The translations under genes were made by a program, and so were the position numbers. From Hydrogenophaga sp. IBVHS1 (lineage in GTDB: Bacteria > Pseudomonadota > Gammaproteobacteria > Burkholderiales > Burkholderiaceae_C): 64,000 bases of DNA. The stretch spans positions 1,240,001-1,304,000 of the forward strand of contig NZ_NFUU01000001.1 in the NCBI RefSeq assembly GCF_002127265.1, read 5' to 3'. Each line of letters opens with the position of its first letter. Within the stretch, counting starts at the first letter, position 1. This document shows, one piece after another, positions 1-64,000 of this stretch. Below the pieces are notes generated by a model. That model was not told where the DNA came from. It was given only the letters and a program-made list of their open reading frames with translations, and did no database searches.

Positions 1-1
1 C

Positions 2-238
2 TACACACAGGCCAAGGAAGTGATGCTGGAGCGCACCCACATCCCCGAATCACCCTGGTGGGTGGTGCAGGCCGACGACAAGAAAAAGGCCAGGCTGAAC
101 TGCATCCACCACCTGCTCCAGCAGATGCCCTACGGCGAAGTGGAAAAGGCGACGATCACGCTTCCAGAACGCGTGCGCCACGAAGGCTATCGCCGGCATC
201 AAGTCCCCGGCGAAATCCACGTACCGCAAGTCTATTGA
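2..238 (+). CDS. Polyphosphate kinase 2 (PPK2) family protein, C-terminal part
   Basis: The left edge cuts this gene, so only the last 78 or so residues are seen. They carry the typical end of PPK2-family nucleotide/polyphosphate phosphotransferases: an ERTH segment, then SPWWVVQADDKKKARLN and HHLLQQMPY. PPK2 enzymes move phosphate between inorganic polyphosphate and nucleoside di- or monophosphates in the cytoplasm. The Walker motifs lie outside the window, so the subclass cannot be assigned. The reading frame is open from base 2 to a TGA at 236-238. Family assignment rests on the C-terminal signature only. Confidence 0.85.
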   Translation, partial: YTQAKEVMLERTHIPESPWWVVQADDKKKARLNCIHHLLQQMPYGEVEKATITLPERVRHEGYRRHQVPGEIHVPQVY

Positions 239-243
239 GACGC

Positions 244-274
244 AAAAACCAGGGCCCGCAACAGCGGGCCCTGG
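244..274 (-). terminator. Rho-independent terminator for the iron-binding protein gene
   Basis: An 11-bp perfect G+C-rich stem (249-259 with 264-274) encloses an AACA loop. Read on the minus strand it is followed by TTTTT (the A run at 244-248), 80 bp past the stop of the minus-strand gene ending at 355. On the plus strand, facing the PPK2 gene, the stem is present but has no T run. Confidence 0.8.
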
Positions 275-354
275 TCATCCAGAAATGCCGCGGAACTGGC
301 TTCGCCAGGCCGCAGGCATTGCCCCCTTGAGGGGGACGAAGCGCGGCGGGGGTG

Positions 355-1404
355 TTACTTGTACCCCACGCGGTCCAGCATCTGCTGCACCTTGGTCATG
401 TTCTTGGCGACCACGCCCAGCGGCACGGTTTCGGCCTTGAAGTTGTCGCCACCCATGGTCTTGATGGCCGGGTTGTCGATCTTCAAACCCTTCACGGCAG
501 GGAACTCGTTGTTGCCGTTGGCAAAGTAGTCCTGTGCAAACGGGCTCGACAGGAACTCCATGAACTGAACCGCGTTGTCGCGGTTCTTCGCGTACCTGGC
601 CACGGCCGCGCCGGCGATGTTCACATGCGTGCCGCTGGTGCCCTGGTTCGGAAAGGACACGCGCACTTTGCTCATCACGGCCTGATCTTCCGGCTTGGTG
701 GACTTGATGATCCGCGCCACGTAGTAGGTGTTGGTCAGCGCCACGCCGCATTCACCCGAGGCCACGCCCTTGATCTGATCGGTATCTCCGCCCTTGGGTG
801 CGCGGGCCATGTTGTCCACCACACCCTTGAGCCAGGCCTCACCCTTCTGGTCGCCCAGGCGTTCCACCACGGTGGCGAACAGGGAAAGGTTGTAGGGGTG
901 CGAGCCCGAACGCGTGCACACCATGCCCTTGAGCTTGGGGTCGGCCAGCTGCTCGTAGGTGGCCACGTCTTCGGCCTTCACACGGGCCGGGTCGTACACG
1001 ATCACACGTGCGCGGGTGGAAAATCCGGTCCAGGTCACGCCCTCGGCGGTGGCCGTGGCGCGCAGGTTGGCGGGAATGGCGGCGTCGAGCTTGGCCGACT
1101 TGATCGGCTGAAACAGGCCTTGAGCGTCGGCGGAAGCCAGGCGGGCAGCGTCCACGAGCAGGATCACGTCGGCCGGGGAGGCGGCACCTTCCGCGCGCAG
1201 GCGCGCCACAATGCCCGCGTCGTCTGCATCCACGCGGTTGATCTTGATGCCCGTGGTGCGCGTGAAGGTGTCGTACATCGCCTCGTCGGTCTGGTAGTGC
1301 CGCGCCGAGTAGAGATTGAGCACCTTGTCCTGTGCCTGGGCGGGAGCACCCAGCGCGGCTGCGGCGGCAATTGCCAGCATCGAGAACCTGGAAAACGAAG
1401 TCAT
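355..1404 (-). CDS. Fe(3+) ABC transporter substrate-binding protein
   Basis: A periplasmic solute-binding protein of the FbpA/FutA iron family, 349 residues from the chosen start. The N-terminus is a Sec signal peptide (hydrophobic AIAAAAALGAP, then AQAQ before the mature DKVLNLYSAR). The mature protein has the family opening (LYSARHYQTDEAMY) and a tandem tyrosine, Y227-Y228 in TNTYYVARI, which in FbpA/FutA proteins ligates ferric iron. The start at 1404 is preferred over an in-frame ATG 27 bases upstream because an AAAGGA ribosome-binding site lies about 8 bases before it. No permease or ATPase gene is adjacent, so it is an orphan binding protein here. Iron specificity is inferred from the YY motif and overall similarity. 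Confidence 0.88.
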   Translation of the reverse strand: MTSFSRFSMLAIAAAAALGAPAQAQDKVLNLYSARHYQTDEAMYDTFTRTTGIKINRVDADDAGIVARLRAEGAASPADVILLVDAARLASADAQGLFQPIKSAKLDAAIPANLRATATAEGVTWTGFSTRARVIVYDPARVKAEDVATYEQLADPKLKGMVCTRSGSHPYNLSLFATVVERLGDQKGEAWLKGVVDNMARAPKGGDTDQIKGVASGECGVALTNTYYVARIIKSTKPEDQAVMSKVRVSFPNQGTSGTHVNIAGAAVARYAKNRDNAVQFMEFLSSPFAQDYFANGNNEFPAVKGLKIDNPAIKTMGGDNFKAETVPLGVVAKNMTKVQQMLDRVGYK

Positions 1405-1444
1405 GGCTGTCCTTTTTGAATGAATTTGCAAGCGGCGTGGGAAT

Positions 1445-1484
1445 TTGAACGGTCGATTTTTAGACCGTATACCGAGGGGATAAT
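1445..1484 (+). promoter_or_regulatory. Candidate promoter for the patatin-like gene
   Basis: In the short divergent gap between the iron-binding gene and the lipoprotein gene, TTGAAC (1445-1450) is followed 17 bases later by TATACC (1468-1473), four of six matches in each box. A GATAAT box at 1479-1484 is an alternative -10. This is a weak match and is offered only as a candidate. Confidence 0.3.
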
Positions 1485-1512
1485 CCAGTCCAAGATGCTA
1501 ACAGAAACGCGA

Positions 1513-2445
1513 ATGGTTCTTAATAAGACCCTGATCCTCAGAAGCCTGATTGCTGCCGTGGTGCTGATGGTGGGATGTTCCAGCACACCGCCGCGCCCGC
1601 CCGAGGCTCCCACCGTGACGCCGTCGCCCGTGCCGCCGGAGGTGGTGACCCGCGCGCCGCGCCTGGGTCTTGCTCTGGGCGGTGGCGCGGCGCGCGGCTT
1701 TGCCCATGTGGGCGTGATTCAGGTGCTGGAGCAAAACGGCATTCGGCCCGACGTGGTGGTGGGCACATCGGCCGGCAGCCTGGTGGCCGCCCTCTACGCC
1801 AGTGGCAAGACCGCCGCGCAACTCGAAACTGCGGCGCTGGGCATGGAGGAGGCGACGTTGACCGACTGGGCGCTGCCCATCATGGGGCGCGGCCTGTTGA
1901 GGGGTGAGGCGCTCGCACGCTACGTGCGCAAGGAGGTCGACGGCAAGCTGCTGGAGAACATGTCGCTGCCCCTTGGCGTGCTGGCCACCGACCTGTCGAC
2001 CGGGCAGGGCGTGCTGTTCCGCCGTGGCGACACCGCGCAGGCGGTGCGCGCCTCCAGCGCTGTGCCCGGGGTGTTCGCCCCGGTGGCCATTTCTGGCCGC
2101 GAATACCTGGACGGCGGCCTGGTGGCACCGGTCCCGGTGCGGCAGGCGCGCGACATGGGCGCCGAAGTGGTGCTGGCGGTGGACATCTCCAGTTCCCCCG
2201 AAGGCAACCTGGCGGTGGGCAGCCTGCAGGTGCTGCTGCAGACCTTTGCCATCATGGGGCAGAGCATCAACCGGCATGAACTCTCCGGCGCCGATGTGGT
2301 GGTGCGGCCTTCTCTGGCGGGGGTGGGCAGCGCAGACTTCGCCTCCCGCAAGCGCTCCATCGAGGCGGGGCGCGCGGCCATGCAGGCGGCACTGCCGATG
2401 TTGCGCACCCAGCTGGCCAGAAAAAAAGCCCTCACTTTGCAGTGA
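1513..2445 (+). CDS. Patatin-like phospholipase family lipoprotein
   Basis: A 310-residue lipid acyl hydrolase of the RssA/NTE type, probably a lipoprotein. The N-terminus LIAAVVLMVGCSS ends in a lipobox-like cysteine, followed by a proline-rich spacer. The catalytic domain shows the oxyanion-hole glycine loop (LGGGAARGFAH), the nucleophile elbow GTSAG with Ser86, and the aspartate of the dyad in DGGL (Asp200). Bacterial relatives hydrolyse phospholipids or act in membrane quality control; the substrate here is unknown. The start at 1513 places the signal peptide directly at the N-terminus; an in-frame ATG at 1495 is possible, and neither has a strong ribosome-binding site. The stop codon sits inside the stem of a terminator serving the opposite strand. 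Confidence 0.88.
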   Translation: MVLNKTLILRSLIAAVVLMVGCSSTPPRPPEAPTVTPSPVPPEVVTRAPRLGLALGGGAARGFAHVGVIQVLEQNGIRPDVVVGTSAGSLVAALYASGKTAAQLETAALGMEEATLTDWALPIMGRGLLRGEALARYVRKEVDGKLLENMSLPLGVLATDLSTGQGVLFRRGDTAQAVRASSAVPGVFAPVAISGREYLDGGLVAPVPVRQARDMGAEVVLAVDISSSPEGNLAVGSLQVLLQTFAIMGQSINRHELSGADVVVRPSLAGVGSADFASRKRSIEAGRAAMQAALPMLRTQLARKKALTLQ

Positions 2446-2452
2446 GGGCTTA
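2421..2452 (-). terminator. Rho-independent terminator (minus strand) overlapping the patatin stop codon
   Basis: A stem of at least 9 bp (AGCCCTCAC at 2427-2435 with GTGAGGGCT at 2442-2450) has a 6-base loop. On the minus strand a run of seven Ts follows (As at 2421-2427). It lies about 130 bp beyond the phasin stop at 2579. The plus-strand side lacks a T run. The patatin TGA (2443-2445) is inside the right arm. Confidence 0.8.
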
Positions 2453-2578
2453 AGGGGTCCGATGAAATCGAATTTCGAAAAGGACCCGAGGAGACAACCA
2501 GAAAAACCAGTTTGATCCTAGAGTGGGTGCCGGGGCGCGTGCCGGTTCAACCGATCAACGGCGCCCTTGCGGCGATGT

Positions 2579-3121
2579 TCAGCGCTTCTTGGCGGCGGAC
2601 TTCGTGGCGTTCACAGCCGAAGAAGTCACGGTGTTGAAGTTGGCTTCTGCCATTTCGGTGGCTTGCTTGACAGCCTTCTGAACCGATTCCATGGCGTTGT
2701 TGGCGGCGGACACGGCGCTCTTCATCACGGCCACGGCGGTTTCGGAACCGGCGGGAGCGTTCTTGGCGGCGTTGTCGACAACAGCCAGGAATTTCTTCTG
2801 GGTGTCGCTGCCTTGGGCTTCAGCGGCCTTGGCGAACTCGGCGCCGGTGCCCGAAGCGATGTCGTACAGGTGACGGCTGTAGGCCACGGTCTTCTCAGCC
2901 AGCGGCTGCATCAGGTTGGCTTGCAGCGTCAGCAGTTCTTGCGCGTCCTTCACGCTCAGCAGGGCCTGGGCGCTGTTGGCGGATTCGGACAGGGCGGCCT
3001 TGGTGGCTTGCACGTTCAGCTCGACCAGCTTTTCCATGCCTTCGAAGGCTTTCTGGGTCAGGCCGAAAATGGTTTCGATGTTGGCTTTCTGGGCGGCAAC
3101 GATTTGTTCAGCGGTCAACAT
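2579..3121 (-). CDS. phaP: Phasin family protein (PHA granule-associated)
   Basis: A 180-residue, alanine-rich, amphipathic helical protein of the beta-proteobacterial phasin family (opening [21 protein letters not shown]). Phasins coat intracellular polyhydroxyalkanoate granules and control their number and size. The middle is rich in E, K, A and Q with heptad-like spacing, and the tail is basic (TKSAAKKR). The start at 3121 is chosen because AGGAG lies 8 bases upstream; the longer frame from 3145 adds residues before the family start. The upstream region has a strong -10 and two copies of a dyad operator (see those entries), suggesting PhaR-type repression. The gene stands alone, ending toward the patatin gene with its own terminator. 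Confidence 0.92.
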
Positions 3122-3211
3122 ATTCAATACTCCTGGAGTTGTCAAAAAAGGGGCTTAGTTCAGGGCTGCTGGGAACACCGCGCTGTCTTTGACGCTGTTG
3201 TTCTCGTTCAC

Positions 3212-3229
3212 TTTGCTGCACTGCAACAT
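3212..3229. promoter_or_regulatory. Putative PhaR-type operator, promoter-proximal copy
   Basis: TTTGCTGCACTGCAACAT, a dyad-like TGC-rich site. It matches the copy at 3271-3288 at 16 of 18 positions. It lies immediately downstream of the phasin -10 box, over the expected transcription start. PhaR repressors of PHA-producing proteobacteria recognise TGC-rich dyads of the CTGC-N-GCAG kind in phasin promoters. Binding is inferred from the motif only. Confidence 0.6.
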
Positions 3230-3236
3230 GGGCTCG

Positions 3237-3264
3237 ATTATAGGTAAGCGAAACGATCGCGCAA
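3237..3264 (-). promoter_or_regulatory. Sigma-70-type promoter of the phasin gene
   Basis: On the minus strand a perfect TATAAT (3242 down to 3237) is preceded at 16 bases by TTGCGC (3264 to 3259). Transcription would start near 3230, giving a leader of about 110 bases before the phasin ATG at 3121. Both operator copies flank this promoter. Confidence 0.6.
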
Positions 3265-3270
3265 GTCCTT

Positions 3271-3288
3271 TTTGCTGCGCTGCAGCAT
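3271..3288. promoter_or_regulatory. Putative PhaR-type operator, distal copy
   Basis: TTTGCTGCGCTGCAGCAT, the second copy of the 18-base TGC-rich dyad, 59 bases from the first. It lies just upstream of the phasin -35 box. Its position relative to the first copy would suit cooperative or looping repression. It also lies upstream of the deacetylase gene on the plus strand. Confidence 0.55.
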
Positions 3289-3384
3289 TCTAGGGACCCG
3301 GTTCTAGAAACCGCCCGACCCGCTCCGTCTTCCCTGGCCGTCCACAATGTGGGACCCCCACGTCGGCCCGTTCCAGACCTTTCC

Positions 3385-4323
3385 GTGCAAGCCTTCTACG
3401 CCGACCATTTCGTTCTTCCCTTGCCCAACGGCCACCGGTTTCCCATGGCCAAGTACGCGCGTTTGCGCGAGCGGCTCGCGTCGGAACTGCCCCAGGTGCA
3501 GCTCGGGCAAGCCATGCCGGCGAGCGATGGTGAACTGGCGCTGGTGCACACGCCGGCCTACATCGATGCCATCACCACGGGAAGCCTGTCCGCCGCCGCG
3601 CAGCGGGAGATTGGTTTTCCGTGGAGCCCGGCCATGGCCGAGCGTGCCAGGCGCTCCGTGGGCGCCACGCTGCAGGCCTGCCGCAGCGCGATGGGGGGCG
3701 CCGGTCTGGCGGCCAACCTGGCGGGCGGCACGCACCATGCCTATGCCGACAAGGGCAGCGGCTTCTGTGTGTTCAACGATTTCGCGGTGGCGGCGCGCCT
3801 GATGCAGGCCGAGCATGCGCGCATGCATCGCGCGCGCGGACCCCTGCGCGTGGCCATCATCGACCTTGATGTGCACCAGGGCAATGGCACGGCACGCATC
3901 TTTGCCAGTGATCCGACGGTGTTCACGCTGTCCCTGCATGGTGCGAAAAACTTTCCCTTTCGCAAGGAGCCCAGCGATCTGGACGTGGAGCTGCCCGACG
4001 GCTGCGCCGACAGCGAATACCTGGAGGCGCTGGAACAGGCGCTCGGCGAGCTCGAACGACGGTTCGAGCCTGGTCTGGTGCTTTATCTCGCGGGTGCGGA
4101 CCCGCACGAAGGTGATCGGCTGGGGCGCCTCAAGCTCACGTTCGACGGCCTGGAAGCTCGCGACCGACGCGTGATGGATTGGGCGTGGCAGCGCCGCCTG
4201 CCACTGGCCTTTGCCATGGGCGGTGGCTACGGCACCGACCTCGACGACACAGTGCAGGTTCAGATCAACACCTACCGCACGGCGATGGAGTACGTCGGCC
4301 ACTGGCACAATGCCGCGGCATGA
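3385..4323 (+). CDS. Histone deacetylase family protein (AcuC-like)
   Basis: A zinc-dependent deacylase of the arginase/deacetylase fold, 312 residues from the GTG chosen here. Visible signatures are [19 protein letters not shown] (active-site histidine pair and aspartate), DLDVHQGNG (zinc-ligand Asp and His), [14 protein letters not shown] (zinc-ligand Asp) and GGGYG near the end. Bacterial members deacetylate acetyl-CoA synthetase, polyamines or other small acylated substrates. The GTG at 3385 starts the family-typical [13 protein letters not shown]. Another in-frame GTG at 3349 would add 12 residues with no homology-like character, and neither has a clear ribosome-binding site. It overlaps the next gene by ATGA, the first link of a coupled set. 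Confidence 0.88.
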
Positions 4324-4775
4324 ATACCGCCACCCGTTCACCCATCGAGCGTGCCCAGGCCCTGCCGCGCAGCGCCTACCGCGTGTTCCGCACCATCGGC
4401 ACGCGCTGGAGCGACAACGATGTTTATGGTCACGTGAACAACGTGGTGTACTACAGCTGGTTCGACACGGCGGTGAATGCCTATCTCATCGAACAAGGCG
4501 CGCTGGACATCCATGCAGGCCCGGTGATCGGGCTGGTGATCGAGACGCAGTGCAACTACTTCGCACCCCTGGCTTTTCCGCAAACCGTGTCGGCGGGTCT
4601 GCGCGTGGCGCATCTGGGAAGTTCCAGCGTGCGTTATGAAGTGGGCCTGTTCGCCGATGGGGTGGATCTGGCCGCAGCCTGCGGACATTTCGTGCATGTT
4701 TACGTGGATCGCGAGACCCGCCGCCCCGTGCCGCTTCCTGAACCGCTGAAACGCACCCTGGAGACCCTTCGATGA
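4320..4775 (+). CDS. Acyl-CoA thioesterase (hot-dog fold)
   Basis: A 151-residue hot-dog-fold protein of the 4-hydroxybenzoyl-CoA/YbgC thioesterase type. The signature [23 protein letters not shown] contains the catalytic aspartate and the helix start. These enzymes hydrolyse short-chain or aromatic acyl-CoA thioesters. The start overlaps the deacetylase stop as ATGA at 4320-4323, and its own stop overlaps the next start in the same way at 4772-4775, so translation of all three genes is probably coupled. The in-frame extension upstream to 4179 lies within the deacetylase gene and is rejected. Substrate unknown. Confidence 0.88.
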
Positions 4776-5500
4776 CCCTCAATCCCCAGGCCGCCACGGG
4801 CGCCATCGATGCCGCCAGCGTCGACGCCGCCATCACCAGCCGGATGTCTGTTCGCGCGTTTCTGCCCACACCCGTGCCGCGGGCGACGATTGAACACCTG
4901 CTGACACTGGCCAGCCGCGCGCCCTCAGGCACCAACACGCAACCCTGGAAAGTCTATGTGCTGCAGGGCGCCAGCCGCGATTCGCTGGTGCAGAAGGTCT
5001 GCGCGGCGCACGACGCGCTGCGAGCCGACCCTTCACTGGCCGCCGAGTACAAGGAAGCCTACGACTACTACCCCGAAAAATGGGTCAGTCCCTTCATCGA
5101 CCGGCGTCGCGAGAATGGCTGGGGGCTCTACGGATTGCTGGGCATCACCAAGGGCGACAAGGACAAGATGCATGCGCAGCACCAGCGCAATTTCCGCTTC
5201 TTCGACGCACCCGTGGGATTGATGTTCACCCTGGACCGTGTGATGGGGCGCGGTTCACTGGTGGATTACGGCATGTTCATGCAGAACCTGATGGTGGCCG
5301 CGCGCGGCCATGGGCTGCACACCTGCCCCCAGGCGGCCTGGAACGGCTTTGGCCGCATCATCCTGCCGCACATCGGCGCTGGCGAGAACGAAATGCTGGT
5401 CTGTGGCATGTCGCTCGGCTATGCCGATCCCGACCAGGTGGTCAACAGTTTCTACACACCGCGCGAGCCGGCTGCGTCGTTCACGACGTGGCTGGAATAA
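4772..5500 (+). CDS. Nitroreductase family protein
   Basis: A 242-residue FMN-dependent nitroreductase-fold oxidoreductase. The N-terminal [42 protein letters not shown] is the FMN-binding opening typical of the family, and the C-terminal half has the [15 protein letters not shown] and [11 protein letters not shown] segments. Such enzymes reduce nitro compounds, quinones or activated alkenes with NAD(P)H. It starts by ATGA overlap with the thioesterase stop and is followed after 37 bases by an FKBP gene. The physiological substrate cannot be told from sequence. Confidence 0.88.
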
Positions 5501-5537
5501 TCGGGCGCTTCCCTTCATTTCACAACAGGAGAACAAC

Positions 5538-5885
5538 ATGATCACCACCGCAAGCGGCCTGCAGTACGAAGACACCGTGGTTGGAAACGGCGAAACCGCC
5601 CAGGCAGGTCGTCCCGTGCAGGTGCACTACACCGGCTGGCTCTACAACGACGGTGTGCAGGGCGCCAAGTTCGATTCCAGCAAGGACCGTGGGCAGCCGT
5701 TCGAATTCCCGCTCGGCGCCGGCCACGTCATCAAGGGCTGGGACGAAGGCGTGCAGGGCATGGCTGTGGGCGGCACGCGCCGGCTGGTGATTCCGGCCGC
5801 TCTGGGCTATGGCGCGCGCGGTGCCGGTGGCGTGATTCCACCCAACGCGACCCTGTTGTTCGAGGTCGACCTGCTGGCGGTCTGA
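5538..5885 (+). CDS. FKBP-type peptidyl-prolyl cis-trans isomerase
   Basis: A single-domain FKBP of 115 residues: the VHYTGWLYNDG strand, the FEFPLGAGHVIKGWDEGVQGMAVGG core and the closing YGARGAGGVIPPNATLLFEVDLL are all present. It catalyses cis-trans isomerisation of prolyl bonds. There is no signal peptide, so it is cytoplasmic. The start at 5538 has an AGGAGA ribosome-binding site 7 bases upstream; the frame is open further upstream but that part lies in the nitroreductase gene. The stop is one base before the ATG of the next gene. Confidence 0.95.
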   Translation: MITTASGLQYEDTVVGNGETAQAGRPVQVHYTGWLYNDGVQGAKFDSSKDRGQPFEFPLGAGHVIKGWDEGVQGMAVGGTRRLVIPAALGYGARGAGGVIPPNATLLFEVDLLAV

Positions 5886-5886
5886 C

Positions 5887-7284
5887 ATGCGCTGGTTCGC
5901 ATTCACCCTGGCGCTGTTGCCCGGCCTCGCTCAGGCCGCCGATCTTGATGGCAGCCAGCTCTCGGTGTGGTGGGGCGTGCCGTTCGCGGGCGTCCTGCTG
6001 TCGATTGCCCTGGTACCGCTGCTCGCGCCGATCTTCTGGCACCACCATTTCGGCAAAGTGTCTGCGGCCTGGGCGCTGGTGTTTCTGGTGCCGTTCGCGG
6101 TGGTGGCCGGGCCCAGCGTGGCCTGGACCGCCGTGGTGCATGCCATGGTGGCCGAGTACATCCCGTTCATCATCCTGCTCACCGCACTGTTCACGGTGGC
6201 CGGCGGCATCTTCCTGCGCGGCAACCTGCACGGCAGCGCAGCGCTCAACACCGGCTTGCTCGGACTCGGGGCCGTGCTGGCCAGCTTCATGGGCACCACC
6301 GGTGCATCCATGTTGCTGATCCGCCCGCTGATCCGCGCCAACGACAACCGCAAGCACCAGGTGCATGTGGTGGTGTTCTTCATCTTCATTGTGTCCAACG
6401 TGGGCGGCTCGCTCACCCCGCTGGGAGACCCGCCGCTGTTCCTGGGCTTCCTCAAGGGCATCGAGTTCTTCTGGACCTTCAACCACATCTGGGGCGAAAC
6501 CCTGTTCATGCTGGTGTCGCTGCTGGGGATCTTCTTCGTCATCGACTGGTGGCTCTACCGCAACCGCGAAGAGGTGCAGCCCCGCGACCCAACGCCCGAC
6601 ACCCCGCGCATCGGCTTTGACGGCGCGAAGAACTTCCTTCTGCTGGGGGTGGTGGTGGCACTGGTCCTCATGAGCGGCTTGTGGAAATCGTCGGTGGTCT
6701 TCAATGTGTGGGGAACCGAGGTCGGGCTGCCCGGCCTGCTGCGCGATGTTGGCCTGATCATCGTCACGCTGGTCTCGCTGCGCCTCACGCCTTCGAGCGT
6801 GCATGAAAGCAACCAGTTTTCCTGGGGGCCCATGCAGGAAGTGGCCAAGCTGTTCGCCGCCATCTTCCTCACCATCATCCCGGTCATTGCCATGCTCAAG
6901 GCCGGCGTGGACGGACCCTTCGGCGCGGTGGTCAGGGCGGTGACCAACGCCGATGGAACGCCCAACCCGGCGATGTACTTCTGGGCCACGGGTGTGCTGA
7001 GTTCGTTCCTCGACAACGCGCCGACCTACCTGGTGTTCTTCAACACCGCAGGGGGCGATCCGCAGGTGCTGATGAACGCGCTGGCACCGACGCTGGCCGC
7101 CATCTCGGCCGGCGCCGTGTTCATGGGCGCCAACACCTACATCGGCAACGCGCCCAACCTGATGGTCAAAGCCATTGCCGAGGACCGTGGGGTGCGCATG
7201 CCCAGCTTCTTCGGCTACATGCTCTGGTCGATCGGCATCCTGCTGCCCCTGTTCGCGCTGATTACCTGGATCTGGTTCGTCTGA
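5887..7284 (+). CDS. Sodium:proton antiporter (NhaD/CitMHS-like)
   Basis: A 465-residue polytopic inner-membrane protein with about a dozen hydrophobic segments, belonging to the ion-transporter superfamily that includes NhaD-type antiporters. Visible landmarks are GDPPLFLGFLKG in the first half and SSFLDNAPTYLVFFN in the second, the two re-entrant or unwound motifs expected in this superfamily. The first residues (MRWFAFTLALLPGLAQAA) resemble a signal segment. It begins one base after the FKBP stop, so it belongs to the same transcript. The transported ion is inferred from family naming only. Confidence 0.85.
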   Translation: MRWFAFTLALLPGLAQAADLDGSQLSVWWGVPFAGVLLSIALVPLLAPIFWHHHFGKVSAAWALVFLVPFAVVAGPSVAWTAVVHAMVAEYIPFIILLTALFTVAGGIFLRGNLHGSAALNTGLLGLGAVLASFMGTTGASMLLIRPLIRANDNRKHQVHVVVFFIFIVSNVGGSLTPLGDPPLFLGFLKGIEFFWTFNHIWGETLFMLVSLLGIFFVIDWWLYRNREEVQPRDPTPDTPRIGFDGAKNFLLLGVVVALVLMSGLWKSSVVFNVWGTEVGLPGLLRDVGLIIVTLVSLRLTPSSVHESNQFSWGPMQEVAKLFAAIFLTIIPVIAMLKAGVDGPFGAVVRAVTNADGTPNPAMYFWATGVLSSFLDNAPTYLVFFNTAGGDPQVLMNALAPTLAAISAGAVFMGANTYIGNAPNLMVKAIAEDRGVRMPSFFGYMLWSIGILLPLFALITWIWFV

Positions 7285-7306
7285 CACCTCCTCATCTCCC
7301 TTGCCC

Positions 7307-8284
7307 ATGACCACACGCCCCTCGATCCTGATTGCCCGCAACATCTTCCCGGAGGTGGTCGCTCGCCTGCGTGAGCACTTCGATGTCGATACCAACGACG
7401 GCGATGCCGTTCTGTCGGCGCAGGAGCTCAAGGACCGGCTGCAGGGCAAGGCCGGCGTGCTGACCACTGGCAGTGAAAAGGTGGACGCGGCGCTGATCGC
7501 GGCCTGCCCGCAGCTGAAGGTGGTGGCCAACATTGCCGTGGGCTACAACAACTTCGACGTGCCTGCGATGACCGCGGCTGGCGTGGTGGCCACCAACACG
7601 CCCGACGTGCTGACCGAGACCACGGCCGACTTCGGCTTCGCGCTGCTCATGGCCACCGCCCGGCGCCTCACCGAGAGCGAGCATTTTCTGAGAGCGGGCC
7701 TGTGGAACCAGTGGCGGCTTGACATGTTTGCCGGTGCAGAGGTCCACGGCAGCACGCTGGGCATCCTGGGCATGGGCCGCATCGGTCAGGCCATTGCGCG
7801 GCGCGGTGCCCATGGCTTCGGCATGAACGTGATCTACCACAACCGCTCCCGGCTCGATGCCGCGACCGAGGCCGAATGCAAGGCCCGCTACGTCGACAAG
7901 GCAGAGCTGCTGAAGACGGCGGATCACCTCATCCTCGTGCTGCCCTACAGCGCCGAATCGCATCACGCCATCGGCGCCGCGGAAATCGCGCAGATGAAGC
8001 CCACCGCCACGCTGGTCAACATTGCTCGCGGCGGGATCGTGGACGACGCCGCGCTGGCGCTGGCCCTTCGCGAGAAGCGCATCGCCGCAGCGGGTCTGGA
8101 CGTGTACGAGGGCGAACCCAAGGTGCATCCGGACTTGCTCACCGTGCCCAACGTCGTGCTCACGCCGCACATTGCCAGCGCCACCATCGCCACCCGCAAG
8201 GCCATGGCCAACCTCGCCGCCGACAACGTCATTGCATTCCTCACCACCGGGCGTGCTGTGACGCCCATCAACGCTCCGGTTTGA
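7307..8284 (+). CDS. D-2-hydroxyacid dehydrogenase (glyoxylate/hydroxypyruvate reductase type)
   Basis: A 325-residue NAD(P)-dependent dehydrogenase of the GhrB/GyaR group. The Rossmann dinucleotide motif GILGMGRIGQAIARRG is in the middle, followed by the catalytic arginine segment (TLVNIARGGIVDD), the glutamate (GLDVYEGEP) and the histidine (VVLTPHIASAT). It probably reduces glyoxylate, hydroxypyruvate or 2-ketogluconate. The ATG at 7307 is preferred; a TTG six bases earlier is in frame. It lies 22 bases after the antiporter gene, same strand, and 10 bases before rmuC. Confidence 0.9.
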   Translation: MTTRPSILIARNIFPEVVARLREHFDVDTNDGDAVLSAQELKDRLQGKAGVLTTGSEKVDAALIAACPQLKVVANIAVGYNNFDVPAMTAAGVVATNTPDVLTETTADFGFALLMATARRLTESEHFLRAGLWNQWRLDMFAGAEVHGSTLGILGMGRIGQAIARRGAHGFGMNVIYHNRSRLDAATEAECKARYVDKAELLKTADHLILVLPYSAESHHAIGAAEIAQMKPTATLVNIARGGIVDDAALALALREKRIAAAGLDVYEGEPKVHPDLLTVPNVVLTPHIASATIATRKAMANLAADNVIAFLTTGRAVTPINAPV

Positions 8285-8294
8285 TGCACGTTTG

Positions 8295-9671
8295 ATGAAT
8301 GCCGACCTGCTGCTCTGGGCGCTGCTGATCCTGCTGTTGGTCAATCTGGCGCTGGTCGCCTGGTTGTTGTTGCGCCGCCCGCCCGTGGACACCGACGCGC
8401 TGGCGCATCGCCAGTTGCTGCTGGCGCAATTGCAGCAGCAGGGCCAGCGTGTGGAGCGGGTGGAGAGCGAACTGCGGCGCGAGATCAGCGAGTCGTCACG
8501 AGGCGGTCGCCAGGAAATCCAGCAGACGCTGGCCACGTTTCAGGAAACATTGACGGGGCAAGCCGCTGAGACCACGCGCACGCAGAACGCCCAGCTCGAC
8601 GCCTTTGCCCAGCAGCTCGTGCTGTTGCGCGGCACGCTGGGCGACACGCTCACGAAGCAGTTGCAGGACATGAGCGAAGGCAATGCGCGCAGGCTGGCCG
8701 AGATCCGCACCACGCTCGACGCCCAGCTGCAGCAGCTCCAGCAAGGCAATGCCGCGAAGCTCGACGAGATGCGCGCCACGGTCGACGAAAAACTGCAGAG
8801 CACCTTGCAGGCGCGCCTGGGCGAGAGCTTCAAGCAGGTGGCCGATCGGCTGGAGCAGGTGCACAAAGGCCTGGGCGAGATGCAGACGCTGGCGCAGGGC
8901 GTGGGCGACCTGAAGCACCTGCTGACCAACGTGAAGACGCGCGGCATGTTCGGCGAGGCCCAGCTCGGTGCCTTGCTGGAACAGGTGTTCGCCCCCGATC
9001 AGTACGCCACGCAGGTGACCACGCGCCCCGGCAGCCGCAACGCGGTGGACTTCGCCATCAAGCTGCCGGGGCGCGGCGACGATGGCGCGCCGTGCTGGCT
9101 GCCGATCGATGCCAAGTTCCCGAACGAAGACTACGAGCGTCTGCTCGACGCGCAACAGCGCGCGGATGTGGAAGGCGCCGAAGTGGCCGCACGAGGGCTG
9201 GAACAGCGCATCCGCCTGGAGGCGAAATCCATGGCCGACAAGTACCTGCAGCCTCCGCACACGACCGATTTCGCCATTCTCTTTCTGCCCACCGAAGGCC
9301 TGTACGCCGAGGTCTTGCGCCGGCCCGGGCTCATGGAAGTGCTGCAGCGCGAATACCGTGTGACGCTCGCCGGGCCGACCACGCTCATGGCCATGCTCAA
9401 TTCCCTGCAGATGGGCTTTCGCACGCTCGCGCTGGAGAAGCGCTCGAGCGAAGTCTGGCAGGTGCTGGGCGCGGTGAAGACCGAGTTCGGCAAATTCGGC
9501 GACGTGCTCGCGCGCGTGAAGAGCCAGACGCAGACCGTGCTCAACACGCTGGAAAACGCCGAGACGCGCAGCCGGGCGATGGGCAAGGCGCTGAAGACCG
9601 TGGAGGCCTTGCCGCAGGACCAGGCCAGCGCGCTGTTGCCACTGGACCCTTCCGACAACGCAGACGCTTGA
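8295..9671 (+). CDS. rmuC: DNA recombination protein RmuC
   Basis: A 458-residue protein with one N-terminal membrane anchor (LLLWALLILLLVNLALVAWLLL), a long glutamine-rich coiled coil to about residue 200, and the RmuC domain (KTRGMFGEAQLGALLEQVFAPDQY through LPTEGLYAEVLRRPGLMEVLQ and LNSLQMGFRTLALEKRSSEVWQVL). RmuC family proteins are predicted nuclease-fold proteins that limit inversion and rearrangement at short inverted repeats. The ATG at 8295 starts the anchor directly. The last codons overlap the TTG start of the following transporter. Confidence 0.93.
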   Translation: MNADLLLWALLILLLVNLALVAWLLLRRPPVDTDALAHRQLLLAQLQQQGQRVERVESELRREISESSRGGRQEIQQTLATFQETLTGQAAETTRTQNAQLDAFAQQLVLLRGTLGDTLTKQLQDMSEGNARRLAEIRTTLDAQLQQLQQGNAAKLDEMRATVDEKLQSTLQARLGESFKQVADRLEQVHKGLGEMQTLAQGVGDLKHLLTNVKTRGMFGEAQLGALLEQVFAPDQYATQVTTRPGSRNAVDFAIKLPGRGDDGAPCWLPIDAKFPNEDYERLLDAQQRADVEGAEVAARGLEQRIRLEAKSMADKYLQPPHTTDFAILFLPTEGLYAEVLRRPGLMEVLQREYRVTLAGPTTLMAMLNSLQMGFRTLALEKRSSEVWQVLGAVKTEFGKFGDVLARVKSQTQTVLNTLENAETRSRAMGKALKTVEALPQDQASALLPLDPSDNADA

Positions 9672-10849
9672 ACCCGAATCTGCGCACCGACCTCGCGCGC
9701 CTGATCGCAGCCCAGATCAGCCTGCATGCGTGCATGACCGGCTTTCGCCTCGCGGCACCGCTCATGGCACTTCGCGAGGGCTACAGCCCCGTGGCGGTGG
9801 GCGTGTTGCTGGCCCTTTTTGCCCTGGCACCGGTCTTCATGGCCCTGCCGGCCGGGCGTTATGCCGACCGTCGCGGTCTGCGCAAGCCGGTGGCCATCTC
9901 GGTGGGCGTGGCCACCGCCGGCGCGGCGCTGGCAGTGGCCTTCCCCTTTTTTCTGGTGCTGTGCCTGACCGCACTCACGTGCGGTGCAGCCACTGGCCTG
10001 GCGATGATCGCGTTGCAACGCCACGTGGGTCGGCTCGCCAACGGCGCCACCGAACTGCGGCAGGTCTTCAGCTGGATGTCCATCGGCCCGTCGATCTCCA
10101 ACTTCCTGGGGCCCTTTCTGGCCGGGGTGATGATCGACAGCTTCGGTTTTCGCGCGGCGTTCCTGCTGCTGGCCTTGTTCCCTTCCATGGCCTGGTTCTG
10201 GGTACGCCACACCGTGGAACACGAACCCGTGGCACCCGAACTGCGGCAGGCCAGCGGCTCGTCCTGGAACCTGCTGAAGGACAAGGGCTTCCGGAAGCTG
10301 ATGGCGATCAACTGGATGCTGTCTTCGTGCTGGGACGTCCACACCTTTCTGGTGCCGGTGCTGGGCCACGAGCGCGGCCTGAGCGCCACGGTGATCGGCA
10401 CCATCCTTGGCGCGTTTGCGCTGGCCGCCACGGCCATCCGCGTGCTCATGCCGTGGCTGGCCTCGCACCTGCGCGAATCGGTGGTGATCGGCGCGGCCAT
10501 GGCGGCCACGGCCGTGTTGTTCGCGATCTACCCGCTGGTGCACGCCGCCTGGGCCATGGGCGCACTGTCCGTACTGCTGGGTTTCGCGCTGGGCTCGGTG
10601 CAGCCCATGATCATGAGCTCGCTGCACCAGATGACCCCGCACCACCGCCACGGCGAGGCGCTCGGCCTGCGTGCCATGGCCATCAATGGGTCGAGCGTGG
10701 TCATGCCACTGCTGTTCGGGTCGGCCGGCGCGCTGGTGGGGGTGGGCGCGGTGTTCTGGCTGGTCGGCGGCGTGGTGGGAATGGGTTCACCGCTGGCCTG
10801 GACGCTGCGCACCTCGGCGCCCGAAGCCCCGCAACGCCACGACCCCTGA
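9668..10849 (+). CDS. MFS transporter
   Basis: A 393-residue major facilitator with about 12 hydrophobic segments. The loop between helices 2 and 3 carries the MFS signature GRYADRRGLRKP. The substrate is unknown; family members export drugs or move small metabolites. The start is judged to be TTG at 9668, overlapping the RmuC stop as TTGA and opening NPNLRTDLARLIAAQISL before the first helix; no ATG is better placed. It converges on the TetR gene (6 bases between stops). Confidence 0.85.
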   Translation: MNPNLRTDLARLIAAQISLHACMTGFRLAAPLMALREGYSPVAVGVLLALFALAPVFMALPAGRYADRRGLRKPVAISVGVATAGAALAVAFPFFLVLCLTALTCGAATGLAMIALQRHVGRLANGATELRQVFSWMSIGPSISNFLGPFLAGVMIDSFGFRAAFLLLALFPSMAWFWVRHTVEHEPVAPELRQASGSSWNLLKDKGFRKLMAINWMLSSCWDVHTFLVPVLGHERGLSATVIGTILGAFALAATAIRVLMPWLASHLRESVVIGAAMAATAVLFAIYPLVHAAWAMGALSVLLGFALGSVQPMIMSSLHQMTPHHRHGEALGLRAMAINGSSVVMPLLFGSAGALVGVGAVFWLVGGVVGMGSPLAWTLRTSAPEAPQRHDP

Positions 10850-10856
10850 GCCGCAT

Positions 10857-11510
10857 TCAGGCTGGCGTGGGTTCAGCCAGTGTGTAGCGTGAGCTCAGCT
10901 CGAAACCCAGACCCGCCAGGTAGGCATCGACGGTGTCGCGACCACTCTGAACGAGATCGAAAGCTTGCGGGTCGAGCAGCCAGTTCTGGATCAGCCCGTC
11001 CATCATCACGTGCAGCCCCAGCGCGGCGGTCGACAAGGGCATGGGGAGTGCAAGGTGCTCGCGCTTCACGGCCTGTCCCAGTGCCTCTTTGGTCATGGTC
11101 ATGCACTCATTGCGGACGCGCAGGTGGCGGTCTCGCACGGCCTGCATCTCGGTGACGTACTCCACCTTGTGGGTCGCCACCTCGAAGACCCGCCGGGTCT
11201 GTTCGTCGGTGGCGGTCTGCCGCAAGGCGCTCAACATGGCGTCGCGCAGGGCGAGCAGGGGGTCGGCGGTGGCTTGCACGGTGTTCGCCAGCGAACACTC
11301 CAGTGGCATGGTCACGCGTTCCATCATGGCGTTGAACAGGTCGGCCTTGTCCTTGAAGTGCCAGTAAATGGCGCCGCGCGTGGTGCCGGCCTCGGTGGCA
11401 ATGTCGTTGAGCGAGGTGCGCGAAACGCCTCGCGCCTGAAAGAGGTGCTCGGCCGCGTCCAGCAGGCTGTTGCGCGTTTCCAGCGCCTCGGTTTTGGTTC
11501 GTCGAACCAT
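10857..11510 (-). CDS. TetR/AcrR-family repressor of the RND efflux operon
   Basis: A 217-residue one-component regulator. The N-terminal HTH (RNSLLDAAEHLFQARGVSRTSLNDIATEAGTTRGAIYWHFKDKADLFNAM) is the classic TetR form, and the C-terminal TetR_C_2-like ligand domain resembles AcrR/TtgR. It is divergent from the RND efflux genes, and the gap between them contains an AcrR-like palindrome. Together these make it the local repressor of the pump, released by hydrophobic inducers. The start at 11510 gives the family-standard N-terminus MVRRTKTEALETR. Confidence 0.93.
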   Translation of the reverse strand: MVRRTKTEALETRNSLLDAAEHLFQARGVSRTSLNDIATEAGTTRGAIYWHFKDKADLFNAMMERVTMPLECSLANTVQATADPLLALRDAMLSALRQTATDEQTRRVFEVATHKVEYVTEMQAVRDRHLRVRNECMTMTKEALGQAVKREHLALPMPLSTAALGLHVMMDGLIQNWLLDPQAFDLVQSGRDTVDAYLAGLGFELSSRYTLAEPTPA

Positions 11511-11574
11511 AATGTGTGTCTCCTGTCGGCAAGCCCATCAAGACCCTCGCCAGTCTGGGCCCAAGTGCTGCACT

Positions 11575-11596
11575 ATACATACATTCTTGTATGTAT
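11575..11596. promoter_or_regulatory. TetR/AcrR-type operator palindrome
   Basis: A perfect 9-bp inverted repeat, ATACATACA and TGTATGTAT, around TTCT, in the divergent gap between the TetR gene and the efflux adaptor. It closely resembles the E. coli AcrR site (TACATACA-N-TGTATGTA class). A TATACT box at 11598-11603 abuts it and could be the efflux -10, so bound repressor would block transcription in both directions. Binding is inferred from sequence. Confidence 0.85.
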
Positions 11597-11678
11597 GTAT
11601 ACTGCACGGCTTTGCGGCAGCTGCCCCATCGTCACGTTGGCCCCCTCTGCGCAACCCCATCTTCACCCAAGGATATCC

Positions 11679-12944
11679 ATGTCCGCCTTGAGCCAAGTCA
11701 AGCCCGAGCCTTCCGTGCGCCCCCGCTTTTTCTCTGTCCCTCCGGCTCGCGTCTCGCGCGGTCTGGCCGTGTTGTCGCTGGCGGTGCTGCTGAGCGCGTG
11801 CGGCAAGTCCGAAGCGCCAGCGGCTGCGGCTGCACCGGGTGGTGGCATGCCCGCGCCAGAGGTGGGCGTGGTCACGGTGGCCCCGGGCGATGTGGGGCTG
11901 ATGACCGAGCTGCCAGGCCGGCTGGAAGCCTCGCGCGTGGCCCAGGTGAGGGCCCGGGCCGCTGGCATCCTGCAGGAACGCCTGTTCCGCGAAGGCAGCG
12001 AGGTCAAGGCCGGGCAGGCTCTGTTCCGCATCGATGCCGCTCCTTACACGGCCGCGCTGCAAAGCGCCCAGGCGAGTCTGGCGCGTTCGCAGGCCAACCT
12101 CACGCAGGCGACCGCGCTGGCTGAGCGCTATGCGCCACTGGTGAAGGAAAACGCCGTGAGCCAGCAGGAATTTGCCAGCGCCGTGGCAGCGCAGAAGCAG
12201 GCCGAGGCCGACGTGGCTGCTGGCCGGGCCTCGGTGCAGAGCGCCAGCATCACGCTCGGTTATGCCCGTGTCACGGCGCCTATCTCCGGCCGCATTGGCC
12301 GCGCGCTGGTGACCGAAGGTGCGCTGGTCGGGCAGGGCGAGGCCACGCAACTGGCGGTGATCCAGCAGATCAATCCGATGTATGTGAACTTCACCCAGTC
12401 GGCCGCCGAGGTTTACCAATTGCGCAAGGCCATGGAGAGCGGCCGGCTCAAGGGCGCTGGTGCGGATGCTGCCAGCGTTCAGGTGGTGCTCGAAGACGGC
12501 AGCGTGTATGAGCGGCCCGGCCGCCTGCTGTTCTCCGACCTCACGGTCGACAGCACCACGGGCCAGATCACCTTGCGCGCCGAAGTGCCCAACCCCAAGG
12601 GCACGCTGTTGCCGGGTCTCTATGTGCGTGTGCGCCTCGAGCAGGCCACGGCCGGCAACGCCATCACGCTGCCGCAGCAGGCGGTGACGCGCTCGGCGCA
12701 AGGTGACACGGTGTCGGTGGTCGGTGCCGATGGCAAGGTGGCACCGCGCAAGGTGAAGGTGGGTGGCGAGCAGAACGGCAAGTGGGTCATCGTCGATGGG
12801 CTCAAGGCGGGCGAGCAGGTGATGGTCGATGGCTTCCAGAAGCTGCAGATGATGCCGCCCGGCACACCGGTGAAGGCAGTGCCGTGGCAAGCCCCGGGCA
12901 GCGCCGCCCCAGCCCCCGCGCCGGCCCCTGCCGCATCGAGCTGA
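11679..12944 (+). CDS. RND efflux periplasmic adaptor (AcrA/MexA-like lipoprotein)
   Basis: A 421-residue membrane-fusion protein. The lipoprotein signal ends LLSACGKSEAP. The mature chain has the biotinyl-lipoyl half-motifs (LEASRVAQVRARAAGILQERLFREGSEVKAGQALFRID), an alanine/glutamine-rich alpha-hairpin (about residues 125-190) and the beta-barrel and membrane-proximal domains (LPQQAVTRSAQGDTVSVV). It bridges the inner-membrane pump and the outer-membrane channel. The start at 11679 has AAGGA about 6 bases upstream; the longer open frame begins inside the TetR gene and is discarded. The tail is an Ala-Pro-rich stretch. First gene of the three-gene operon. Confidence 0.95.
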   Translation: MSALSQVKPEPSVRPRFFSVPPARVSRGLAVLSLAVLLSACGKSEAPAAAAAPGGGMPAPEVGVVTVAPGDVGLMTELPGRLEASRVAQVRARAAGILQERLFREGSEVKAGQALFRIDAAPYTAALQSAQASLARSQANLTQATALAERYAPLVKENAVSQQEFASAVAAQKQAEADVAAGRASVQSASITLGYARVTAPISGRIGRALVTEGALVGQGEATQLAVIQQINPMYVNFTQSAAEVYQLRKAMESGRLKGAGADAASVQVVLEDGSVYERPGRLLFSDLTVDSTTGQITLRAEVPNPKGTLLPGLYVRVRLEQATAGNAITLPQQAVTRSAQGDTVSVVGADGKVAPRKVKVGGEQNGKWVIVDGLKAGEQVMVDGFQKLQMMPPGTPVKAVPWQAPGSAAPAPAPAPAASS

Positions 12945-12957
12945 GGAGCGCCCCGAC

Positions 12958-15900
12958 ATGGCGAAATTCTTCATTGACAGGCCGATCTTTGCCTGGGTGA
13001 TCGCGCTCTTCATCATGGTGATGGGCGGTGTGGCCATCACCCAGTTGCCGATTGCGCAATATCCACCGGTGGCGCCTCCCGCCATCGTCATCAACGCCAC
13101 CTACCCGGGCGCATCGGCGGCCACGCTGGAAGACAGCGTGCTCTCGGTGATCGAGCAGGAAATGAATGGCTCTCCCGGCCTGATCTACATGGAGTCGGTG
13201 GCGCAGGCCAACGGCACCGGCAGCATCACGCTGAGTTTCCAGACCGGCACCAACGCCGATCTGGCGCAGGTGGACGTGCAGAACCGGCTCTCGCGCGCTT
13301 CACCGCGCCTGCCTTCGGCGGTGACGCAGCAAGGTGTGCGAGTGGACAAGTCGCGCAGCAACTTCCTGCTGTTCACCATGTTGTCGAGCGACGACCCTGC
13401 ATGGAATCCCGTCGCGCTGGGCGACTACGCCTCTCGCAGCGTGGTGCCCGAACTGCAGCGTGTGACAGGCGTCGGCCAGGCGCAGCTCTTCGGCACCGAG
13501 CGTGCCATGCGCATCTGGATCGACCCGGCCAAGCTGCTGGGCTTCAACATGAGCGCCACCGACGTGACCGCCGCCATCCGGGCGCAGAACGCCCAGGTGT
13601 CGGCAGGTGAAATCGGTGCGCTGCCCAACGTGGGCGGTCAGAGCATTTCGGCCACCGTGGTGGTCAACGGTCAGCTCGCCAATATCGAACAGTTCGGCAA
13701 CATCGTGCTGCGCGCCACCCCCGACGGCGCCACCGTGCGACTGAAGGACGTGGCCCGTATCGAGCTGGGCGCCCAGGCCTATGCCACATCGGCGCGCCTG
13801 AACGGCCAGCCAGCGGTCGGTATCGGCGTGCAACTCTCGCCGAGTGGCAACGCACTGGCCACGGCCGATGCCGTGCGCGCCAAGATGACCGAGCTTGAGC
13901 AGTTCTTTCCGCCGGGCATGAGCTGGTCGATTCCCTACGACAGCTCGCGCTTCGTGAAGATTTCCATCCAGCAGGTGGCGGTGACGCTGGGCGAGGCCAT
14001 GCTGCTAGTGTTCCTGGTGATGTTCCTGTTCCTTCAGAACTTCCGCTACACCATCATCCCCACCATCGTGGTGCCGGTGGCGTTGCTGGGCACCTTCGCC
14101 ACGCTGCTGGCCATGGGTTTCTCCATCAACGTGCTCACCATGTTCGGCATGGTGCTGGTGATCGGCATCGTGGTGGACGATGCCATCGTGGTGGTGGAGA
14201 ACGTCGAGCGCATCATGAGCGAGGAAGGCCTGCCACCGCTGGAGGCCACACGCAAGGCCATGGGCCAGATTTCCGGCGCCATCATCGGCGTGACGGTGGT
14301 GCTGATCTCGGTGTTCGTGCCACTGGCCTTCTTCAGCGGATCGGTGGGCAACATCTACCGCCAGTTCGCGGCCGTGATGGGCGTGTCCATCGCCTTCTCG
14401 GCCTTCATGGCGCTCTCGCTCACGCCGGCCTTGTGCGCCACCCTGCTCAAGCAGGTGGAAGCCGGGCACAACCACGAGAAGAAGGGCTTCTTCGGCTGGT
14501 TCAACCGCGGCTTCAGGCGCACCGCCAAGCGATACGAAGGCGGCGTGGCCGCGCTGCTGCCGCGCGCCGGTCGCACACTCATCATCTACGCGGCGATCGT
14601 CGCCGTGGCCGGTGTGGTCTACATGCGTTTGCCGACTTCGTTCCTCCCCAACGAAGACCAGGGCACCATGCTCGTGAATGTGCAGCTGCCGCCGGGCGCC
14701 ACGCAGGAGCGCACGCTGGACGTGATGAAGCAAGTGGAAGGCTTCATCCTCAAGCAGCCGGAAGTGCAGGGCATGGTCAGCGTGCTGGGCTTCAGCTTCT
14801 CGGGACAGGGGCAAAACGCCGCGCTGGCTTTCATCACGCTCAAGGACTGGTCTGAACGCACCGCGGCCGGCAGCTCGGCATCCGACATTGCGGGCCGGGC
14901 CTTCGGTGCACTCTCCGGCATTCGCGACGCGTTCATCTTCCCGCTCAGCCCGCCACCCATCCCCGAACTCGGCGCATCGTCCGGCTTCAGCTTCCGCCTG
15001 CAGGACCGCTCCGGCCAGGGCCGCGAGGCGCTGCTGGCGGCGCGCAACCAGTTGCTGGGCCTGGCTTCTCAGAGCAAAGTCATCACGCAGGTGCGCCCCG
15101 ATGGGCTGGAAGACGCGCCGCAGTTGCAGATCGACATCGACCGCGACAAGGCCAACGCGCTGGGTGTGGGTTTCGATTCGATCAATGCGGCCATCGGCAC
15201 TGCCCTCGGTTCGAGCTATGTGAACGACTTCCCCAACGCGGGCCGTCTGCAACGCGTGGTGGTGCAGGCCGATGCGCCCGCCCGCATGCAGCCCGATGAC
15301 CTGTTGCGCTTGAACGTGGTGAACAACAAAGGGCAGGCGGTGCCGATGTCGGCGTTCGCCAGCACGCGCTGGATCACGGGCCCGATGCAGACGGTGCGCT
15401 ACAACGGCTACCCGTCGATGCGCATCAGCGGCAGCGCCGCGCCTGGTTCCAGCACCGGTGCGGCCATTGCCGAGATGGAGAAGCTCGCGAGCCAGCTGCC
15501 GCAAGGTTTCGGCTACGAGTGGACCGGCCAGACACGCGAAGAAAAACTCGCGGGCGCCCAGGCACTGGTGCTCTACGGCTTCGCCATCCTCGCGGTGTTC
15601 CTGTGCCTGGCCGCGTTGTACGAGAGCTGGACCATCCCGCTCTCGGTGATTCTGGTGGTGCCGCTGGGCGTACTCGGTGTACTGCTGGCGACCTTGTTGC
15701 GCAACTACTCGAACGACGTGTACTTCCAGGTGGGGTTGATCACCATCATCGGACTCACGGCGAAGAACGCGATTCTGATCATCGAGTTCGCCAAAGACCT
15801 GCAGGCGCAGGGCAAGAGCGCGATCGAGGCGGCGCTGGGTGCTGCCCACATCCGGTTCCGCCCCATCATCATGACCTCAATGGCGTTCACCCTGGGTGTG

Positions 15901-16107
15901 CTGCCGCTGGCGCTGGCCTCTGGCGCGGGCTCGGCGAGCCAGCGCGCGATTGGCACCGGGGTGATCGGCGGCATGATCACCGGCACGGTGCTCGCGGTGA
16001 TTTTCGTGCCCATCTTCTTCGTCGTGGTCCGCACGCTCTTCAAAGGCAGCAAGCGCCAGCAAATGCACGATGCCGAGCAGGCCCGACACCATGGACATGG
16101 AGCCTAG
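12958..16107 (+). CDS. RND multidrug efflux permease (AcrB/MexB-like, HAE1)
   Basis: A full-length 1049-residue HAE1 pump. It opens MAKFFIDRPIFAWVIALFIM. The proton-relay aspartates are D407-D408 in GIVVDDAIVVVENV (the same numbers as in E. coli AcrB), with the partner lysine K936 in LTAKNAILIIEFAKDL. The two large periplasmic loops and 12 helices are intact. It exports hydrophobic drugs and solvents using the proton gradient. It follows the adaptor by 13 bases with a GAGGAG ribosome-binding site and precedes the outer-membrane factor by 3 bases. The C-terminus is short and basic. Confidence 0.97.
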   Translation: MAKFFIDRPIFAWVIALFIMVMGGVAITQLPIAQYPPVAPPAIVINATYPGASAATLEDSVLSVIEQEMNGSPGLIYMESVAQANGTGSITLSFQTGTNADLAQVDVQNRLSRASPRLPSAVTQQGVRVDKSRSNFLLFTMLSSDDPAWNPVALGDYASRSVVPELQRVTGVGQAQLFGTERAMRIWIDPAKLLGFNMSATDVTAAIRAQNAQVSAGEIGALPNVGGQSISATVVVNGQLANIEQFGNIVLRATPDGATVRLKDVARIELGAQAYATSARLNGQPAVGIGVQLSPSGNALATADAVRAKMTELEQFFPPGMSWSIPYDSSRFVKISIQQVAVTLGEAMLLVFLVMFLFLQNFRYTIIPTIVVPVALLGTFATLLAMGFSINVLTMFGMVLVIGIVVDDAIVVVENVERIMSEEGLPPLEATRKAMGQISGAIIGVTVVLISVFVPLAFFSGSVGNIYRQFAAVMGVSIAFSAFMALSLTPALCATLLKQVEAGHNHEKKGFFGWFNRGFRRTAKRYEGGVAALLPRAGRTLIIYAAIVAVAGVVYMRLPTSFLPNEDQGTMLVNVQLPPGATQERTLDVMKQVEGFILKQPEVQGMVSVLGFSFSGQGQNAALAFITLKDWSERTAAGSSASDIAGRAFGALSGIRDAFIFPLSPPPIPELGASSGFSFRLQDRSGQGREALLAARNQLLGLASQSKVITQVRPDGLEDAPQLQIDIDRDKANALGVGFDSINAAIGTALGSSYVNDFPNAGRLQRVVVQADAPARMQPDDLLRLNVVNNKGQAVPMSAFASTRWITGPMQTVRYNGYPSMRISGSAAPGSSTGAAIAEMEKLASQLPQGFGYEWTGQTREEKLAGAQALVLYGFAILAVFLCLAALYESWTIPLSVILVVPLGVLGVLLATLLRNYSNDVYFQVGLITIIGLTAKNAILIIEFAKDLQAQGKSAIEAALGAAHIRFRPIIMTSMAFTLGVLPLALASGAGSASQRAIGTGVIGGMITGTVLAVIFVPIFFVVVRTLFKGSKRQQMHDAEQARHHGHGA

Positions 16108-16110
16108 TCA

Positions 16111-17577
16111 ATGTTTGAAACACACCTCTCTTTGACGCGCACCACGCTCACGCTGGTGGCCTCTGCCGTGCTGGCCGGCTGCTCGATGATGCCGACCTAC
16201 GAACGGCCGGCGATGCCGGTGGCGCCCGAGTGGCCGGTGGCAACGCCTGCAGCTGCGGCCAATGCCACGCCTGCGGCCGACATCGCCTGGAGCGATTTCG
16301 TCGGCGATGCCCGCTTGCGCGAACTCATTGCCCTCTCGCTCGCCAACAACCGGGACCTGCGTGTGGCCACGCTCAACATCGAGCAGGTGCGCGCGCAGTA
16401 CCAGATTCGCAGCGCCGACCAGTTCCCTACCGTCAACCTCGCTGCCAGCGGCAACCGTCAGCCGGCGGCCGACGGCAGCGGTGGCATCAGCAGCGTCTAC
16501 AGCGTGGGCCTGGCGCTCAGCAGCTGGGAGATCGACTTTTTCGGCCGCATCGCCAGCCTGAAAGAAGCCGCGTTGGCACAGTACCTCGCCAGCGAAGAGG
16601 CGCAGCGCGCGGCACAGACCAGCCTGGTCGCGGCGGTGGCCAGCACCTGGCTGAGCCTGCAGGCCAACGAGGAACTGCTGGCCCTGACGCAGCGCACGCT
16701 CGCCACCCGCGAAGACTCGCTTCGTCTGAGCAAGCTGCGCTTCGACAATGGCGCGTCCTCCGCGCTGGACCTGCGCCAGGCCGAGTCGCTCAGCGCCTCT
16801 GCGCGGGTTTCGCTCGCGCAGCAGCGGCGCCTGCGGGCGCTGGATGTGAACGCGCTGACTTTGCTGGTGGGGCAGGCTCCGCCCGTGGGGCTGTTGCCCA
16901 CAGCGGCCCCCGCGCCTTCATCGACCACCGCTGGTGATGGCAGCGTCGCCGTGCCCTCCGCGCCTGCGATGGGCGCGTCCATGCTGCGCGACGTGCCGGC
17001 TGGCCTGCCCTCAGACCTGCTCACGCGCCGCGCCGACATCCGCCAGGCCGAGCAACTGCTGATTGCGGCCAACGCCAACATCGGCGCCGCGCGCGCCGCT
17101 TTCTTTCCGCGCATCTCGCTCACCGCCAGCGCGGGCACCGCCAGCTCCGATCTCTCTGGCCTGTTCAAGGATGGCAGCTGGGGCTTCACGCTGGCGCCTC
17201 AGGCGCTGCTGCCGATTTTCGACGCCGGGCGCAACCGCGCCAACCTCGACTCGGCCAAAGCGGGTCGCGAGATTGCGGTGGCTCAGTACGAGAAATCGAT
17301 TCAGACCGCTTTCCGTGAAGTGGCGGATGCGCTGGCGGGCAACGCCACGCTGGGCGACCAGTTGGCGGCGCAGCAAGTGCAGGCCACCGCAGAGGCCGAT
17401 CGTTTCCGTCTGGCCGAGCTGCGCTACCGCAACGGCGTGGCCAACTACCTTGATGTGCTCGATGCGCAGCGCTCGCTGTTTGCCACCCAGCAGGCGCTGG
17501 CGCAGACGCGGCTGGCGCAGCAGCAGAGCCAGGTGGCTTTGTACAAGGCCCTGGGCGGTGGCTGGACGCAGCCTTAG
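16111..17577 (+). CDS. Efflux outer-membrane channel lipoprotein (OprM/NodT family)
   Basis: A 488-residue outer-membrane factor of the TolC superfamily. The lipoprotein signal ends VLAGCSMMPTYERP. The long alpha-barrel repeats and the family segments LRELIALSLANNRDLRVATLNIEQVRAQYQI and SDLLTRRADIRQAEQLLIAANANIGAARAAFFPRISLTAS are present. It forms the exit duct of the tripartite pump. A Ser/Thr/Ala-rich insertion sits near residues 265-290. It is coupled to the pump gene by a 3-base gap. Its stop shares bases with the stop of the convergent LOG gene (17574-17577). Confidence 0.95.
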   Translation: MFETHLSLTRTTLTLVASAVLAGCSMMPTYERPAMPVAPEWPVATPAAAANATPAADIAWSDFVGDARLRELIALSLANNRDLRVATLNIEQVRAQYQIRSADQFPTVNLAASGNRQPAADGSGGISSVYSVGLALSSWEIDFFGRIASLKEAALAQYLASEEAQRAAQTSLVAAVASTWLSLQANEELLALTQRTLATREDSLRLSKLRFDNGASSALDLRQAESLSASARVSLAQQRRLRALDVNALTLLVGQAPPVGLLPTAAPAPSSTTAGDGSVAVPSAPAMGASMLRDVPAGLPSDLLTRRADIRQAEQLLIAANANIGAARAAFFPRISLTASAGTASSDLSGLFKDGSWGFTLAPQALLPIFDAGRNRANLDSAKAGREIAVAQYEKSIQTAFREVADALAGNATLGDQLAAQQVQATAEADRFRLAELRYRNGVANYLDVLDAQRSLFATQQALAQTRLAQQQSQVALYKALGGGWTQP

Positions 17578-18443
17578 GTCTTCAGGTCGTAGAACTGGAC
17601 GATGTGTTCCCACGCACTTTGCGGGTCGTCCACGTACTTGAACAAGTCCAGGTCTTCAGGCGAGATCGTGCCTTCTTCCACCAGCACGTCGAGGTTGATC
17701 AGGCGCTTCCAGTAGTCGCTGCCGAACAGCACGATCGGTACGGGCTTGGACTTTCTGCACTGAACCAGCGTGATCACTTCGAACAGCTCGTCCAGCGTGC
17801 CGAAGCCGCCCGGGAACGCGACCAGCGCCTTGGCGCGCATCATGAAATGCATCTTGCGCAGCGCGAAGTAATGGAACTTGAAGCTGAGTTCGGGTGAGAC
17901 GTAGGGGTTGGCCGACTGCTCGTGGGGCAGGGCGATGTTCAGGCCCACATTGAGCGCGCCTTCGTCGTGCGCGCCCCGGCTGGCAGCTTCCATGATGCCT
18001 GGGCCACCCCCGGTGCAGATGAAGAGCTGATCGGCCTGCGGGCACTGCTTGCTGTAGCGCGCAACGGTGCGCGCGAACTCGCGCGCGTGGTCGTAGTAGT
18101 GGGCGTTGCGCACCATGGACGTGGCAGCGCGGATGGCGTGCTCGTTCTCCGTGATCTCGGCCTTGGCGAGCAGTTCGCGCGCGTCGTTGGCTTCCCGGAA
18201 ACGGGCACTGCCAAACACCACCACCGTATTTTCAATGCCCAGCTCTCGTTGCGCGAGATCGGGCTTGAGCATCTCCAGCTGGAGGCGGATGCCGCGCGTT
18301 TCCCGGCGCAGCAGGAACTCGGGGTCGGCGAAGGCGAGGCGGTAGGCGTCCGCCTGCAGAGCATTGCCCTCGTTGGAATGGGCCTGCAATTCGGCCCAGG
18401 CATCGGCCAGTCGCCGTTCGTTGAGATGTTGCGTGGCTTCCAT
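17574..18443 (-). CDS. LOG-family protein (TIGR00730 Rossmann fold)
   Basis: A 289-residue protein of the lysine-decarboxylase-like/LOG superfamily. The nucleotide-binding motifs are NTVVVFGSARF, GGGPGIMEAASRGAHDEGALN and the hallmark PGGFGTLDELFEVITLVQ. Studied members are phosphoribohydrolases that release the base from cytokinin riboside 5'-monophosphate or other nucleotides. About 70 residues precede the core, making it longer than minimal LOG proteins. It lies 30 bases downstream of an AEC-type carrier gene on the same strand and so is probably co-transcribed with it. The true nucleotide substrate is unknown. Confidence 0.88.
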   Translation of the reverse strand: MEATQHLNERRLADAWAELQAHSNEGNALQADAYRLAFADPEFLLRRETRGIRLQLEMLKPDLAQRELGIENTVVVFGSARFREANDARELLAKAEITENEHAIRAATSMVRNAHYYDHAREFARTVARYSKQCPQADQLFICTGGGPGIMEAASRGAHDEGALNVGLNIALPHEQSANPYVSPELSFKFHYFALRKMHFMMRAKALVAFPGGFGTLDELFEVITLVQCRKSKPVPIVLFGSDYWKRLINLDVLVEEGTISPEDLDLFKYVDDPQSAWEHIVQFYDLKT

Positions 18444-18473
18444 GGAAAGGCTCCTTGAATGGCGAAGAGTGTC

Positions 18474-19352
18474 TTAGAGGCCCAGGGCCAGGGCGATCGG
18501 TACGAAGACCACTGCAAGGGCATTGCCCAGCATGATCATGGCACCGACCTTCTCGGGTTCCTGGTGGTAGCGCTCGGCCAGCATGAACTGCATCACAGCA
18601 GGGGGTAGCGCGGCAAACAGCAGCAGTTGCGCGCGCGCAACCCCTTCGAGCCCCAGTGCCCATGCCAGTGGGAGCCCGATGGCCAGGCCGATGATCGGAC
18701 GCGCCAGTGCGCCCAGCATGCCCATGGCAAGCCCTTGGCGCGTCAGCGAGGTGAGGCGGACGCCGAGCGCGAAGAGCATCATCGGGATGATGGCGTCGCC
18801 CAGCAACTTCAGGCCCGCCAGCACCACATCGGGCGGCCTGATGCCGCTCAATGCGCTCGCCAGGCCGAGCAGTGTGGCGATCATCAGCGGACTCGTCATG
18901 AGGTCGCGCGTGCGGGCGAGCCGGCTGGTGATGCGAGCCCCCACGGAAAAGTGGAGGAGGTTGCTCACCGCAAACAGTGCCACGGCGGCGCCGAACTGGT
19001 CGGCGCCGAAGGCGAGCAGCGCCAGCGGCAGGCCGATGTTGCCGCAGTTGTTGAACATGACCACCGGCACCAGCGTGCGCGCCTGCAAACCGAAGGCCCG
19101 GGCGAGTGGCCAGGCCAGCAACCCACCAGCCAGGATCACGATTGCGCCACCCAGCAGCAGGGTCAGGTGGTCGCCGATCACGAAAGCCTTGGACGCCATC
19201 ACCGAGTACATCAGCATGGGCGCAAGCACGTCGAGCGCGATGCGGTTGAAGGTCGAGAGGTCGGGCCGCGCCCGGCGGCCGTAGCCGTAGCCGATGGCCA
19301 CGATCAGGAACACAGGGATGATGACGTCCGCAATGCGGGAGATCAGGTCCAT
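18474..19352 (-). CDS. AEC (auxin efflux carrier) family transporter
   Basis: A 292-residue membrane protein with about ten hydrophobic helices in the arrangement of the AEC/BART superfamily (IADVIIPVFLIVAIGYGYG at the N-terminus, MFNNCGNIGLPLALLAFG in the middle, PPAVMQFMLAERY in the second repeat). Bacterial members move small organic acids such as malate or malonate; the auxin name comes from plant PIN relatives. It is the first gene of a two-gene unit with the LOG gene. The start at 19352 follows the EF-P terminator region. Confidence 0.88.
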   Translation of the reverse strand: MDLISRIADVIIPVFLIVAIGYGYGRRARPDLSTFNRIALDVLAPMLMYSVMASKAFVIGDHLTLLLGGAIVILAGGLLAWPLARAFGLQARTLVPVVMFNNCGNIGLPLALLAFGADQFGAAVALFAVSNLLHFSVGARITSRLARTRDLMTSPLMIATLLGLASALSGIRPPDVVLAGLKLLGDAIIPMMLFALGVRLTSLTRQGLAMGMLGALARPIIGLAIGLPLAWALGLEGVARAQLLLFAALPPAVMQFMLAERYHQEPEKVGAMIMLGNALAVVFVPIALALGL

Positions 19353-19390
19353 CGGTGAGGCGCTGCGGTGGGGTTGGATCGATCAAACGG

Positions 19391-19413
19391 AAAAGGCTCC
19401 CGGAGGAGCCTCT
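19391..19413 (-). terminator. Rho-independent terminator of efp
   Basis: Stem GGCTCC (19395-19400) and GGAGCC (19405-19410) with a CGGA loop, extended by one A-T pair. On the minus strand it is followed by TTTT (As at 19391-19394). It lies about 30 bases after the efp stop. Confidence 0.75.
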
Positions 19414-19441
19414 TCAGACAAGGGACAAGGTCCGCGCGCCT

Positions 19442-19996
19442 TCAGACACGCTTGCGGTACTCGCCGGTGCGCGTGTCGATTTCAATGCGATCGCCCTGGG
19501 CCACAAACAACGGCACCGAGACTTCAAAGCCAGTCGCAATCTTGGCGGGCTTGAGCACCTTGCCCGAGGTGTCGCCCTTGACGGCCGGCTCGGTCCAGGT
19601 GATTTCGCGCTCGACGCTGGTGGGCAGCTCGACCGAGATGGCCTTGCCGTCGTAGAACACCACTTCCACGGTCATGCCGTCTTCGAGGTAGTTCAGGGCA
19701 TCACCCATGTTTTCGGCTTCCACCTCGTACTGGTTGAAGTCGGCGTCCATGCACACGTACATCGGATCGGCGAAGTAGGAGTAGGTGCACTCCTTCTTGT
19801 CCAGAATGATCTGGTCCATCTTGTCGTCGGCCTTGCAGACGACTTCGGTGGCCATGTTGTTGAGCAGGGCCTTGAGCTTGAGGCGCACGGTGGCAGCACC
19901 ACGGCCGCCCCGGCTGTATTCGGTCTTCAGGACGATCATCGGGTCCTTGCCGTGCATGATGACGTTGCCGGCGCGGAGTTCTTGAGCGATTTTCAT
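19442..19996 (-). CDS. efp: Elongation factor P
   Basis: A complete 184-residue EF-P with its three beta-barrel domains. It rescues ribosomes stalled at polyproline stretches. The domain-I loop reads [12 protein letters not shown], and the residue at the modification site is Arg32 (codon at 19901-19903), not the lysine of the E. coli type. Arg32 is the acceptor of rhamnose attached by EarP in beta- and some gamma-proteobacteria, and earP is directly upstream on the same strand. The pair therefore forms a matched substrate and modifier. Confidence 0.97.
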
Positions 19997-20071
19997 AAGG
20001 GTTCCAACGGTTGGGCCGCAGTTTCCGGCGTGGGCTGCACACCCGACCGGTTTTCCACAAAGCCTCGAATT

Positions 20072-21166
20072 TTATCGCTTTTCCAGTACGAAGCCGGCGA
20101 GCTGGCTGGTCAGGTCTGGCTGGGCCAGCAGCCGCTGGCGAGCCTGGTGGGCGCATTCACGCCATTGGGCCAGCGTGGCGCGGTCGGGCCAGACGGCAGG
20201 CTGGTCGCCGATGCCGTTCCACGCAAGGTGAAAGCCCCGCAGCGAGTCGGGCGCGCGCATCCAGCCCAGAAACGCCTCCAGTTTGGCGTGATGGGCGTCG
20301 TCATGCTGGGGGTAGATTTGCCACACGAAGGCCTGGCCGGCCCACAGCGCCCGCACCAGCGAGTCCTCGCCGCGCACGAAGTTGAGGTCGCACGACCAGA
20401 GCAGGTGGTCGAAGTCGCGTTGCATGAGAAGGGGCAGGGCGTGCAGACGGCAGGCGCTGTCGATCGGGCCCGGCAGACGCTGCACCGCTTGCCATGCCCG
20501 CCCCGGCGTCACCAGCCAATGGCTCGGTGTGGCGGCTTGCCCGGCCTGTTGCAGCACGCTGCCCAACGCACCGGGATCGTAGCAGAAGAGGCTCACGCGG
20601 AGCGACTCTGCCGAGCCTTCGGGTGGGAGGCCCAGGCCGCCCAGCCAGGTGGTGGCATCAAAGGCCGCCTGGCGCGCGAGGAGATCGTCTTCACGCAGCA
20701 GACCGCCCGTGCGTTCGGTGAAGCCGGGGTAGTAGAACCATTTCGTCATGCCCCAGGCCGGGCCGCTCATGACGGGTGAGGGCAGGCGGTGAGAGCGTTC
20801 CACGTAGGGTTCGGCGCTGAGGTACTCCAGGTTGATCCACACCGGCGCCGCGGCGCCGCCCGCCATTTCGTGCCCGAGTCTTTCGACGCACTCGGCTGGC
20901 GGGTCGCAGCCGAATGCTTCGACCCACACGTCGGCCAGCGGCAGGGGGTCCAGCAGACCGACGGGCAAGGGCGTGGTCCAGTGCAACACCTCGATGCCTG
21001 GCACTTCACCCTGCAGCGCGCCCGGCGCCAGCCACGCCAGCGCCCGTGGATCGTCCAGCCACAGGCGCACCTGCTCGCCGCGGTGCGCCAGCTGGACCGA
21101 AAGCCGCCAGCACACGCCCACGTCGCCGAAGTTGTCGATCACCTTGCAGAAAATGTCCCAGCGCAT
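20072..21166 (-). CDS. earP: EF-P arginine rhamnosyltransferase EarP
   Basis: A 364-residue GT-B-fold glycosyltransferase that transfers rhamnose from dTDP-rhamnose to Arg32 of EF-P. The N-terminus [28 protein letters not shown] is the EarP signature (the Asp of DNFGD is the proposed catalytic base), and the C-terminal nucleotide-sugar site includes [25 protein letters not shown]. It is followed on the same strand by efp after 75 bases. The start is placed at the ATG of MRWDIFC (21166); ATGs at 21175 and 21205 are in frame. It diverges from uvrC with 50 bases between starts. Confidence 0.95.
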
Positions 21167-21216
21167 GGTCGCCATTGTCGGGGCAAGGCTTTCAAGGCCG
21201 CGCACAATACCTGCCC

Positions 21217-23280
21217 ATGTCCGACCCGCACTCCGATCAACTGCTGAGCGAAGTGGCCGCGCTGCCGGGGCTGCCTGGCGTGTACCGCTATTTCGACGCG
21301 CAGGGCCAGCTGCTCTACGTGGGCAAGGCGCGCAACCTGAAGAAGCGCGTGGCGAGCTATTTCCAGAAGAACCACGACGGCACGCGCATCGGCCACATGG
21401 TGGGCAAGATCGCGCGCATGGAGACCACCGTGGTGCGCTCCGAGGCCGAGGCGCTGCTGCTGGAAAACAACCTCATCAAGACGCTCAATCCGCGGTTCAA
21501 CATCCTGTTCCGCGACGACAAGAGTTACCCCTACCTCAAGATCACCGGCACGCGCGACAAGCCCCTGGCTCGCGCACCGTCGCCCGCGCAGGCGTTTCCG
21601 CGCATGGCCTACTACCGGGGCGTGGTGGACCGGCGCCACAGTTACTTCGGCCCCTATCCGAGCGCCTGGGCGGTGAAGGAGTCCATCACGCTGCTGCAGA
21701 AGGTGTTTCGCCTGCGCACCTGTGAAGACACGGTGTTCGCCAACCGCACGCGGCCCTGCCTGCTGTACCAGATCAAGCGATGCAGCGGCCCCTGTGTGGA
21801 CCTGATCGACAGCGAGGTGTATTCGCAGGACGTGCGCGACGCCGAACGCTTTCTGCGCGGCGAAACGCAGGCGGTGCTGGACACGCTGGAGCAGCGCATG
21901 CTGGCGCACGCCGAAAAGCTGGAGTTCGAGCAGGCGGCCGAGTTGCGCAACCAGATCACGGCACTCTCGCGCGTGCTGCACCAGCAGGCGGTGGACAACG
22001 TGTCCGACAAGGACGTGGATGTGCTGGCGGTGAAAGTGCAGGGCGGTCGGGCGTGCGTGAACCTGGCCATGATCCGCGGCGGGCGACACCTGGGCGATCG
22101 GCCGTATTTCCCCGCTCATGTGGAGGACGCTGCGGCCATCGACCACGCCATCTCCGACGAGCCGCCCGTGGAGGTCGACCCCGCAGAGCGCGTGGCGGTG
22201 CAGGTGCTGGAAGCGTTCATTGCACAGCACTACCTGGGCGTGGCGATGCCGCACACGCTGGTGACGAGCCATGCCGTGGGCAAGCCTTTGCTGGATGCGT
22301 TGACCGAACAGACCGGTGCCAAGGTGAACGCCGTGCACCAGCCGCGTGAGCACCGCCGCATCTGGCTGGAGATGGCACAGAAAAACGCCGACATCGCGCT
22401 GGCCCGCCTGCTGGCCGAAGAGGGCAGCCAGCAGGCCCGCACGCGCGCCCTGGCCGATGCGCTGCACCTGCCAGACGACCAGCTCGACACGCTGCGCATC
22501 GAGTGCTTCGACATTTCCCACACCGCCGGCGAATCCACGCAGGCGTCGTGCGTGGTGTTTGAAGGCCACAAGATGCAGAACAGCCAGTACCGCAGGTACA
22601 AGATCGAAGGCATCACGCCAGGCGACGACTACGCCGCCATGCGGCAGGTGCTGCTGCGGCGCTACGGCCGCATCGCCGAGGCCATGCGCGCCGATGACGC
22701 GCCACCGCCCGATCTCACCGTTCCGGCTGAGCCCGATCTTGCCGCTCACGCTGAGCCGAACCTCACCGTTCAGGCTGAGCCTGTCGAAGCCCAGGCCATG
22801 GAGCCCACCGCCGAATCGGTCGCGGGCCCCCGCATGCCCGACCTCGTGCTCATCGATGGCGGCAAGGGCCAGGTGAGCATGGCGCGCGAGGTGTTCGAGC
22901 AGCTCGGCCTGGACCTTTCGCTCATTGTTGGCGTGGAAAAGGGCGAGGGCCGCAAGGTGGGGCTGGAGGAACTGGTGTTTGCCGATGGCCGCGAGAAGGT
23001 CTACCTGGGCCACGATTCGGCCGCGCTGATGCTGGTGGCGCAGATCCGCGACGAAGCGCACCGCTTCGCCATCACCGGCATGCGGGCCCAGCGCGCCAAG
23101 GTGCGCACCGGCGGCAGCCGGATCGAGGACATTCCGGGTGTGGGACCAAAGAAGCGCGCCCGGCTTCTGCAGCGTTTCGGTGGGGTGCGTGGTGTGGCTT
23201 CTGCCAGCGTGGAAGACTTGTGCACGGTAGAGGGAATATCAGCTGAGCTTGCCGACACCATCTACCGGGCTCTGCACTAG
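21217..23280 (+). CDS. uvrC: Excinuclease ABC subunit C
   Basis: A 687-residue UvrC. The N-terminal GIY-YIG nuclease is seen in [25 protein letters not shown], the UvrB-interacting UVR helix pair near residues 210-250, the RNase H-like nuclease from [22 protein letters not shown], and tandem helix-hairpin-helix motifs at the end ([19 protein letters not shown]). It makes the dual incisions in nucleotide excision repair. About 45 residues between [10 protein letters not shown] and [10 protein letters not shown] form an Ala/Pro/Glu-rich insertion encoded partly by repeat DNA. The ATG at 21217 is used; the open frame upstream runs through the earP gene. Confidence 0.96.
22717..22791. repeat. In-frame dispersed-repeat-like insertion inside uvrC (three degenerate units)
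   Basis: Three units with the core GCTGAGCC occur about 25 bases apart at 22717-22740, 22741-22763 and 22764-22791. The last contains GTTCAGGCTGAGCCTGTCGA, which matches the GGCTGAGCCTGTCGAA repeat that I know as widely dispersed in proteobacterial genomes. It encodes residues near 501-525 in the linker of the RNase H-like domain and keeps the frame. Its spread in this genome cannot be judged from one window. Confidence 0.6.
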
Positions 23281-23302
23281 CCAAGTTCATAATCAGCCCA
23301 CT

Positions 23303-23872
23303 ATGTTCTTCAATCTCCCCACCCTGCTCACCTGGGCCCGCATCGTGGCCATCCCGTTGATCGTGGGGGTGTTCTATGTGGAAGACATGAACCCGGCGCG
23401 GCAAAACCTGGTGGCCACGGTGATGTTCGTGGTGTTTGCCTGGACCGACTGGGCCGATGGATACCTGGCCCGCAAGCTGAACCAGACCTCGGCCTTCGGC
23501 GCGTTTCTCGATCCCGTGGCCGACAAGTTTCTGGTGTGCGCGAGCCTGCTGGTGCTGGTGCACCTGGACCGTGCCGACGTGTTCGTCGCGCTCATCATCA
23601 TCGGCCGCGAGATCGCCATTTCTTCGCTGCGCGAGTGGATGGCCATCATCGGTGCCACCAAGAGCGTGGCGGTGCACATGATCGGCAAGGTCAAAACCAC
23701 CGTGCAGATGGTGGCGATACCTTTTCTGCTGTACCACGGCACGCTGTTCGGCGTGATCGACACGCAACTCTGGGGCACGTGGCTGATCTGGATCTCGGCA
23801 GTGCTGACGGTCTGGTCGATGGTGTACTACCTGCAAAAGGCGATTCCCGAGATTCGCGCCAAGTCGCGTTGA
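23303..23872 (+). CDS. pgsA: CDP-diacylglycerol--glycerol-3-phosphate 3-phosphatidyltransferase
   Basis: A 189-residue integral membrane enzyme with about five helices. The CDP-alcohol phosphatidyltransferase motif is complete: DWADGYLARKLNQTSAFGAFLDPVADK, with the four conserved aspartates. It makes phosphatidylglycerol phosphate, the precursor of phosphatidylglycerol and cardiolipin. The ATG at 23303 gives the standard MFFNLPTLLTWARI opening; the longer frame overlaps the uvrC end. It lies 22 bases after uvrC on the same strand, a uvrC-pgsA order common in proteobacteria. Confidence 0.95.
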   Translation: MFFNLPTLLTWARIVAIPLIVGVFYVEDMNPARQNLVATVMFVVFAWTDWADGYLARKLNQTSAFGAFLDPVADKFLVCASLLVLVHLDRADVFVALIIIGREIAISSLREWMAIIGATKSVAVHMIGKVKTTVQMVAIPFLLYHGTLFGVIDTQLWGTWLIWISAVLTVWSMVYYLQKAIPEIRAKSR

Positions 23873-23884
23873 GAAGGTAAGGCC

Positions 23885-24775
23885 ATGAACGCGCCCGCGC
23901 AAGACAACGCCTGGCTGCGCGCCATGCCCTGGGTGTTCGTGCTGATCTGGAGCACTGGTTTCATCGTGGCGCGCTACGGCATGCCACATGCGCCCCCCAT
24001 GAAGTTCCTGGCGGTGCGCTATGGGCTCTCCATCCTGTGTTTTCTGCCTTGGATTTTTCTGGCGGGCGTGAAGTGGCCCACCAGCCGCGCCCATTGGTTC
24101 CATCTGGCCGTTACCGGTGTGCTCATGCACGCGGGGTACCTCGGCGGCGTGTGGGCGGCAGTCAAGGCCGGCATGGGCTCGGGCCTGTCCTCGCTCATCG
24201 TGGGCCTGCAGCCCGTGCTCACTGCCATCTGGCTTTCGGGCACCGGATCGAAAGTGAGCAAGCGCCAGTGGCTCGGCCTGGTGCTCGGCTTCGCTGGCCT
24301 CGTGCTGGTGGTCTCGCGAAAGTTTGGCGCTGGTGGACCCGGCGACCAGGCCAACTGGCTCAATCTTTCCTTTGCCGTCATGGCCCTGTTTGCCATCACC
24401 ATCGGCACGCTGTACCAGAAGCGCTTCGTGGCCGCCTGCGATGTGCGCACCGCCAACGCGGTGCAGCTGCTCGCGGCCTTGCTCGTCACGCTGCCATTGA
24501 CGCTGCTCGAAGCCGAGGCCATGAACTGGAACGGCGAACTCATGGGTGCCATGGCCTGGTCGGTGCTGGGGCTCACGCTGGGAGGCAGTTCGCTGCTCTA
24601 CATGCTGATTCAGCGCGGAGCGGCGGCATCGGTCACCAGCCTCATGTACCTGGTGCCACCCTGCACCGCGCTGATCGCGTGGGTGCTGTTTGCCGAACCC
24701 ATCACCGCCGCGACGTTGCTCGGCACCGCACTCACCGCTTTTGGCGTGGCGCTGGTGGTGCGCCCGGCGCGCTGA
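23885..24775 (+). CDS. EamA/DMT family transporter
   Basis: A 296-residue permease with ten hydrophobic segments in two EamA repeats (first repeat WVFVLIWSTGFIVARYGMPHAPPMKFLAVRY; second SFAVMALFAITIGTLYQKRF). DMT-superfamily exporters handle amino acids, nucleosides or other metabolites; the substrate is unknown. It starts 12 bases after pgsA with an AAGGT-like ribosome-binding site. The end of the second repeat (TALIAWVLFAEPITAATLLGTALTAFGVALV) is intact. Confidence 0.88.
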   Translation: MNAPAQDNAWLRAMPWVFVLIWSTGFIVARYGMPHAPPMKFLAVRYGLSILCFLPWIFLAGVKWPTSRAHWFHLAVTGVLMHAGYLGGVWAAVKAGMGSGLSSLIVGLQPVLTAIWLSGTGSKVSKRQWLGLVLGFAGLVLVVSRKFGAGGPGDQANWLNLSFAVMALFAITIGTLYQKRFVAACDVRTANAVQLLAALLVTLPLTLLEAEAMNWNGELMGAMAWSVLGLTLGGSSLLYMLIQRGAAASVTSLMYLVPPCTALIAWVLFAEPITAATLLGTALTAFGVALVVRPAR

Positions 24776-24805
24776 TCCCGCATTGACCGACATCAAGGAG
24801 CAACC

Positions 24806-25897
24806 ATGAGCCGACACCGCATCGCCGTTATTGCCGGAGACGGCATCGGAACCGAAGTCATGCCCGAAGGCATTCGCGTGCTGGAGACCGTCGCCACGAA
24901 ATTCGGCATTGGCCTGCAGTTCGATCACTTCGATTTTTCCAGCTGCGACTACTTCGAGAGCCACGGCAAGATGCTGCCCGACAACTGGAAGGAGCAGATC
25001 GGGGGCCATGACGCGATCTATTTTGGTGCGGTGGGCTGGCCCGACAAGGTACCCGACCACATCTCGCTCTGGGGCTCACTGTTGATGTTCCGCCGCGAGT
25101 TCGACCAGTACGTCAACATCCGCCCGGCCAGGCTGATGCCTGGCGTGACCGCACCCGTGGTGCGGCGCGACGGCAGCCCGCGGGCGCCTGGCGAAATCGA
25201 CATGGTGATCGTGCGGGAAAACACCGAAGGCGAGTACTCCAGCGTGGGAGGGCGCATGTACGCAGGCACCGAACGCGAGATCGTCATTCAGGAAACCGTG
25301 ATGTCGCGCGTGGGCGTGGACCGGGTGCTGCGCTACGCGTTCGAGATGGCGCGTTCGCGGCCGAAGAAGCACCTCACCAGTGCCACCAAGTCCAACGGCA
25401 TCGCCATCACCATGCCCTATTGGGACGAGCGCGTGGCGGAGATGGCCCTGGAGTACCCTGATGTGAGGGTCGATAAATTTCACATCGACATCCTCACCGC
25501 ACACTTCGTGCAAAGGCCTGATTTTTTTGACGTCGTGGTTGGCAGCAATCTCTTCGGCGACATCCTGAGCGACCTGGGACCCGCGTGCACCGGCACCATC
25601 GGCATCGCGCCCAGCGCCAACCTCAATCCCACGCGGCAGCATCCATCGCTGTTCGAACCGGTGCATGGTTCTGCGCCCGACATTGCAGGCAAGGGCATCG
25701 CCAACCCCATCGGACAAATCTGGTGCGGCGCCATGATGCTCGACTTCCTGGGCCATCGGGAGGCGCACGACGCGATCATGCGTGCCATTGAATCGGTGCT
25801 GCAGCCGGGCAGCGGCGCGCCGCGCACGGCGGACCTGGGCGGCAAGGCCGGCACGGCCGACGTTGGCCGCGCCATCGCAAAGGCCATCGCTTCGTGA
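24806..25897 (+). CDS. Tartrate/D-malate dehydrogenase (isocitrate/isopropylmalate dehydrogenase family)
   Basis: A 363-residue metal- and NAD-dependent beta-decarboxylating dehydrogenase. Seen are IAVIAGDGIGTEVMPEGIRVLE (nucleotide and substrate loop), DMVIVRENTEGEYSSVGGR (substrate binding), DVVVGSNLFGDILSDLGPA (metal-binding aspartates) and EPVHGSAPDIAGKGIANPIG. The YFGAVGWPDKVPDHISLWGSLL segment is typical of the TtuC/DmlA branch rather than LeuB. The likely substrates are tartrate or D-malate. An AAGGAG ribosome-binding site precedes the ATG. Confidence 0.9.
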   Translation: MSRHRIAVIAGDGIGTEVMPEGIRVLETVATKFGIGLQFDHFDFSSCDYFESHGKMLPDNWKEQIGGHDAIYFGAVGWPDKVPDHISLWGSLLMFRREFDQYVNIRPARLMPGVTAPVVRRDGSPRAPGEIDMVIVRENTEGEYSSVGGRMYAGTEREIVIQETVMSRVGVDRVLRYAFEMARSRPKKHLTSATKSNGIAITMPYWDERVAEMALEYPDVRVDKFHIDILTAHFVQRPDFFDVVVGSNLFGDILSDLGPACTGTIGIAPSANLNPTRQHPSLFEPVHGSAPDIAGKGIANPIGQIWCGAMMLDFLGHREAHDAIMRAIESVLQPGSGAPRTADLGGKAGTADVGRAIAKAIAS

Positions 25898-26185
25898 TCA
25901 CCGGGCTGCCGGGTCGCGTCGCGATTGCGACATTTTGTTGCGTGCCCCGGGGTGAACGGTGAAAGCGTCTAGAATCTCGCCTCTTGCGCCGCCAAGGCTG
26001 GATTCGTCCCTGCAACGTATTGACAGGGGTCGTGACCAGTGGGTCTAATCACTCAGCGTTTGTCAGCCTAGCGGCAACGTCCTGCGGTCCAGAGCGATCA
26101 GGTTTTTTGACCACGGCCCGCCCGCCGTCTCCGGAAAAAAACCCGTCATCACGAAACACACTTTCCATTTCAAGAGGGGCTATTT
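25898..26185. other. Non-coding leader region upstream of hupB
   Basis: This 288-base stretch has no convincing gene. It holds a good sigma-70 promoter (separate entry) and a leader of more than 120 bases before the GTG start of hupB. Short frames run through it but none has a ribosome-binding site or a recognisable product. Confidence 0.6.
26020..26049 (+). promoter_or_regulatory. Sigma-70 promoter of hupB
   Basis: A perfect TTGACA (26020-26025) and TCTAAT (26044-26049, five of six matches) are separated by 18 bases. Transcription would start near 26056, about 130 bases before the hupB start. The same transcript could run through tRNA-Val to the terminator at 26563-26590. Confidence 0.7.
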
Positions 26186-26458
26186 GTGAACAAAACAGAA
26201 CTCGTCGAACACATCGCCAAGCACGCCGACATTTCCAAGGCTGCTGCAACGCGTGCGCTGGACTCCACCATCACCGCCATCCGCACCACGTTGAAGAAGG
26301 GCGGCACGGTGTCGCTCGTCGGGTTTGGTTCGTTTGCCGTGACCAAGCGCCCCGCTCGCAAGGGTCGCAACCCCCGCACCGGCGCCGAGATTAAAATCAA
26401 GGCCGCCAAAGTGCCGAAGTTCCGCCCGGGCAAGGCACTCAAGGATGCGCTGAACTGA
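26186..26458 (+). CDS. hupB: DNA-binding protein HU
   Basis: A 90-residue HU-family nucleoid protein. It opens [29 protein letters not shown] and carries the DNA-binding arm [28 protein letters not shown]. It bends and compacts DNA as a dimer. The start is GTG at 26186 with a GAGGGG ribosome-binding site about 8 bases upstream. The neighbours match the widespread hupB-ppiD order, with a tRNA-Val gene between them here. Confidence 0.97.
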
Positions 26459-26480
26459 TGTCATCGCCGGTTTTCCGGTG

Positions 26481-26556
26481 GGGTGCTTAGCTCAGTCGGT
26501 AGAGCGGCGCCCTTACAAGGCGTAGGTCGGCGGTTCGACCCCGTCAGCACCCACCA
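26481..26556 (+). tRNA. tRNA-Val (anticodon TAC)
   Basis: A 76-base cloverleaf. The acceptor arm GGGTGCT pairs with AGCACCC, with A and an encoded CCA after it. The D arm is GCTC...GAGC, the anticodon loop CTTACAA has anticodon TAC in an otherwise normal stem, and the T arm contains GGTTCGACC. It lies between hupB and ppiD and is followed directly by a terminator. Confidence 0.97.
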
Positions 26557-26562
26557 CCATCG

Positions 26563-26590
26563 AAAAGGCGAACCCGGGTTCGCCTTTTTT
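26563..26590 (+). terminator. Rho-independent terminator after tRNA-Val
   Basis: A long palindrome: AAAAGGCGAACCC (26563-26575) pairs with GGGTTCGCCTTTT (26576-26588), and the T run continues to 26590. It is placed 7 bases past the tRNA CCA and ends the hupB-tRNA-Val transcript before ppiD. Confidence 0.9.
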
Positions 26591-26647
26591 GTTGTCTCCA
26601 CCGGCACCGTCATCGTGGCCGGTTTTTGAAGTAGCAGGGTTCAAGCC

Positions 26648-28570
26648 ATGTTCGATTCCATCCGCAATCACAAGAAGTACCTCATGGGCTTCCTGCTGAT
26701 TCTGATCATTCCGTCCTTCGTGTTGTTCGGTATCGAGGGCTACACCAGCCTCAACGAAGGTGGCGCTGCCGTGGCCACGGTGGACGGCAAGGACATCAAG
26801 AAGACCGAATGGGACGTGGCGCATCAGCAGGAATCGCAACGCCTTCGGCAGGCCATGCCCTCGATCGATGCCGCCCTGCTCGACAGCGAAGGTGCGCGCT
26901 ATGCCACGCTCGAACGCCTGGTGCGCGAGCGGCTGCTGGCTGCCGCGGCCAGCAAACTCAACCTCTACACCAGCAACGAGCGCCTGGCGCGTGAGCTGCA
27001 GCAAAACGAGACCATCGCCACCCTGCGCCGTCCCGACGGCACGCTCGATGTGGAGGCCTACCGCCAGCTGCTTTCACGCCAGGGCCTAACGCCCGAATCC
27101 TTCGAGGCCAGCGTGCGGGCCGATCTGTCGCAGCGCCAGGTATCGATGGGCATTCTGGCCTCGGGCTTCACGCCCCTCGCGCTGGCCAATGTGTCGCTCA
27201 ATGCCTTCTTCGAGCGCCGTGAAGTGCGCGTGGCTCGCTTTGTCGCGCGCGATTTCGCCGCTCAGGTGAAGCCCACGGATGCCGAGATCGAAGCCTTTTA
27301 CAGCGCCAACCCCGCCATGTTTCAGGCGCCCGAACAGGCCGACATCGAGTATGTCGTGCTCGACTCCGCGGCCTTGCAAAAGGCCACGGCGCTCAACGAG
27401 GCCGATGTGCGCGCCTATTACGACCAGAACGCCGGTCGCCTCTCGGGCACTGAAGAACGCCGTGCGCGCCACATTCTTCTTACGGTGCCTGCTGGCGCCA
27501 CGCCCGAACAGAAGGAAGCCGTGCGCGTTCGTGCCGCGGCCCTGCTGGAGCAGGTGCGCAAGGCCCCTACCACCTTTGCCGATGTGGCCAAGGCCCAGTC
27601 GCAAGACCCCAGCTCTGCTGCCAATGGTGGCGACCTCGATTTCTTCGCACGCGGTGCGATGGTGAAGCCCTTTGAAGATGTGGTCTTCGCATTGAAGAAG
27701 GGCGACATCTCCGATCTGGTGGAAACCGAGTTCGGTTTCCACATCATCCAGCTCAGCGACATCAAGGCGCCACCCCAGCGCAGCTTTGAATCGATGCGCG
27801 CCGAGATCGAGACCGAGTTGAAGAAGCAGCAGGCCCAGAAGCAATACGCCGAGGCGGCCGATACCTTCAGCAACCTCGTTTACGAGCAGGCCGACAGTCT
27901 CAAGCCCGCCGCCGACCGCCTGAAGCTGGAGGTGCGCACGGCCAAGGGCGTGCAGCGCCAGCCGCTCCCGGGCGCTACCGGTCCACTGGCCAACGAGCGC
28001 CTGCTTGGCGCGCTGTTCTCACCTGATGCCATCGACAAGAAGCGAAACACCGAGGCGGTGGATACAGGCTCCGGGCAACTGGCTGCCGCCCGCGTGGTGC
28101 AACACATGCCCGCGCGCACGCTGCCGCTGGCCGAAGTGCGTGAGCAGGTGCGTGAGCGCCTGGTGGCGCAGCGCGCGACCGAGCTGGCGCGAGAAGAGGG
28201 CGAGAAGCGCCTGCAGGCCTGGAAGGCCGGCGGCGCCGACACGGGCCTCGCGGCTCCGGTGGTGGTTTCGCGCGAAAACCCGCAGGGGCTGGTTCAGCCC
28301 GTGATCACCGCTGCGCTCAGCACCGACCCCAAGGCCCTGCCGGCCTGGGCCGGCGTGAGTCTGGGTGAAGAAGGCTACGCCGTGGTGAAGGTGGAGAAAG
28401 TGCTGCCACGCGATACGCGCAACGCCCAGCAACTGACCCAGGAACTGCAGCAGTACAGCCAGTGGTGGGCGTCGGCCGAGAACGAAGCCTACCTGGAGTC
28501 GCTGAAAGAGCGCTTCAAGGTGCGCATCCTGGTGCCAGAGCCTGCCGCGGTGAAGACGGCGGTGCGCTGA
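26648..28570 (+). CDS. ppiD: Periplasmic chaperone/peptidyl-prolyl isomerase PpiD (SurA_N and parvulin domains)
   Basis: A 640-residue inner-membrane-anchored folding factor. One N-terminal helix (YLMGFLLILIIPSFVLFGIEGY) is followed by a SurA-N-like chaperone region, a parvulin domain near residues 270-380 (RRARHILLTVPAGA... through GGDLDFFARGAMVKPFEDVVFALKKGDISDLVETEFGFHIIQL) and a long helical C-terminal part. PpiD sits at the SecYEG exit and helps outer-membrane protein folding. The ATG at 26648 gives the standard MFDSIRNHKKYLM opening. Synteny with hupB supports the name. Confidence 0.95.
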   Translation: MFDSIRNHKKYLMGFLLILIIPSFVLFGIEGYTSLNEGGAAVATVDGKDIKKTEWDVAHQQESQRLRQAMPSIDAALLDSEGARYATLERLVRERLLAAAASKLNLYTSNERLARELQQNETIATLRRPDGTLDVEAYRQLLSRQGLTPESFEASVRADLSQRQVSMGILASGFTPLALANVSLNAFFERREVRVARFVARDFAAQVKPTDAEIEAFYSANPAMFQAPEQADIEYVVLDSAALQKATALNEADVRAYYDQNAGRLSGTEERRARHILLTVPAGATPEQKEAVRVRAAALLEQVRKAPTTFADVAKAQSQDPSSAANGGDLDFFARGAMVKPFEDVVFALKKGDISDLVETEFGFHIIQLSDIKAPPQRSFESMRAEIETELKKQQAQKQYAEAADTFSNLVYEQADSLKPAADRLKLEVRTAKGVQRQPLPGATGPLANERLLGALFSPDAIDKKRNTEAVDTGSGQLAAARVVQHMPARTLPLAEVREQVRERLVAQRATELAREEGEKRLQAWKAGGADTGLAAPVVVSRENPQGLVQPVITAALSTDPKALPAWAGVSLGEEGYAVVKVEKVLPRDTRNAQQLTQELQQYSQWWASAENEAYLESLKERFKVRILVPEPAAVKTAVR

Positions 28571-28597
28571 CCCGGCAGCGGCTCGAATTGATCTGGC

Positions 28598-28603
28598 TAT
28601 AAT
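28598..28603 (+). promoter_or_regulatory. -10 box of the tRNA-His promoter
   Basis: A perfect TATAAT 12 bases before the tRNA-His 5' end, in the short gap after ppiD. No good -35 hexamer is visible at 16-18 bases, but the box is well placed for the tRNA transcript. Confidence 0.55.
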
Positions 28604-28614
28604 GCTGCTCTTGC

Positions 28615-28691
28615 GGTGGCTGTAGCTCAGTTGGTAGAGTCCAGGATTGTGATTCCTGTTGTCGTGGGTTCGAGCCCCATCAGCCACCCCA
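28615..28691 (+). tRNA. tRNA-His (anticodon GTG), integration target
   Basis: Cloverleaf with the extra 5' G of tRNA-His (28615), acceptor GTGGCTG pairing with CAGCCAC, discriminator C and an encoded CCA. The anticodon loop TTGTGAT gives anticodon GTG, and the T arm contains GGGTTCGAGCCCC. The last 50 bases (28642-28691) are repeated exactly at 35498-35547, so a mobile element has inserted here while rebuilding an intact tRNA. Confidence 0.96.
28642..28691 (+). repeat. attL: 50-bp direct repeat inside tRNA-His
   Basis: The left copy of the perfect 50-bp direct repeat runs from the anticodon stem of tRNA-His to its CCA. The bases flanking each copy differ, so the identity is exactly bounded. 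The partner is at 35498-35547. Tyrosine integrases commonly use the anticodon-to-T-arm half of a tRNA as attachment core. Confidence 0.93.
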
Positions 28692-28704
28692 TATAAACAC
28701 TGAG

Positions 28705-28740
28705 AAGCCTGCTATCGAATCGGTAGCAGGCTTTTTCTTT
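28705..28740 (+). terminator. Element-borne terminator behind tRNA-His
   Basis: Stem AAGCCTGCTA (28705-28714) and TAGCAGGCTT (28724-28733), with further weak pairing inside the loop, then TTTTTCTTTT. It replaces the original tRNA-His terminator, which is now beyond attR at 35559-35587. Confidence 0.88.
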
Positions 28741-28749
28741 TGGTGTTGC

Positions 28750-28771
28750 CTGTAGGCAATCTGTAGGCAGA
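28750..28771 (+). repeat. Arm-type integrase-site candidate, left copy
   Basis: A 22-base sequence containing two tandem CTGTAGGCA units 11 bases apart, identical to 35362-35383 and in the same orientation. It is 58 bases inside attL. Paired arm sites near both ends are expected for lambda-type integrases. Confidence 0.65.
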
Positions 28772-29075
28772 CGCGCCGGTTCCGGGTGCTTCGAGGTGTG
28801 GGTGCTGGCTCGTGGTGCGCAGGTGCAGTGCTCGCGCATCCTGCTCGGGACTGACGCGCTCAAACCGCACCGCCGCGCCGCAGAAGAAAAGATTTCCCGA
28901 GCCCGGGGCTGCTTCGATCCGGCAGAATCGAATAGAGGGGGTGTACCGCCCCAGCCGGCGCGTTACGGAAGTCGAGCAGGAGGTGGCGCGCCGGTCCTGA
29001 AAAATTTTTGAATTGCCAGACCCAGTGGCCCAGAAAATTCTAAAAATTTTCAGACAACAAAGGAAGCCATCGCAC

Positions 29076-29576
29076 GTGAACACCATCAGCCTCGCACTGC
29101 TCCTGCTCTGCTTATTGGCCTCGCCGAGCGCGCGGGCCGATGAGTGTGCGTTTCTCCCAAAGGGAGACCCGAAAATCGCTGATCTCGCGGACTCTGTGGA
29201 CTACCTTGAATGTCGAGCGTTGACCGACAAAACTCGGAACGAAGGTAAGCCGTTGACGGTACATCAGCTTGAGCAGATTCGTATGGAGTTCGAATCCGAC
29301 AAAACCTACAAAGACACCATCTGGATGCGTTTGAGGTTGGCAACACTAAACAAGAAAATCGACTGCATGATTGCAAGCGGCAGGATCGAGGAATGCCACT
29401 GTTTGGCAGAGCGCCTGCCAGTACAGGTTGCGTTTGTGGATTACCTTCGGATCATCACGTCTGCTCCTGGCCTCGATTCCGCGCAGTTCGGACTCAGCCA
29501 GACTGACTTTTCGAGGCTCAGCGGAATGGTGTGGAGCGTCCGCGATCAATGCCTTGCTACCCAGCGGATCAAATGA
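29076..29576 (+). CDS. Hypothetical secreted protein, element cargo 1
   Basis: A 166-residue protein I do not recognise. The N-terminus (NTISLALLLLCLLASPSARA before DECAFL) is a clear Sec signal peptide, so the product is probably periplasmic. The mature part has cysteines in DECAF, YLECRA, KIDCMI, EECHCL and DQCLA, consistent with disulfides. The start is GTG at 29076 with AGGAAG 9 bases upstream. G+C is visibly lower than in the host genes on either side, which fits recent transfer. It is followed after 10 bases by cargo 2, so they are probably one transcript. A role in phage or envelope interaction is only a guess. Confidence 0.7.
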   Translation: MNTISLALLLLCLLASPSARADECAFLPKGDPKIADLADSVDYLECRALTDKTRNEGKPLTVHQLEQIRMEFESDKTYKDTIWMRLRLATLNKKIDCMIASGRIEECHCLAERLPVQVAFVDYLRIITSAPGLDSAQFGLSQTDFSRLSGMVWSVRDQCLATQRIK

Positions 29577-29586
29577 AAGAGGATCT

Positions 29587-30048
29587 ATGTTTAATGAGCT
29601 GATCGTCGCGTCTCAGAGCGTCCAAGCCTTGACCTCGCTTCTGAAGGCTGCGAACTCACTGGCGAATTACAACGAGATCGTGGCGGCGGTTTCAGACGTC
29701 AACGTCAAGCTGATGCAGTCGAACGCTGCAGCGCTCGAAGCGCAGCAGACCATGTCTCAACAAAGCTCGCGGATCGCTGAACTGGAGAAGCAAGTCGAAG
29801 CGTTCGAAGAATGGGGCGAGGAAGCAAAGGCGTATGGAGTTGTCGAAGTTGCACATGGAGTGTTTGCTGCTGTTCCTCATGAGCGTGCAGGTAACCTTCA
29901 AGCGACGCAGAAACTGTGCCTGAATTGTTTCAATCAGCGGACCAAGTCCATCCTTCAACAGTCGCACGAGGACCGGCGGGAGATCGGACTCGCATGTCAC
30001 CGTTGCAAAGCCAAAGTGGTCTTTCGCTATTACGTTGACGCGGTTTGA
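29587..30048 (+). CDS. Coiled-coil plus zinc-ribbon prophage-type protein, element cargo 2
   Basis: A 153-residue protein. Residues about 1-80 form an amphipathic helix and coiled coil (VNVKLMQSNAAALEAQQTM, then SRIAELEKQVEAFEEW). The C-terminal third is a zinc ribbon with two CxxC pairs (CLNCFNQ and CHRCKAK) around KSILQQ. Proteins with this layout occur as small hypothetical genes in many prophages; no function is established that I know of. The ATG at 29587 has an AGAGGA ribosome-binding site. It is a lower-G+C gene in the same unit as the secreted protein upstream. Confidence 0.75.
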   Translation: MFNELIVASQSVQALTSLLKAANSLANYNEIVAAVSDVNVKLMQSNAAALEAQQTMSQQSSRIAELEKQVEAFEEWGEEAKAYGVVEVAHGVFAAVPHERAGNLQATQKLCLNCFNQRTKSILQQSHEDRREIGLACHRCKAKVVFRYYVDAV

Positions 30049-30113
30049 AGTCGTGCCGCTGATTCATCCCCTCGCGCGCGCATGGTAGTTCTGTCGCATC
30101 TGCGCGAAGTAGT

Positions 30114-30126
30114 AACCCATTGGGTT
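30114..30126. promoter_or_regulatory. ACCCA-N-TGGGT palindrome, left copy
   Basis: A perfect inverted repeat, AACCCA-T-TGGGTT, between the convergent cargo and replication genes. The same ACCCA-N-TGGGT core is part of the palindrome at 35421-35435 before the integrase gene. It may be a binding site for an element-encoded HTH protein. Confidence 0.4.
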
Positions 30127-30149
30127 TGATAAATCCTAGTGCTGGGCAT

Positions 30150-30244
30150 GTGCATGTGTGCACCCCCTATAGGGTGGTGCACTGCACGCACACTTTTTTG
30201 CCCTTTGTGCGCACAGTGCATGCACATGAATGCACCGCTTGCAC
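30150..30244. other. Putative replication origin with TGCAC/GTGCA iterons
   Basis: In 95 bases there are at least eight TGCAC or GTGCA pentamers (30150, 30158, 30177, 30183, 30216, 30221, 30231, 30240). They include an inverted pair GTGCACC...GGTGCAC around CCCTATAGGG (30158-30182), a GTGCATGCAC palindrome (30216-30225) and an A/T-rich TTTTTT tract between them. The cluster abuts the 3' end of the replication gene. Satellite and plasmid origins are often repeat clusters bound by the adjacent initiator; the function here is inferred. Confidence 0.6.
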
Positions 30245-30248
30245 CTGA

Positions 30249-32237
30249 CTAGACGCCTGTGGAACCTGCAGCAGTTGCCTTCTCGAACTGCAAAACGGGA
30301 AAGAGGTTGCCCGGGTAAATGATCCCTTCAACGCTGGTCAGCGTTCCTGCATCGATGAGACGATCGACGCTGCGCGTGACGGTCGTTCGATTGAACTCAA
30401 GTTCCAAGCTCTTCACGAGGTCCTTTTTCATGATCCCGTTTGGATGCCCTCGCATGACCCTGACCACGGCCAGCGCTCCATCTGGCAGGGGCTTGCCTTG
30501 CTGCTTCTTTGGGGCCGCAGTAGGTTGCACAACACACGAGGTGACCGGCGCCCCCCACTTGCTTTGACCTAGCGTGAGGGTCTGCAGCCTGAACCCGCAG
30601 CGCTGTCCCTTGGTGGGCAGGTCCCGCTGCTTGGTGACCTCGAAGCATCTGCCGGCAGGCGTGTCCGTTACCTCAATCTCAGTGTCCACAGCGGCGCGGA
30701 TGCCCGACCATCCTCGGGCGCCCTTGCTCTGATCCTTGCCGCCGTGGTGGATCAGTGCGACATGCGCCCCGCATTCGGTTCGGATGCGGTCGATTCGACG
30801 CACCACCAGCCCCATGTCTTGACCCGCATTCTCGTTGGCACCAGCGCTCAGGCGCGATAGGGTGTCGCCGATGATGAGCCTGCATCGTTGCCCAGTCTGT
30901 TCCTCCAGGTCCCTTACCGCTCGGACGATGGCGTCCGTGTCCGCGTCCCCGTCGAACAGGTCAATCGGGTCCTGCACGATGGCGAAATGGGGCACCCGCA
31001 CGCCGTGGTGCAGCTGATAGGCCTGCACCCGACTGCGCACCGATGATGGGCTCTCGGCCGCGAGATAGACCACGAGGCCCGGCTCCGTTTGTCTTCCCAT
31101 CCAAGGAACGCCGCGAGCCACTGCACAAGCCGCATCGAGCAGCACGAAAGTTTTTCCCGCGTTGCTGTCGCCGTACCAAAGGGAGGAGTCCCCCAAGGTC
31201 AGCAGTCCTTGGATCAGTTCATCGGGCGGCTGGAAGGCCTCAGGAAGGGCATCCGCGAAGACGATCGACAGTGCATGCGGTAGTCGTTCATTCGACGGCG
31301 CCGCAGCGCTGGCGGTGAACATCTGCGAAACGTCAAGCGGTGGCCGAGTCCAGCCATAGCACTGCGCCAGATGGAAGATTGACGCCGGACCCACGGCGTT
31401 CTCTTTATCACTTTGGAAGCTGCCCCATTGCTGTGCGACTGCCTTGTCGCCGGGGTACTTGCTCGGATCGCCAGCGCTCCAGGCGCGCCACATCTCATGG
31501 GCTCGTTCCACCTGTCCGGTTGCTTCGCCTTGGGCCTTCAACGCGAATCCGGTGCGGACCCATTCGTCTCGGGAGCACGATGGGGGGATGGCACTGAGCG
31601 CACTGCTCAGGTCGTTCCAGTCTGCAGCGCCTATCCCAACGCGTGCCGCCGAGTGCGACACCACGGGCGAGTTTGTGCGACGGCGTAGCGGCTCGATACG
31701 CGCGCGAACGAAACCGGCAAGGCATACCGGCTCGCCGTGGCCCTCATCACCGGTAACGGTGAAAAAGCGGCGCCCGCTGTAGGCTTCGACGCCTGACCCG
31801 TCCGCGCCCATGTTGTCGATGCGTTCGCCGCGCCCGATGGCGTGCCATCCCTTTCCGCTGGGGCTGCGCTCCACATATCCGGGCAGATCGGGCACGAGGT
31901 GAGCCAATCCATTGGTATCCACCTTGTCGAGGTCAATTCCTTGCCATCCGTCACCCAGTGCAAAGCCCACGCCATCGAACCTCCCCGCCTGCAGCGCTGC
32001 GATCGCCTGCTCAAAGGTTCCCATGTGTTCTAGGTCCTCTGGCGAGTCGAGAGTCCCGGAACGGGGAGCACCCGAAACATAGAAAGGCTTTTTTGCACGG
32101 TGCAGCAGCCAGCGCTTTGCGTTTCTCATCGCTTCCGGGACATTGCGCATCAGGCGTTGCGCAAGTGTGGTCTCGAATGGGGCGCCTGAAAGCCATAGGG
32201 GCAGCGAGGTTGTCGAGTCTGAGGAATGGGTGCTCAT
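30249..32237 (-). CDS. Primase-polymerase/helicase replication protein (PriCT_2 and RecA-like ATPase)
   Basis: A 662-residue multi-domain replication protein. The N-terminal third resembles archaeo-eukaryotic primase-polymerases, with the catalytic acidic pair in GIDLDKV (near residue 100) and the SGKGWHAIGRGE segment. A PriCT_2-like helical domain follows (SALSAIPPSCSRDEWVRTGFALKA). Then comes a RecA/RepA-type ATPase with Walker A GDSNAGKTFV (near residue 355), Walker B CRLIIGDTLS and LIHHGGKD. A winged-helix-like end (IMKKDLVKSLELEFNRTTVTRSVDRLIDAGTL) may bind origin DNA. The start at 32237 overlaps the previous stop as ATGA; the longer frame upstream is inside that gene. Comparable in plan to P4 alpha-type initiators. 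Confidence 0.85.
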   Translation of the reverse strand: MSTHSSDSTTSLPLWLSGAPFETTLAQRLMRNVPEAMRNAKRWLLHRAKKPFYVSGAPRSGTLDSPEDLEHMGTFEQAIAALQAGRFDGVGFALGDGWQGIDLDKVDTNGLAHLVPDLPGYVERSPSGKGWHAIGRGERIDNMGADGSGVEAYSGRRFFTVTGDEGHGEPVCLAGFVRARIEPLRRRTNSPVVSHSAARVGIGAADWNDLSSALSAIPPSCSRDEWVRTGFALKAQGEATGQVERAHEMWRAWSAGDPSKYPGDKAVAQQWGSFQSDKENAVGPASIFHLAQCYGWTRPPLDVSQMFTASAAAPSNERLPHALSIVFADALPEAFQPPDELIQGLLTLGDSSLWYGDSNAGKTFVLLDAACAVARGVPWMGRQTEPGLVVYLAAESPSSVRSRVQAYQLHHGVRVPHFAIVQDPIDLFDGDADTDAIVRAVRDLEEQTGQRCRLIIGDTLSRLSAGANENAGQDMGLVVRRIDRIRTECGAHVALIHHGGKDQSKGARGWSGIRAAVDTEIEVTDTPAGRCFEVTKQRDLPTKGQRCGFRLQTLTLGQSKWGAPVTSCVVQPTAAPKKQQGKPLPDGALAVVRVMRGHPNGIMKKDLVKSLELEFNRTTVTRSVDRLIDAGTLTSVEGIIYPGNLFPVLQFEKATAAGSTGV

Positions 32238-32941
32238 CGTTCGCCGCCTTCCACCAGCGTACTGAGGCGCCGAATAGCCGCCTCTGCGTTTCTCCCCACT
32301 GGTCTTGGGAATCCCAAAGCCCTCATGCTCAGGTAGAGGCGTGCGGTGTACTCTTCTCGCGCTGAAATGTCGCGCGGATCGAGAACCCTCTCGCACCCCG
32401 CCGGCCCGTCCAATAGAAAGCGACCCTCGATGAGGTAGCGACGGTCGATGCCCGATTCTTCGAGCAGGTGCTCGCGCTGCATGGCGCGGTCCAGTGAAGC
32501 GTGGTGCTTGGCATATCCGACCAAGGTGCCCGGCACAGTTGCCCAGTAGGCCCTTCCTGGCCTGCTTTGAACAGTTGTCAATTCAAACGCCATGCGCTCC
32601 AAGCGATCTCGGAATCGGTTGGCACCAGGGCTCGTGTAGCAGCGTTGCCCTCTGCGTTCTGTCTTTTTGAGGCAATGCGAGGCAAGGCGTTGAATGGCAG
32701 TGCGGGACCTCGTGCCGCGCAGTTCGCGCTCAAGCTCAGCATGGCGCTCGGCCCTTTTGAACGCATCCCATACTGCCCACTCCGCTGGCGACGCATGCAC
32801 GCCTGGGCAGTCGGGCTCGCGGTTTACAGAGGGGTTCCAATGTGGCACATTGAGGGTGTTTGGTGCTTTGGTATCTGCGCTCGGCCCGGTTGCACCCGGG
32901 CCGTTCGCTTTTGCGGGGCCTGTTCGTCGATGGTCGGTCAT
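32234..32941 (-). CDS. Hypothetical protein of the element's replication operon
   Basis: A 235-residue protein that I do not recognise. The first 50 residues are low-complexity (Pro, Gly, Thr, Ala). The rest is basic and mostly helical, with RFRDRLERMAFELTTVQSRPGRAYWATVPGTL in the middle and RLYLSMRALGFPRPVGRNAEAAIRRLSTLVEGG at the end. It is fused by ATGA overlaps to the AlpA-like gene before it (32938-32941) and the primpol gene after it (32234-32237), so it is translated with them. A replication or regulatory accessory role is inferred only from that. Confidence 0.7.
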   Translation of the reverse strand: MTDHRRTGPAKANGPGATGPSADTKAPNTLNVPHWNPSVNREPDCPGVHASPAEWAVWDAFKRAERHAELERELRGTRSRTAIQRLASHCLKKTERRGQRCYTSPGANRFRDRLERMAFELTTVQSRPGRAYWATVPGTLVGYAKHHASLDRAMQREHLLEESGIDRRYLIEGRFLLDGPAGCERVLDPRDISAREEYTARLYLSMRALGFPRPVGRNAEAAIRRLSTLVEGGER

Positions 32942-33147
32942 TGCACGACCCCCAAGACGCGGCGCAGGTCGGCCACAGGCCAAGCGAGGCGACCATTCAC
33001 GCGGATCGGGCGCACTGGACCATGCTCCCGACATGCCCACTCTCGAAGAGTCTGCGGCCGGCGGTTCAGGTAGTGGGCTGCGGCAGCAGTGTCCACAGCA
33101 GGTCGTGTGATCTGTTCAAGAGGTTGGAACTGTGTATCGGTCTTCAT
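32938..33147 (-). CDS. AlpA/excisionase-like helix-turn-helix protein
   Basis: A 69-residue DNA-binding protein. The core RPAVDTAAAAHYLNRRPQTLREWACREHGPVRPIRVNGRLAWPVADLRRVLGV is a MerR-like winged HTH of the kind found in AlpA and Xis proteins of prophages and islands. Such proteins direct excision and switch on integrase or replication genes. The ATG at 33147 starts MKTDTQFQ; a longer frame begins at 33177. It heads the replication operon and reads out of the repeat-rich control region, whose dyads are candidate binding sites. Its stop overlaps the next start. Confidence 0.75.
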   Translation of the reverse strand: MKTDTQFQPLEQITRPAVDTAAAAHYLNRRPQTLREWACREHGPVRPIRVNGRLAWPVADLRRVLGVVQ

Positions 33148-33284
33148 TGGGTGGCACCCTTTGTGATTGAGGAACAAGACCTCAATGTGTGGGTGCTACC
33201 AGTAGCAGGGGAAGTTAGTGGCGAGGCCTCAGGCATGGCCTGCTATTCACGCGCGAGGGTGCTACTCGTCGCAAGGTAGCACCT
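33148..33284. promoter_or_regulatory. Repeat-rich control region of the element
   Basis: The 137-base gap between the two minus-strand operons holds GGTGCTAC at 33192-33199 and 33258-33265 and its inverse GTAGCACC at 33276-33283 (forming a hairpin with 33258-33265). Also present are a TGCTA-CCAG-TAGCA dyad at 33195-33208 and the inverted repeat TTGAGG...CCTCAA at 33167-33185 next to the AlpA-like start. The hairpin arm abuts the stop of the upstream gene. It must contain the replication promoter, unless that gene is read through from the integrase operon. Confidence 0.6.
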
Positions 33285-33914
33285 TCACTTAGCACTTGGC
33301 CAAGGGGACCTAATTGCTGCTGTGACGCACCTCTTTTGGACGGTTCGCCGGGACACTCCCAAGTGTTCTGCAACCGCCACCTGAGTACACCCCTCGCTGA
33401 GCATGCGCTTGCCTTCTGCGATTTGTTCTGCGTTGAGCGCTTTCGGGGCTGGGGATGAGGACGTAAGCCCGCGCACCTTCTGAGAGTAGGTGAACCCGCC
33501 CGGCATCAGCCATGCGTCGAGTTCTGAAACCTTCACCAAATCAAGGTCGCGCACCTGCCGGTTCCGGTCGAGGCGTTGGCGCATTCCGCTGGGTCCAAAT
33601 GCTTCCGATCCTTTCAGCCGTTGTCGCTCTTCGGAGGTTGGCGCTTCAATTGGGAGCCGTGTGGCTCCATCGTAGGCGGCCAATGTCCCGGTTGCCCATG
33701 CTTCACACATTCTGAGGTGATATGCCTTCTGCTTGCTGTCATCCCCGTCGCTAAGTCTTGTGGCAGCATCTTGCATGGCCACAAATCCAGCGGACTCATG
33801 AGTCGCCAGGCGCGCGTTCAAGGCCTCAAAGAACCCGCCGGGTCGAAGTTTGCTGCGCTCCGAATGATGTTCGGCCATTGCTTCAAATTGAACTGGTGTT
33901 AGGTTGGATTTCAT
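33285..33914 (-). CDS. HTH protein co-translated with the integrase
   Basis: A 209-residue protein of unknown function. The N-terminal two thirds is helical and charged (LTPVQFEAMAEHHSERSKLRPGGFFEALNARLATHESAGF). The last 50 residues form a resolvase/Hin-like HTH: LNAEQIAEGKRMLSEGCTQVAVAEHLGVSRRTVQKR. The ATG (33914-33912) follows the integrase stop by one base, so the two are translated as a unit. This arrangement suggests a directionality or copy-control partner of the integrase, though that is inference. The stop lies beside a hairpin in the control region. Confidence 0.72.
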   Translation of the reverse strand: MKSNLTPVQFEAMAEHHSERSKLRPGGFFEALNARLATHESAGFVAMQDAATRLSDGDDSKQKAYHLRMCEAWATGTLAAYDGATRLPIEAPTSEERQRLKGSEAFGPSGMRQRLDRNRQVRDLDLVKVSELDAWLMPGGFTYSQKVRGLTSSSPAPKALNAEQIAEGKRMLSEGCTQVAVAEHLGVSRRTVQKRCVTAAIRSPWPSAK

Positions 33915-33915
33915 T

Positions 33916-35349
33916 TCAGGCCACCAGTTGAAGGGTTGCGGGTTCTGTCTTCGCCTTTGGCTCGAACTTCACCCCAGCTTGCGCAACCACCCATGTTTCG
34001 ATCCGTTCATGGTGCAGGCGCAGCAGGTCGAGTGGGCGGCGCTTGTAGTGCTTTTCTGCCGTCGCACTGGGCTTGTGACCTTGAATCTGTGCAACGACCC
34101 CAGCGGGAATTTCGAGCCACTCGGTGAGGCTGGCGAACGAGCGGCGCAGCCCGTGCAGCGTGAGACCTTCAAGGCCTGCCGCTTTGCAGGCCCGGGTGTG
34201 CGGCGTGTTGGGCTCCGAGATTCGCCCATCGGCGCTGCGGTTGATTACAGCGGCCGGCGTGGTGGCCTCGCCCTTACGAGCGCTCTTCGCGGCCCTTCGC
34301 TTGATGTTGTGCTCGCTCATGTCGAGGGCGTAGGCGCTCGAAAAAACCCACTCATTGCGACGGGGCAGGGCGCAGAGTAGGTGCTCGACGTAGGGGGTGA
34401 GCGGTATCTCTCGCGTCCCTTCGATCTTGTCCCGGATGCTGATGCCTTTCCATTGGAGGTTCACGTCTTCCCATCGCATCGAAAGAACTTCGCCGGGTCG
34501 TGCGCCGGTGAGGAGCATCACCTGCAGCGCGGCGGCAATGCACGGGTTCTGAATCTTGCTGACCTGCACGAACCATGCGGGCAACTGCTCGCGGGTCAGC
34601 ACATCGGACTTCACCCCCGGCCGGCCCAGCGCCTCGCGGGTTTTGCGCGTTTTGGCGGGATTCTGCTGGGGCAGGATGGCGGCGTATTGGGGGTGCTCGC
34701 CGCACCAAGTGAGAAACACGGTGAGCAGGCGCCATGCGAGTCGTGCAGATGATGCGCGGAACTTGCCCTCTGCGGCGGCCCAGCGCTCAATCGTGGCGCT
34801 GTCGATCTCGCTCAGCTTGAGGCGCATCAACGGGGCGAGGGGGCCGGGTTTCGTCTTCACTCCCTTCTTGGCTCCGCGCCGCTTGGACTGTTCTCCACCG
34901 GGGCGCGCCTTGTCGAGGTGGTCACGGTAGTGCAGGGCGCCCCAGAGCGGTTGCCGCTCGATTAGGTAGGCATCCCATGCCTCACCCACGGTTAGCCCCC
35001 CTGCGAGCGCATCAGCGGCTTCTGTGACCTGTTCGGCGGCTCTCTGGGCGTCCTGCTCGCGTTCTACCTCTCGCGGGTCTGTGCCAGCATCGAGCGCCAC
35101 TGCAAGCCGTCGAGCCTCAACCCGGGCCTGCTCGATGCCCCATGCCTTCACCTCTCCGATGGTGCGCCGGATGGTCTGGCCCCTGAGCCGCCCCTCGAAT
35201 GCATAAGTCTTGCGTCCGGTCGGAGTGACCCGCAGAAGTAGACCGGGTGCATCGGAGTCCCACAGGAAGGCTTGAGACCTGCCAGGAGGGCAAGTGAAGC
35301 CCTCGACACGGCCAGCGGTCAGGCGGGTTCTGCTCTTGGTTGAGGTCAT
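33916..35349 (-). CDS. Tyrosine-type site-specific integrase
   Basis: A 477-residue integrase of the DUF4102/P4-like family. The N-terminal domain (FLWDSDAPGLLLRVTPTGRKTYAFEGRLRGQTIRRTIG) binds arm sites and the middle SAM-like domain binds the core. The catalytic residues are visible: Arg in LLTGARPGEVLSMRW, His-x-x-Arg in LHGLRRSFASL, His in QGHKPSATAEKHY with the nucleophile Tyr at the end of that segment. The ATG at 35349 gives MTSTKSRTRLTAG; the frame opens earlier at 35436. It sits 149 bases from attR, the usual place for the integrase of a tRNA island. Confidence 0.94.
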   Translation of the reverse strand: MTSTKSRTRLTAGRVEGFTCPPGRSQAFLWDSDAPGLLLRVTPTGRKTYAFEGRLRGQTIRRTIGEVKAWGIEQARVEARRLAVALDAGTDPREVEREQDAQRAAEQVTEAADALAGGLTVGEAWDAYLIERQPLWGALHYRDHLDKARPGGEQSKRRGAKKGVKTKPGPLAPLMRLKLSEIDSATIERWAAAEGKFRASSARLAWRLLTVFLTWCGEHPQYAAILPQQNPAKTRKTREALGRPGVKSDVLTREQLPAWFVQVSKIQNPCIAAALQVMLLTGARPGEVLSMRWEDVNLQWKGISIRDKIEGTREIPLTPYVEHLLCALPRRNEWVFSSAYALDMSEHNIKRRAAKSARKGEATTPAAVINRSADGRISEPNTPHTRACKAAGLEGLTLHGLRRSFASLTEWLEIPAGVVAQIQGHKPSATAEKHYKRRPLDLLRLHHERIETWVVAQAGVKFEPKAKTEPATLQLVA

Positions 35350-35361
35350 GGGGCTTCCGAT

Positions 35362-35383
35362 CTGTAGGCAATCTGTAGGCAGA
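35362..35383 (+). repeat. Arm-type integrase-site candidate, right copy
   Basis: Identical over 22 bases to 28750-28771 and in the same orientation, with two tandem CTGTAGGCA units. It lies 13 bases upstream of the integrase start and 114 bases inside attR, so integrase binding here could also repress its own promoter. Confidence 0.65.
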
Positions 35384-35420
35384 TTCGACCGAAACAGCCG
35401 AATCGTAATCAACAACAGAA

Positions 35421-35435
35421 TGACCCAATGGGTCA
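35421..35435. promoter_or_regulatory. TGACCCA-A-TGGGTCA operator candidate before the integrase
   Basis: A perfect 7-bp inverted repeat with one central base. It lies about 14 bases downstream of a TATATA box (35455-35450 on the minus strand) that may be the integrase -10. Its core ACCCA-N-TGGGT recurs at 30114-30126, pointing to one element regulator acting at both sites. Confidence 0.5.
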
Positions 35436-35497
35436 CTAAGTCGTTGATTTATATAGATTGTATCGACAGTCCTCAACGGAAGCAAATACTAGTTTTG

Positions 35498-35547
35498 CAG
35501 GATTGTGATTCCTGTTGTCGTGGGTTCGAGCCCCATCAGCCACCCCA
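35498..35547 (+). repeat. attR: 3' tRNA-His fragment
   Basis: The right copy of the 50-bp direct repeat. It contains the 3' half of tRNA-His up to CCA but no 5' acceptor or D arm, so it is a tRNA fragment, not a second gene. Confidence 0.93.
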
Positions 35548-35558
35548 CTTGATTCAGC

Positions 35559-35587
35559 AAAAAGCCCGGTTTCCACCGGGCTTTTTT
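35559..35587 (+). terminator. Original tRNA-His terminator, displaced beyond attR
   Basis: AGCCCGGT (35563-35570) pairs with ACCGGGCT (35575-35582) around TTCC, extended by A-T pairs and ending in TTTTTT. It is 11 bases past attR, as expected for the terminator that followed tRNA-His before insertion. Confidence 0.88.
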
Positions 35588-35608
35588 GCTTCTGGCGGTT
35601 GAGCTCGT

Positions 35609-35827
35609 TCAGCCGCTCAGCGCGTCATCGGCGTCCAGCGAGGGCGGCCGCACCAGATCCTCGTCGATCCCCATCACTGCGCTCGCGCGCTCGACCGCCT
35701 TCCACAGCGGCGTGGGCATGTTCAGAATGTCTTCGGGCGTGTCCGCCTGATCAATCCAGGCGCTGATCTCGTGGTGCTGATCGGGTGTCAACAGGGCCAG
35801 GAGCAGCATCTCGTCAATGGTTTTCAT
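35609..35827 (-). CDS. Small hypothetical protein
   Basis: A 72-residue acidic, helical protein: MKTIDEMLLLALLTPDQHHEISAWIDQ and so on. I do not recognise it. It is the only believable part of a much longer minus-strand frame that continues through the halogenase-like gene. The ATG at 35827 was chosen because the frame upstream enters the intergenic region and then the opposite gene. The codon pattern is regular and the product looks folded (Leu/Ile-rich helices, Pro-Glu-Asp turns). It lies just outside the mobile element. Confidence 0.55.
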   Translation of the reverse strand: MKTIDEMLLLALLTPDQHHEISAWIDQADTPEDILNMPTPLWKAVERASAVMGIDEDLVRPPSLDADDALSG

Positions 35828-35992
35828 CGTGTGGTCGATCCGGTCTCGGCGCCAGGGGCACCTTTGAAAGAACGCCCAGCATAGGGCAGTCGGGCCGACA
35901 GCGCCTTTGATGGACATGGCCAGCGGGAAGTGGCTGTGAGTCGTGTTACTTTTCGCACTTCGCCAGCGTGGCACCAACCGGGAATTGAATCG

Positions 35993-37321
35993 ATGCAACC
36001 TGCTGATGAGAATTGCGATGTGCTTGTGGTCGGAGGTGGTCCTGCCGGCTCCACCATTGCGGCCTTGCTGGCCCGTGAAGGGCGCAAGGTGGTGCTGCTG
36101 GAAAAGGAGCACCATCCGCGCTTCCACATTGGCGAGTCGCTCCTGCCGGGCAATGTGGCGTTGTTCGACAAGCTCGGTGTGCGGGATCACATCGAGAAGA
36201 TCGGTATGCCGAAGTTCGGCATCGAGTTTGTTCCGCCCGATCTGGACTACTGCAGTTATGTCGATTTCGCCGAGGGCTGGGACCCCTCGATGGCATCGGC
36301 GTGGCAAGTGCGTCGCTCCGAAATGGACGAGCTGTTGTTTCGCCATGCCGCCAGCCTGGGCGCCCAGGCGCTGGAGGGCGCCAAGGTGAAGGATGTGGCA
36401 TTCGACGACGAAGGCGCCCGGGTCGAGGCGGTGCTGGAGGGTGGTGAAACGCGCCGCTGGCATGCGCGCTTCGTGGTCGATGCCACGGGCCGCGACACTC
36501 TGCTGGCGAACAAGTTCAGGTGCAAGGAAAAGAACAAGGACCACAACAGCACAGCGCTGTTCGGACACTTTCGTGGCGCCCGGCGCCTGGAAGGCAAGCG
36601 AGAAGGCAACATCAGCATCTGCTGGTTCGAGCACGGCTGGTTCTGGTTCATCCCGCTGGCCGACGGCACCACGAGTGTGGGCGCGGTGTGCTGGGCCTAC
36701 TACCTGAAGGCGCGTGACAAGCCCTTGAAGGACTATTTCTTCGACACGATTGCCCTGTGCCCGGAACTGCACGATCGGTTGAAGGACGCCACGCTGGTGG
36801 ACGACCAGGTGCATGCCACCGGAAACTTCGCCTACTCCAGCACGCACGCCACTGGAGAGCGCTACCTGATGGTGGGCGATGCCTTCACGTTCATCGATCC
36901 CATGTTCTCCTCAGGCGTGTTCCTGGCGATGCAGAGTGGATTCGACGGTGCGCAGCTGGTCGCCACGGCGCTGGACCAGCCCGAGCGCCTGCCCGCTGCA
37001 CGCGCCGCGTACGAAAAGCGCGTGCGTGTGGGCCCGCGTGATTATTCGTGGTTCATCTACCGCGTCACCAACCCCACCATTCGCGACATGTTCATGCACC
37101 CGAACAACCGATTCAAGGTCAAGCAGGGTCTCATGTCGCTGCTGGCGGCCGACATCCACCACGGCCCGGCTTACCGGCTGTCGCTGGTGATGTTCAAGCT
37201 GATCTACTACGTGGTTTCGGTGGCGAACTGGCGTCGCACGTATGCCGGCTGGAAACGGCATCGCCACAACATCCGCGACATGGGGACGCTCCGTGGCGAG
37301 ACCATCATGAAGGCCGAATAG
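35993..37321 (+). CDS. Halogenase-like FAD-dependent oxidoreductase
   Basis: A 442-residue flavoprotein of the tryptophan-halogenase/geranylgeranyl-reductase group. The FAD motif is VLVVGGGPAGSTIAALLAREG, followed by FHIGESLLPGN. The flavin-halogenase-like WFWFIPLADGTTSVG carries the WxWxIP pattern, and GDAFTFIDPMFSSGVFLAMQSG completes the FAD site. Relatives such as CmlS-type enzymes halogenate or oxidise bound acyl substrates. Whether it halogenates is not proven. The ATG at 35993 starts MQPADENCDVLVVGGG; upstream residues in the open frame do not fit the family. It converges on the methyltransferase gene with a 12-base gap. Confidence 0.83.
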   Translation: MQPADENCDVLVVGGGPAGSTIAALLAREGRKVVLLEKEHHPRFHIGESLLPGNVALFDKLGVRDHIEKIGMPKFGIEFVPPDLDYCSYVDFAEGWDPSMASAWQVRRSEMDELLFRHAASLGAQALEGAKVKDVAFDDEGARVEAVLEGGETRRWHARFVVDATGRDTLLANKFRCKEKNKDHNSTALFGHFRGARRLEGKREGNISICWFEHGWFWFIPLADGTTSVGAVCWAYYLKARDKPLKDYFFDTIALCPELHDRLKDATLVDDQVHATGNFAYSSTHATGERYLMVGDAFTFIDPMFSSGVFLAMQSGFDGAQLVATALDQPERLPAARAAYEKRVRVGPRDYSWFIYRVTNPTIRDMFMHPNNRFKVKQGLMSLLAADIHHGPAYRLSLVMFKLIYYVVSVANWRRTYAGWKRHRHNIRDMGTLRGETIMKAE

Positions 37322-37333
37322 GCGTCAGTTCGC

Positions 37334-38077
37334 TCAAGGCCGGACGGCGGTGTATTCGGAGAACACGCCCAGTTCGGTGTGGCGCTTCACCTGCAGGAAA
37401 CCTGCACGCTCCATCGCCTCAAGAATCTGGGCAGGCGGGATGCAGCTCTCGATGGTGTCCCAGTAGTAGCGCCACAGCTCGACACTGCCGCGCTCGCGGG
37501 CAACGATGCGCGCCAGCGTCGGCACCACACGGCGCATGTAGAACTTCACCAGGGCGCGCGAAATTCGGCTCGAAGGCTGGCTGATTTCCAGAATCAGCAG
37601 GCGACCACCGGGCCTCAGCACGCGGTGGAACTCCTGCAGCGCGGCGTCCACGTCCGACACATGGCGGAAGGCATAGCCAAAGCTCAGAAAGTCGGCTTCG
37701 CCGGTGGCACAAGGCAGTTCCTCGGCGCGGCCGGCGCGCAGGTCGACACTGGGCAGATCCACCTGCGCCAGCATGCCGGGGCTCGGGTCGACGCCAACGA
37801 GGCGGCCCTGCTCGCCGATCAGTTGGCAGGCCTGGCGCGCCAGGAGACCGGTGCCGATGCCCACGTCGACAACCTTGTCGCCCGATGCCAGCCCCGCGCG
37901 GACCAGCGCTTCTCGCCGGTACCAGCCGCCCGATCCGAATGCCATGGCGCGCTCGATCCGGTCGTAGTCGACGGCGGTCTCGTCGAAGATCCTGCGCACG
38001 TACTGCGCATGTTCTGCCTCGTCGCGGTAGTAGGCCGGCAGGGGCGCATGCGGCAGGTGGGTGGTGGATTCGATCAA
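37334..38077 (-). CDS. Class I SAM-dependent methyltransferase (UbiE-like)
   Basis: A 247-residue methyltransferase. The SAM-binding motif I is VVDVGIGTGLLARQ, followed by LVGVDPSPGMLAQ, the post-I acidic residue region and the LSFGYAFRHVSDVDAALQEFHRVLRPGGRLLILEISQPSS signature close to UbiE/MenG. It may methylate a quinone-like or lipid substrate, but a genuine ubiE is expected elsewhere with other ubiquinone genes, so it is named only by family. It is 48 bases downstream of the small membrane-protein gene on the same strand. Confidence 0.85.
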   Translation of the reverse strand: MIESTTHLPHAPLPAYYRDEAEHAQYVRRIFDETAVDYDRIERAMAFGSGGWYRREALVRAGLASGDKVVDVGIGTGLLARQACQLIGEQGRLVGVDPSPGMLAQVDLPSVDLRAGRAEELPCATGEADFLSFGYAFRHVSDVDAALQEFHRVLRPGGRLLILEISQPSSRISRALVKFYMRRVVPTLARIVARERGSVELWRYYWDTIESCIPPAQILEAMERAGFLQVKRHTELGVFSEYTAVRP

Positions 38078-38125
38078 ATGGTTGCTCCTGGGGCCTTGGG
38101 CCGAGATGGATAGGTTGGTTGCGGG

Positions 38126-38587
38126 TTAGCTGCGCGACGTGAGTCGAGCGTAGAGCCATCCGGCCATCGCCGCGCCGATGGCCATCGCCAGCAGTCCGGG
38201 CAGGTGACGGGTCGCGTCGATGAAGACAGGCATGGGTGCTACCGCGTCGATCGCGCGAACGGCAGCCACCATGCCCGCTCCGGCGGCAGCCGACAGCAGC
38301 ATACCTCGCCCAGCCGGCCACCAGCGGGCCAGGAAGGCAGCCACGGCCAGCGCGGGCAGCCAGCCCGCCGCAAGGATGCCGGCGTAGACCGGGGCAAAGC
38401 CGATCAGGTCCTGCACTGTCGTGCGCAGGCGGTCGCCCAAGGGAATCTCCAGACCCAGCCCGACCAGGGCTTGCAGGTTCCATTGCGTCTGCACCACCGA
38501 ACCCCAGGCCGCCGCAAGCACGAGCGCCAGCAGCAGGGGCCAGAGATGGGCGGTCCAGCGGCGGCGCGGAGGTTCGATGGCGTTCAT
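38126..38587 (-). CDS. Small four-helix membrane protein
   Basis: A 153-residue protein with about four hydrophobic helices (LWPLLLALVLAAAWGSVVQ; FAPVYAGILAAGWLPALAVAAFLA; MLLSAAAGAGMVAAV; LPGLLAMAIGAAMAGWLYA). No family is recognised by eye. The ATG at 38587 has a GAAAG ribosome-binding site; another ATG three codons upstream (38596) is possible. It diverges from the beta-propeller dehydrogenase gene with starts only about 20 bases apart. It probably forms a unit with the methyltransferase downstream. Confidence 0.7.
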   Translation of the reverse strand: MNAIEPPRRRWTAHLWPLLLALVLAAAWGSVVQTQWNLQALVGLGLEIPLGDRLRTTVQDLIGFAPVYAGILAAGWLPALAVAAFLARWWPAGRGMLLSAAAGAGMVAAVRAIDAVAPMPVFIDATRHLPGLLAMAIGAAMAGWLYARLTSRS

Positions 38588-38608
38588 GTCTTTCATAATC
38601 GCCAAATT

Positions 38609-39721
38609 ATGTTTTACTTCGCCGCCTTTCTTGCCGCATTTCTTGCCGGTGCCCTGGCTGCCGTGATGCCCGCGCAGGCCGCCGACTACCGGGTCGAGAC
38701 CGTTGCAACCGGGCTCGAGCATCCCTGGTCGCTCGCCTTCCTGCCCGGCGGACGCATGCTCGTCACCGAGCGCCCTGGCCGGCTCCGCCTGATCGAACCC
38801 GGCCCCGATGGCCGGCCGCAACTGAGGCCTGAACCGGTGCCGGGTGTGCCGCCGGTGATGGCGCGCGGGCAGGCCGGTCTGTTCGACGTGGTGGTGGACC
38901 CGGCGTTTGAAGCCAATGGCCGGGTGCTGCTGTCGTTCGCGCATGGCACGCCGCAAGCCAACCACCTGCGCTTGGTGAGCGCGCGGTTCGATGGCCGGCA
39001 GCTGCAGGAGGTCAAGCCCATCTTCACTTCTCAACCGGCCAAGACCGACAGCCAGCATTTCGGTGGCCGCATGGCATGGCTGGCCGATGGCAGCGTGCTG
39101 TTCGGCATGGGCGACGGCAACCTTGAGCGCACGGACGCCCAGCGCTTGCACACGCACCTGGGCAAACTGATGCGCATCCGGGCGGATGGCGGTGTGCCCA
39201 ACGACAACCCCTTCGTGTCTCGCAAGGACGCGCAGCCTGAGATTTACAGCTACGGGCACCGCAATCCGCAGGGCATGGTGGTCGTCAACGGAGTGCCGTA
39301 CGCGCACGAACATGGCTCGCGCGGTGGCGACGAACTCAACCGCATCCAGCCCGGGGCCAACTACGGCTGGCCCGTGACCACCGGTGGCATCGATTACACC
39401 TACGCCCGCATCACGCCCTACCAACGCCTGCCGGGCATCCAGCCGCCGCTGGTGGAGTGGACGCCTTCGATTGCACCTGCGGGGCTTGCCTGGTACGACG
39501 GCGCGTTGTTCCCGGCATGGCGCGGCAGCCTCTTCGTGGCGGCGCTGAAGGAGCGCAGCGTGCGCCGCGTTCCCTTGGCGGGCGGCACGCCCGGGCCGCA
39601 GGAGGTGCTGTTCCTTGAACTCGGCGAACGCATCCGCGACGTGCGCGCCGGGTCGGACGGTGCCATCTACCTGCTGACCGACAGCCCTGCCGGGCGGGTG
39701 CTGCGGGTGGTGCCGAAATAG
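38609..39721 (+). CDS. PQQ-dependent sugar dehydrogenase family protein (YliI/Asd-like)
   Basis: A 370-residue secreted beta-propeller enzyme. The signal peptide ends MPAQAADYRVE. Signatures of the soluble aldose sugar dehydrogenase family are LEHPWSLAFLPGGRMLVTERPGRLRLI, QGQ/GQAGLFDVVVDP, SQHFGGRMAWLADG, YSYGHRNPQGM and HEHGSRGGDELNRIQPGANYGWP. These enzymes oxidise sugars in the periplasm with pyrroloquinoline quinone as cofactor and calcium. No PQQ synthesis genes are in the window. The ATG at 38609 has no visible ribosome-binding site and lies within 22 bases of the divergent start. Confidence 0.9.
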   Translation: MFYFAAFLAAFLAGALAAVMPAQAADYRVETVATGLEHPWSLAFLPGGRMLVTERPGRLRLIEPGPDGRPQLRPEPVPGVPPVMARGQAGLFDVVVDPAFEANGRVLLSFAHGTPQANHLRLVSARFDGRQLQEVKPIFTSQPAKTDSQHFGGRMAWLADGSVLFGMGDGNLERTDAQRLHTHLGKLMRIRADGGVPNDNPFVSRKDAQPEIYSYGHRNPQGMVVVNGVPYAHEHGSRGGDELNRIQPGANYGWPVTTGGIDYTYARITPYQRLPGIQPPLVEWTPSIAPAGLAWYDGALFPAWRGSLFVAALKERSVRRVPLAGGTPGPQEVLFLELGERIRDVRAGSDGAIYLLTDSPAGRVLRVVPK

Positions 39722-39768
39722 GTTGACCAGCGCGTGGTTGAACTCAAAGGCCTAGCCAACTTCGGCGG

Positions 39769-40062
39769 TCAGGCCACGGCTTCGACGATGCGGATGTCCC
39801 GGTCGGCCCCGTTGCTCAAGGCTTCCAGCGCTCGCGCATAGTCCGGGCTGTCGTGTGCCGCGAGTGCCTGCTCCACGCTGTCGAACTCGATCAGCACCGC
39901 CCGCTGCTGCACGCCGGATTCATACACCTGCGCGGGCATGCCACGCGCCAGAAAACGACCGCCCGCTGCCTGAAGTGCAGGGCCCGCGAGCTTGGCGTAT
40001 TCGGCCAGTGCGGCCGGGTCGCTGACGGAACGGTAGGTGGAAATCCAGTAGGCCTTGGGCAT
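39769..40062 (-). CDS. DUF1330 domain-containing protein
   Basis: A 97-residue dimeric alpha-beta barrel protein of the DUF1330 family: MPKAYWISTYRSVSDPAALAEYAKLAGPALQAAGGRFLARG, with VLIEFDSVEQALAAHDSPDYARAL. Such proteins are small and cytoplasmic, of unknown function, often near catabolic genes. The start at 40062 has an AAGGAAG-like site on the minus strand about 6 bases upstream. The longer open frame upstream is rejected. It is followed by 47 bases of gap before the sugar-dehydrogenase stop. Confidence 0.88.
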   Translation of the reverse strand: MPKAYWISTYRSVSDPAALAEYAKLAGPALQAAGGRFLARGMPAQVYESGVQQRAVLIEFDSVEQALAAHDSPDYARALEALSNGADRDIRIVEAVA

Positions 40063-40150
40063 GTCGCTTCCTTGGTTCAGGCGGTTGAAGAGTGGAGCTG
40101 AAGCTGCCGAGTTTGCCACCTGCCGCCCGCTTGAGCCTGAGCGCCGCTGA

Positions 40151-41164
40151 CTACTTCCTGGTGTAGATCTGGTCGAAGGTGCCGTTGTCGGCAAAGTGCA
40201 CCTTGGCCGCGTTGTCCCAGCTACCAAACGCGTCCTCGATCTTGAAGAGGTTGAGCTTGGGCAACTGCTTGGCGTACTTGGCCTGGGCCTTGGCGGAAGT
40301 GGGGCGGTAGAAGTGCTTGCCGATGATGTCCTGCGCTTCTTCGGTGTAGAGGAACTTCAGGTATTCCTCGGCGACAGCGCGCGTGCCTTTCTTGTCCACG
40401 TTCTTGTCCACCACCGTCACGGCGGGCTCGGCCAGGATGGAGAGCGACGGGTAGACGAAATCGACCTTGTTGCCGAATTCCTTCTCCAGCAGGTAGGCCT
40501 CGTTTTCCCAGGAGATGAACACGTCGCCCTGGTTGCGCTGCGCGAAGGTGATGGACGAGCCGCGTGCGCCGGTGTCGAGCACCGGCACGTTGGCGTAGAG
40601 CCTGGCCACGAAATCCTTGGCTTTGTCTTCGCTGCCGTATTTGCGCTTGGCGAATTCCCAGGCGGCCAGGTAGTTCCAGCGCGCGCCGCCCGAGGTCTTG
40701 GGATTGGGGGTAATGACCTTCACGTCCGGGCGGATCAGGTCATCCCAGTCCTTGATGTTCTTGGGGTTGCCCGCGCGGGTGACCAGCACGATGGTGGATG
40801 TGTAAGGAGAGCTGTTGAGGGGCAGGCGCTTTTGCCAGTCCTTGGGGATCCAGCCGCCGTTCGTGTGCAGTGCGTCGGTGTCACCGGCCAGAGCAAGTGT
40901 GGCCACGTCGGCGTCCAGGCCATCGATGATGGAGCGGGCCTGCTTGCCCGAGCCGCCATGGCTCTGCTTGATCGTCACGTCCTGGCCGGTCTTGGTCTTC
41001 CAGTACCTGGTGAAGGCTGCGTTGTATTCCACATAAAGCTCACGCGTCGGGTCGTACGACACGTTGAGCAGGGTCACCGGGGCGGGTTGTGCGTAGGCCG
41101 AAATGGCGCTGGCAGACAGTGCGGTGGCGGCAAGGGCCTGGATGAGCTGGCGGCGGGTGGTCAT
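40151..41164 (-). CDS. Sulfate ABC transporter substrate-binding protein
   Basis: A 337-residue periplasmic protein of the Sbp/CysP family. A signal peptide ([17 protein letters not shown]) precedes [19 protein letters not shown]. Family hallmarks are [46 protein letters not shown] and [14 protein letters not shown], which make the sulfate site. It delivers sulfate or thiosulfate to a CysTWA permease, which is not in this window. It lies downstream of the CoA-transferase genes on the same strand but with a 120-base gap of its own; that gap is A/T-richer and may hold a CysB-type promoter, a suggestion only. Confidence 0.93.
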
Positions 41165-41284
41165 GGCGTTCCTTCGGAATCCGTTGTTGATGGAATGGAA
41201 GGAATGATCCCGCCATCTCCACGGATAAGGAACGAATGGTTTTTTGGTTGTTAATTACTGAAACATCTAACGGCTCGAAGGGCT

Positions 41285-41926
41285 TCAAGGTGCGATCGGC
41301 AGCCCGACCAGCTTCTCCAGCTCGGCGTGTTCGAGCCCGTCCACCTTGTCGATGAGCTGCAAGCCTTGGGGCGTGCAGTCCAGCGTGGCCAGGTCGCTGT
41401 AGATGCGCTTGACGCAGCCGATGCCAGTGAGCGGGTAGCTGCACTCGGCCACCACTTTGCTCGCGCCTTGCTTGGTGAGCAGATCCATCATCACCCAGGT
41501 CTGCTTGGCGCCAATGGCGAGGTCCATGGCGCCGCCCACCGCGGGAATGGAGCCAGCCTCGCCGGTGCTCCAGTTGGCCAGGTCGCCGGTGGCCGAAACC
41601 TGGAAAGCGCCGAGCACGCAGATGTCGAGGTGGCCGCCGCGCATCATGGCAAAGCTGTCGGCGTGGTGGAAATACACGCCACCGGGCAGCAGCGTCACCG
41701 GTTGTTTGCCGGCGTTGATGAGGTCGTAGTCTTCTTCGCCTTTGGCAGGTGCCGGGCCCATGCCCAGAATGCCGTTTTCGCTGTGCAACACCACTTCGAT
41801 GCCCTCGGGCAGGTGGTTGGCCACGAGCGTGGGCTGGCCGATGCCGAGATTCACGTAGGCGCCGTCGTGGATGTCCTGCGCCACACGGCGCGCGAGTTCT
41901 TCTTTGGTTCTTCTCGTGTAGGTCAT
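41285..41926 (-). CDS. 3-oxoacid CoA-transferase subunit B (PcaJ/ScoB-like)
   Basis: The 213-residue beta subunit of a family I CoA-transferase. The catalytic glutamate lies in VVLHSENGILGMGPAP, and the GAFQVSATGDLANWSTGEAGSIPAVGGAMDLAIGAKQ segment follows. It moves CoA from succinyl-CoA to a 3-oxoacid. Since maleylacetate reductase and hydroxyquinol dioxygenases are nearby, 3-oxoadipate is the likely acceptor (PcaIJ role), though acetoacetate (ScoAB) is possible. It overlaps subunit A by ATGA. Confidence 0.9.
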   Translation of the reverse strand: MTYTRRTKEELARRVAQDIHDGAYVNLGIGQPTLVANHLPEGIEVVLHSENGILGMGPAPAKGEEDYDLINAGKQPVTLLPGGVYFHHADSFAMMRGGHLDICVLGAFQVSATGDLANWSTGEAGSIPAVGGAMDLAIGAKQTWVMMDLLTKQGASKVVAECSYPLTGIGCVKRIYSDLATLDCTPQGLQLIDKVDGLEHAELEKLVGLPIAP

Positions 41927-42639
41927 GCTGCGTCCTTGAATCCACCGGCCTGCGTGGCCACGCGGGGTATCTGCACGATGGCGCTCACGTGGATGCCGGG
42001 GGTGACCACGGCTTCGGGGTCGAAGCTGCCGAGTTCGGCGATTTCATACACGCTGGCGATGGTGCGTTTTGCCGCAGTGGCCATCACCGGCCCGAAGTTG
42101 CGCGCGGCCTTGCGGTAGGTGAGGTTGCCCCAGCGGTCGCCGCGCTCGGCCTTGATGAGCGCCACGTCGCCGAAGATGGGGTACTCCAGCACAAAGGCTT
42201 TGCCGTTGATGACGCGGGTTTCCTTCTCGCTGCCATCGGCGTTTTTCGCCAGCTCGGTGCCGAAGCCCGTGGGCGTGAAGAAGGCGCCGATGCCAGCGCC
42301 TGCGGCGCGCAGGCGCTCGGCCAGGTTGCCCTGCGGCACCAGCTCCAGTTCCAGTTGTCCGCTGCGGTAGAGCGCGTCGAACACATGGCTGTCGGCCTGG
42401 CGCGGGAAGCTGCAGATCACCTTGCGCACGCGCCCGGTCTTGAGCAGCGCGGCCAGACCCGTGTCGCCGTTGCCGGCATTGTTGTTCACCACCGTGAGGT
42501 CTCGCGCCCCCTGGTCGATGAGGCCTTCGATGAGTTCGCCGGGGATGCCGGCGGTGCCGAAGCCACCGATGAGCACGGTGGCACCGTCGGCGATGCCGGT
42601 GAGCGCGTCGGCGATCGATTGGGCGATCTTGTTGATCAA
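41923..42639 (-). CDS. 3-oxoacid CoA-transferase subunit A (PcaI/ScoA-like)
   Basis: The 238-residue alpha subunit. The opening MINKIAQSIADALTGIADGATVLIGGFGTAGIPGELIEGL is the family I CoA-binding loop, and RPREF-like ALIKAERGDRWGNLTYRKAARNFGPVMATAAKRTIA completes the signature. It works as a heterodimer with subunit B. It is divergent from the 3-hydroxyisobutyrate-dehydrogenase-like gene, with 173 bases between starts that must hold both promoters; no clear operator could be picked there. Confidence 0.9.
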   Translation of the reverse strand: MINKIAQSIADALTGIADGATVLIGGFGTAGIPGELIEGLIDQGARDLTVVNNNAGNGDTGLAALLKTGRVRKVICSFPRQADSHVFDALYRSGQLELELVPQGNLAERLRAAGAGIGAFFTPTGFGTELAKNADGSEKETRVINGKAFVLEYPIFGDVALIKAERGDRWGNLTYRKAARNFGPVMATAAKRTIASVYEIAELGSFDPEAVVTPGIHVSAIVQIPRVATQAGGFKDAA

Positions 42640-42812
42640 GTCGATGTCTCCTGCTGATGTGGGAAGCCTGGGCGATTTTCAACGCCTTTGGCTGCCGCGC
42701 GCCGCGTGGGCTTTTCCCGAGCCGGAAAACTGATTTTCACCTCGTCCGTTGCACCGGGCCGGGTCGGGCGACACACTCAGCGGCCATTGACCACAAAGAC
42801 ACGGAGACAAGC

Positions 42813-43736
42813 GTGAGCAAGCGAATTGGATGGATCGGCCTCGGCCGCATGGGCGAAGCCATGGTGAAGCGGCTGACCAAGGCCGGCCACACGGTAGAGG
42901 TGTGGAACCGAACCCGCAGCAAAGCCGAACCCCTGGCCGAGTACGGCGCGGTGGTGGTGAGCAGCAAGCAAGACCTCTCCACCTGCGACACGGTGTTCAC
43001 CATGGTCTCCACCACCAACGACCTGAAGGAAGTGCTGTTCGGCGAAGGTGGCCTGGTGGCCGGCGACAAGCGACCGCGCGTGGTGATCGACAGCTCTTCC
43101 ATCTCGCAGGAGGGATCGGCCGAAATCCGCACGAAGCTCGAAGCCCTGGGCATTGCCTACCTGTGCGCCCCGGTTTCGGGCAACGCCAAGGTGGCCAAGG
43201 CCGGCAAACTGCTGGTGGTGGCCTCCGGCCCCAGGAATATCTACGACGAAGCCGAGCCGTATCTGGCCGCCATGTCGCGCAAGGCCATGTGGGTAGGCGA
43301 GGGCGAGCTGGCCCGCGTGTGGAAAATCGCGCACAACACCATGTTCGGCGTGATCATTCAGAACCTGTGCGAGATCACGGTGCTGGCCGAGAAAGCCGGC
43401 ATTACGCGCGATGTGTTCCTGGAGAGCATCAACGACTCGGTGCTGGGCTCCATGTACACGCGCTACAAGACGCCCGTGCTCACCAAGCTCAATTTTGATC
43501 AGGTGACCTTCACGCCCAAGCTGCTGCTGAAGGACATGGACCTGGGCCTGGGTGCGGCCAAGGCCCACGGCGTGGCCATGCCCGCAGCGGCGGCCACGCG
43601 CGAGAGCATTGCGCGCATGGTGGGCCGGGGCTACGAGGACATCGACTTCGCCGTGCTGCTGCGCGAGACCGCCGCCGATGCCGGGCTGCAGATCCAGCCG
43701 CTGGACGTCGACGTCAGCGACGGCCTGAGCAGCTGA
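42813..43736 (+). CDS. NAD(P)-dependent oxidoreductase (3-hydroxyisobutyrate dehydrogenase family), copy 1
   Basis: A 307-residue beta-hydroxyacid dehydrogenase. The Rossmann motif is RIGWIGLGRMGEAMVKRLTKAGH, the substrate loop is YLCAPVSGNAKVAKAGKLLVVASG and the catalytic lysine is expected in VWKIAHNTMFGVIIQNLCE (K of WKIAHN). It oxidises or reduces a short 2- or 3-hydroxyacid. The start is GTG at 42813 with a GGAGA ribosome-binding site; the frame is open upstream without homology. It begins a five-gene set ending in maleylacetate reductase. Confidence 0.87.
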   Translation: MSKRIGWIGLGRMGEAMVKRLTKAGHTVEVWNRTRSKAEPLAEYGAVVVSSKQDLSTCDTVFTMVSTTNDLKEVLFGEGGLVAGDKRPRVVIDSSSISQEGSAEIRTKLEALGIAYLCAPVSGNAKVAKAGKLLVVASGPRNIYDEAEPYLAAMSRKAMWVGEGELARVWKIAHNTMFGVIIQNLCEITVLAEKAGITRDVFLESINDSVLGSMYTRYKTPVLTKLNFDQVTFTPKLLLKDMDLGLGAAKAHGVAMPAAAATRESIARMVGRGYEDIDFAVLLRETAADAGLQIQPLDVDVSDGLSS

Positions 43737-43747
43737 GGCGCCCGGCC

Positions 43748-45091
43748 ATGGCTGCAGCCCGCACCCTGCTTCGCGGTGGCACCGTCATCACCATGGACGC
43801 GCAGGGCGACCTGCTGCGGGGTGACGTGCTCGTCACCGGCGACACCATCACGGCCATCGAGCCGGGGATTGCGGCCGAGGGCGCACAGGTGGTCGATGCG
43901 ACCGGCTGCATCGTCATCCCGGGTCTCGTCAACGCCCACATGCACACTTGGCAGACCGCATTGCGCGGCGTGGCCGCCAACTGGACGCTGCTGCAATATT
44001 TCAAGAACATGCACTCCGGTCTGGCCACCGTGTTCACGCCGGGCGATCTGCACATCGCCACGCTCGTGGGGGCGCTCAACCAGATCAACTGCGGCACCAC
44101 CACGCTGGTGGACTGGTGCCACAACAACCCCACGCCGGCGCACAACGACGCGGCGGTGGCCGCGCTGCTGCAGTCCGGCATTCGCGCGGCCTTTTTCCAC
44201 GGCACACCCAAGCCCGATCCCAAGCCGGGTGAAACACCATTCTGGGAGCAACCGCACCCGCGCGCCGAGGTGGAGCGGCTGCTGAACGAGCACCGTGGCG
44301 AACCGCTGCTGAGCATTCATGCCGCCGTGCTCGGGCCGCATTACTCCACGCTCGATGTCGCCATGCACGACTTCCGCATGGCCAAGGAACTCGGCCTCAT
44401 TGCCTCGCTGCACCAGGGCGGAGGGCCCGCGCGCACACCCGATGGCTGGGAGCGGCTTGAAGAAGCGGGCTTGCTGGGCCCGCACATCAACATCGTGCAC
44501 GGCCACGCGCTGACCGAAGCGCAACTGGCGCGGTTCTGCGAACTGGGCATGAGCTTTTCAGCGGCGGCCGAGAGCGAGATGTCGCAGGGCCACGGCCATC
44601 CGCTCACCGGCCGGCTGCGCGCCCTGGGCCGCGCACCCTCGCTGGGCGTGGATCTGGAGAGCGTGATGAGCGGCGACATGCTCAGCCAGGCGCGCATTGC
44701 ACTGGGCATCCAGCGCAGCCTGGACAACTTTGCTTACCGAGAAGCGCACGGCAGCATTCCGCCCACGTCCACCATCACCACGCGCGAGGCGCTGGCGTGG
44801 GTCACGGTGGAGGGCGCACGCATGCTCGGCCAGCAGGATCGCATCGGCAGCCTGGCGCCGGGCAAACAGGCCGACCTGGTGGTGATTCGCGCGGACACGC
44901 TGAACATGCAGCCCGTGCACGACCCGGTGAGCGCGGTGGTGATGCAGGCTTCGCTGGCCAACATTGAGAGCGTGATGATCGCCGGGCAGTGGCGCAAGCG
45001 CGGCGGGCGGGTACTCGATGCCGACATTGGCTCGCTGCTGGCAAGCTTGCAGCAGTCGGGCCGCAAGATCACGCAGGCCATGGGTCTGTGA
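43748..45091 (+). CDS. TRZ/ATZ-type amidohydrolase (deaminase)
   Basis: A 447-residue metal-dependent hydrolase of the cytosine-deaminase/TrzA/AtzB group. The first metal motif is VNAHMHTWQTALRG (HxH), followed by ASLHQGGG and VHGHAL histidines and the C-terminal SLAPGKQADLVVIRAD. These enzymes remove amino, alkylamino or chloro groups from heterocycles or ring-like substrates. It is placed between two hydroxyacid dehydrogenase-like genes, which suggests removal of a nitrogen group early in the pathway; substrate unknown. It starts 11 bases after copy 1. Confidence 0.87.
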   Translation: MAAARTLLRGGTVITMDAQGDLLRGDVLVTGDTITAIEPGIAAEGAQVVDATGCIVIPGLVNAHMHTWQTALRGVAANWTLLQYFKNMHSGLATVFTPGDLHIATLVGALNQINCGTTTLVDWCHNNPTPAHNDAAVAALLQSGIRAAFFHGTPKPDPKPGETPFWEQPHPRAEVERLLNEHRGEPLLSIHAAVLGPHYSTLDVAMHDFRMAKELGLIASLHQGGGPARTPDGWERLEEAGLLGPHINIVHGHALTEAQLARFCELGMSFSAAAESEMSQGHGHPLTGRLRALGRAPSLGVDLESVMSGDMLSQARIALGIQRSLDNFAYREAHGSIPPTSTITTREALAWVTVEGARMLGQQDRIGSLAPGKQADLVVIRADTLNMQPVHDPVSAVVMQASLANIESVMIAGQWRKRGGRVLDADIGSLLASLQQSGRKITQAMGL

Positions 45092-45116
45092 TGTCCACGC
45101 CCGACAGGAAGAAAAC

Positions 45117-45986
45117 ATGAGCATGAGCATTCATTTCATCGGCGTGGGCAAGATGGGCCTGCCCATGGCCAGCCACCTGCAGGCAGCCGGCCACACCGTT
45201 ACCGTGAGCGACCCCGACCCCGCGCGCCTGGCGCTGGCGGCCGATCGCGGCCTCGCCTCCGGCACCATGGAGGCGCTGGCCGGCGCGGAGGTGGTGATGT
45301 CTTCGCTGCCCCACGACCAGGCCTTGCGCAGCGTGGGCATGGCGGTGGCAGCTGCGCTGCCGCAGGGCGCGGTGTACCTCGACACCAGCACCGTGTCGCA
45401 GCACGTCTCGGCCGAGGTGGCCGAAGCCTGTGCGCGCGCTGGTGTGGAGTACTTGCGCATCACGGTGTCGGGCAACAACCACATGGCCGAAGCAGCGCAG
45501 CTCACGGTGATGGCATCCGGCCCTCGCGCGGTTCACGAACGCCTGCTCCCGCTGCTGCGCTGCTGGGGACCGAACCATTTCTACCTGGGCAGCGGCGAGC
45601 AGGCCCGCCTCATGAAACTGGTGGTGAATCTGCTCATTGCGCAGACCAGCGCCATGCTGGCCGAAGGCCTCACGCTCGGGCAGAAGGGCGGGCTGGAGTG
45701 GGCCGACATGTGGGCCGTGCTCGGCGCCAGCGCCGTGGCATCGCCCATCCTCAAGGCCAAGGCGGCCCAACTTTCAAGGCGCGACTATGCGCCCACCTTC
45801 ACCGTGACCCAGATGAACAAGGACCTCGATCTCATCCTCGCCGAAGCCGCGGCCTGCCAGGCCCCGGTGCCGCAAACCGCCGCCACGCGCCAGCTCATGG
45901 CCTCGGCGCAGGCGCAGGGGGATGCCGATCTGGACTACGCGGCCATCATCCGGGTGCTCGAACGCAGCGCAGGGCTGGATCGATGA
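45117..45986 (+). CDS. NAD(P)-dependent oxidoreductase (3-hydroxyisobutyrate dehydrogenase family), copy 2
   Basis: A 289-residue paralogue of copy 1. Rossmann motif FIGVGKMGLPMASHLQAAGH, substrate segment YLRITVSGNNHMAEAAQLTVMASG, and catalytic lysine in ARLMKLVVNLLIAQ. The two copies share the fold but differ widely in sequence, so they are probably for different substrates. An AGGAAG ribosome-binding site precedes the ATG at 45117. Its stop overlaps the maleylacetate reductase start as ATGA. Confidence 0.87.
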   Translation: MSMSIHFIGVGKMGLPMASHLQAAGHTVTVSDPDPARLALAADRGLASGTMEALAGAEVVMSSLPHDQALRSVGMAVAAALPQGAVYLDTSTVSQHVSAEVAEACARAGVEYLRITVSGNNHMAEAAQLTVMASGPRAVHERLLPLLRCWGPNHFYLGSGEQARLMKLVVNLLIAQTSAMLAEGLTLGQKGGLEWADMWAVLGASAVASPILKAKAAQLSRRDYAPTFTVTQMNKDLDLILAEAAACQAPVPQTAATRQLMASAQAQGDADLDYAAIIRVLERSAGLDR

Positions 45987-47041
45987 AGAACTTCGTCTAC
46001 CAGGGCCTGCCTTCGCGCGTGGTGTTCGGCGCCGGGTCTCTCGCTTCGCTCCCTGCCGAGATGGATGCGCTCAAGGCGCAGCGTGCGCTGGTGCTGTGTA
46101 CGCCCGAACAGCGCGACTCGGCCGAGCGCGTCGCCGCATTGCTGGGCTCGCGCTCCGCCGGCATCTTCGACCGCGCGGTGATGCATGTGCCCATCGAGAC
46201 CGCGCGCGAGGCCCGTGAGGAAGCGCGCCGGCTGGGCGCCGACTGCGCCGTGGCCATCGGCGGCGGCTCCACCACCGGCCTGGGCAAGGCCATCGCACTC
46301 GATTCCGGCCTGCCCATCCTCGCCATTCCCACCACCTACGCCGGCTCCGAGATGACGCCCATCTACGGCATCACCGAAGCGGGCCTGAAGAAAACCGGCA
46401 AGGACATGCGCGTGCTGCCCCGCACCGTGATCTACGACCCCGAACTCTCCATGACGCTGCCCGTGGGCCTGAGTGTCACCAGCGGCATCAACGCCATTGC
46501 CCACGCCGCCGAAGGCCTGTATTCGGTAGAAGGCAACCCGGTGATCGACCTCATGGCCGAAGAAGGCATTGCGGCCCTCGGCCGTGCCCTGCCGCGCATT
46601 CGCGCCAACGCGGGCGACCCCGAAGCCCGTTCCGACGCGCTCTACGGCGCATGGCTCTGCGGCATCGTGCTCGGCACCGTGGGCATGGCCCTGCACCACA
46701 AGCTGTGCCACACGCTGGGCGGCAGTTTCAATCTGCCCCATGCCGAGACGCACACCATCGTGCTGCCGCATGCGCTGGCTTACAACGCGGCTGCTGCACC
46801 GCAAGCCATGGAGCGCATTCGCCGTGCCCTGGCGGGCGTGAGCGCCGCGCAGGCCGTGTACGACCTGGCCAAACACAATGGCGCACCCGTGGCCCTGAAG
46901 GACATCGGCATGAAAGCCGAAGACCTCGACAAAGCCTGCGACATCGCCATGAGCAACCAGTACCCGAACCCGAGGCCGCTGGAGAGGGGGGCAATCCGCG
47001 CGTTGCTGCAGGATGCGTTCGAGGGCGTCAGACCGGGTTGA
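45983..47041 (+). CDS. Maleylacetate reductase
   Basis: A 352-residue iron-type alcohol dehydrogenase-fold enzyme. The N-terminus FVYQGLPSRVVFGAGSLASLPAEM and GGGSTTGLGKAIAL (nucleotide binding) with AIPTTYAGSEMTPIYGITE are the maleylacetate reductase form. Metal-site histidines lie in INAIAHAAEGL and HHKLCHTLGGSFNLPHAETHTIVLPHAL. It reduces maleylacetate to 3-oxoadipate, the step after hydroxyquinol ring cleavage; both dioxygenase candidates lie 6-12 kb downstream. It is the last gene of the amidohydrolase operon and converges with the next gene. Confidence 0.93.
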   Translation: MKNFVYQGLPSRVVFGAGSLASLPAEMDALKAQRALVLCTPEQRDSAERVAALLGSRSAGIFDRAVMHVPIETAREAREEARRLGADCAVAIGGGSTTGLGKAIALDSGLPILAIPTTYAGSEMTPIYGITEAGLKKTGKDMRVLPRTVIYDPELSMTLPVGLSVTSGINAIAHAAEGLYSVEGNPVIDLMAEEGIAALGRALPRIRANAGDPEARSDALYGAWLCGIVLGTVGMALHHKLCHTLGGSFNLPHAETHTIVLPHALAYNAAAAPQAMERIRRALAGVSAAQAVYDLAKHNGAPVALKDIGMKAEDLDKACDIAMSNQYPNPRPLERGAIRALLQDAFEGVRPG

Positions 47042-47060
47042 TGTCGCCGCTGTGTGCTGG

Positions 47061-47570
47061 TCAAGCCAAGCGAGAAACCGCTGCACGCAGCAGAACGCGA
47101 GAGTAAATCTTGTGAAATCCCAGCAGCACGCGAAACGCGAAGCCCATTCTGGCCTCACCCGTGCGCCTGTCAATCACCGGCACCACGGCCGAGCCGAAAT
47201 AGAGGCGGGTGCCCGGAGCGCCGTTCACGTCTGCGGGTGAGGACATCAGCCAGGACCGCGTGCGGCCCTGGAAATCGCGCAGGAGCAACTGGTTGGCTTT
47301 GCGGCTCTCGACGGACCAGGCCGAGAAGGTGTCAATCTGCCCGGCGCCGAGCGCGTGGGCCTGTTCATCGGTGGCGGGCCGCGAGGCGAACCAGCCCAGC
47401 AGGCGCCTCTCCACCTTGAAGACACCCGAGCTGTAGAACGCCGCGACGTACGCCGCCTGCGATACGGTGCCGGGCACGTTCACGGCGTAGCAGTCGGTGA
47501 ACGATCCCCCTTCGAGGTACTTTCTGAGCAAGGCCTCTTCGGGCAGCGGGCAGGGCTGGATGGATGTCAT
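47061..47570 (-). CDS. Conserved hypothetical protein (DUF2867-like)
   Basis: A 169-residue protein without a signal peptide. It has the pattern of small SRPBCC/DUF2867-like proteins: FTDCYAVNVPGTVSQAAYVAAFYSS, WSVESRKANQLLLRDFQGRTRSWLM and ARMGFAFRVLLGFHKIYSRVLLRAAV near the end. I cannot name its function. The ATG at 47570 is preferred because the upstream part of the frame overlaps the Ku 5' region. It is divergent from ku and ends 19 bases from the maleylacetate reductase stop. Confidence 0.65.
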   Translation of the reverse strand: MTSIQPCPLPEEALLRKYLEGGSFTDCYAVNVPGTVSQAAYVAAFYSSGVFKVERRLLGWFASRPATDEQAHALGAGQIDTFSAWSVESRKANQLLLRDFQGRTRSWLMSSPADVNGAPGTRLYFGSAVVPVIDRRTGEARMGFAFRVLLGFHKIYSRVLLRAAVSRLA

Positions 47571-47671
47571 GTGGGCGCGAGTATCCACCCGGGCGCAACG
47601 GGGTGCTGTCCTACACCGGACGGCGTTTGCTGGTGCTAATTTTCTTTTCTCGTATGAAAGGGAAATCCGCC

Positions 47672-48685
47672 ATGGCTGCACGCAGCAAGAAACCACCCCG
47701 CGCGGAGGCGGCGGACGAAGGCCAGGCGCCCACCTCCACGCGCACGATCTGGAAGGGTGCGATCAGCTTCGGGCTGGTGCACATTCCGGTGGGCCTTTAC
47801 TCGGCCACCATGAGCTCGGGTATCGATTTCGACTGGCTCGATCGCCGGTCGATGGACCCGGTGGGCTACAAGCGCATCAACAAGGTGACTGGCAAGGAAG
47901 TGTCCAGCGCCGACATCGTCAAGGGTGTCGAGTACGAAGATGGTCGCTATGTTCTGCTCTCGCCCGAAGAGATCGCCGCGGCCTTCCCCAAGGTCACGCA
48001 GACCATCGAGATCGAGACCTTCGTCGACGCCGACGAGATTCCTTTTGTGTACCTGGAGCGCCCCTACTACACCGCGCCGCTCAAGCGTGGCGAGAAGGTG
48101 TATGCCTTGCTGCGCGAAGCGCTCACCAAGAGCAACAAGGTGGGGCTGGCCAAGGTGGTGATCCAGACCAAGCAGCACCTGGCGGTGCTCATTCCCTGCG
48201 GTCGTGCGCTCATCCTGAATCTGCTGCGCTGGGGCGGTGAGATCCGGTCCTTTGAACAGCTCGACCTGCCACCGCTGGGGGTGAAGGCGGCGGGCATCAA
48301 GGACGCCGAGATGACCATGGCGATGCAGCTGATCGAAGACATGACGCAGCCGTGGAAGGCAGACGAGTTTCGCAATTCGTTCGCCGACGAAATCAACAAA
48401 CTGGTGGAGACCAAGGCCACCAAGGGTGAGCTGGCCGAGGTGGCCAAGGTGGACAAGGCGGAGGGAGCGCCTTCTGGCGCGAACGTGCTGGACCTCACCG
48501 CGCTGCTCAAGCGCAGCCTGGGTGCCGCGCGCAGCCCCCGGGACCAGCCCGCTTCCGTGACCGAATTGCCCACAGCAAAGGCCGCGCCGGCGCGCAAGGC
48601 GGCGGCGAAGAAAAAGCCAGCGACGAAGAAGGCCACCCCCGCGAGCAAGGCGCCTGCGAAGAAGCCGGTGCGTCGCGCAGCCTGA
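47672..48685 (+). CDS. ku: DNA end-binding protein Ku
   Basis: A 337-residue bacterial Ku. The Ku core starts at TRTIWKGAISFGLVHIPVGLYSA and runs through YKRINKVTGKEV, ADEIPFVYLERPYYTAPLKRGEKVYALLREAL and the MQLIEDMTQPWKADEFRNSF end. The tail from about residue 270 is rich in Lys, Ala and Pro (AAAKKKPATKKATPASKAPAKK), which is typical and binds DNA. It rings double-strand ends and recruits LigD, encoded 10 bases downstream. The ATG at 47672 has an AAGGGAA ribosome-binding site; ATG at 47654 is possible. Confidence 0.96.
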   Translation: MAARSKKPPRAEAADEGQAPTSTRTIWKGAISFGLVHIPVGLYSATMSSGIDFDWLDRRSMDPVGYKRINKVTGKEVSSADIVKGVEYEDGRYVLLSPEEIAAAFPKVTQTIEIETFVDADEIPFVYLERPYYTAPLKRGEKVYALLREALTKSNKVGLAKVVIQTKQHLAVLIPCGRALILNLLRWGGEIRSFEQLDLPPLGVKAAGIKDAEMTMAMQLIEDMTQPWKADEFRNSFADEINKLVETKATKGELAEVAKVDKAEGAPSGANVLDLTALLKRSLGAARSPRDQPASVTELPTAKAAPARKAAAKKKPATKKATPASKAPAKKPVRRAA

Positions 48686-48695
48686 GAGGTGGGGC

Positions 48696-51098
48696 ATGGC
48701 AGATGCGCTGGCGCTCTACCGCAAGAAGCGAAACTTCGCCCGCACGCCCGAGCCGGCCGAAGGGGGTGAGGCCAGCACCGGGGCGCTGCGCTACGTGATC
48801 CAGAAACACTGGGCCAGCCACCTGCATTACGACCTGCGCCTGGAGCTCGCCGGTACCATGAAAAGCTGGGCCGTGCCGAAGGGGCCGAGCTTCGATCCGA
48901 AGGACAAGCGCATGGCGGTGCAGGTGGAAGACCACCCCATTGCCTACAACACGTTTGAAGGCCAGATTCCGCCGGGTCAGTATGGCGCGGGCAAGGTGAT
49001 TGTCTGGGACAAGGGCCACTGGACGCCCATCGGCGATGCGGCGAAGGGCTATGAGGAAGGCAAGCTCAAGTTCGAACTGCACGGCCACAAGCTGAAAGGC
49101 CACTGGACGCTGGTGCGCATGCGGGCCGACGCGGGTGGCAAGGGTCCGCCGTGGCTGCTCATCAAGGAACACGACGAGCACGAACGACCCGCCGACGAAT
49201 TCAACGTGGTCGAGGAACTGCCCGACAGCGTGAGCAGTCTGCAGACGGCCACGCCGAAAAAGGCTGCTCTCCCTGACCAACTCTCCCCGCAGCTGGCCAC
49301 CCTGGCCAAGGCGCCGCCCACCGAGGTGGCGGACTGGCTCTGGGAGCTGAAGTTCGATGGTTACCGCCTGCTGGCGCGCAAACAGGGCAAGACCGTTCGG
49401 CTGTTCACCCGCAATGGCCACGACTGGACGGGCCGCATTCCCACGCTGGCCAAAGAGGTGGCGGCGCTGCCCCTGAAATCGGGCTGGCTCGATGGTGAGG
49501 TGATGGTGGTGGACGAGGAGGGCGTGCCCAATTTCCAGGCCTTGCAGAACGCGTTCGACGCGGTGGAGACGAAACATCTGGTGTACGTGCTGTTCGACCT
49601 GCCGTTCGCCGATAGTCTGGATCTGCGCCCCCTGCCGGTGCAAGAGCGGCGAGAGCGCCTGCGCGCGCTGATGGAGGGGCACGCCAGCGATCTGCTGCGC
49701 TTCAGCGAAAGCTTCGACGCGCCATCGGCCGATCTGCTCGCTTCTGCCTGCCAGCTCGGGTTTGAAGGGCTGATCGGCAAGCGCAAGGCGGCGCCCTACG
49801 CTTCCCGACGCAACACCGACTGGATCAAGCTGAAGTGTGGCCAGCGACAGGAGTTCGTGGTCGGCGGCTACACCGATCCCAAGGGCTCGCGCACCGGCAT
49901 TGGCGCGCTGCTGCTGGGTGTGCACGATGAAGACGGCGCACTGAAGTTCGCGGGTCATGTGGGATCGGGCTTCAATGAGCGCACCCTGCAATCGCTGCAC
50001 GGCACGCTGAAAAAGCTCACTGCGAACAAAAGCCCTTTTGCCGGCGCCGGCAAGATTGAAGGCAGGCCCCACTGGGTGAAGCCCAGCCTGCTGGCGGAGG
50101 TGTCTTTTGCCGGCTGGACGCAGGAGGGGCGCGTGCGCCATGGCGTGTTTCTAGGGCTGCGCGGCGACAAGCCGGCCGTGGCCATTGCCCGTGAAGAACC
50201 TAAAGCGGTGACCACCATGAAAGTCTCCAACCCCGAACGTGTCATCGACCCCGAAAGCGGGCTCACCAAGATGGACCTGGTGCGCTACTACGAAACGGTG
50301 GCGCCTTTCATGATGGAGCACCTCAAGGGCAGGCCCGTGGCGCTGGTGCGTGCGCCCGATGGCACCGAGGGTGAGCTGTTTTTTCAGAAGCACCTGGACA
50401 AGACCCGCATGGACGGCGTGGCGCTGCTCGACCCCGCGCTGGACGAAGGGCACGATCCCTTGATCGAAGTGGCCCGACCCCAGGGCCTGCTCTCGGCGGC
50501 TCAGATGAACGTGGTGGAGTTTCACACCTGGAACGCGCGCAAGGACCGCATCGAACGCCCGGACCGCATGACCTTTGACCTGGACCCCGGCGAAGGCGTG
50601 GCCTGGGCGCAGGTGCAGGAAGCGGCAGAACTGGTGCATGTGTTGCTGAAGGAACTGGGCCTGCCGGCGTTCCTCAAGACCAGCGGGGGCAAAGGCCTGC
50701 ATGTGGTGGTGCCCATCAAGCGGCTGCACGGCTGGGATGCGGTGAAGGGGTTTTCTCAAGCGGTGGTGCAGCACCTGGCGCAGACGATACCCGAGCGCTT
50801 CGTGGCCAAAAGCGGCCCGCGCAACCGGGTGGGAAAGATCTTTGCCGACTATTTGCGCAATGGGCGCGGCGCGACCACCGTGAGCGCGTGGTCGGCCCGC
50901 TCGCGGCCGGGTCTGGGCATTTCGGTGCCGGTGGCGTGGTCCGAGCTCTCGGGCCTCAAGAGCGGTGCGCACTGGACCGTGCAGACCGTGGACCAGCGCC
51001 TTCGCAAGGGCAACTCGCCGTGGGAGGGCTACGACAAGGCGGCCGTGTCGCTGGCGCCAGCCATGCGGCACCTGGGTTTCAAGGTCAGTACACCGTGA
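48696..51098 (+). CDS. ligD: ATP-dependent DNA ligase LigD (NHEJ)
   Basis: An 800-residue three-domain end-joining ligase in the order phosphoesterase, ligase, polymerase. The phosphoesterase domain (1-190) shows HYDLRLELAGTMKSWAVPKGPS. The ligase nucleotidyl lysine is K219 in ELKFDGYRLL, followed by LDGEVMV and the OB fold to about 490. The primase-like polymerase domain (about 505-800) has FDLDPGEGVAW with its metal-binding aspartates and KTSGGKGLHVVVPI. It forms the two-component NHEJ system with Ku. Its last 14 bases overlap the convergent LysR gene. Confidence 0.97.
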   Translation: MADALALYRKKRNFARTPEPAEGGEASTGALRYVIQKHWASHLHYDLRLELAGTMKSWAVPKGPSFDPKDKRMAVQVEDHPIAYNTFEGQIPPGQYGAGKVIVWDKGHWTPIGDAAKGYEEGKLKFELHGHKLKGHWTLVRMRADAGGKGPPWLLIKEHDEHERPADEFNVVEELPDSVSSLQTATPKKAALPDQLSPQLATLAKAPPTEVADWLWELKFDGYRLLARKQGKTVRLFTRNGHDWTGRIPTLAKEVAALPLKSGWLDGEVMVVDEEGVPNFQALQNAFDAVETKHLVYVLFDLPFADSLDLRPLPVQERRERLRALMEGHASDLLRFSESFDAPSADLLASACQLGFEGLIGKRKAAPYASRRNTDWIKLKCGQRQEFVVGGYTDPKGSRTGIGALLLGVHDEDGALKFAGHVGSGFNERTLQSLHGTLKKLTANKSPFAGAGKIEGRPHWVKPSLLAEVSFAGWTQEGRVRHGVFLGLRGDKPAVAIAREEPKAVTTMKVSNPERVIDPESGLTKMDLVRYYETVAPFMMEHLKGRPVALVRAPDGTEGELFFQKHLDKTRMDGVALLDPALDEGHDPLIEVARPQGLLSAAQMNVVEFHTWNARKDRIERPDRMTFDLDPGEGVAWAQVQEAAELVHVLLKELGLPAFLKTSGGKGLHVVVPIKRLHGWDAVKGFSQAVVQHLAQTIPERFVAKSGPRNRVGKIFADYLRNGRGATTVSAWSARSRPGLGISVPVAWSELSGLKSGAHWTVQTVDQRLRKGNSPWEGYDKAAVSLAPAMRHLGFKVSTP

Positions 51099-52014
51099 AC
51101 TGGCCGGTCCACTTGCGCTCGTAGTCCATCTTCTTGAAGTGCGCCGCCATGAAGTCGATAAAGGTGCGCACCTTGGCACTGAGGTGCTTGCGGCTCGGGT
51201 AGGCCAGGTTGATCGTCAGGCGCGGCAGGTCCCAGTCGTCGAGCATCGGCACCAGTCGGCCGGCCACCACGTCGTCGTACACGATGTAGCTGGGCTGCAC
51301 CAGAATGCCCATGCCGTCGAGCGCCGCAGCGCGCAATATCTGGCCGTCGTTGCTTTCCAGCAAGCCCTTCACGCTCACGGTGCGGTGCTCGTCCGCGCGC
51401 GAGAAGCGCAGCTCGTAGGGGTTGTTGGCGTGGGTGTAGATCAGCAGCTTGTGGCGCTGCAGGTCGTCCAGCGCCTGCGGCACGCCGTGGCGGGCCAGGT
51501 AGCCGGGTGAGGCCACCAGAATGCGCCGCGTCTCGGCCAGCCGGCGGATGGTGATGTTGGAGTCGGGTTCGTACTCGCGGTTGCGAATCGCCACGTCGAT
51601 GTTGTTGTCGATGATGTCCAGGTACCGGTTGGCGGCTTCCACGTGCACCGTGACATTGGGGTAGCGGTCGGTGTACTCGCGCAGCAAGGGCGCGATGTGG
51701 TGCATGGAAAACGACAGTGACGCCGTAACGCGCAGAACGCCGGTGGGGTTGAGCGCGGCGGCGTTCACGGTGGACTCGGCGTCGCGCAGGTCGGCCAGGA
51801 TGGTGCGGGCGCGCTGAAAGAATTCCTGCCCGGTGTCGGTGAGGTAGAGGCGGCGAGTGTTGCGCTCCACCAGGCGCACGCCCAGGCGTTCTTCGAGGGC
51901 CGCCAGGTGGCGGCTGGCGCTGGCGTTGGAGAGGTCCAGCAACTCGGCGGCCCGGCTCAGGCTGCCAGTTTCGGCCACTTGCACGAACAATTCGATCTCG
52001 GTCCAGCGGTCCAT
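51085..52014 (-). CDS. LysR-family regulator of catabolic module 1
   Basis: A 309-residue LysR regulator. The N-terminal HTH is WTEIELFVQVAETGSLSRAAELLDLSNASASRHLAALEERLGVRLVERNTRR; the C-terminal effector domain is of the CrgA/DmlR-like branch (TASLSFSMHHIAPLLREYTDRYPNVTVHVE). It is divergent from the first intradiol dioxygenase, so it probably activates that module in response to a pathway intermediate. The ATG at 52014 is used; the frame continues open upstream through the dioxygenase gene. The 117-base gap holds the control region, where no perfect dyad stands out. Confidence 0.93.
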   Translation of the reverse strand: MDRWTEIELFVQVAETGSLSRAAELLDLSNASASRHLAALEERLGVRLVERNTRRLYLTDTGQEFFQRARTILADLRDAESTVNAAALNPTGVLRVTASLSFSMHHIAPLLREYTDRYPNVTVHVEAANRYLDIIDNNIDVAIRNREYEPDSNITIRRLAETRRILVASPGYLARHGVPQALDDLQRHKLLIYTHANNPYELRFSRADEHRTVSVKGLLESNDGQILRAAALDGMGILVQPSYIVYDDVVAGRLVPMLDDWDLPRLTINLAYPSRKHLSAKVRTFIDFMAAHFKKMDYERKWTGQFTVY

Positions 52015-52131
52015 GGTCTGCTCTTTGTTGCGCCTGAAGAAAAAGTCATTTTTGCCGCAGGCATTGGTCTGTCTCCCCCAACGCTCTACATTGTGACGGC
52101 ACTGCGGGCCAACCGCAGGCGATCTGGAGAC

Positions 52132-52971
52132 ATGCGTTTGAGAAACCTCGATCAGTACAACATCACCCAGGCCGTGCTCGCGCGGCTGTCGCAGACACCC
52201 GACGCTCGCCTGAAGGAGATCATGACCAGCCTGGTGCAGCACCTGCACGCCTTTGCGCGCGAGGTCAAGCTCACCGAGGCGGAGTGGATGCAGGGCATCC
52301 AGTTCCTCACCGCCACCGGCCAGAAGTGCGACGACCAGCGGCAGGAGTTCATCCTTCTCTCGGACACGCTGGGGCTTTCCATGCTGACGGTGGCCATGAA
52401 CAACGACAAACCCGCCGGCTGCACCGAAGCCACGGTGTTCGGTCCTTTCCATGTAGAGGGCGCGCCCCGGGTAGAGCATGGCGCAGACGTGGCCAACGGC
52501 GCCCCGGGAGAACCCTGCCTGGTGCGCGGGAGCGTGCGCGGCCTGGGCGGGGAAGCCGTGGCCGATGCCGAGATCGATGTCTGGCAGGCCGACGCCGACG
52601 GGCTTTACGACGTGCAGCGCGAAGGCCTGTCGCAGGCGCAGGGCAGGGCGGTGCTGCAAAGCGCGCCTGATGGCAGCTTCCATTTTCAGAGCGTGGTGGC
52701 CGAGCCCTATCCGATTCCCGACGATGGTCCCGTGGGCGACATGTTGCGCGCCACCAAACGCCATCCCTGGCGGCCGGCCCATCTGCATTTCATGATCCGC
52801 GCACCCGGTTACGAGACGCTGGTGACCCATGTGTTCCGCGCTGGCGACCCTTACCTCGATTCGGATGCGGTCTTCGGCGTGCGCCAGTCGCTGGTGGCCG
52901 AGTGGGTGCGGCAGCCCGATGGCTCGACCACCCTGGATTTCGATTTCGTGCTCAACCCCGTGAAAAATTAA
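52132..52971 (+). CDS. Intradiol ring-cleavage dioxygenase, hydroxyquinol 1,2-dioxygenase type, copy 1
   Basis: A 279-residue non-haem Fe(III) dioxygenase. The N-terminal dimer domain (ITQAVLARLSQTPDARLKEIMTSLVQHLHAF...) precedes the catalytic beta-sandwich. The iron ligands are visible: Tyr159 (GLYDVQ), Tyr193 (PYPIPDDGPVG), His217 and His219 (RPAHLHF). PYPIPDDGPVGDML suits hydroxyquinol rather than protocatechuate enzymes. It would open hydroxyquinol to maleylacetate. It is a clear paralogue of the gene at 58236. The ATG at 52132 has a GGAGA ribosome-binding site. Confidence 0.92.
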   Translation: MRLRNLDQYNITQAVLARLSQTPDARLKEIMTSLVQHLHAFAREVKLTEAEWMQGIQFLTATGQKCDDQRQEFILLSDTLGLSMLTVAMNNDKPAGCTEATVFGPFHVEGAPRVEHGADVANGAPGEPCLVRGSVRGLGGEAVADAEIDVWQADADGLYDVQREGLSQAQGRAVLQSAPDGSFHFQSVVAEPYPIPDDGPVGDMLRATKRHPWRPAHLHFMIRAPGYETLVTHVFRAGDPYLDSDAVFGVRQSLVAEWVRQPDGSTTLDFDFVLNPVKN

Positions 52972-52994
52972 GCCAACCCGCAGGAGACAAAACC

Positions 52995-54107
52995 ATGATG
53001 AATATGAACAAGCGCATCTTTCACCGCACCGCCCTGGCCACGGCCATCGGGGCCACGCTGCTCACCGCGGGCCTCGGGCCCGTGCACGCGCAGCAGACCT
53101 TCAGGCTCACCATTGCTTCCAGCCACCCGACCACGCTGCCCTGGGTCGGCCTCATGAGTACGCTCTTTGTCCCCGAAGTCAACAAGCGCGTGGAGGCGCT
53201 GGGAAAGGGTTACAAGATCGAATGGAAAGAGGCCTACGGCGGCCAGCTTTACAAGATGAACGCCACGCTCTCCAGCGTGGGCGAGGGCATTGCCGACATC
53301 GGCTGGGTGTTCGCCAACCTCGAATCGGCCAAGATGCCGCTCACGCAGTACGCCACGGTGACGCCATTCGCCACCGGCGATGTGCGCATGCTGCTGGAGG
53401 TGGCCAACGAGATGAACGAGAAGGTGCCCGCCCTCAAGGCCGAGTGGGACCGCAACAACCTGGTGTTCCTCGGCGCGTCGGGGGTGGACACCTACCACCT
53501 GTTCACCAAGATGCCGATCAGCACCTATGCCGATCTGAATGGCAAGAAGATCTCTGCCCCGGGTGCGGTGGGCACCTGGCTGCGCGGCTCGGGTGCGGTG
53601 GCGGTCGATGGCTCGCTCACCAGCTACTACACCGACATCCAGACCGGCGTGAGCGAAGGCACCATCTCCATTTCCACCGGCATCCTGCCGAACAAGATCT
53701 ACGAAGTGGCGCCCTACGTGACCACCGTGGACATCGGCGCGCTCTACAACGGCGGCATGGCCATGAACAAGGACAGCTTCAGCAAGATGCCGCCCGAGGT
53801 GCAGAAGATCATCAAGGACGTGGGGCTGGAGTACTCGAAGACGCTGGGCAACACGCTGATGCAGCGCTACGAAGCCGCGCTCAAGTCCATCCAGACGCAG
53901 GGTGCCACGCAGAGCGTGCCCGTGAAGGTGGCGCCCATGGCCCCTGGCGAGCGCGAGAAGTGGGCCAGCACCATGCCCAACATTGCCGCCGACTGGGTGA
54001 AGTCCAACGCCTCGCGTGGCCCTTCGGCGCTGATCGTGAAGACCTACATGGAAGAGCTGCGCAAGCGCGGTGCCAAGCCCCTGCGCGACTGGGACAAGGG
54101 CCTCTGA
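52995..54107 (+). CDS. TRAP transporter substrate-binding protein DctP, copy 1
   Basis: A 370-residue periplasmic binding protein. The signal peptide ends PVHAQQTFRLT. DctP hallmarks are ASSHPTTLPWVG, WKEAYGGQLYKM, NGKKISAPGAVGTWLRGSGAVAVDGSLTSYYTDIQTGVSEG and a conserved arginine in the sugar/acid-binding region. It captures an organic acid for the DctQM permease encoded next. It is closely similar to the protein encoded at 62219. The ATG at 52995 has an AGGAGA ribosome-binding site, 23 bases after the dioxygenase. Confidence 0.93.
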   Translation: MMNMNKRIFHRTALATAIGATLLTAGLGPVHAQQTFRLTIASSHPTTLPWVGLMSTLFVPEVNKRVEALGKGYKIEWKEAYGGQLYKMNATLSSVGEGIADIGWVFANLESAKMPLTQYATVTPFATGDVRMLLEVANEMNEKVPALKAEWDRNNLVFLGASGVDTYHLFTKMPISTYADLNGKKISAPGAVGTWLRGSGAVAVDGSLTSYYTDIQTGVSEGTISISTGILPNKIYEVAPYVTTVDIGALYNGGMAMNKDSFSKMPPEVQKIIKDVGLEYSKTLGNTLMQRYEAALKSIQTQGATQSVPVKVAPMAPGEREKWASTMPNIAADWVKSNASRGPSALIVKTYMEELRKRGAKPLRDWDKGL

Positions 54108-54113
54108 TCCCCC

Positions 54114-54689
54114 ATGAGTTACGAAGCCAACACCAATCTCGACGAGGCACCGGCCCCGTCGGCGCCCAGCAGCCCGTTCGGCCACCTGGTCGACGGGCTC
54201 AACGGCCTCGGTTCCATCGTGATCGGCATGGTCATGGTGCTGATGTGCGCCGATGTGTTCCTGCGCAACGCATTCAACAAGCCCATCGACGGCGTGGCCG
54301 AGCTGGTGGCCGCGTCCATCATCGTCATCGTGTTCCTCCAGTTGCCCAGCACGTTGAGGCATGGGCGCATGAGCCGGGCTGATCTGTTCATTGATCCGTT
54401 TCTTGTCAAGCGGCCGCGCGCCGGTCTGCGCTTGCGGGCGCTGTTCTCGATCTTCGGCATCTTTGCCTGTGGCGTCATTGCGTACGCCACGCGGCCGCTG
54501 CTGGTGAAGGCCTGGAACAACAACGAGTTCATCGGCATCGAGGGTGTGTTCACCTTTCCCACCTGGCCCATGGCCCTGGTGGTGACGATGGGTGGCGCGC
54601 TCGCCGCCGTGCAATATGCCTTGCTCGCCTGGCACGACCTGCGCGACAGCGGCACTGCACCGGTTCGCGGCGGAGGCGGCCATGAGTGA
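54114..54689 (+). CDS. TRAP transporter small permease DctQ
   Basis: A 191-residue membrane protein with four helices (LGSIVIGMVMVLMCADVFLRNAF, ELVAASIIVIVFLQLPST, FSIFGIFACGVIAYATRP, PMALVVTMGGALAAVQYALLAW). The NKPIDGVAELV turn is the usual DctQ signature. It partners DctM and stabilises the complex with the binding protein. It starts 6 bases after dctP and its stop overlaps the dctM start by 8 bases. Confidence 0.92.
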   Translation: MSYEANTNLDEAPAPSAPSSPFGHLVDGLNGLGSIVIGMVMVLMCADVFLRNAFNKPIDGVAELVAASIIVIVFLQLPSTLRHGRMSRADLFIDPFLVKRPRAGLRLRALFSIFGIFACGVIAYATRPLLVKAWNNNEFIGIEGVFTFPTWPMALVVTMGGALAAVQYALLAWHDLRDSGTAPVRGGGGHE

Positions 54690-56004
54690 ACTGATGATCG
54701 GTTTTCTGGCCATCGGCCTGATGCTGGTGGCCATCGTCATCGGCATGCACATTGGCGTGGCGCTCATCGTCACGTCGTTCCTCAGCGTGTGGCTGCTCAA
54801 GTCGCCCGAGATCGCGGCGCGCTTTGTGGGGGCCGCGGCCAACGATTCGATCCGCGATTACCTTTTCGGCGTGGTGCCGCTGTTCGTGCTCATGGGCATG
54901 TTCGTGAGCGTTTCCGGGGTGGGGCGCGACACCTTCGATGTGTTCCAGTGGCTGCTTCGGCGGCTGCGCGGCGGCCTGGGCCTGGCCACCGTGGGTGCCA
55001 ACGCGGTGTTCGCCGCCATCACCGGCATCTCCATCGCTTCGGCCTCGGTGTTCACCAAAGTGGCCACGCCCGAGATGATTCGCCATGGCTACACCCCACG
55101 CTTTGCCGTGGGCGTGGTGGCCGGCTCCTCGGTGCTGGGCATGTTGATTCCGCCTTCGCTGCTGATGATCATTTACGGCGTGCTGGCCGAGGAATCGATC
55201 GGGCGCATGTTTCTGGCGGGCATCCTCCCGGGCTTGATCATGGCGGGTGCGTTTGCCGGCCTGATTCTGGCGATGGCCTACTTCTGGCCACACAAGATCT
55301 ACGCCAGTGGCGCACCGCAAACGGCGGAACAGGCTGACACGGAAACCTGGGCGAGTGCGGCCGTGAAGTTCTTCCCCATCCTGGCGCTGGTGGTGCTGGT
55401 GCTGGGTGGCCTCTACAGCGGGTTCTTCACGCCCACCGAGGCCGGCGCCGTGGGCGCTGCTGGCGCCTTTGTCATTGCCCTGGTGCGCCGCCGCCTGACC
55501 TGGCGCAAGTTGTGGAACGTGCTCACGGAGACCGGCTATGTCTCGGTGTCGGTGCTGTTCCTCATCATCGCGGCATCGCTGTACAGCCGCATGCTGGCGC
55601 TCACCGGCATGCCAGCCGGCATCACCAGCGCCATCACCGACATGGGCCTCGGACCCTGGGGCTTCCTGATCGCCTACCTCGCCATCGTCATCGCGCTGGG
55701 CTGCATCATCGATTCGGTGTCCATCATGCTGATCATGCTGCCCATCGTGCTGCCCATTGCCACGGCGTTCAACATGGACCTGATCTGGTTCGGTGTGCTG
55801 ACGGTGGTGGCGGTGGAGGTCGGCCTGCTGACGCCGCCGTTCGGCGTGTCGGTGTACACGGTGAAATCCGCGCTCAACGATCCTCGCATCACCATCCGCG
55901 ACATCTTTGCAGGCGCCTTCCCCTTCGTGCTGGCGATGATCGCCGTGCTGGTGGTTCTCGCCATCTTCCCGGGCCTGTCGACCTGGCTGGCGCGCATGCA
56001 ATGA
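54682..56004 (+). CDS. TRAP transporter large permease DctM
   Basis: A 440-residue ion-coupled permease with about 12 helices: MSELMIGFLAIGLMLVAIVIGMHIG at the start, GVAISIASASV-like TGISIASASVFTKVATPEMI in the middle and LGCIIDSVSIMLIMLPIVLPI near the end. It drives sodium- or proton-coupled uptake of the acid bound by DctP. The start at 54682 overlaps the dctQ end. The gene is complete, so module 1 has a whole TRAP system. Confidence 0.93.
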   Translation: MSELMIGFLAIGLMLVAIVIGMHIGVALIVTSFLSVWLLKSPEIAARFVGAAANDSIRDYLFGVVPLFVLMGMFVSVSGVGRDTFDVFQWLLRRLRGGLGLATVGANAVFAAITGISIASASVFTKVATPEMIRHGYTPRFAVGVVAGSSVLGMLIPPSLLMIIYGVLAEESIGRMFLAGILPGLIMAGAFAGLILAMAYFWPHKIYASGAPQTAEQADTETWASAAVKFFPILALVVLVLGGLYSGFFTPTEAGAVGAAGAFVIALVRRRLTWRKLWNVLTETGYVSVSVLFLIIAASLYSRMLALTGMPAGITSAITDMGLGPWGFLIAYLAIVIALGCIIDSVSIMLIMLPIVLPIATAFNMDLIWFGVLTVVAVEVGLLTPPFGVSVYTVKSALNDPRITIRDIFAGAFPFVLAMIAVLVVLAIFPGLSTWLARMQ

Positions 56005-56014
56005 AGGTGACGCC

Positions 56015-56317
56015 ATGATCTACATCTTTCACCTGCTCGACAAACCTGGCGCCAGCGAATTGCGCCAACGCATTCGCCCGCTGCACAAGGACTACCTCGG
56101 TGCGGTGGCCGACCGCATCGCCTTTGCAGGCCCCTTGCTGGCCGACGACGGGCAAACCATGGTGGGCAGTCTGCTGGCCATCGATTTCCCGGACCGGGAA
56201 GCCGCCCGGGCCTGGCTGGCCCGGGAGCCTTTCACGCAGGCCGGCGTCTACGCAGGCAGCACCGTGCACGCTTTCGCCAACCTCTGGCCCCAGAAGGCCG
56301 GTTTTCCCTCCACCTGA
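56015..56317 (+). CDS. YciI family protein (TftG-like)
   Basis: A 100-residue dimeric alpha-beta barrel protein of the YciI family (MIYIFHLLDKPGASELRQRIRPLHKDYL; conserved HxD-like region near residue 25). In 2,4,5-T degradation the YciI-like TftG removes chloride from 5-chlorohydroxyquinol just before hydroxyquinol dioxygenase. Given that precedent and the adjacent dioxygenase, a hydroxyquinol or quinone-handling role is plausible here, but it is inference. It is 10 bases after dctM, and its stop shares a base with the next possible start. Confidence 0.82.
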   Translation: MIYIFHLLDKPGASELRQRIRPLHKDYLGAVADRIAFAGPLLADDGQTMVGSLLAIDFPDREAARAWLAREPFTQAGVYAGSTVHAFANLWPQKAGFPST

Positions 56318-56328
56318 TGCGACCGAGC

Positions 56329-56631
56329 ATGATCAAACACATCGTCATGTGGAACATCCTGGGCAGCACCGAGGATGAAAAGGCTGGCAACGTGAGCCGG
56401 CTCAAGGCGGCGTTCGAGGGCATACGCGAACGCATACCGGGCCTGCTCCGGATGGAGATCGGTGTCGATGAGAGCCGGGTCGACTACGCCTGCGACGTGG
56501 TGCTGTACTCGGAGTTCGAATCGCGCCAGGCGCTGGCCGCTTATACAAATCACCCCGAGCACCTGCGCGTGCGGCGCGAGCTGGAAGGTCTGCGCATTGC
56601 GCGACACCAGGTCGATTTTGAAGCCTCCTGA
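56329..56631 (+). CDS. Dabb (stress-responsive alpha-beta barrel) family protein
   Basis: A 100-residue ferredoxin-like dimeric barrel protein: MIKHIVMWNILGSTEDEKAGNVSRLKAAFEGI, then RMEIGVDESRVDYACDVVLYSEFESRQALAAYTNHPEHLRV. The family lacks one fixed function; members occur near polyketide and aromatic pathways. The ATG at 56329 gives the family opening; an ATG four codons earlier (56317) overlaps the YciI stop. It is probably an accessory enzyme of module 1. Confidence 0.83.
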   Translation: MIKHIVMWNILGSTEDEKAGNVSRLKAAFEGIRERIPGLLRMEIGVDESRVDYACDVVLYSEFESRQALAAYTNHPEHLRVRRELEGLRIARHQVDFEAS

Positions 56632-56661
56632 ATTTCAACCCACCCCAAGCAGAACCCATCC

Positions 56662-57246
56662 ATGACCATCGACGCCAAAGCCCTGGACCTGATCTTTCTG
56701 AAGGCGCGCACCGCCAACGGCTTCACCAGCGATCCGGTGCCGGAGTCCCTGCTGCGGCAGGTGTACGACATCGCCCGCATGGGGCCGACCTCGATGAACA
56801 CGCAGCCCACGCGCTACGTGTTCCTGAACTCGCCCGAGTCGCGCGCGCGCCTGCTGCCAGCGCTCACGCCCGGCAACCTCGACAAGACCCGCGATGCCCC
56901 GGTTACCGTGATCGTGGCCACCGACACGAAGTTCTTCGAGTTCATGCCCCAGGTGTGGCACCGCGAAGGCGCCAAGGAAAACTTCGAGAGCAACCCGGCC
57001 CTGAGCGAAGCCACCGCCACGCGCAACGGCACGCTGGGCGGCGCCTACTTCATCATCGCGGCGCGTGCTCTCGGGCTGGACTGCGGGCCGATGAGCGGCG
57101 TGGACCTGAACAAGGTGAACGCCGAGTTTTTCCCCGACGGCCGCTGGCGCGCCAACTTCCTCATCAACCTCGGCCAGGGCGACGACAGCAAACTGTTCGA
57201 CCGCAACCCGCGTTTGAGCTTCGAGCAGGCTTGCCAGATTCTTTGA
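56662..57246 (+). CDS. RutE-like nitroreductase (malonic semialdehyde reductase family)
   Basis: A 194-residue FMN-dependent reductase of the RutE branch: ARTANGFTSDPVPESLLRQVYDIARMGPTSMNTQPTRYVFL, followed by NGTLGGAYFIIAARALGLDCGPMSGVD. RutE reduces malonic semialdehyde in uracil breakdown; the other rut genes are not here. In this setting it may reduce a quinone or a nitro or semialdehyde intermediate of the aromatic pathway. It ends only 4 bases from the convergent LysR gene stop. Confidence 0.87.
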   Translation: MTIDAKALDLIFLKARTANGFTSDPVPESLLRQVYDIARMGPTSMNTQPTRYVFLNSPESRARLLPALTPGNLDKTRDAPVTVIVATDTKFFEFMPQVWHREGAKENFESNPALSEATATRNGTLGGAYFIIAARALGLDCGPMSGVDLNKVNAEFFPDGRWRANFLINLGQGDDSKLFDRNPRLSFEQACQIL

Positions 57247-57250
57247 TGAG

Positions 57251-58126
57251 TTAGCCCGCGGCACGGCGAATCACGGAGGCCATGTGTTTGACGATGGGAG
57301 AGCGGTTCGCGCCCTTCTTCCACAGCAGCCCGGGCGTGCGGATCGGTGTCGGGTCTTCGATGGGCACCACGCGCAAATCAGCCGCCGGCATGACCGCCGT
57401 CTCGGCAATGATGCCGGCCAGATCGGTCTGGCGAATGAGTTCGATCATGGGTGCGATGGAGTTCAGCTCGGCGATGACCAGTGGCTGCGCGCCAGCCGCT
57501 TCGAAGCAATCGTCCAGCAGCTTGCGGGTGGAGAACTGCGACGGCAGCAGCACCATGCGGCAGTGGTGGAGCTCCACCATGCGCACGCGCCTGCGCCTCG
57601 CCAGCGGGTGCGATGCGGCCACCACCAGCTTCAGCTCCTCGTTGTAGAGCGGCTCGAACCACAGCTCGGTGCGGTCGTCGGGCCGGTACGACACGCCCAG
57701 GTCCAGGTGGCCGCTGACCAGTCGCCGGGCGATCAGTTCGGCGGAGAGTTCTTCCACGCTCACCTTGATGCCGGGGTGGTGGCCCAGGAACGCCGACACG
57801 CACAGCGGCACCAGCCGCGTGTTGAAACTGTGCGTGGCGCCAATGCGCAGTTCCCCCGCCAGGGTTTCAGGTGCGTGCTTGAGCGATTGCAGACCCCGGT
57901 CGATCTGCTGCAGCGCCGGCATGAGGTGGCTGCGCAGCATCTCGCCGGCTTCAGTCAGGGCCACACGCTTGTGGCCCCGGTCGAACAGCACCAGCCCAAG
58001 CTCTTCTTCCAGTTGCCGTATCTGGTGCGAAAGCGTCGACTGCGTGACGTGCAGGCGCTCGGCAGCGCGGGTGAAGTTCTGAGTTTCGGCCACGGCATCG
58101 AAGTAGCGCAGGTGCCTGAGTTCCAT
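57251..58126 (-). CDS. LysR-family regulator of catabolic module 2
   Basis: A 291-residue LysR regulator. HTH: LRYFDAVAETQNFTRAAERLHVTQSTLSHQIRQLEEELGLVLFDRG. The effector domain resembles the CynR-like branch (THSFNTRLVPLCVSAFLGHHPGIKVSVEELSAELI). It is divergent from the second dioxygenase, whose promoter region contains the ATCGAT dyad at 58148-58162. It is not closely similar to the module 1 regulator, so the two modules probably answer to different signals. Confidence 0.93.
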   Translation of the reverse strand: MELRHLRYFDAVAETQNFTRAAERLHVTQSTLSHQIRQLEEELGLVLFDRGHKRVALTEAGEMLRSHLMPALQQIDRGLQSLKHAPETLAGELRIGATHSFNTRLVPLCVSAFLGHHPGIKVSVEELSAELIARRLVSGHLDLGVSYRPDDRTELWFEPLYNEELKLVVAASHPLARRRRVRMVELHHCRMVLLPSQFSTRKLLDDCFEAAGAQPLVIAELNSIAPMIELIRQTDLAGIIAETAVMPAADLRVVPIEDPTPIRTPGLLWKKGANRSPIVKHMASVIRRAAG

Positions 58127-58147
58127 CGCAAGCTCCAGGTTTCATGT

Positions 58148-58162
58148 ATCGATGTCATCGAT
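58148..58162. promoter_or_regulatory. ATCGAT-GTC-ATCGAT dyad, LysR site candidate
   Basis: A perfect 6-bp palindromic pair with a 3-base spacer, 22 bases upstream of the LysR start and 74 bases before the dioxygenase start. LysR proteins bind interrupted dyads in such gaps; assignment is by position. Confidence 0.45.
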
Positions 58163-58235
58163 GGTAGCGGTCGAAAATCATCACTTCCATCGTCATAAAC
58201 CCACCCCTAGACTCACGCCATAAAGGAGACAAGAC

Positions 58236-59132
58236 ATGGCCCAACTCGAAGCCGGCGACATCACGCAGGCTGTGATCGATCGCCTCGCCGACTGCACCGA
58301 TCCCCGATTCAAGCAGGTCATGAGCGCCCTGGTGCGCCACGCCCATGCCTTCGTGCGCGAAGTTGAACTGAGCGAGGCGGAATGGATATCGGCCATCGGT
58401 TTCCTGACCGAAACCGGCAAGACCTGTGACGACAAACGCCAGGAATTCATCCTGCTCTCGGACACGCTGGGCATCTCGATGCTGGTGGTGGCCATCAACC
58501 AGCTCAAGGCCGCGCGCGCCTTCCAGGCCGCCGGTGGCGGCACGAGCACACCCACCGAGGCCACCGTGCAGGGCCCGTTTTACTGGGAAGGTTCGCCCGA
58601 ACTGGAGCTGGGCAGCGACATCGGCGAGCAGATGCCGGGCGAGCCGGCTTACTACCACGGCACCGTGACCGACACCCAGGGCAACCCCATTGCCGGCTGC
58701 TGCCTCGATGTGTGGTCGGGCGACGGCGACGGCGTGTACGACATGCAGATGGGCGATGACACCGGCATGCGCCTTCGTGCGCGCTTCCGCACCGATGCGA
58801 AGGGCCGCTACCGTTTCTGGTCGATCAAGCCTTCGTTCTACCCGGTGCCCGATGACGGCCCGGTGGGCGACATGCTGCGCCGCATGGGCCGGCACCCCAA
58901 CAGGCCCGGGCACATTCACATGAAGGTGTACGCACCCGGCCACCAGACGGTCACCACGCACCTCTTCGTGGCCGACAGCCCCTACCTCGATTCGGACGCC
59001 GTGTTCGGCGTGCGCGACAGCCTCATCGTGCCGTTCGACCAGCATCCGCCGGGGACCGCGCCCGACGGGCGCAGCATGAACGTGCCGTACCACAGCGCCA
59101 CTTACGACTTCCGCCTGGTGCCTGCCGCCTGA
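58236..59132 (+). CDS. Intradiol ring-cleavage dioxygenase, hydroxyquinol 1,2-dioxygenase type, copy 2
   Basis: A 298-residue paralogue of the module 1 dioxygenase. The N-terminal domain is nearly the same (QAVIDRLADCTDPRFKQVMSALVRHAHAF). The Fe(III) ligands are Tyr168 (GVYDMQ), Tyr202 (FYPVPDDGPVG), His226 and His228 (RPGHIHM). It keeps the hydroxyquinol-type PDDGPVGDML stretch. Having two copies under different regulators suggests two substituted hydroxyquinols or two induction conditions. The ATG at 58236 has an AAGGAGA ribosome-binding site. Confidence 0.92.
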   Translation: MAQLEAGDITQAVIDRLADCTDPRFKQVMSALVRHAHAFVREVELSEAEWISAIGFLTETGKTCDDKRQEFILLSDTLGISMLVVAINQLKAARAFQAAGGGTSTPTEATVQGPFYWEGSPELELGSDIGEQMPGEPAYYHGTVTDTQGNPIAGCCLDVWSGDGDGVYDMQMGDDTGMRLRARFRTDAKGRYRFWSIKPSFYPVPDDGPVGDMLRRMGRHPNRPGHIHMKVYAPGHQTVTTHLFVADSPYLDSDAVFGVRDSLIVPFDQHPPGTAPDGRSMNVPYHSATYDFRLVPAA

Positions 59133-59177
59133 GCGCGCTGTCATTCATCCCCACCTTCACCGCAACGGAGACCTCTT

Positions 59178-59993
59178 TTGAAAATCGGCAAGGCCACAGT
59201 GCCCGAGTCCGCCATTTGTGCCTCGAACCCCGACACCATCGTGGTGCGTGGCGAAGACCTGTGCCAGGATTTGATCGGCCAGGTGAATTTCGCAGACTAT
59301 TTCTACCTGCTGCTCACCGGCCGCAAGCCCGATTCACCGGCCAGCGCGGTGCTCAACGCCACGCTGGTCGCCATTGCCGAACACGGGCTGGTGCCCAGCG
59401 TGCAGGCTGCCCGCATGACGCTGGCGGCCGCGCCCGACGCGCTCCAGGGTGCGGTGGCCGCGGGCATTCTGGGTTGTGGCTCGGTGATCCTGGGCGCGTC
59501 CGAAACCGCAGGCCGCCTGTTCGACGAGATCGACCAGGCCGCGCCCGCGCACGGTGGAGATTTGAATGCCGCGGCTCGCGCCGTGGTGGGCGAGTGGCGT
59601 GCGCGCAAGCAGGCCGTACCCGGCTACGGCCACCCGTTGCACAAGGCACGCGATCCGCGTGTGGACGCCCTGTTTCGCGTGTCGAAAATGGCGGGAGGTG
59701 GACAACGTTTTGTGCAGATCGCCGAAGCGGTGGAAGCCGTGCTGCCCGAGGTGATTGGCAAGGACCTCAAGCTCAATGTGTCCGCGGCCATACCGGCGGT
59801 GCTGCTGGGCGTGGGCTTCCCGCTCAATGCGCTCAAGGGCGTGCCCATGCTGGCGCGCTGCGCTGGCCTGATTGCCCACATGAGCGAGGAGCTGGAGACG
59901 CCGATCGGCTTTGCGCTGTCTTACCAGGCCACGCGTGAGCTGCGCTACACCGGCTCCGTGCCCGAGGGCTTCGTGCCCGACCAGAAGCTTTGA
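59178..59993 (+). CDS. Citryl-CoA lyase / citrate synthase-like protein
   Basis: A 271-residue protein of the citrate synthase superfamily, shorter than true citrate synthase (about 430). It has PGYGHPLHKARDPRVDALF with the active-site histidine, GCGSVILGASETAG and IPAVLLGVGFPLNALKGVPMLARCAGLIAH. Such short forms are annotated citryl-CoA lyase and cleave or form a C-C bond in acyl-CoA substrates. The start is TTG at 59178 with a CGGAGA ribosome-binding site. The CoA-transferase gene follows after 10 bases, so the pair may activate and cleave a hydroxy-acid intermediate. Confidence 0.85.
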   Translation: MKIGKATVPESAICASNPDTIVVRGEDLCQDLIGQVNFADYFYLLLTGRKPDSPASAVLNATLVAIAEHGLVPSVQAARMTLAAAPDALQGAVAAGILGCGSVILGASETAGRLFDEIDQAAPAHGGDLNAAARAVVGEWRARKQAVPGYGHPLHKARDPRVDALFRVSKMAGGGQRFVQIAEAVEAVLPEVIGKDLKLNVSAAIPAVLLGVGFPLNALKGVPMLARCAGLIAHMSEELETPIGFALSYQATRELRYTGSVPEGFVPDQKL

Positions 59994-60003
59994 AGGCAAC
60001 AAA

Positions 60004-61176
60004 ATGACCCAGGTACTCAAAGGCCTTCGCGTGGTGGAACACGGCACCTTCATCACCGGGCCGGCGGCCTCGATGATGCTGGCCGACATGGGCGCCGAAG
60101 TGGTTAAGGTGGAGCTGCCCGGCACGGGCGACCCCTTCCGTGCCTTCAAGGGTGGGCTCTACAGCCCGCACTACCAGACCTACAACCGCAACAAGCACAG
60201 CGTGGCACTGGACACGCGCAAGCCGGAAGACCGCGAGACCTTCGATCGACTCATCGAAGGGGCGGATGTCTACATCCAGAACTTCCGCCCCGGCTTCGCC
60301 GAACAGATCCATGCCGGAGAAGCGCGCTTGCGTGCGCTCAACGAGCGCCTGATTTACTGCGCCATCAGTGGCTTCGGCCAGGACGGACCGGCGGCAGGTC
60401 GGCCAAGCTACGACACCGTGGCCCAGGCCGCCAGTGGCTACCTGCGCCTGCTGGTGAACCCGGCCAACCCGCGCGTGGTGGGGCCGGCCATTGCCGACGC
60501 CATGACCGGCTACTACGCCGCCTTCGGCATTCTGGGCGCGTTGTTCGAGCGGCAGCAGAGCGGGCAGGGCCGCAAGGTGGAGGTCTCGATGTTCGAGGCC
60601 ATGGCGCATTTCAACCTCGACGCCTTCACGCACCTGTTCTCGGTGGGTGAAGTCATGGGTCCCTACAGCCGGCCCAGCGTGTCGCAGTCTTACGTGCTCG
60701 AATGCGCGTGCGGCGGCTGGATTGCGCTGCACATGTCTTCGCCCGAAAAATTCTGGCAGGGCCTGGCCAACGCCATGGAGCGGCCCGACATCTTTGAGGA
60801 CGAGCGCTTCGCCAGCCGGCCCGGCCGCATTGCCAACCAGGATGCGCTGATTGATCTGCTGGGCGGTATCTTCAAGGAGCGCACGCGCGACGACTGGTGC
60901 GCCCGCCTGGTGGCGCAGGACGTGCCGCATGCCCCCATGTACCGCACCGACGAAGTGCCCGAAGACGCGCAGGCCAAGCACCTGCAACTGTTCGTGGACA
61001 CCCACCACCCGGTGATGGGCGCTTCGCGCACCGTGCGCTCACCGCTCAGTTTCGATGGCCAGCGCAGCCTGGACGTGAGCCCACCACCCACCCTGGGCGA
61101 GCACAACGCGCTGTACGCGCGCGGCTGGCCCGACACCGCTACCCAAGACCTGAGCAAAAAGAAGGAGACCGTATGA
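60004..61176 (+). CDS. CaiB/BaiF family CoA-transferase
   Basis: A 390-residue family III CoA-transferase: LKGLRVVEHGTFITGPAASMMLADMGAEVVKVELPGTGDPFR, the AALDT-like YNRNKHSVALDTRKPEDRE, and the catalytic aspartate expected in RPSYDTVAQAASGYL. It moves CoA between acyl groups through an aspartyl-CoA anhydride. With the citryl-CoA-lyase-like protein upstream, it probably makes that enzyme's CoA substrate. The ATG at 60004 is preceded by GAAGGCAAC. The stop overlaps the Bug gene start as ATGA. Confidence 0.9.
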   Translation: MTQVLKGLRVVEHGTFITGPAASMMLADMGAEVVKVELPGTGDPFRAFKGGLYSPHYQTYNRNKHSVALDTRKPEDRETFDRLIEGADVYIQNFRPGFAEQIHAGEARLRALNERLIYCAISGFGQDGPAAGRPSYDTVAQAASGYLRLLVNPANPRVVGPAIADAMTGYYAAFGILGALFERQQSGQGRKVEVSMFEAMAHFNLDAFTHLFSVGEVMGPYSRPSVSQSYVLECACGGWIALHMSSPEKFWQGLANAMERPDIFEDERFASRPGRIANQDALIDLLGGIFKERTRDDWCARLVAQDVPHAPMYRTDEVPEDAQAKHLQLFVDTHHPVMGASRTVRSPLSFDGQRSLDVSPPPTLGEHNALYARGWPDTATQDLSKKKETV

Positions 61177-62168
61177 CCCGTTTTCAACGCCAGCCCAGCC
61201 GACGCGAAGCCCTGATCGGCCTCGGCGCCACGGCCGCAGGCCTGACGCTGCCACTGAGTGCCTTTGCGCAGGCCTACCCGGACAAACCGGTGCGCATGAT
61301 CGTGCCGTTTGGGCCCGGCACCACCACCGACATCATTTCGCGCGTGGTGGGCGATGGCATGTCGCGCGAGCTCGGCCAGCCCCTGGTGGTGGAAAACCGC
61401 GCCGGTGCGGGTGGCTCGGTGGGTTCGCAGCAGGTGGCGCGGGGCGCGGCCGATGGCTACCAGATCGTCATGGGCACGGTGGGCACGCACGCCATCAACG
61501 CCACGCTGTTCCGCAGCCTGCCATACGACCCGCTGAAAGACTTTGCGCCGATTGCGCTGGTGGGCTACACGCCCACGCTGCTGGTGGTTTCAGCCCAGGG
61601 CCCGCTCAAGACCCTCGCCGATCTGAAGGCGCGCGCTGCGCAGGGGCAGGGCGTGAGTTTTGCATCCGCCGGCAACGGCACCTCGGGCCACCTCGCGGGC
61701 GAGTTGCTGAAAGCGCGCCTGGGTGGCCAGATGCTGCACGTGCCGTACAAGGAAGGCGGCATGGCCATGAACGATGTGATGGGTGGCCGCGCCGACTTCA
61801 TGTTCTACCACCCGGCCGCCGTGCTGCCGCACATTCAGGGTGGTCGCCTGCGTGCGCTCGGTGCCTCCAGCGTGCAGCGCAGCGCCGCTGCGAAAGACGT
61901 GCCCACCATCGCCGAGCAGATCAACGCGGACTTTGACCTCGTGGCCTGGTTCATGTTGTACGCGCCAGCGGCCACGCCGGCCCCGGTGCTGGCCCGCCTG
62001 CGCCAGGCCGCCGCCACCGCGCTGGCCAGCCCCGAGGTGGCGCCCAAGCTCGCTGCGCAAGGCGTGGAGCAGCGCCCGCTGGGACCCGATGCCATGGCCG
62101 AGTTCGGCCGTGCAGAGGTCACCAAATGGGCCGCGCTGGTGCGCCAGTCCGGCGCGCAGGTCGATTGA
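61173..62168 (+). CDS. Bug-family tripartite tricarboxylate transporter binding protein
   Basis: A 331-residue periplasmic protein. A twin-arginine-like start (RREALIGLGATAAGLTLPLSAFAQ) precedes YPDKPVRMIVPFGPGTTTDIISRVVGDGMSRELGQPLVVENRAGAGGSVGSQQVARGAADGY, the Bug (BctC/TctC) fingerprint. Burkholderiales carry many orphan Bug proteins for carboxylates and aromatic acids; no TctAB permease is adjacent. It is translationally coupled to the CoA-transferase gene. Confidence 0.93.
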   Translation: MTRFQRQPSRREALIGLGATAAGLTLPLSAFAQAYPDKPVRMIVPFGPGTTTDIISRVVGDGMSRELGQPLVVENRAGAGGSVGSQQVARGAADGYQIVMGTVGTHAINATLFRSLPYDPLKDFAPIALVGYTPTLLVVSAQGPLKTLADLKARAAQGQGVSFASAGNGTSGHLAGELLKARLGGQMLHVPYKEGGMAMNDVMGGRADFMFYHPAAVLPHIQGGRLRALGASSVQRSAAAKDVPTIAEQINADFDLVAWFMLYAPAATPAPVLARLRQAAATALASPEVAPKLAAQGVEQRPLGPDAMAEFGRAEVTKWAALVRQSGAQVD

Positions 62169-62218
62169 GTTTTTTCGCGTTCGCATACCCATACCCAGAC
62201 CCACAACAGGAGACAAGC

Positions 62219-63304
62219 ATGAAACGTTCGACCTTCGTCCGCCTGGCTGCTTCGGCAGCCGTTGCGATGAGCCTGCCCATGGCCGCCTCGGCCCAGCAGG
62301 TGATCAACCTCACCGTGGCTTCCAGCCACCCCACCACCATTCCGTGGGTCGGCTTCATTCCGCAGGTGTTCATGCCCGAGGTGGACAAGCGCCTGGCCGC
62401 GGGTGGCAAGTACAAGATCCAGTGGAAAGAAGCCTTCGGTGGCCAGCTCTACAAGGCCAATGCCACGCTGACTTCGGTGGAGCAGGGCATCACCGACCTT
62501 GGCTGGGTGTTCAGCTACCTGGAGCCGGCCAAGATGCCGATCAGCCAGCTCAGCGTGCACACGCCCTTCGTCACCAGCGACACGCGCATCGTGCTTGGCG
62601 CCATGAACGAACTGATCGAGAAGAACCCGGCCTTCAAGAACGAGTGGGACAAGTACAACCTGGTCTTCCTCGGCGCCACCGGTTCCGACACCTACGACAT
62701 CTTCACCAAGTTCCCGGTGAAGTCGATCGAGGACTTGCGCGGCAAGAAGATTTCGGCCCCCGGCATCCTGGGCCAGTGGCTGCGCGGCGTGGGCGCCACA
62801 CCGGTCGACGGCGCGCTCACCACCTTCTACACCGACATCCAGACCGGCGTGTCCGACGGCGTGGTCTCGCTGGCCACCGGCATCCTGCCGACCAAGATCT
62901 ACGAAGTGGCGCCCTATATCACCAAGGTGAACATGGGCGTGGTGTTCTCGGGTGGCCTGGCCATCAACAAGGACACCTGGAACAAGCTGCCGCCCGAGGT
63001 GCAGGTGGCCATGCGCGAAGCCGGCGCCGAGTATTCGCGCCGCCACGGTGAAGACCTGGTGCAGCGCCACGAGAGCGCCATCGCCCGCATGGTCGAAGTG
63101 GGCAAGACGCAGAACCCACCCGTGACCGTGACGCCGATGTCTGAAGCCGATCGCCGCAAGTGGATCGATCAGCTTCCCGCGCTCTCGCAGGAATGGGTGA
63201 AGAACAACGAAGCGCGCGGCACGCAGGCCAAGGCGCTGCTGTCGCAGTACATCGCCGCTGTCAAGGCACGCGGCGCGAAGCCCGAGCGCGACTGGGAGCG
63301 TTGA
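62219..63304 (+). CDS. TRAP transporter substrate-binding protein DctP, copy 2
   Basis: A 361-residue binding protein closely similar to the one at 52995 (ASSHPTTIPWVGF, WKEAFGGQLYKANATL, GKKISAPGILGQWLRGVGATPVDGALTTFYTDIQTGVSDG). Its signal peptide ends MAASAQQVINLT. No DctQ or DctM follows, so it may share the module 1 permease with a different ligand preference, or be an orphan. An AGGAGA ribosome-binding site precedes the ATG. Its 3' end overlaps the convergent HipA-like frame by 44 bases. Confidence 0.92.
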   Translation: MKRSTFVRLAASAAVAMSLPMAASAQQVINLTVASSHPTTIPWVGFIPQVFMPEVDKRLAAGGKYKIQWKEAFGGQLYKANATLTSVEQGITDLGWVFSYLEPAKMPISQLSVHTPFVTSDTRIVLGAMNELIEKNPAFKNEWDKYNLVFLGATGSDTYDIFTKFPVKSIEDLRGKKISAPGILGQWLRGVGATPVDGALTTFYTDIQTGVSDGVVSLATGILPTKIYEVAPYITKVNMGVVFSGGLAINKDTWNKLPPEVQVAMREAGAEYSRRHGEDLVQRHESAIARMVEVGKTQNPPVTVTPMSEADRRKWIDQLPALSQEWVKNNEARGTQAKALLSQYIAAVKARGAKPERDWER

Positions 63305-64000
63305 TTCTGTTGGGCGGTGGCGAGAAGCCTGTGAAGGCTTCACCCGCTGCCCAATCGCCTGCCGCATAGACGCGCTCATCGCGCAGACCTTGCACGCCTT
63401 CGGCCCAGGCCACGAGCATGCGTTTGCCGATTGCTTCAAAGCCGGGATGTTGCGCCATTGCCTGGCGCACCAACGGTCCCACATCAGCCACTGCATCGCT
63501 GATGGCTTGCACCATCTGTTGCTGCTCCCTGGGTTGAATGCCCAGGATGGCTGCAATGAATTTTTGCAGGCTCTTGCCCGGCGTCCATGTTTTCCTGCCC
63601 ATGAATTCGATGGCGGGCGGGTTGTGTTCAAAGCCCGCGTACACGCTGGTCGTCAGCATGTCGTACGCCGGTGTCAGATGCACATCGGCACGGCTGGTAT
63701 AGAGCAGTGCCAGATTCTTGGCATGGCAGTCGGCATTGCGCAGGGCGTAGGTGAGCAGCAAGATGGCGGCGAGCTGGCGGCAGGTCTCCAGCCGCTGCGG
63801 GCCCGGCACGTGGTCTCGCACGGCTTTGGCGATGCGCTCCCAGGTGGTGTCGTACTTCGCGGCGGGCCGCAAGCCCAGCAGGCTGCAGAAGTCTTCCATG
63901 CCCCAGTGGGGCTGGCCCTGTTCGTCCACATCGAAGCGATGCACCACCAGCGCCTGGCCGTCGTCGGACACTTCGGTCCGTGCAGCAGGCATGACGCGGC
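63261..64000 (-). CDS. HipA-family kinase, C-terminal part (cut by window edge)
   Basis: The last 246 codons or so of a HipA-like serine/threonine kinase; the N-terminal part lies beyond 64,000 (the frame stays open to the edge). Seen are MEDFCSLLGLRPAAKYDTTWERIAKAV, the catalytic-loop-like LRNADCHAKNLALLY and the DFG-like LTPAYDMLTTSVY. HipA toxins phosphorylate glutamyl-tRNA synthetase and are neutralised by HipB. Whether a hipB is adjacent cannot be seen. The final 15 or so residues, over the dctP end, look non-family-like, so the true stop region may be eroded. Confidence 0.82.
   Translation of the reverse strand, partial: RVMPAARTEVSDDGQALVVHRFDVDEQGQPHWGMEDFCSLLGLRPAAKYDTTWERIAKAVRDHVPGPQRLETCRQLAAILLLTYALRNADCHAKNLALLYTSRADVHLTPAYDMLTTSVYAGFEHNPPAIEFMGRKTWTPGKSLQKFIAAILGIQPREQQQMVQAISDAVADVGPLVRQAMAQHPGFEAIGKRMLVAWAEGVQGLRDERVYAAGDWAAGEAFTGFSPPPNRINAPSRARASRRVP

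Follow-up and report, generated by a model that had tools for sequence, protein, structure and literature searches.

A compact tRNA-His island of Hydrogenophaga sp. IBVHS1 resembling minimal phage satellites in gene order

The element identified in Hydrogenophaga sp. IBVHS1 is a stand-alone island of 6,856 bp, bounded by a tRNA-His gene and a 50-bp repeat within the 64,000-nucleotide stretch of DNA analysed here (the window). It encodes seven proteins: an integrase, an HTH protein, an AlpA-like protein, a 235-aa protein (U235), a primase-helicase and two cargo proteins. With a probability of about one half, we consider it a minimal integrative element that hitchhikes in the manner of phage satellites, similar in plan to the phage-inducible chromosomal minimalist islands (PICMI) of Vibrionaceae (PMC10803314). 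An initial sequence-only reading had suggested either a satellite or an orphan mini-element; its stand-alone nature is supported by 31 distinct closed elements of this integrase and AlpA kind.

Boundaries and gene content of the island

The integration target is a tRNA-His (GTG) gene located by ARAGORN at 28616..28691 (plus strand), and its left copy remains a whole gene. The two copies of the 50-bp att core (28642..28691 on the tRNA side and 35498..35547 on the integrase side, both plus strand) are perfectly identical, as the sequence-only reading had stated. Apart from one perfect 22-nt pair, which we read as paired arm-type integrase sites, all other direct repeats listed for the 8.5-kb stretch are imperfect and no longer than 31 nt. 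The tRNA-side member of the pair (28750..28771, plus strand) consists of tandem CTGTAGGCA with an 11-bp period and is located 58 bp from the att core, while the int-side member (35362..35383, plus strand) begins 13 bp upstream of the int start and lies 114 bp from the att core. The PpiD-tRNA-His neighbourhood recurs in other genomes of the genus. An element-borne, terminator-like hairpin follows the tRNA (28702..28736, plus strand; the hairpin search found 9 in the region for 6.7 expected), and a second terminator-like stretch can be seen by eye behind the other att copy. A 15-bp palindrome upstream of int (35421..35435, by eye), a putative operator, resembles a site at 30105-30125.

The tyrosine integrase (477 aa; 33916..35349, minus strand) exceeds the Pfam cut-offs for both Phage_integrase and Arm-DNA-bind_3. 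Residues R284, K308, H399, R402, H425 and Y435, which we take to be catalytic, are invariant across 14 homologues. One nucleotide behind int lies the gene for HTH209 (33285..33914, minus strand), a protein with a C-terminal HTH according to profile searches and the predicted structure. The single-sequence prediction (mean pLDDT 43.4) is confident only in this HTH, around residues 158-198, which is also covered by a weak match to the terminase small subunit phrog_57 (E=0.015). No HTH209 relative was found among 40,561 ORFs of the relatives' loci at E 1e-3; tblastn gave a 55-residue match in one locus, L098 (42%, E=9e-4). The AlpA-like excisionase/regulator (69 aa; 32938..33147, minus strand) is a weak call alone (HTH_17 under the Pfam cut-off, excisionase phrog_66 at E=1e-3), and its assignment comes from homologues in related elements. 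Direct and inverted TGCTAC boxes upstream of alpA (33191..33276) are possible operators.

Next to alpA lies the gene for U235 (32234..32941, minus strand), which overlaps both alpA and the primase gene by 4 nt (ATGA). These overlaps had been proposed earlier and are confirmed; integrase and HTH genes, also claimed to be coupled, are 1 nt apart. U235 has one good relative in 299 family genomes (G082), adjoining a related primase, and a second match (G111, E=1.9e-4) interrupted by stops; no relative was confirmed in the viral contigs searched, and its single-sequence structure prediction has a mean pLDDT of 39.0. The following gene (30249..32237, minus strand) encodes a 663-aa fusion of a primase-polymerase, PriCT_2 and a RepA-type helicase, assigned from Pfam, PHROGs and a structure match: PriCT_2 and AAA_25 are over the Pfam cut-off and the protein resembles solved chains named 'Primase' and 'Regulatory protein RepA'. 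The earlier identification of an integrase, an AlpA-like HTH and a primpol-helicase thus holds, by Pfam domains over cut-off for the integrase and primase-helicase and through homologues for AlpA. Among the closest primase-helicases, those of L031 and L032 adjoin terminase plus head-tail or portal genes, and those of L045 and L146 belong to int-AlpA loci like the present one.

Behind the primase gene, an iteron-like cluster contains 10 TGCAC/GTGCA words, chosen after inspection of the sequence, in about 100 bp (30150..30245). It is well preserved in G356, a real remnant that is a sibling of this element. In an unbiased hexamer test, the top count in this element, 4, only ties the highest of 200 shuffles, and when the stretches following the replication gene were tested in 15 relatives, six beat all shuffles (L031, L032, L046, L047, L048 and L111) and nine do not. 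Since this outcome is mixed, we describe the cluster as a presumed replication origin.

The two cargo genes lie on the plus strand. The first (29076..29576) encodes a 166-aa protein with a signal-peptide-like start, judged by eye; profile searches of Pfam, PHROGs, NCBIfam and PADLOC gave no convincing family, and no relative occurs in the 249 other genomes searched. Its weak match to TraN (E=0.0023) reaches 15.8 bits, where the cut-off is 603. The second (29587..30048; 153 aa, coiled-coil/zinc-ribbon-like by eye) belongs to phrog_1244 (E=6e-24), a family represented in phage LPB1 by an opposite-strand gene adjoining the terminase gene; it also has a weak match to tail fibre phrog_1801 (E=0.097). 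The content of this slot differs in the broken sibling G356, and proteins of the relatives include restriction, SIR2/HerA and GmrSD-type members. The cargo may be used against rival phages. In keeping with the sequence-only reading, none of the seven proteins has a convincing structural, packaging, lysis or transfer match in Pfam, PHROGs, NCBIfam or PADLOC.

A group of related tRNA islands

The integrase clade comprises 31 distinct closed elements, this one included, of 3.6 to 14.9 kb, inserted in tRNA-His, Met, Lys, Phe, Thr or Ser. All 31 are compact tRNA islands with an integrase and an AlpA homologue (34/34 before removal of three duplicates). A string of at least 15 nt is common to both ends in 19 of the 31, compared to 0 of 155 control windows; in the other 12, the two arms match over a short length or not at all. 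The replication slot is variable: under related integrases, PrimPol, DnaB or D5 modules or a MobV-type relaxase are interchanged. The relaxase occupies the slot in six closed elements, where a MobV/Mob_Pre-like protein follows alpA and carries HNxR and HxDE..HxH in 6/6 cases, presumably MobV-type relaxase motifs. Two Acidovorax elements have closely similar integrases, one associated with MobV and the other with PrimPol, and a 29-kb same-site relative (G114) carries a 259-aa ORF related to the MobV/Mob_Pre-like proteins. Coupling of int to the next gene was rejected as a group trait: a start lies no more than 4 nt from the int stop in 2/31 elements (this one and L096), 7/31 being without any ORF of 80 aa starting in the range tested.

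One structural gene was found among the closed elements, an HK97-type capsid gene in L048, whose integrase is 39% like that of the present element. In L183, a distant integrase (48%) and AlpA are followed by capsid, protease and portal genes; this locus may be a prophage, as it is cut by its contig end. When eight terminase, portal, capsid and protease queries were compared by phmmer, a check that detects near kin only, to 306 called proteins, only the L048 capsid matched. Family scans covered 148 of the 179 non-integrase proteins of at least 100 aa from elements other than that of the window, the 10 other primases of the PrimPol cluster and 21 short proteins having been dropped. The tallies give the best 25 of 68 Pfam families, 25 of 151 PHROGs and 25 of 144 PADLOC families and could therefore hide single structural or transfer genes. 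Gene counts for the group are minima because the caller missed real genes: on the present element it missed alpA and HTH209 and shortened U235.

A possible circular form was observed for one relative. The L122 contig has identical 24-bp ends and, when closed, measures 7,349 bp; it then contains a single att core together with the two arms, each at its expected distance, and a family ORF spans the closure. It was assembled as a ring, or as a repeat, with a rebuilt attP; identical copies arranged in tandem would give the same picture. Terminal repeats were found only in L122 among 30 whole contigs. A doubled arm-like repeat occurs in 3 of 132 distinct int upstream regions (those of L122, L192 and L331). 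L331 and L182 are one contig, and this contig, with its two AlpA copies, may represent a tandem array.

Comparison with described mobile elements

The PICMI order is int, a small gene, alpA, an unknown gene, prim, accessory genes and the target gene, integration next to fis is a hallmark, and Vibrio, with a single site, was the only reported source of complete minimal satellites of this plan (PMC10803314). The present element shows the same order in a similar size (about 6-7 kb), with int, alpA (by homology) and prim co-localised, with HTH209 positioned like iolg/icg and without a capsid-remodelling gene. However, it occupies tRNA-His instead of fis, its primase carries only PriCT_2 and AAA_25, of RepA type, rather than DUF3987/DUF5906 (PF13148, PF19263), and its tight int coupling is not typical of its group. 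Its host is outside Vibrionaceae, and its dependence on a helper phage is putative. The element is therefore PICMI-like but not a PICMI. The sequence-only reading had matched the element to no named satellite family; this is corrected for the gene order and stands for PICMI membership.

Gram-negative PICI, given as 12-15 kb in PMC6092414, also combine an integrase, a replication module and an AlpA-type master regulator in a conserved organisation and lack structural or lytic genes. The element shares these traits, weak profile matches aside, but is shorter and has no recognised interference or packaging module. A criterion for PICI is an att site never occupied by prophages. The tRNA-His att sequence is present in at least 120 stretches of viral-labelled IMG/VR contigs, which may or may not be prophages at this site; among the 120 matches listed, two carry an integrase relative and one a primase relative. 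P4-like satellites possess the capsid/derepression genes Psu, Sid and delta. No Pfam hit of the seven element proteins up to E=1 bears one of these names. Capsid-forming PICI (cfPICI) carry their own capsid genes. Such genes occur in the distant relatives L048 (capsid) and L183 (capsid, protease and portal), whereas the element itself has none; the cfPICI are named in PMC11389934. The tmRNA islands I23, I44 and I55, the last moved by a jumbo phage (PMC12595487), are likewise site-specific, with a tyrosine integrase, AlpA and no autonomous-transfer genes. They differ in their tmRNA target, larger size, alpA at the far end and core genes for YqaJ and inovirus Gp2-like proteins.

Mode of transfer and significance

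The phage-satellite reading is favoured by the PICMI gene order, the constant integrase and AlpA pairing of the closed relatives, the matching arms and the possible ring of L122. It is also favoured by the phage genes beside the L031 and L032 primases, the structural genes of L048 and L183, the phage family of cargo 2, the restriction, SIR2/HerA and GmrSD-type proteins of the relatives and the lack of a relaxase. It is weakened by the lack of a packaging gene and of a recognised cos or pac site, by the absence of any nucleotide match between the element and 50,697 phage records, and by the host genome, where the two profiles used, terminase phrog_2 and capsid PF05065, found nothing. The low similarity of the L048 and L183 integrases, the short or absent arm matches and the origin of the ring, which comes from a relative and not from this element, also reduce its weight, as do two observations that point to conjugation, the relaxases of the six relatives and a chromosomal VirB4 gene (E=5.6e-44, matching solved TrwK/VirB4) in a secretion-like locus whose ORF sizes and P-loops would fit a VirB/VirD4 set. 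Integrative mobilizable elements with a MobV relaxase are a known type. The present element could be one without its own relaxase, its excised ring being moved through an unseen oriT by a conjugative element and the primase-helicase serving only to copy it. The Acidovorax pair and the G114 ORF agree with this account. We nevertheless regard it as unlikely: none of the seven proteins matched a relaxase in Pfam, PHROGs, NCBIfam or PADLOC, the only transfer-type match (cargo 1, TraN) is far under its cut-off, and relatives of the replication module are found in phages.

An island that excises and copies itself and has no dedicated helper, spreading by generalised transduction, vesicles or natural transformation, would explain the lack of DNA common to any phage record, the missing helper signature and the obscure use of the cargo. 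It is improbable, since the int-alpA-replication order recurs in many hosts with repeated exchange of modules, suggesting a specific and frequent transfer route. Reduction of a prophage or ICE to its integration and replication genes is very improbable: the primase module does occur in phages and true remnants such as G356 exist, but all seven genes of the element are open, its att cores are perfect, its arm sites match and 30 other closed elements of its kind exist. Parts of it recur beside structural genes (the primase-helicase on contigs with terminase, portal or head-tail genes; a distant int and AlpA in L183), and no relative was found in which the whole element is continuous with a complete prophage or conjugation module.

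As a phage satellite, the element might behave as follows. The integrase would bind the arm sites immediately preceding int and thereby keep its own level low. A helper would turn on the alpA operon, and AlpA, perhaps with HTH209, would direct excision. Starting at the iterons, the primase-helicase would copy the ring, which would then be packaged by the helper phage; the two profiles did not detect such a phage in the host genome. Packaging would probably involve a concatemer and unchanged capsids, the latter proposed since none of the genes was recognised as one for capsid sizing. In a new cell, the ring would re-enter tRNA-His.

With this group, a PICMI-like plan is found at several tRNA genes in bacteria other than Vibrio; those hosts that are named belong mostly to Burkholderiales. 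The present element adds anatomical features: paired arm-type sites, a variable cargo slot and, behind the primase gene, an iteron-like cluster. Tentatively, the members of the group may share a common recombination chassis, made up of the att core in the tRNA, a pair of arm sites, a matching integrase and usually AlpA, around an exchangeable interior, lineages switching between phage-satellite and conjugation-mobilised life as PrimPol, DnaB or D5 modules and MobV replace each other. If so, a phage satellite and a mobilizable element would be alternative states of a single type of element rather than distinct kinds. With its fixed ends and swappable replication/transfer core, the group offers a natural experiment on how the helper is determined by the module, and the arm sites, iterons and ring form lead to direct tests of excision and helper choice.

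Gene organization of the tRNA-His element

The element is flanked by perfect 50-bp repeats (28642-28691 and 35498-35547) corresponding to the 3' part of the tRNA-His gene (28616-28691), as the sequence-only reading had proposed. On its minus strand lie genes for the integrase (int), HTH209 (209 AA with a C-terminal helix-turn-helix), an AlpA-like protein, U235 (235 AA, no family) and a primase-helicase; two cargo genes, encoded on the plus strand, separate the primase gene from the tRNA. HTH209 starts 1 nt past the int stop. ATGA overlaps join alpA to U235 and U235 to the primase gene, which bears out the overlapped order previously described.

The integrase carries arm-binding and catalytic domains, both above Pfam cut-offs. 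The primase-helicase includes PriCT_2 and AAA_25 (Pfam). Its N-terminal part resembles solved chains named 'Primase' (phmmer, E=5e-7) and its C-terminal part the chain 'Regulatory protein RepA' (E=3e-6), which we take to be the NrS-1 phage primase and RSF1010 RepA, respectively. The nearest C-terminal halves are found in locus L031 (66%), genome G262 (63%) and locus L146 (63%), the nearest N-terminal part in genome G082 (59%), and the protein looks like a mosaic.

The sequence-only reading had matched this organization to no named family. This is partly wrong: the same gene order is that of the PICMIs of Vibrionaceae (PMC10803314), where the int-adjacent gene is required for excision, AlpA is the trigger and prim sets copy number. 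Since complete PICMIs are reported there from Vibrio only, with fis as a hallmark, the window element falls outside the PICMIs. The lack of a description of the group among the literature matches listed, a scope outside subscription papers and bioRxiv, hints that it could be new.

Relatives and the exchanged replication slot

A 14-integrase alignment was compared with genomes, and from at least 565 loci the best 80 were taken; the window and 17 others that partly repeat these 80 bring the set to 98 loci. Hosts named to genus are Burkholderiales, except for one MAG labelled Chitinophaga; many loci are labelled merely beta-, gamma- or proteobacterium. Closure at a tRNA was seen in 34 loci (31 distinct once 3 duplicates are removed), while the remaining 64 show no closure within the stretch examined. 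The 31 closed elements measure 3,618-14,853 bp (median 8,338), target tRNA-His (11), Met (6), Lys (6), Phe (4), Thr (3) and Ser (1), and all include an AlpA homologue. In 48 named loci the sequence behind int exceeds 4 kb; an AlpA homologue is encoded within 8 kb on this strand in 42 of them, but not in the other 6. The commonest order runs from int through some small genes to alpA, then through further small genes to the replication gene, the cargo and the tRNA, with exceptions such as the inverted alpA of locus L086.

The replication slot is filled by a PrimPol/RepA-type protein in 14 of the 31 elements, by a MobV-type protein in six, and by a DnaB-like (L090, L092, L100), D5 (L149) or gpA-like protein (L083 and L086, called from length alone) in another six; five have no replication protein assigned. 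These class labels are our own, from partial annotation, and the calls were made by cluster, BLAST and Pfam match, Mob_Pre being individually seen in L103 and L142 and tallied with six members. The MobV-type protein of L087 is short and adjoins a transposase gene. Mapped on an integrase tree of 38 rows, the five classes take 18 changes, where shuffles take 19.9 and 24 of 200 reach as low a value; MobV takes seven changes for its seven rows. For the PrimPol class the figures are 10 changes and 12.5 in shuffles, of which 51 of 500 go as low, so that class may be slightly clustered. Two Acidovorax elements, L103 (MobV) and L106 (PrimPol), lie about 0.02 changes per column apart on this tree, and have in common att and int (94% across 1,549 bp), the tRNA-side terminal stretch and a small number of short segments.

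The tRNA-His query matches all 40 genus genomes searched, strongly in 37, and among the matches listed six hold a second core copy (G000, G114, G314, G315, G322, where it is 126 kb away, and G324). At this tRNA, genome G359 of the same genus carries a 7.9-kb element (integrase 74%, AlpA 78%, identical arm word) in which no PrimPol match was found. In G114 this tRNA holds a 29-kb island (integrase 68%, AlpA homologue, MmeI-like restriction and helicase genes) with a Mob_Pre-like ORF near the tRNA. Also at this tRNA, the decayed relative in G356 (L394:7556-9843) retains the left end (~90%) and primase fragments (94% and 78%) and yielded no integrase match; a different 180-aa ORF replaces the two cargo genes, so the cargo slot differs as a unit.

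The host has a second locus built on this plan: C1 ~784,900-795,000 (L413:9902-20000) shows an integrase (39%), AlpA (66%) and a gene 32% like the L149 D5-type primase, followed by large ORFs (including ones of 1031 and 872 aa); the end of this locus was not found. At tRNA-Ser in G082 (L049:6476-11505), a relative of U235 lies behind another integrase, together with a primase whose N-terminal part is close to that of the window element; no AlpA match was found there.

Element ends, presumed origin and a possible ring form

A 22-nt perfect repeat (28750-28771 and 35362-35383), is a tandem of CTGTAGGCA with an 11-bp period; its copies lie inside the element, 58 bp from the tRNA-side core and 114 bp from the int-side one. 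Strings of at least 15 nt (actually at least 19) are common to both ends in 19 of the 31 closed elements, against 0 of 155 control windows inside the same elements (longest 12); the other 12 have strings of 8-13 nt. We read these strings as putative arm-type integrase sites, one set being directly ahead of the int start. By eye, the terminator-like stretch past the int-side core resembles that right behind tRNA-His in several other genus genomes, and the element-borne one behind tRNA-His differs from theirs.

Behind the primase gene, TGCAC/GTGCA occurs ten times within ~100 bp, the densest 200-bp stretch in the 64-kb window for this word, which was picked after inspection; the unbiased top hexamer count merely equals the highest of 200 shuffles. 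Of the corresponding stretches of 15 relatives, six (L031, L032, L046, L047, L048, L111) contain a word at a higher count than any shuffle gives, different or nearly so in each, and nine contain none. The G356 cluster differs at 3 of ~103 positions (by eye). This stretch is the presumed replication origin. A palindrome before int (35421-35435) has a similar copy there (30105-30125), possibly a common operator.

Contig L122 (7,373 bp; integrase 58%, primase 33%) has 24-bp identical ends. When these are merged, the closed sequence measures 7,349 bp and restores an attP, in which a single tRNA-Lys-type core is flanked by arms at distances of 58 bp and ~119 bp. The junction is crossed by a 142-aa ORF that belongs to one of the family clusters. 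A single integrated copy would not explain this arrangement; a ring can, and so can a concatemer or a tandem array. Separately, in L182:2164-13551, on the same viral-labelled contig as L331, the arm-like site before int is doubled and AlpA occurs twice, possibly a tandem array of two islands.

Possible routes of mobilization

Several observations speak for transfer by a phage. Relatives of the primase-helicase are found on IMG/VR contigs that also encode a terminase, together with head-tail proteins (L031) or a portal (L032), though others (L045, L146) belong to int-AlpA loci. The closed element L048 at tRNA-Thr (39% integrase) carries an HK97 capsid gene, and L183 combines int (48%), AlpA, capsid, protease and portal, though the contig end cuts it off. 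Cargo 2 belongs to phrog_1244, present in 8 of 50,697 phage records and adjoining the terminase gene in phage LPB1. Against a phage, the element yielded no packaging signal or gene and no DNA match among those 50,697 records, and phrog_2 and PF05065 searches of the host genome found nothing (of 14 control genomes, 11 and 4, respectively, were positive). The host VirB4 gene and the six MobV-carrying relatives also count against it and speak for mobilization by conjugation, the main but less likely rival. The VirB4 gene belongs to a run of ORFs at host C1 ~280,000-290,400 (L416, L417); their sizes and P-loops point to a secretion system of the VirB/VirD4 kind.

The window element is an intact-looking integrative element that stands on its own and is very likely built for mobility. 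A life of the phage-satellite type is its most likely one, with a probability of about 0.5.
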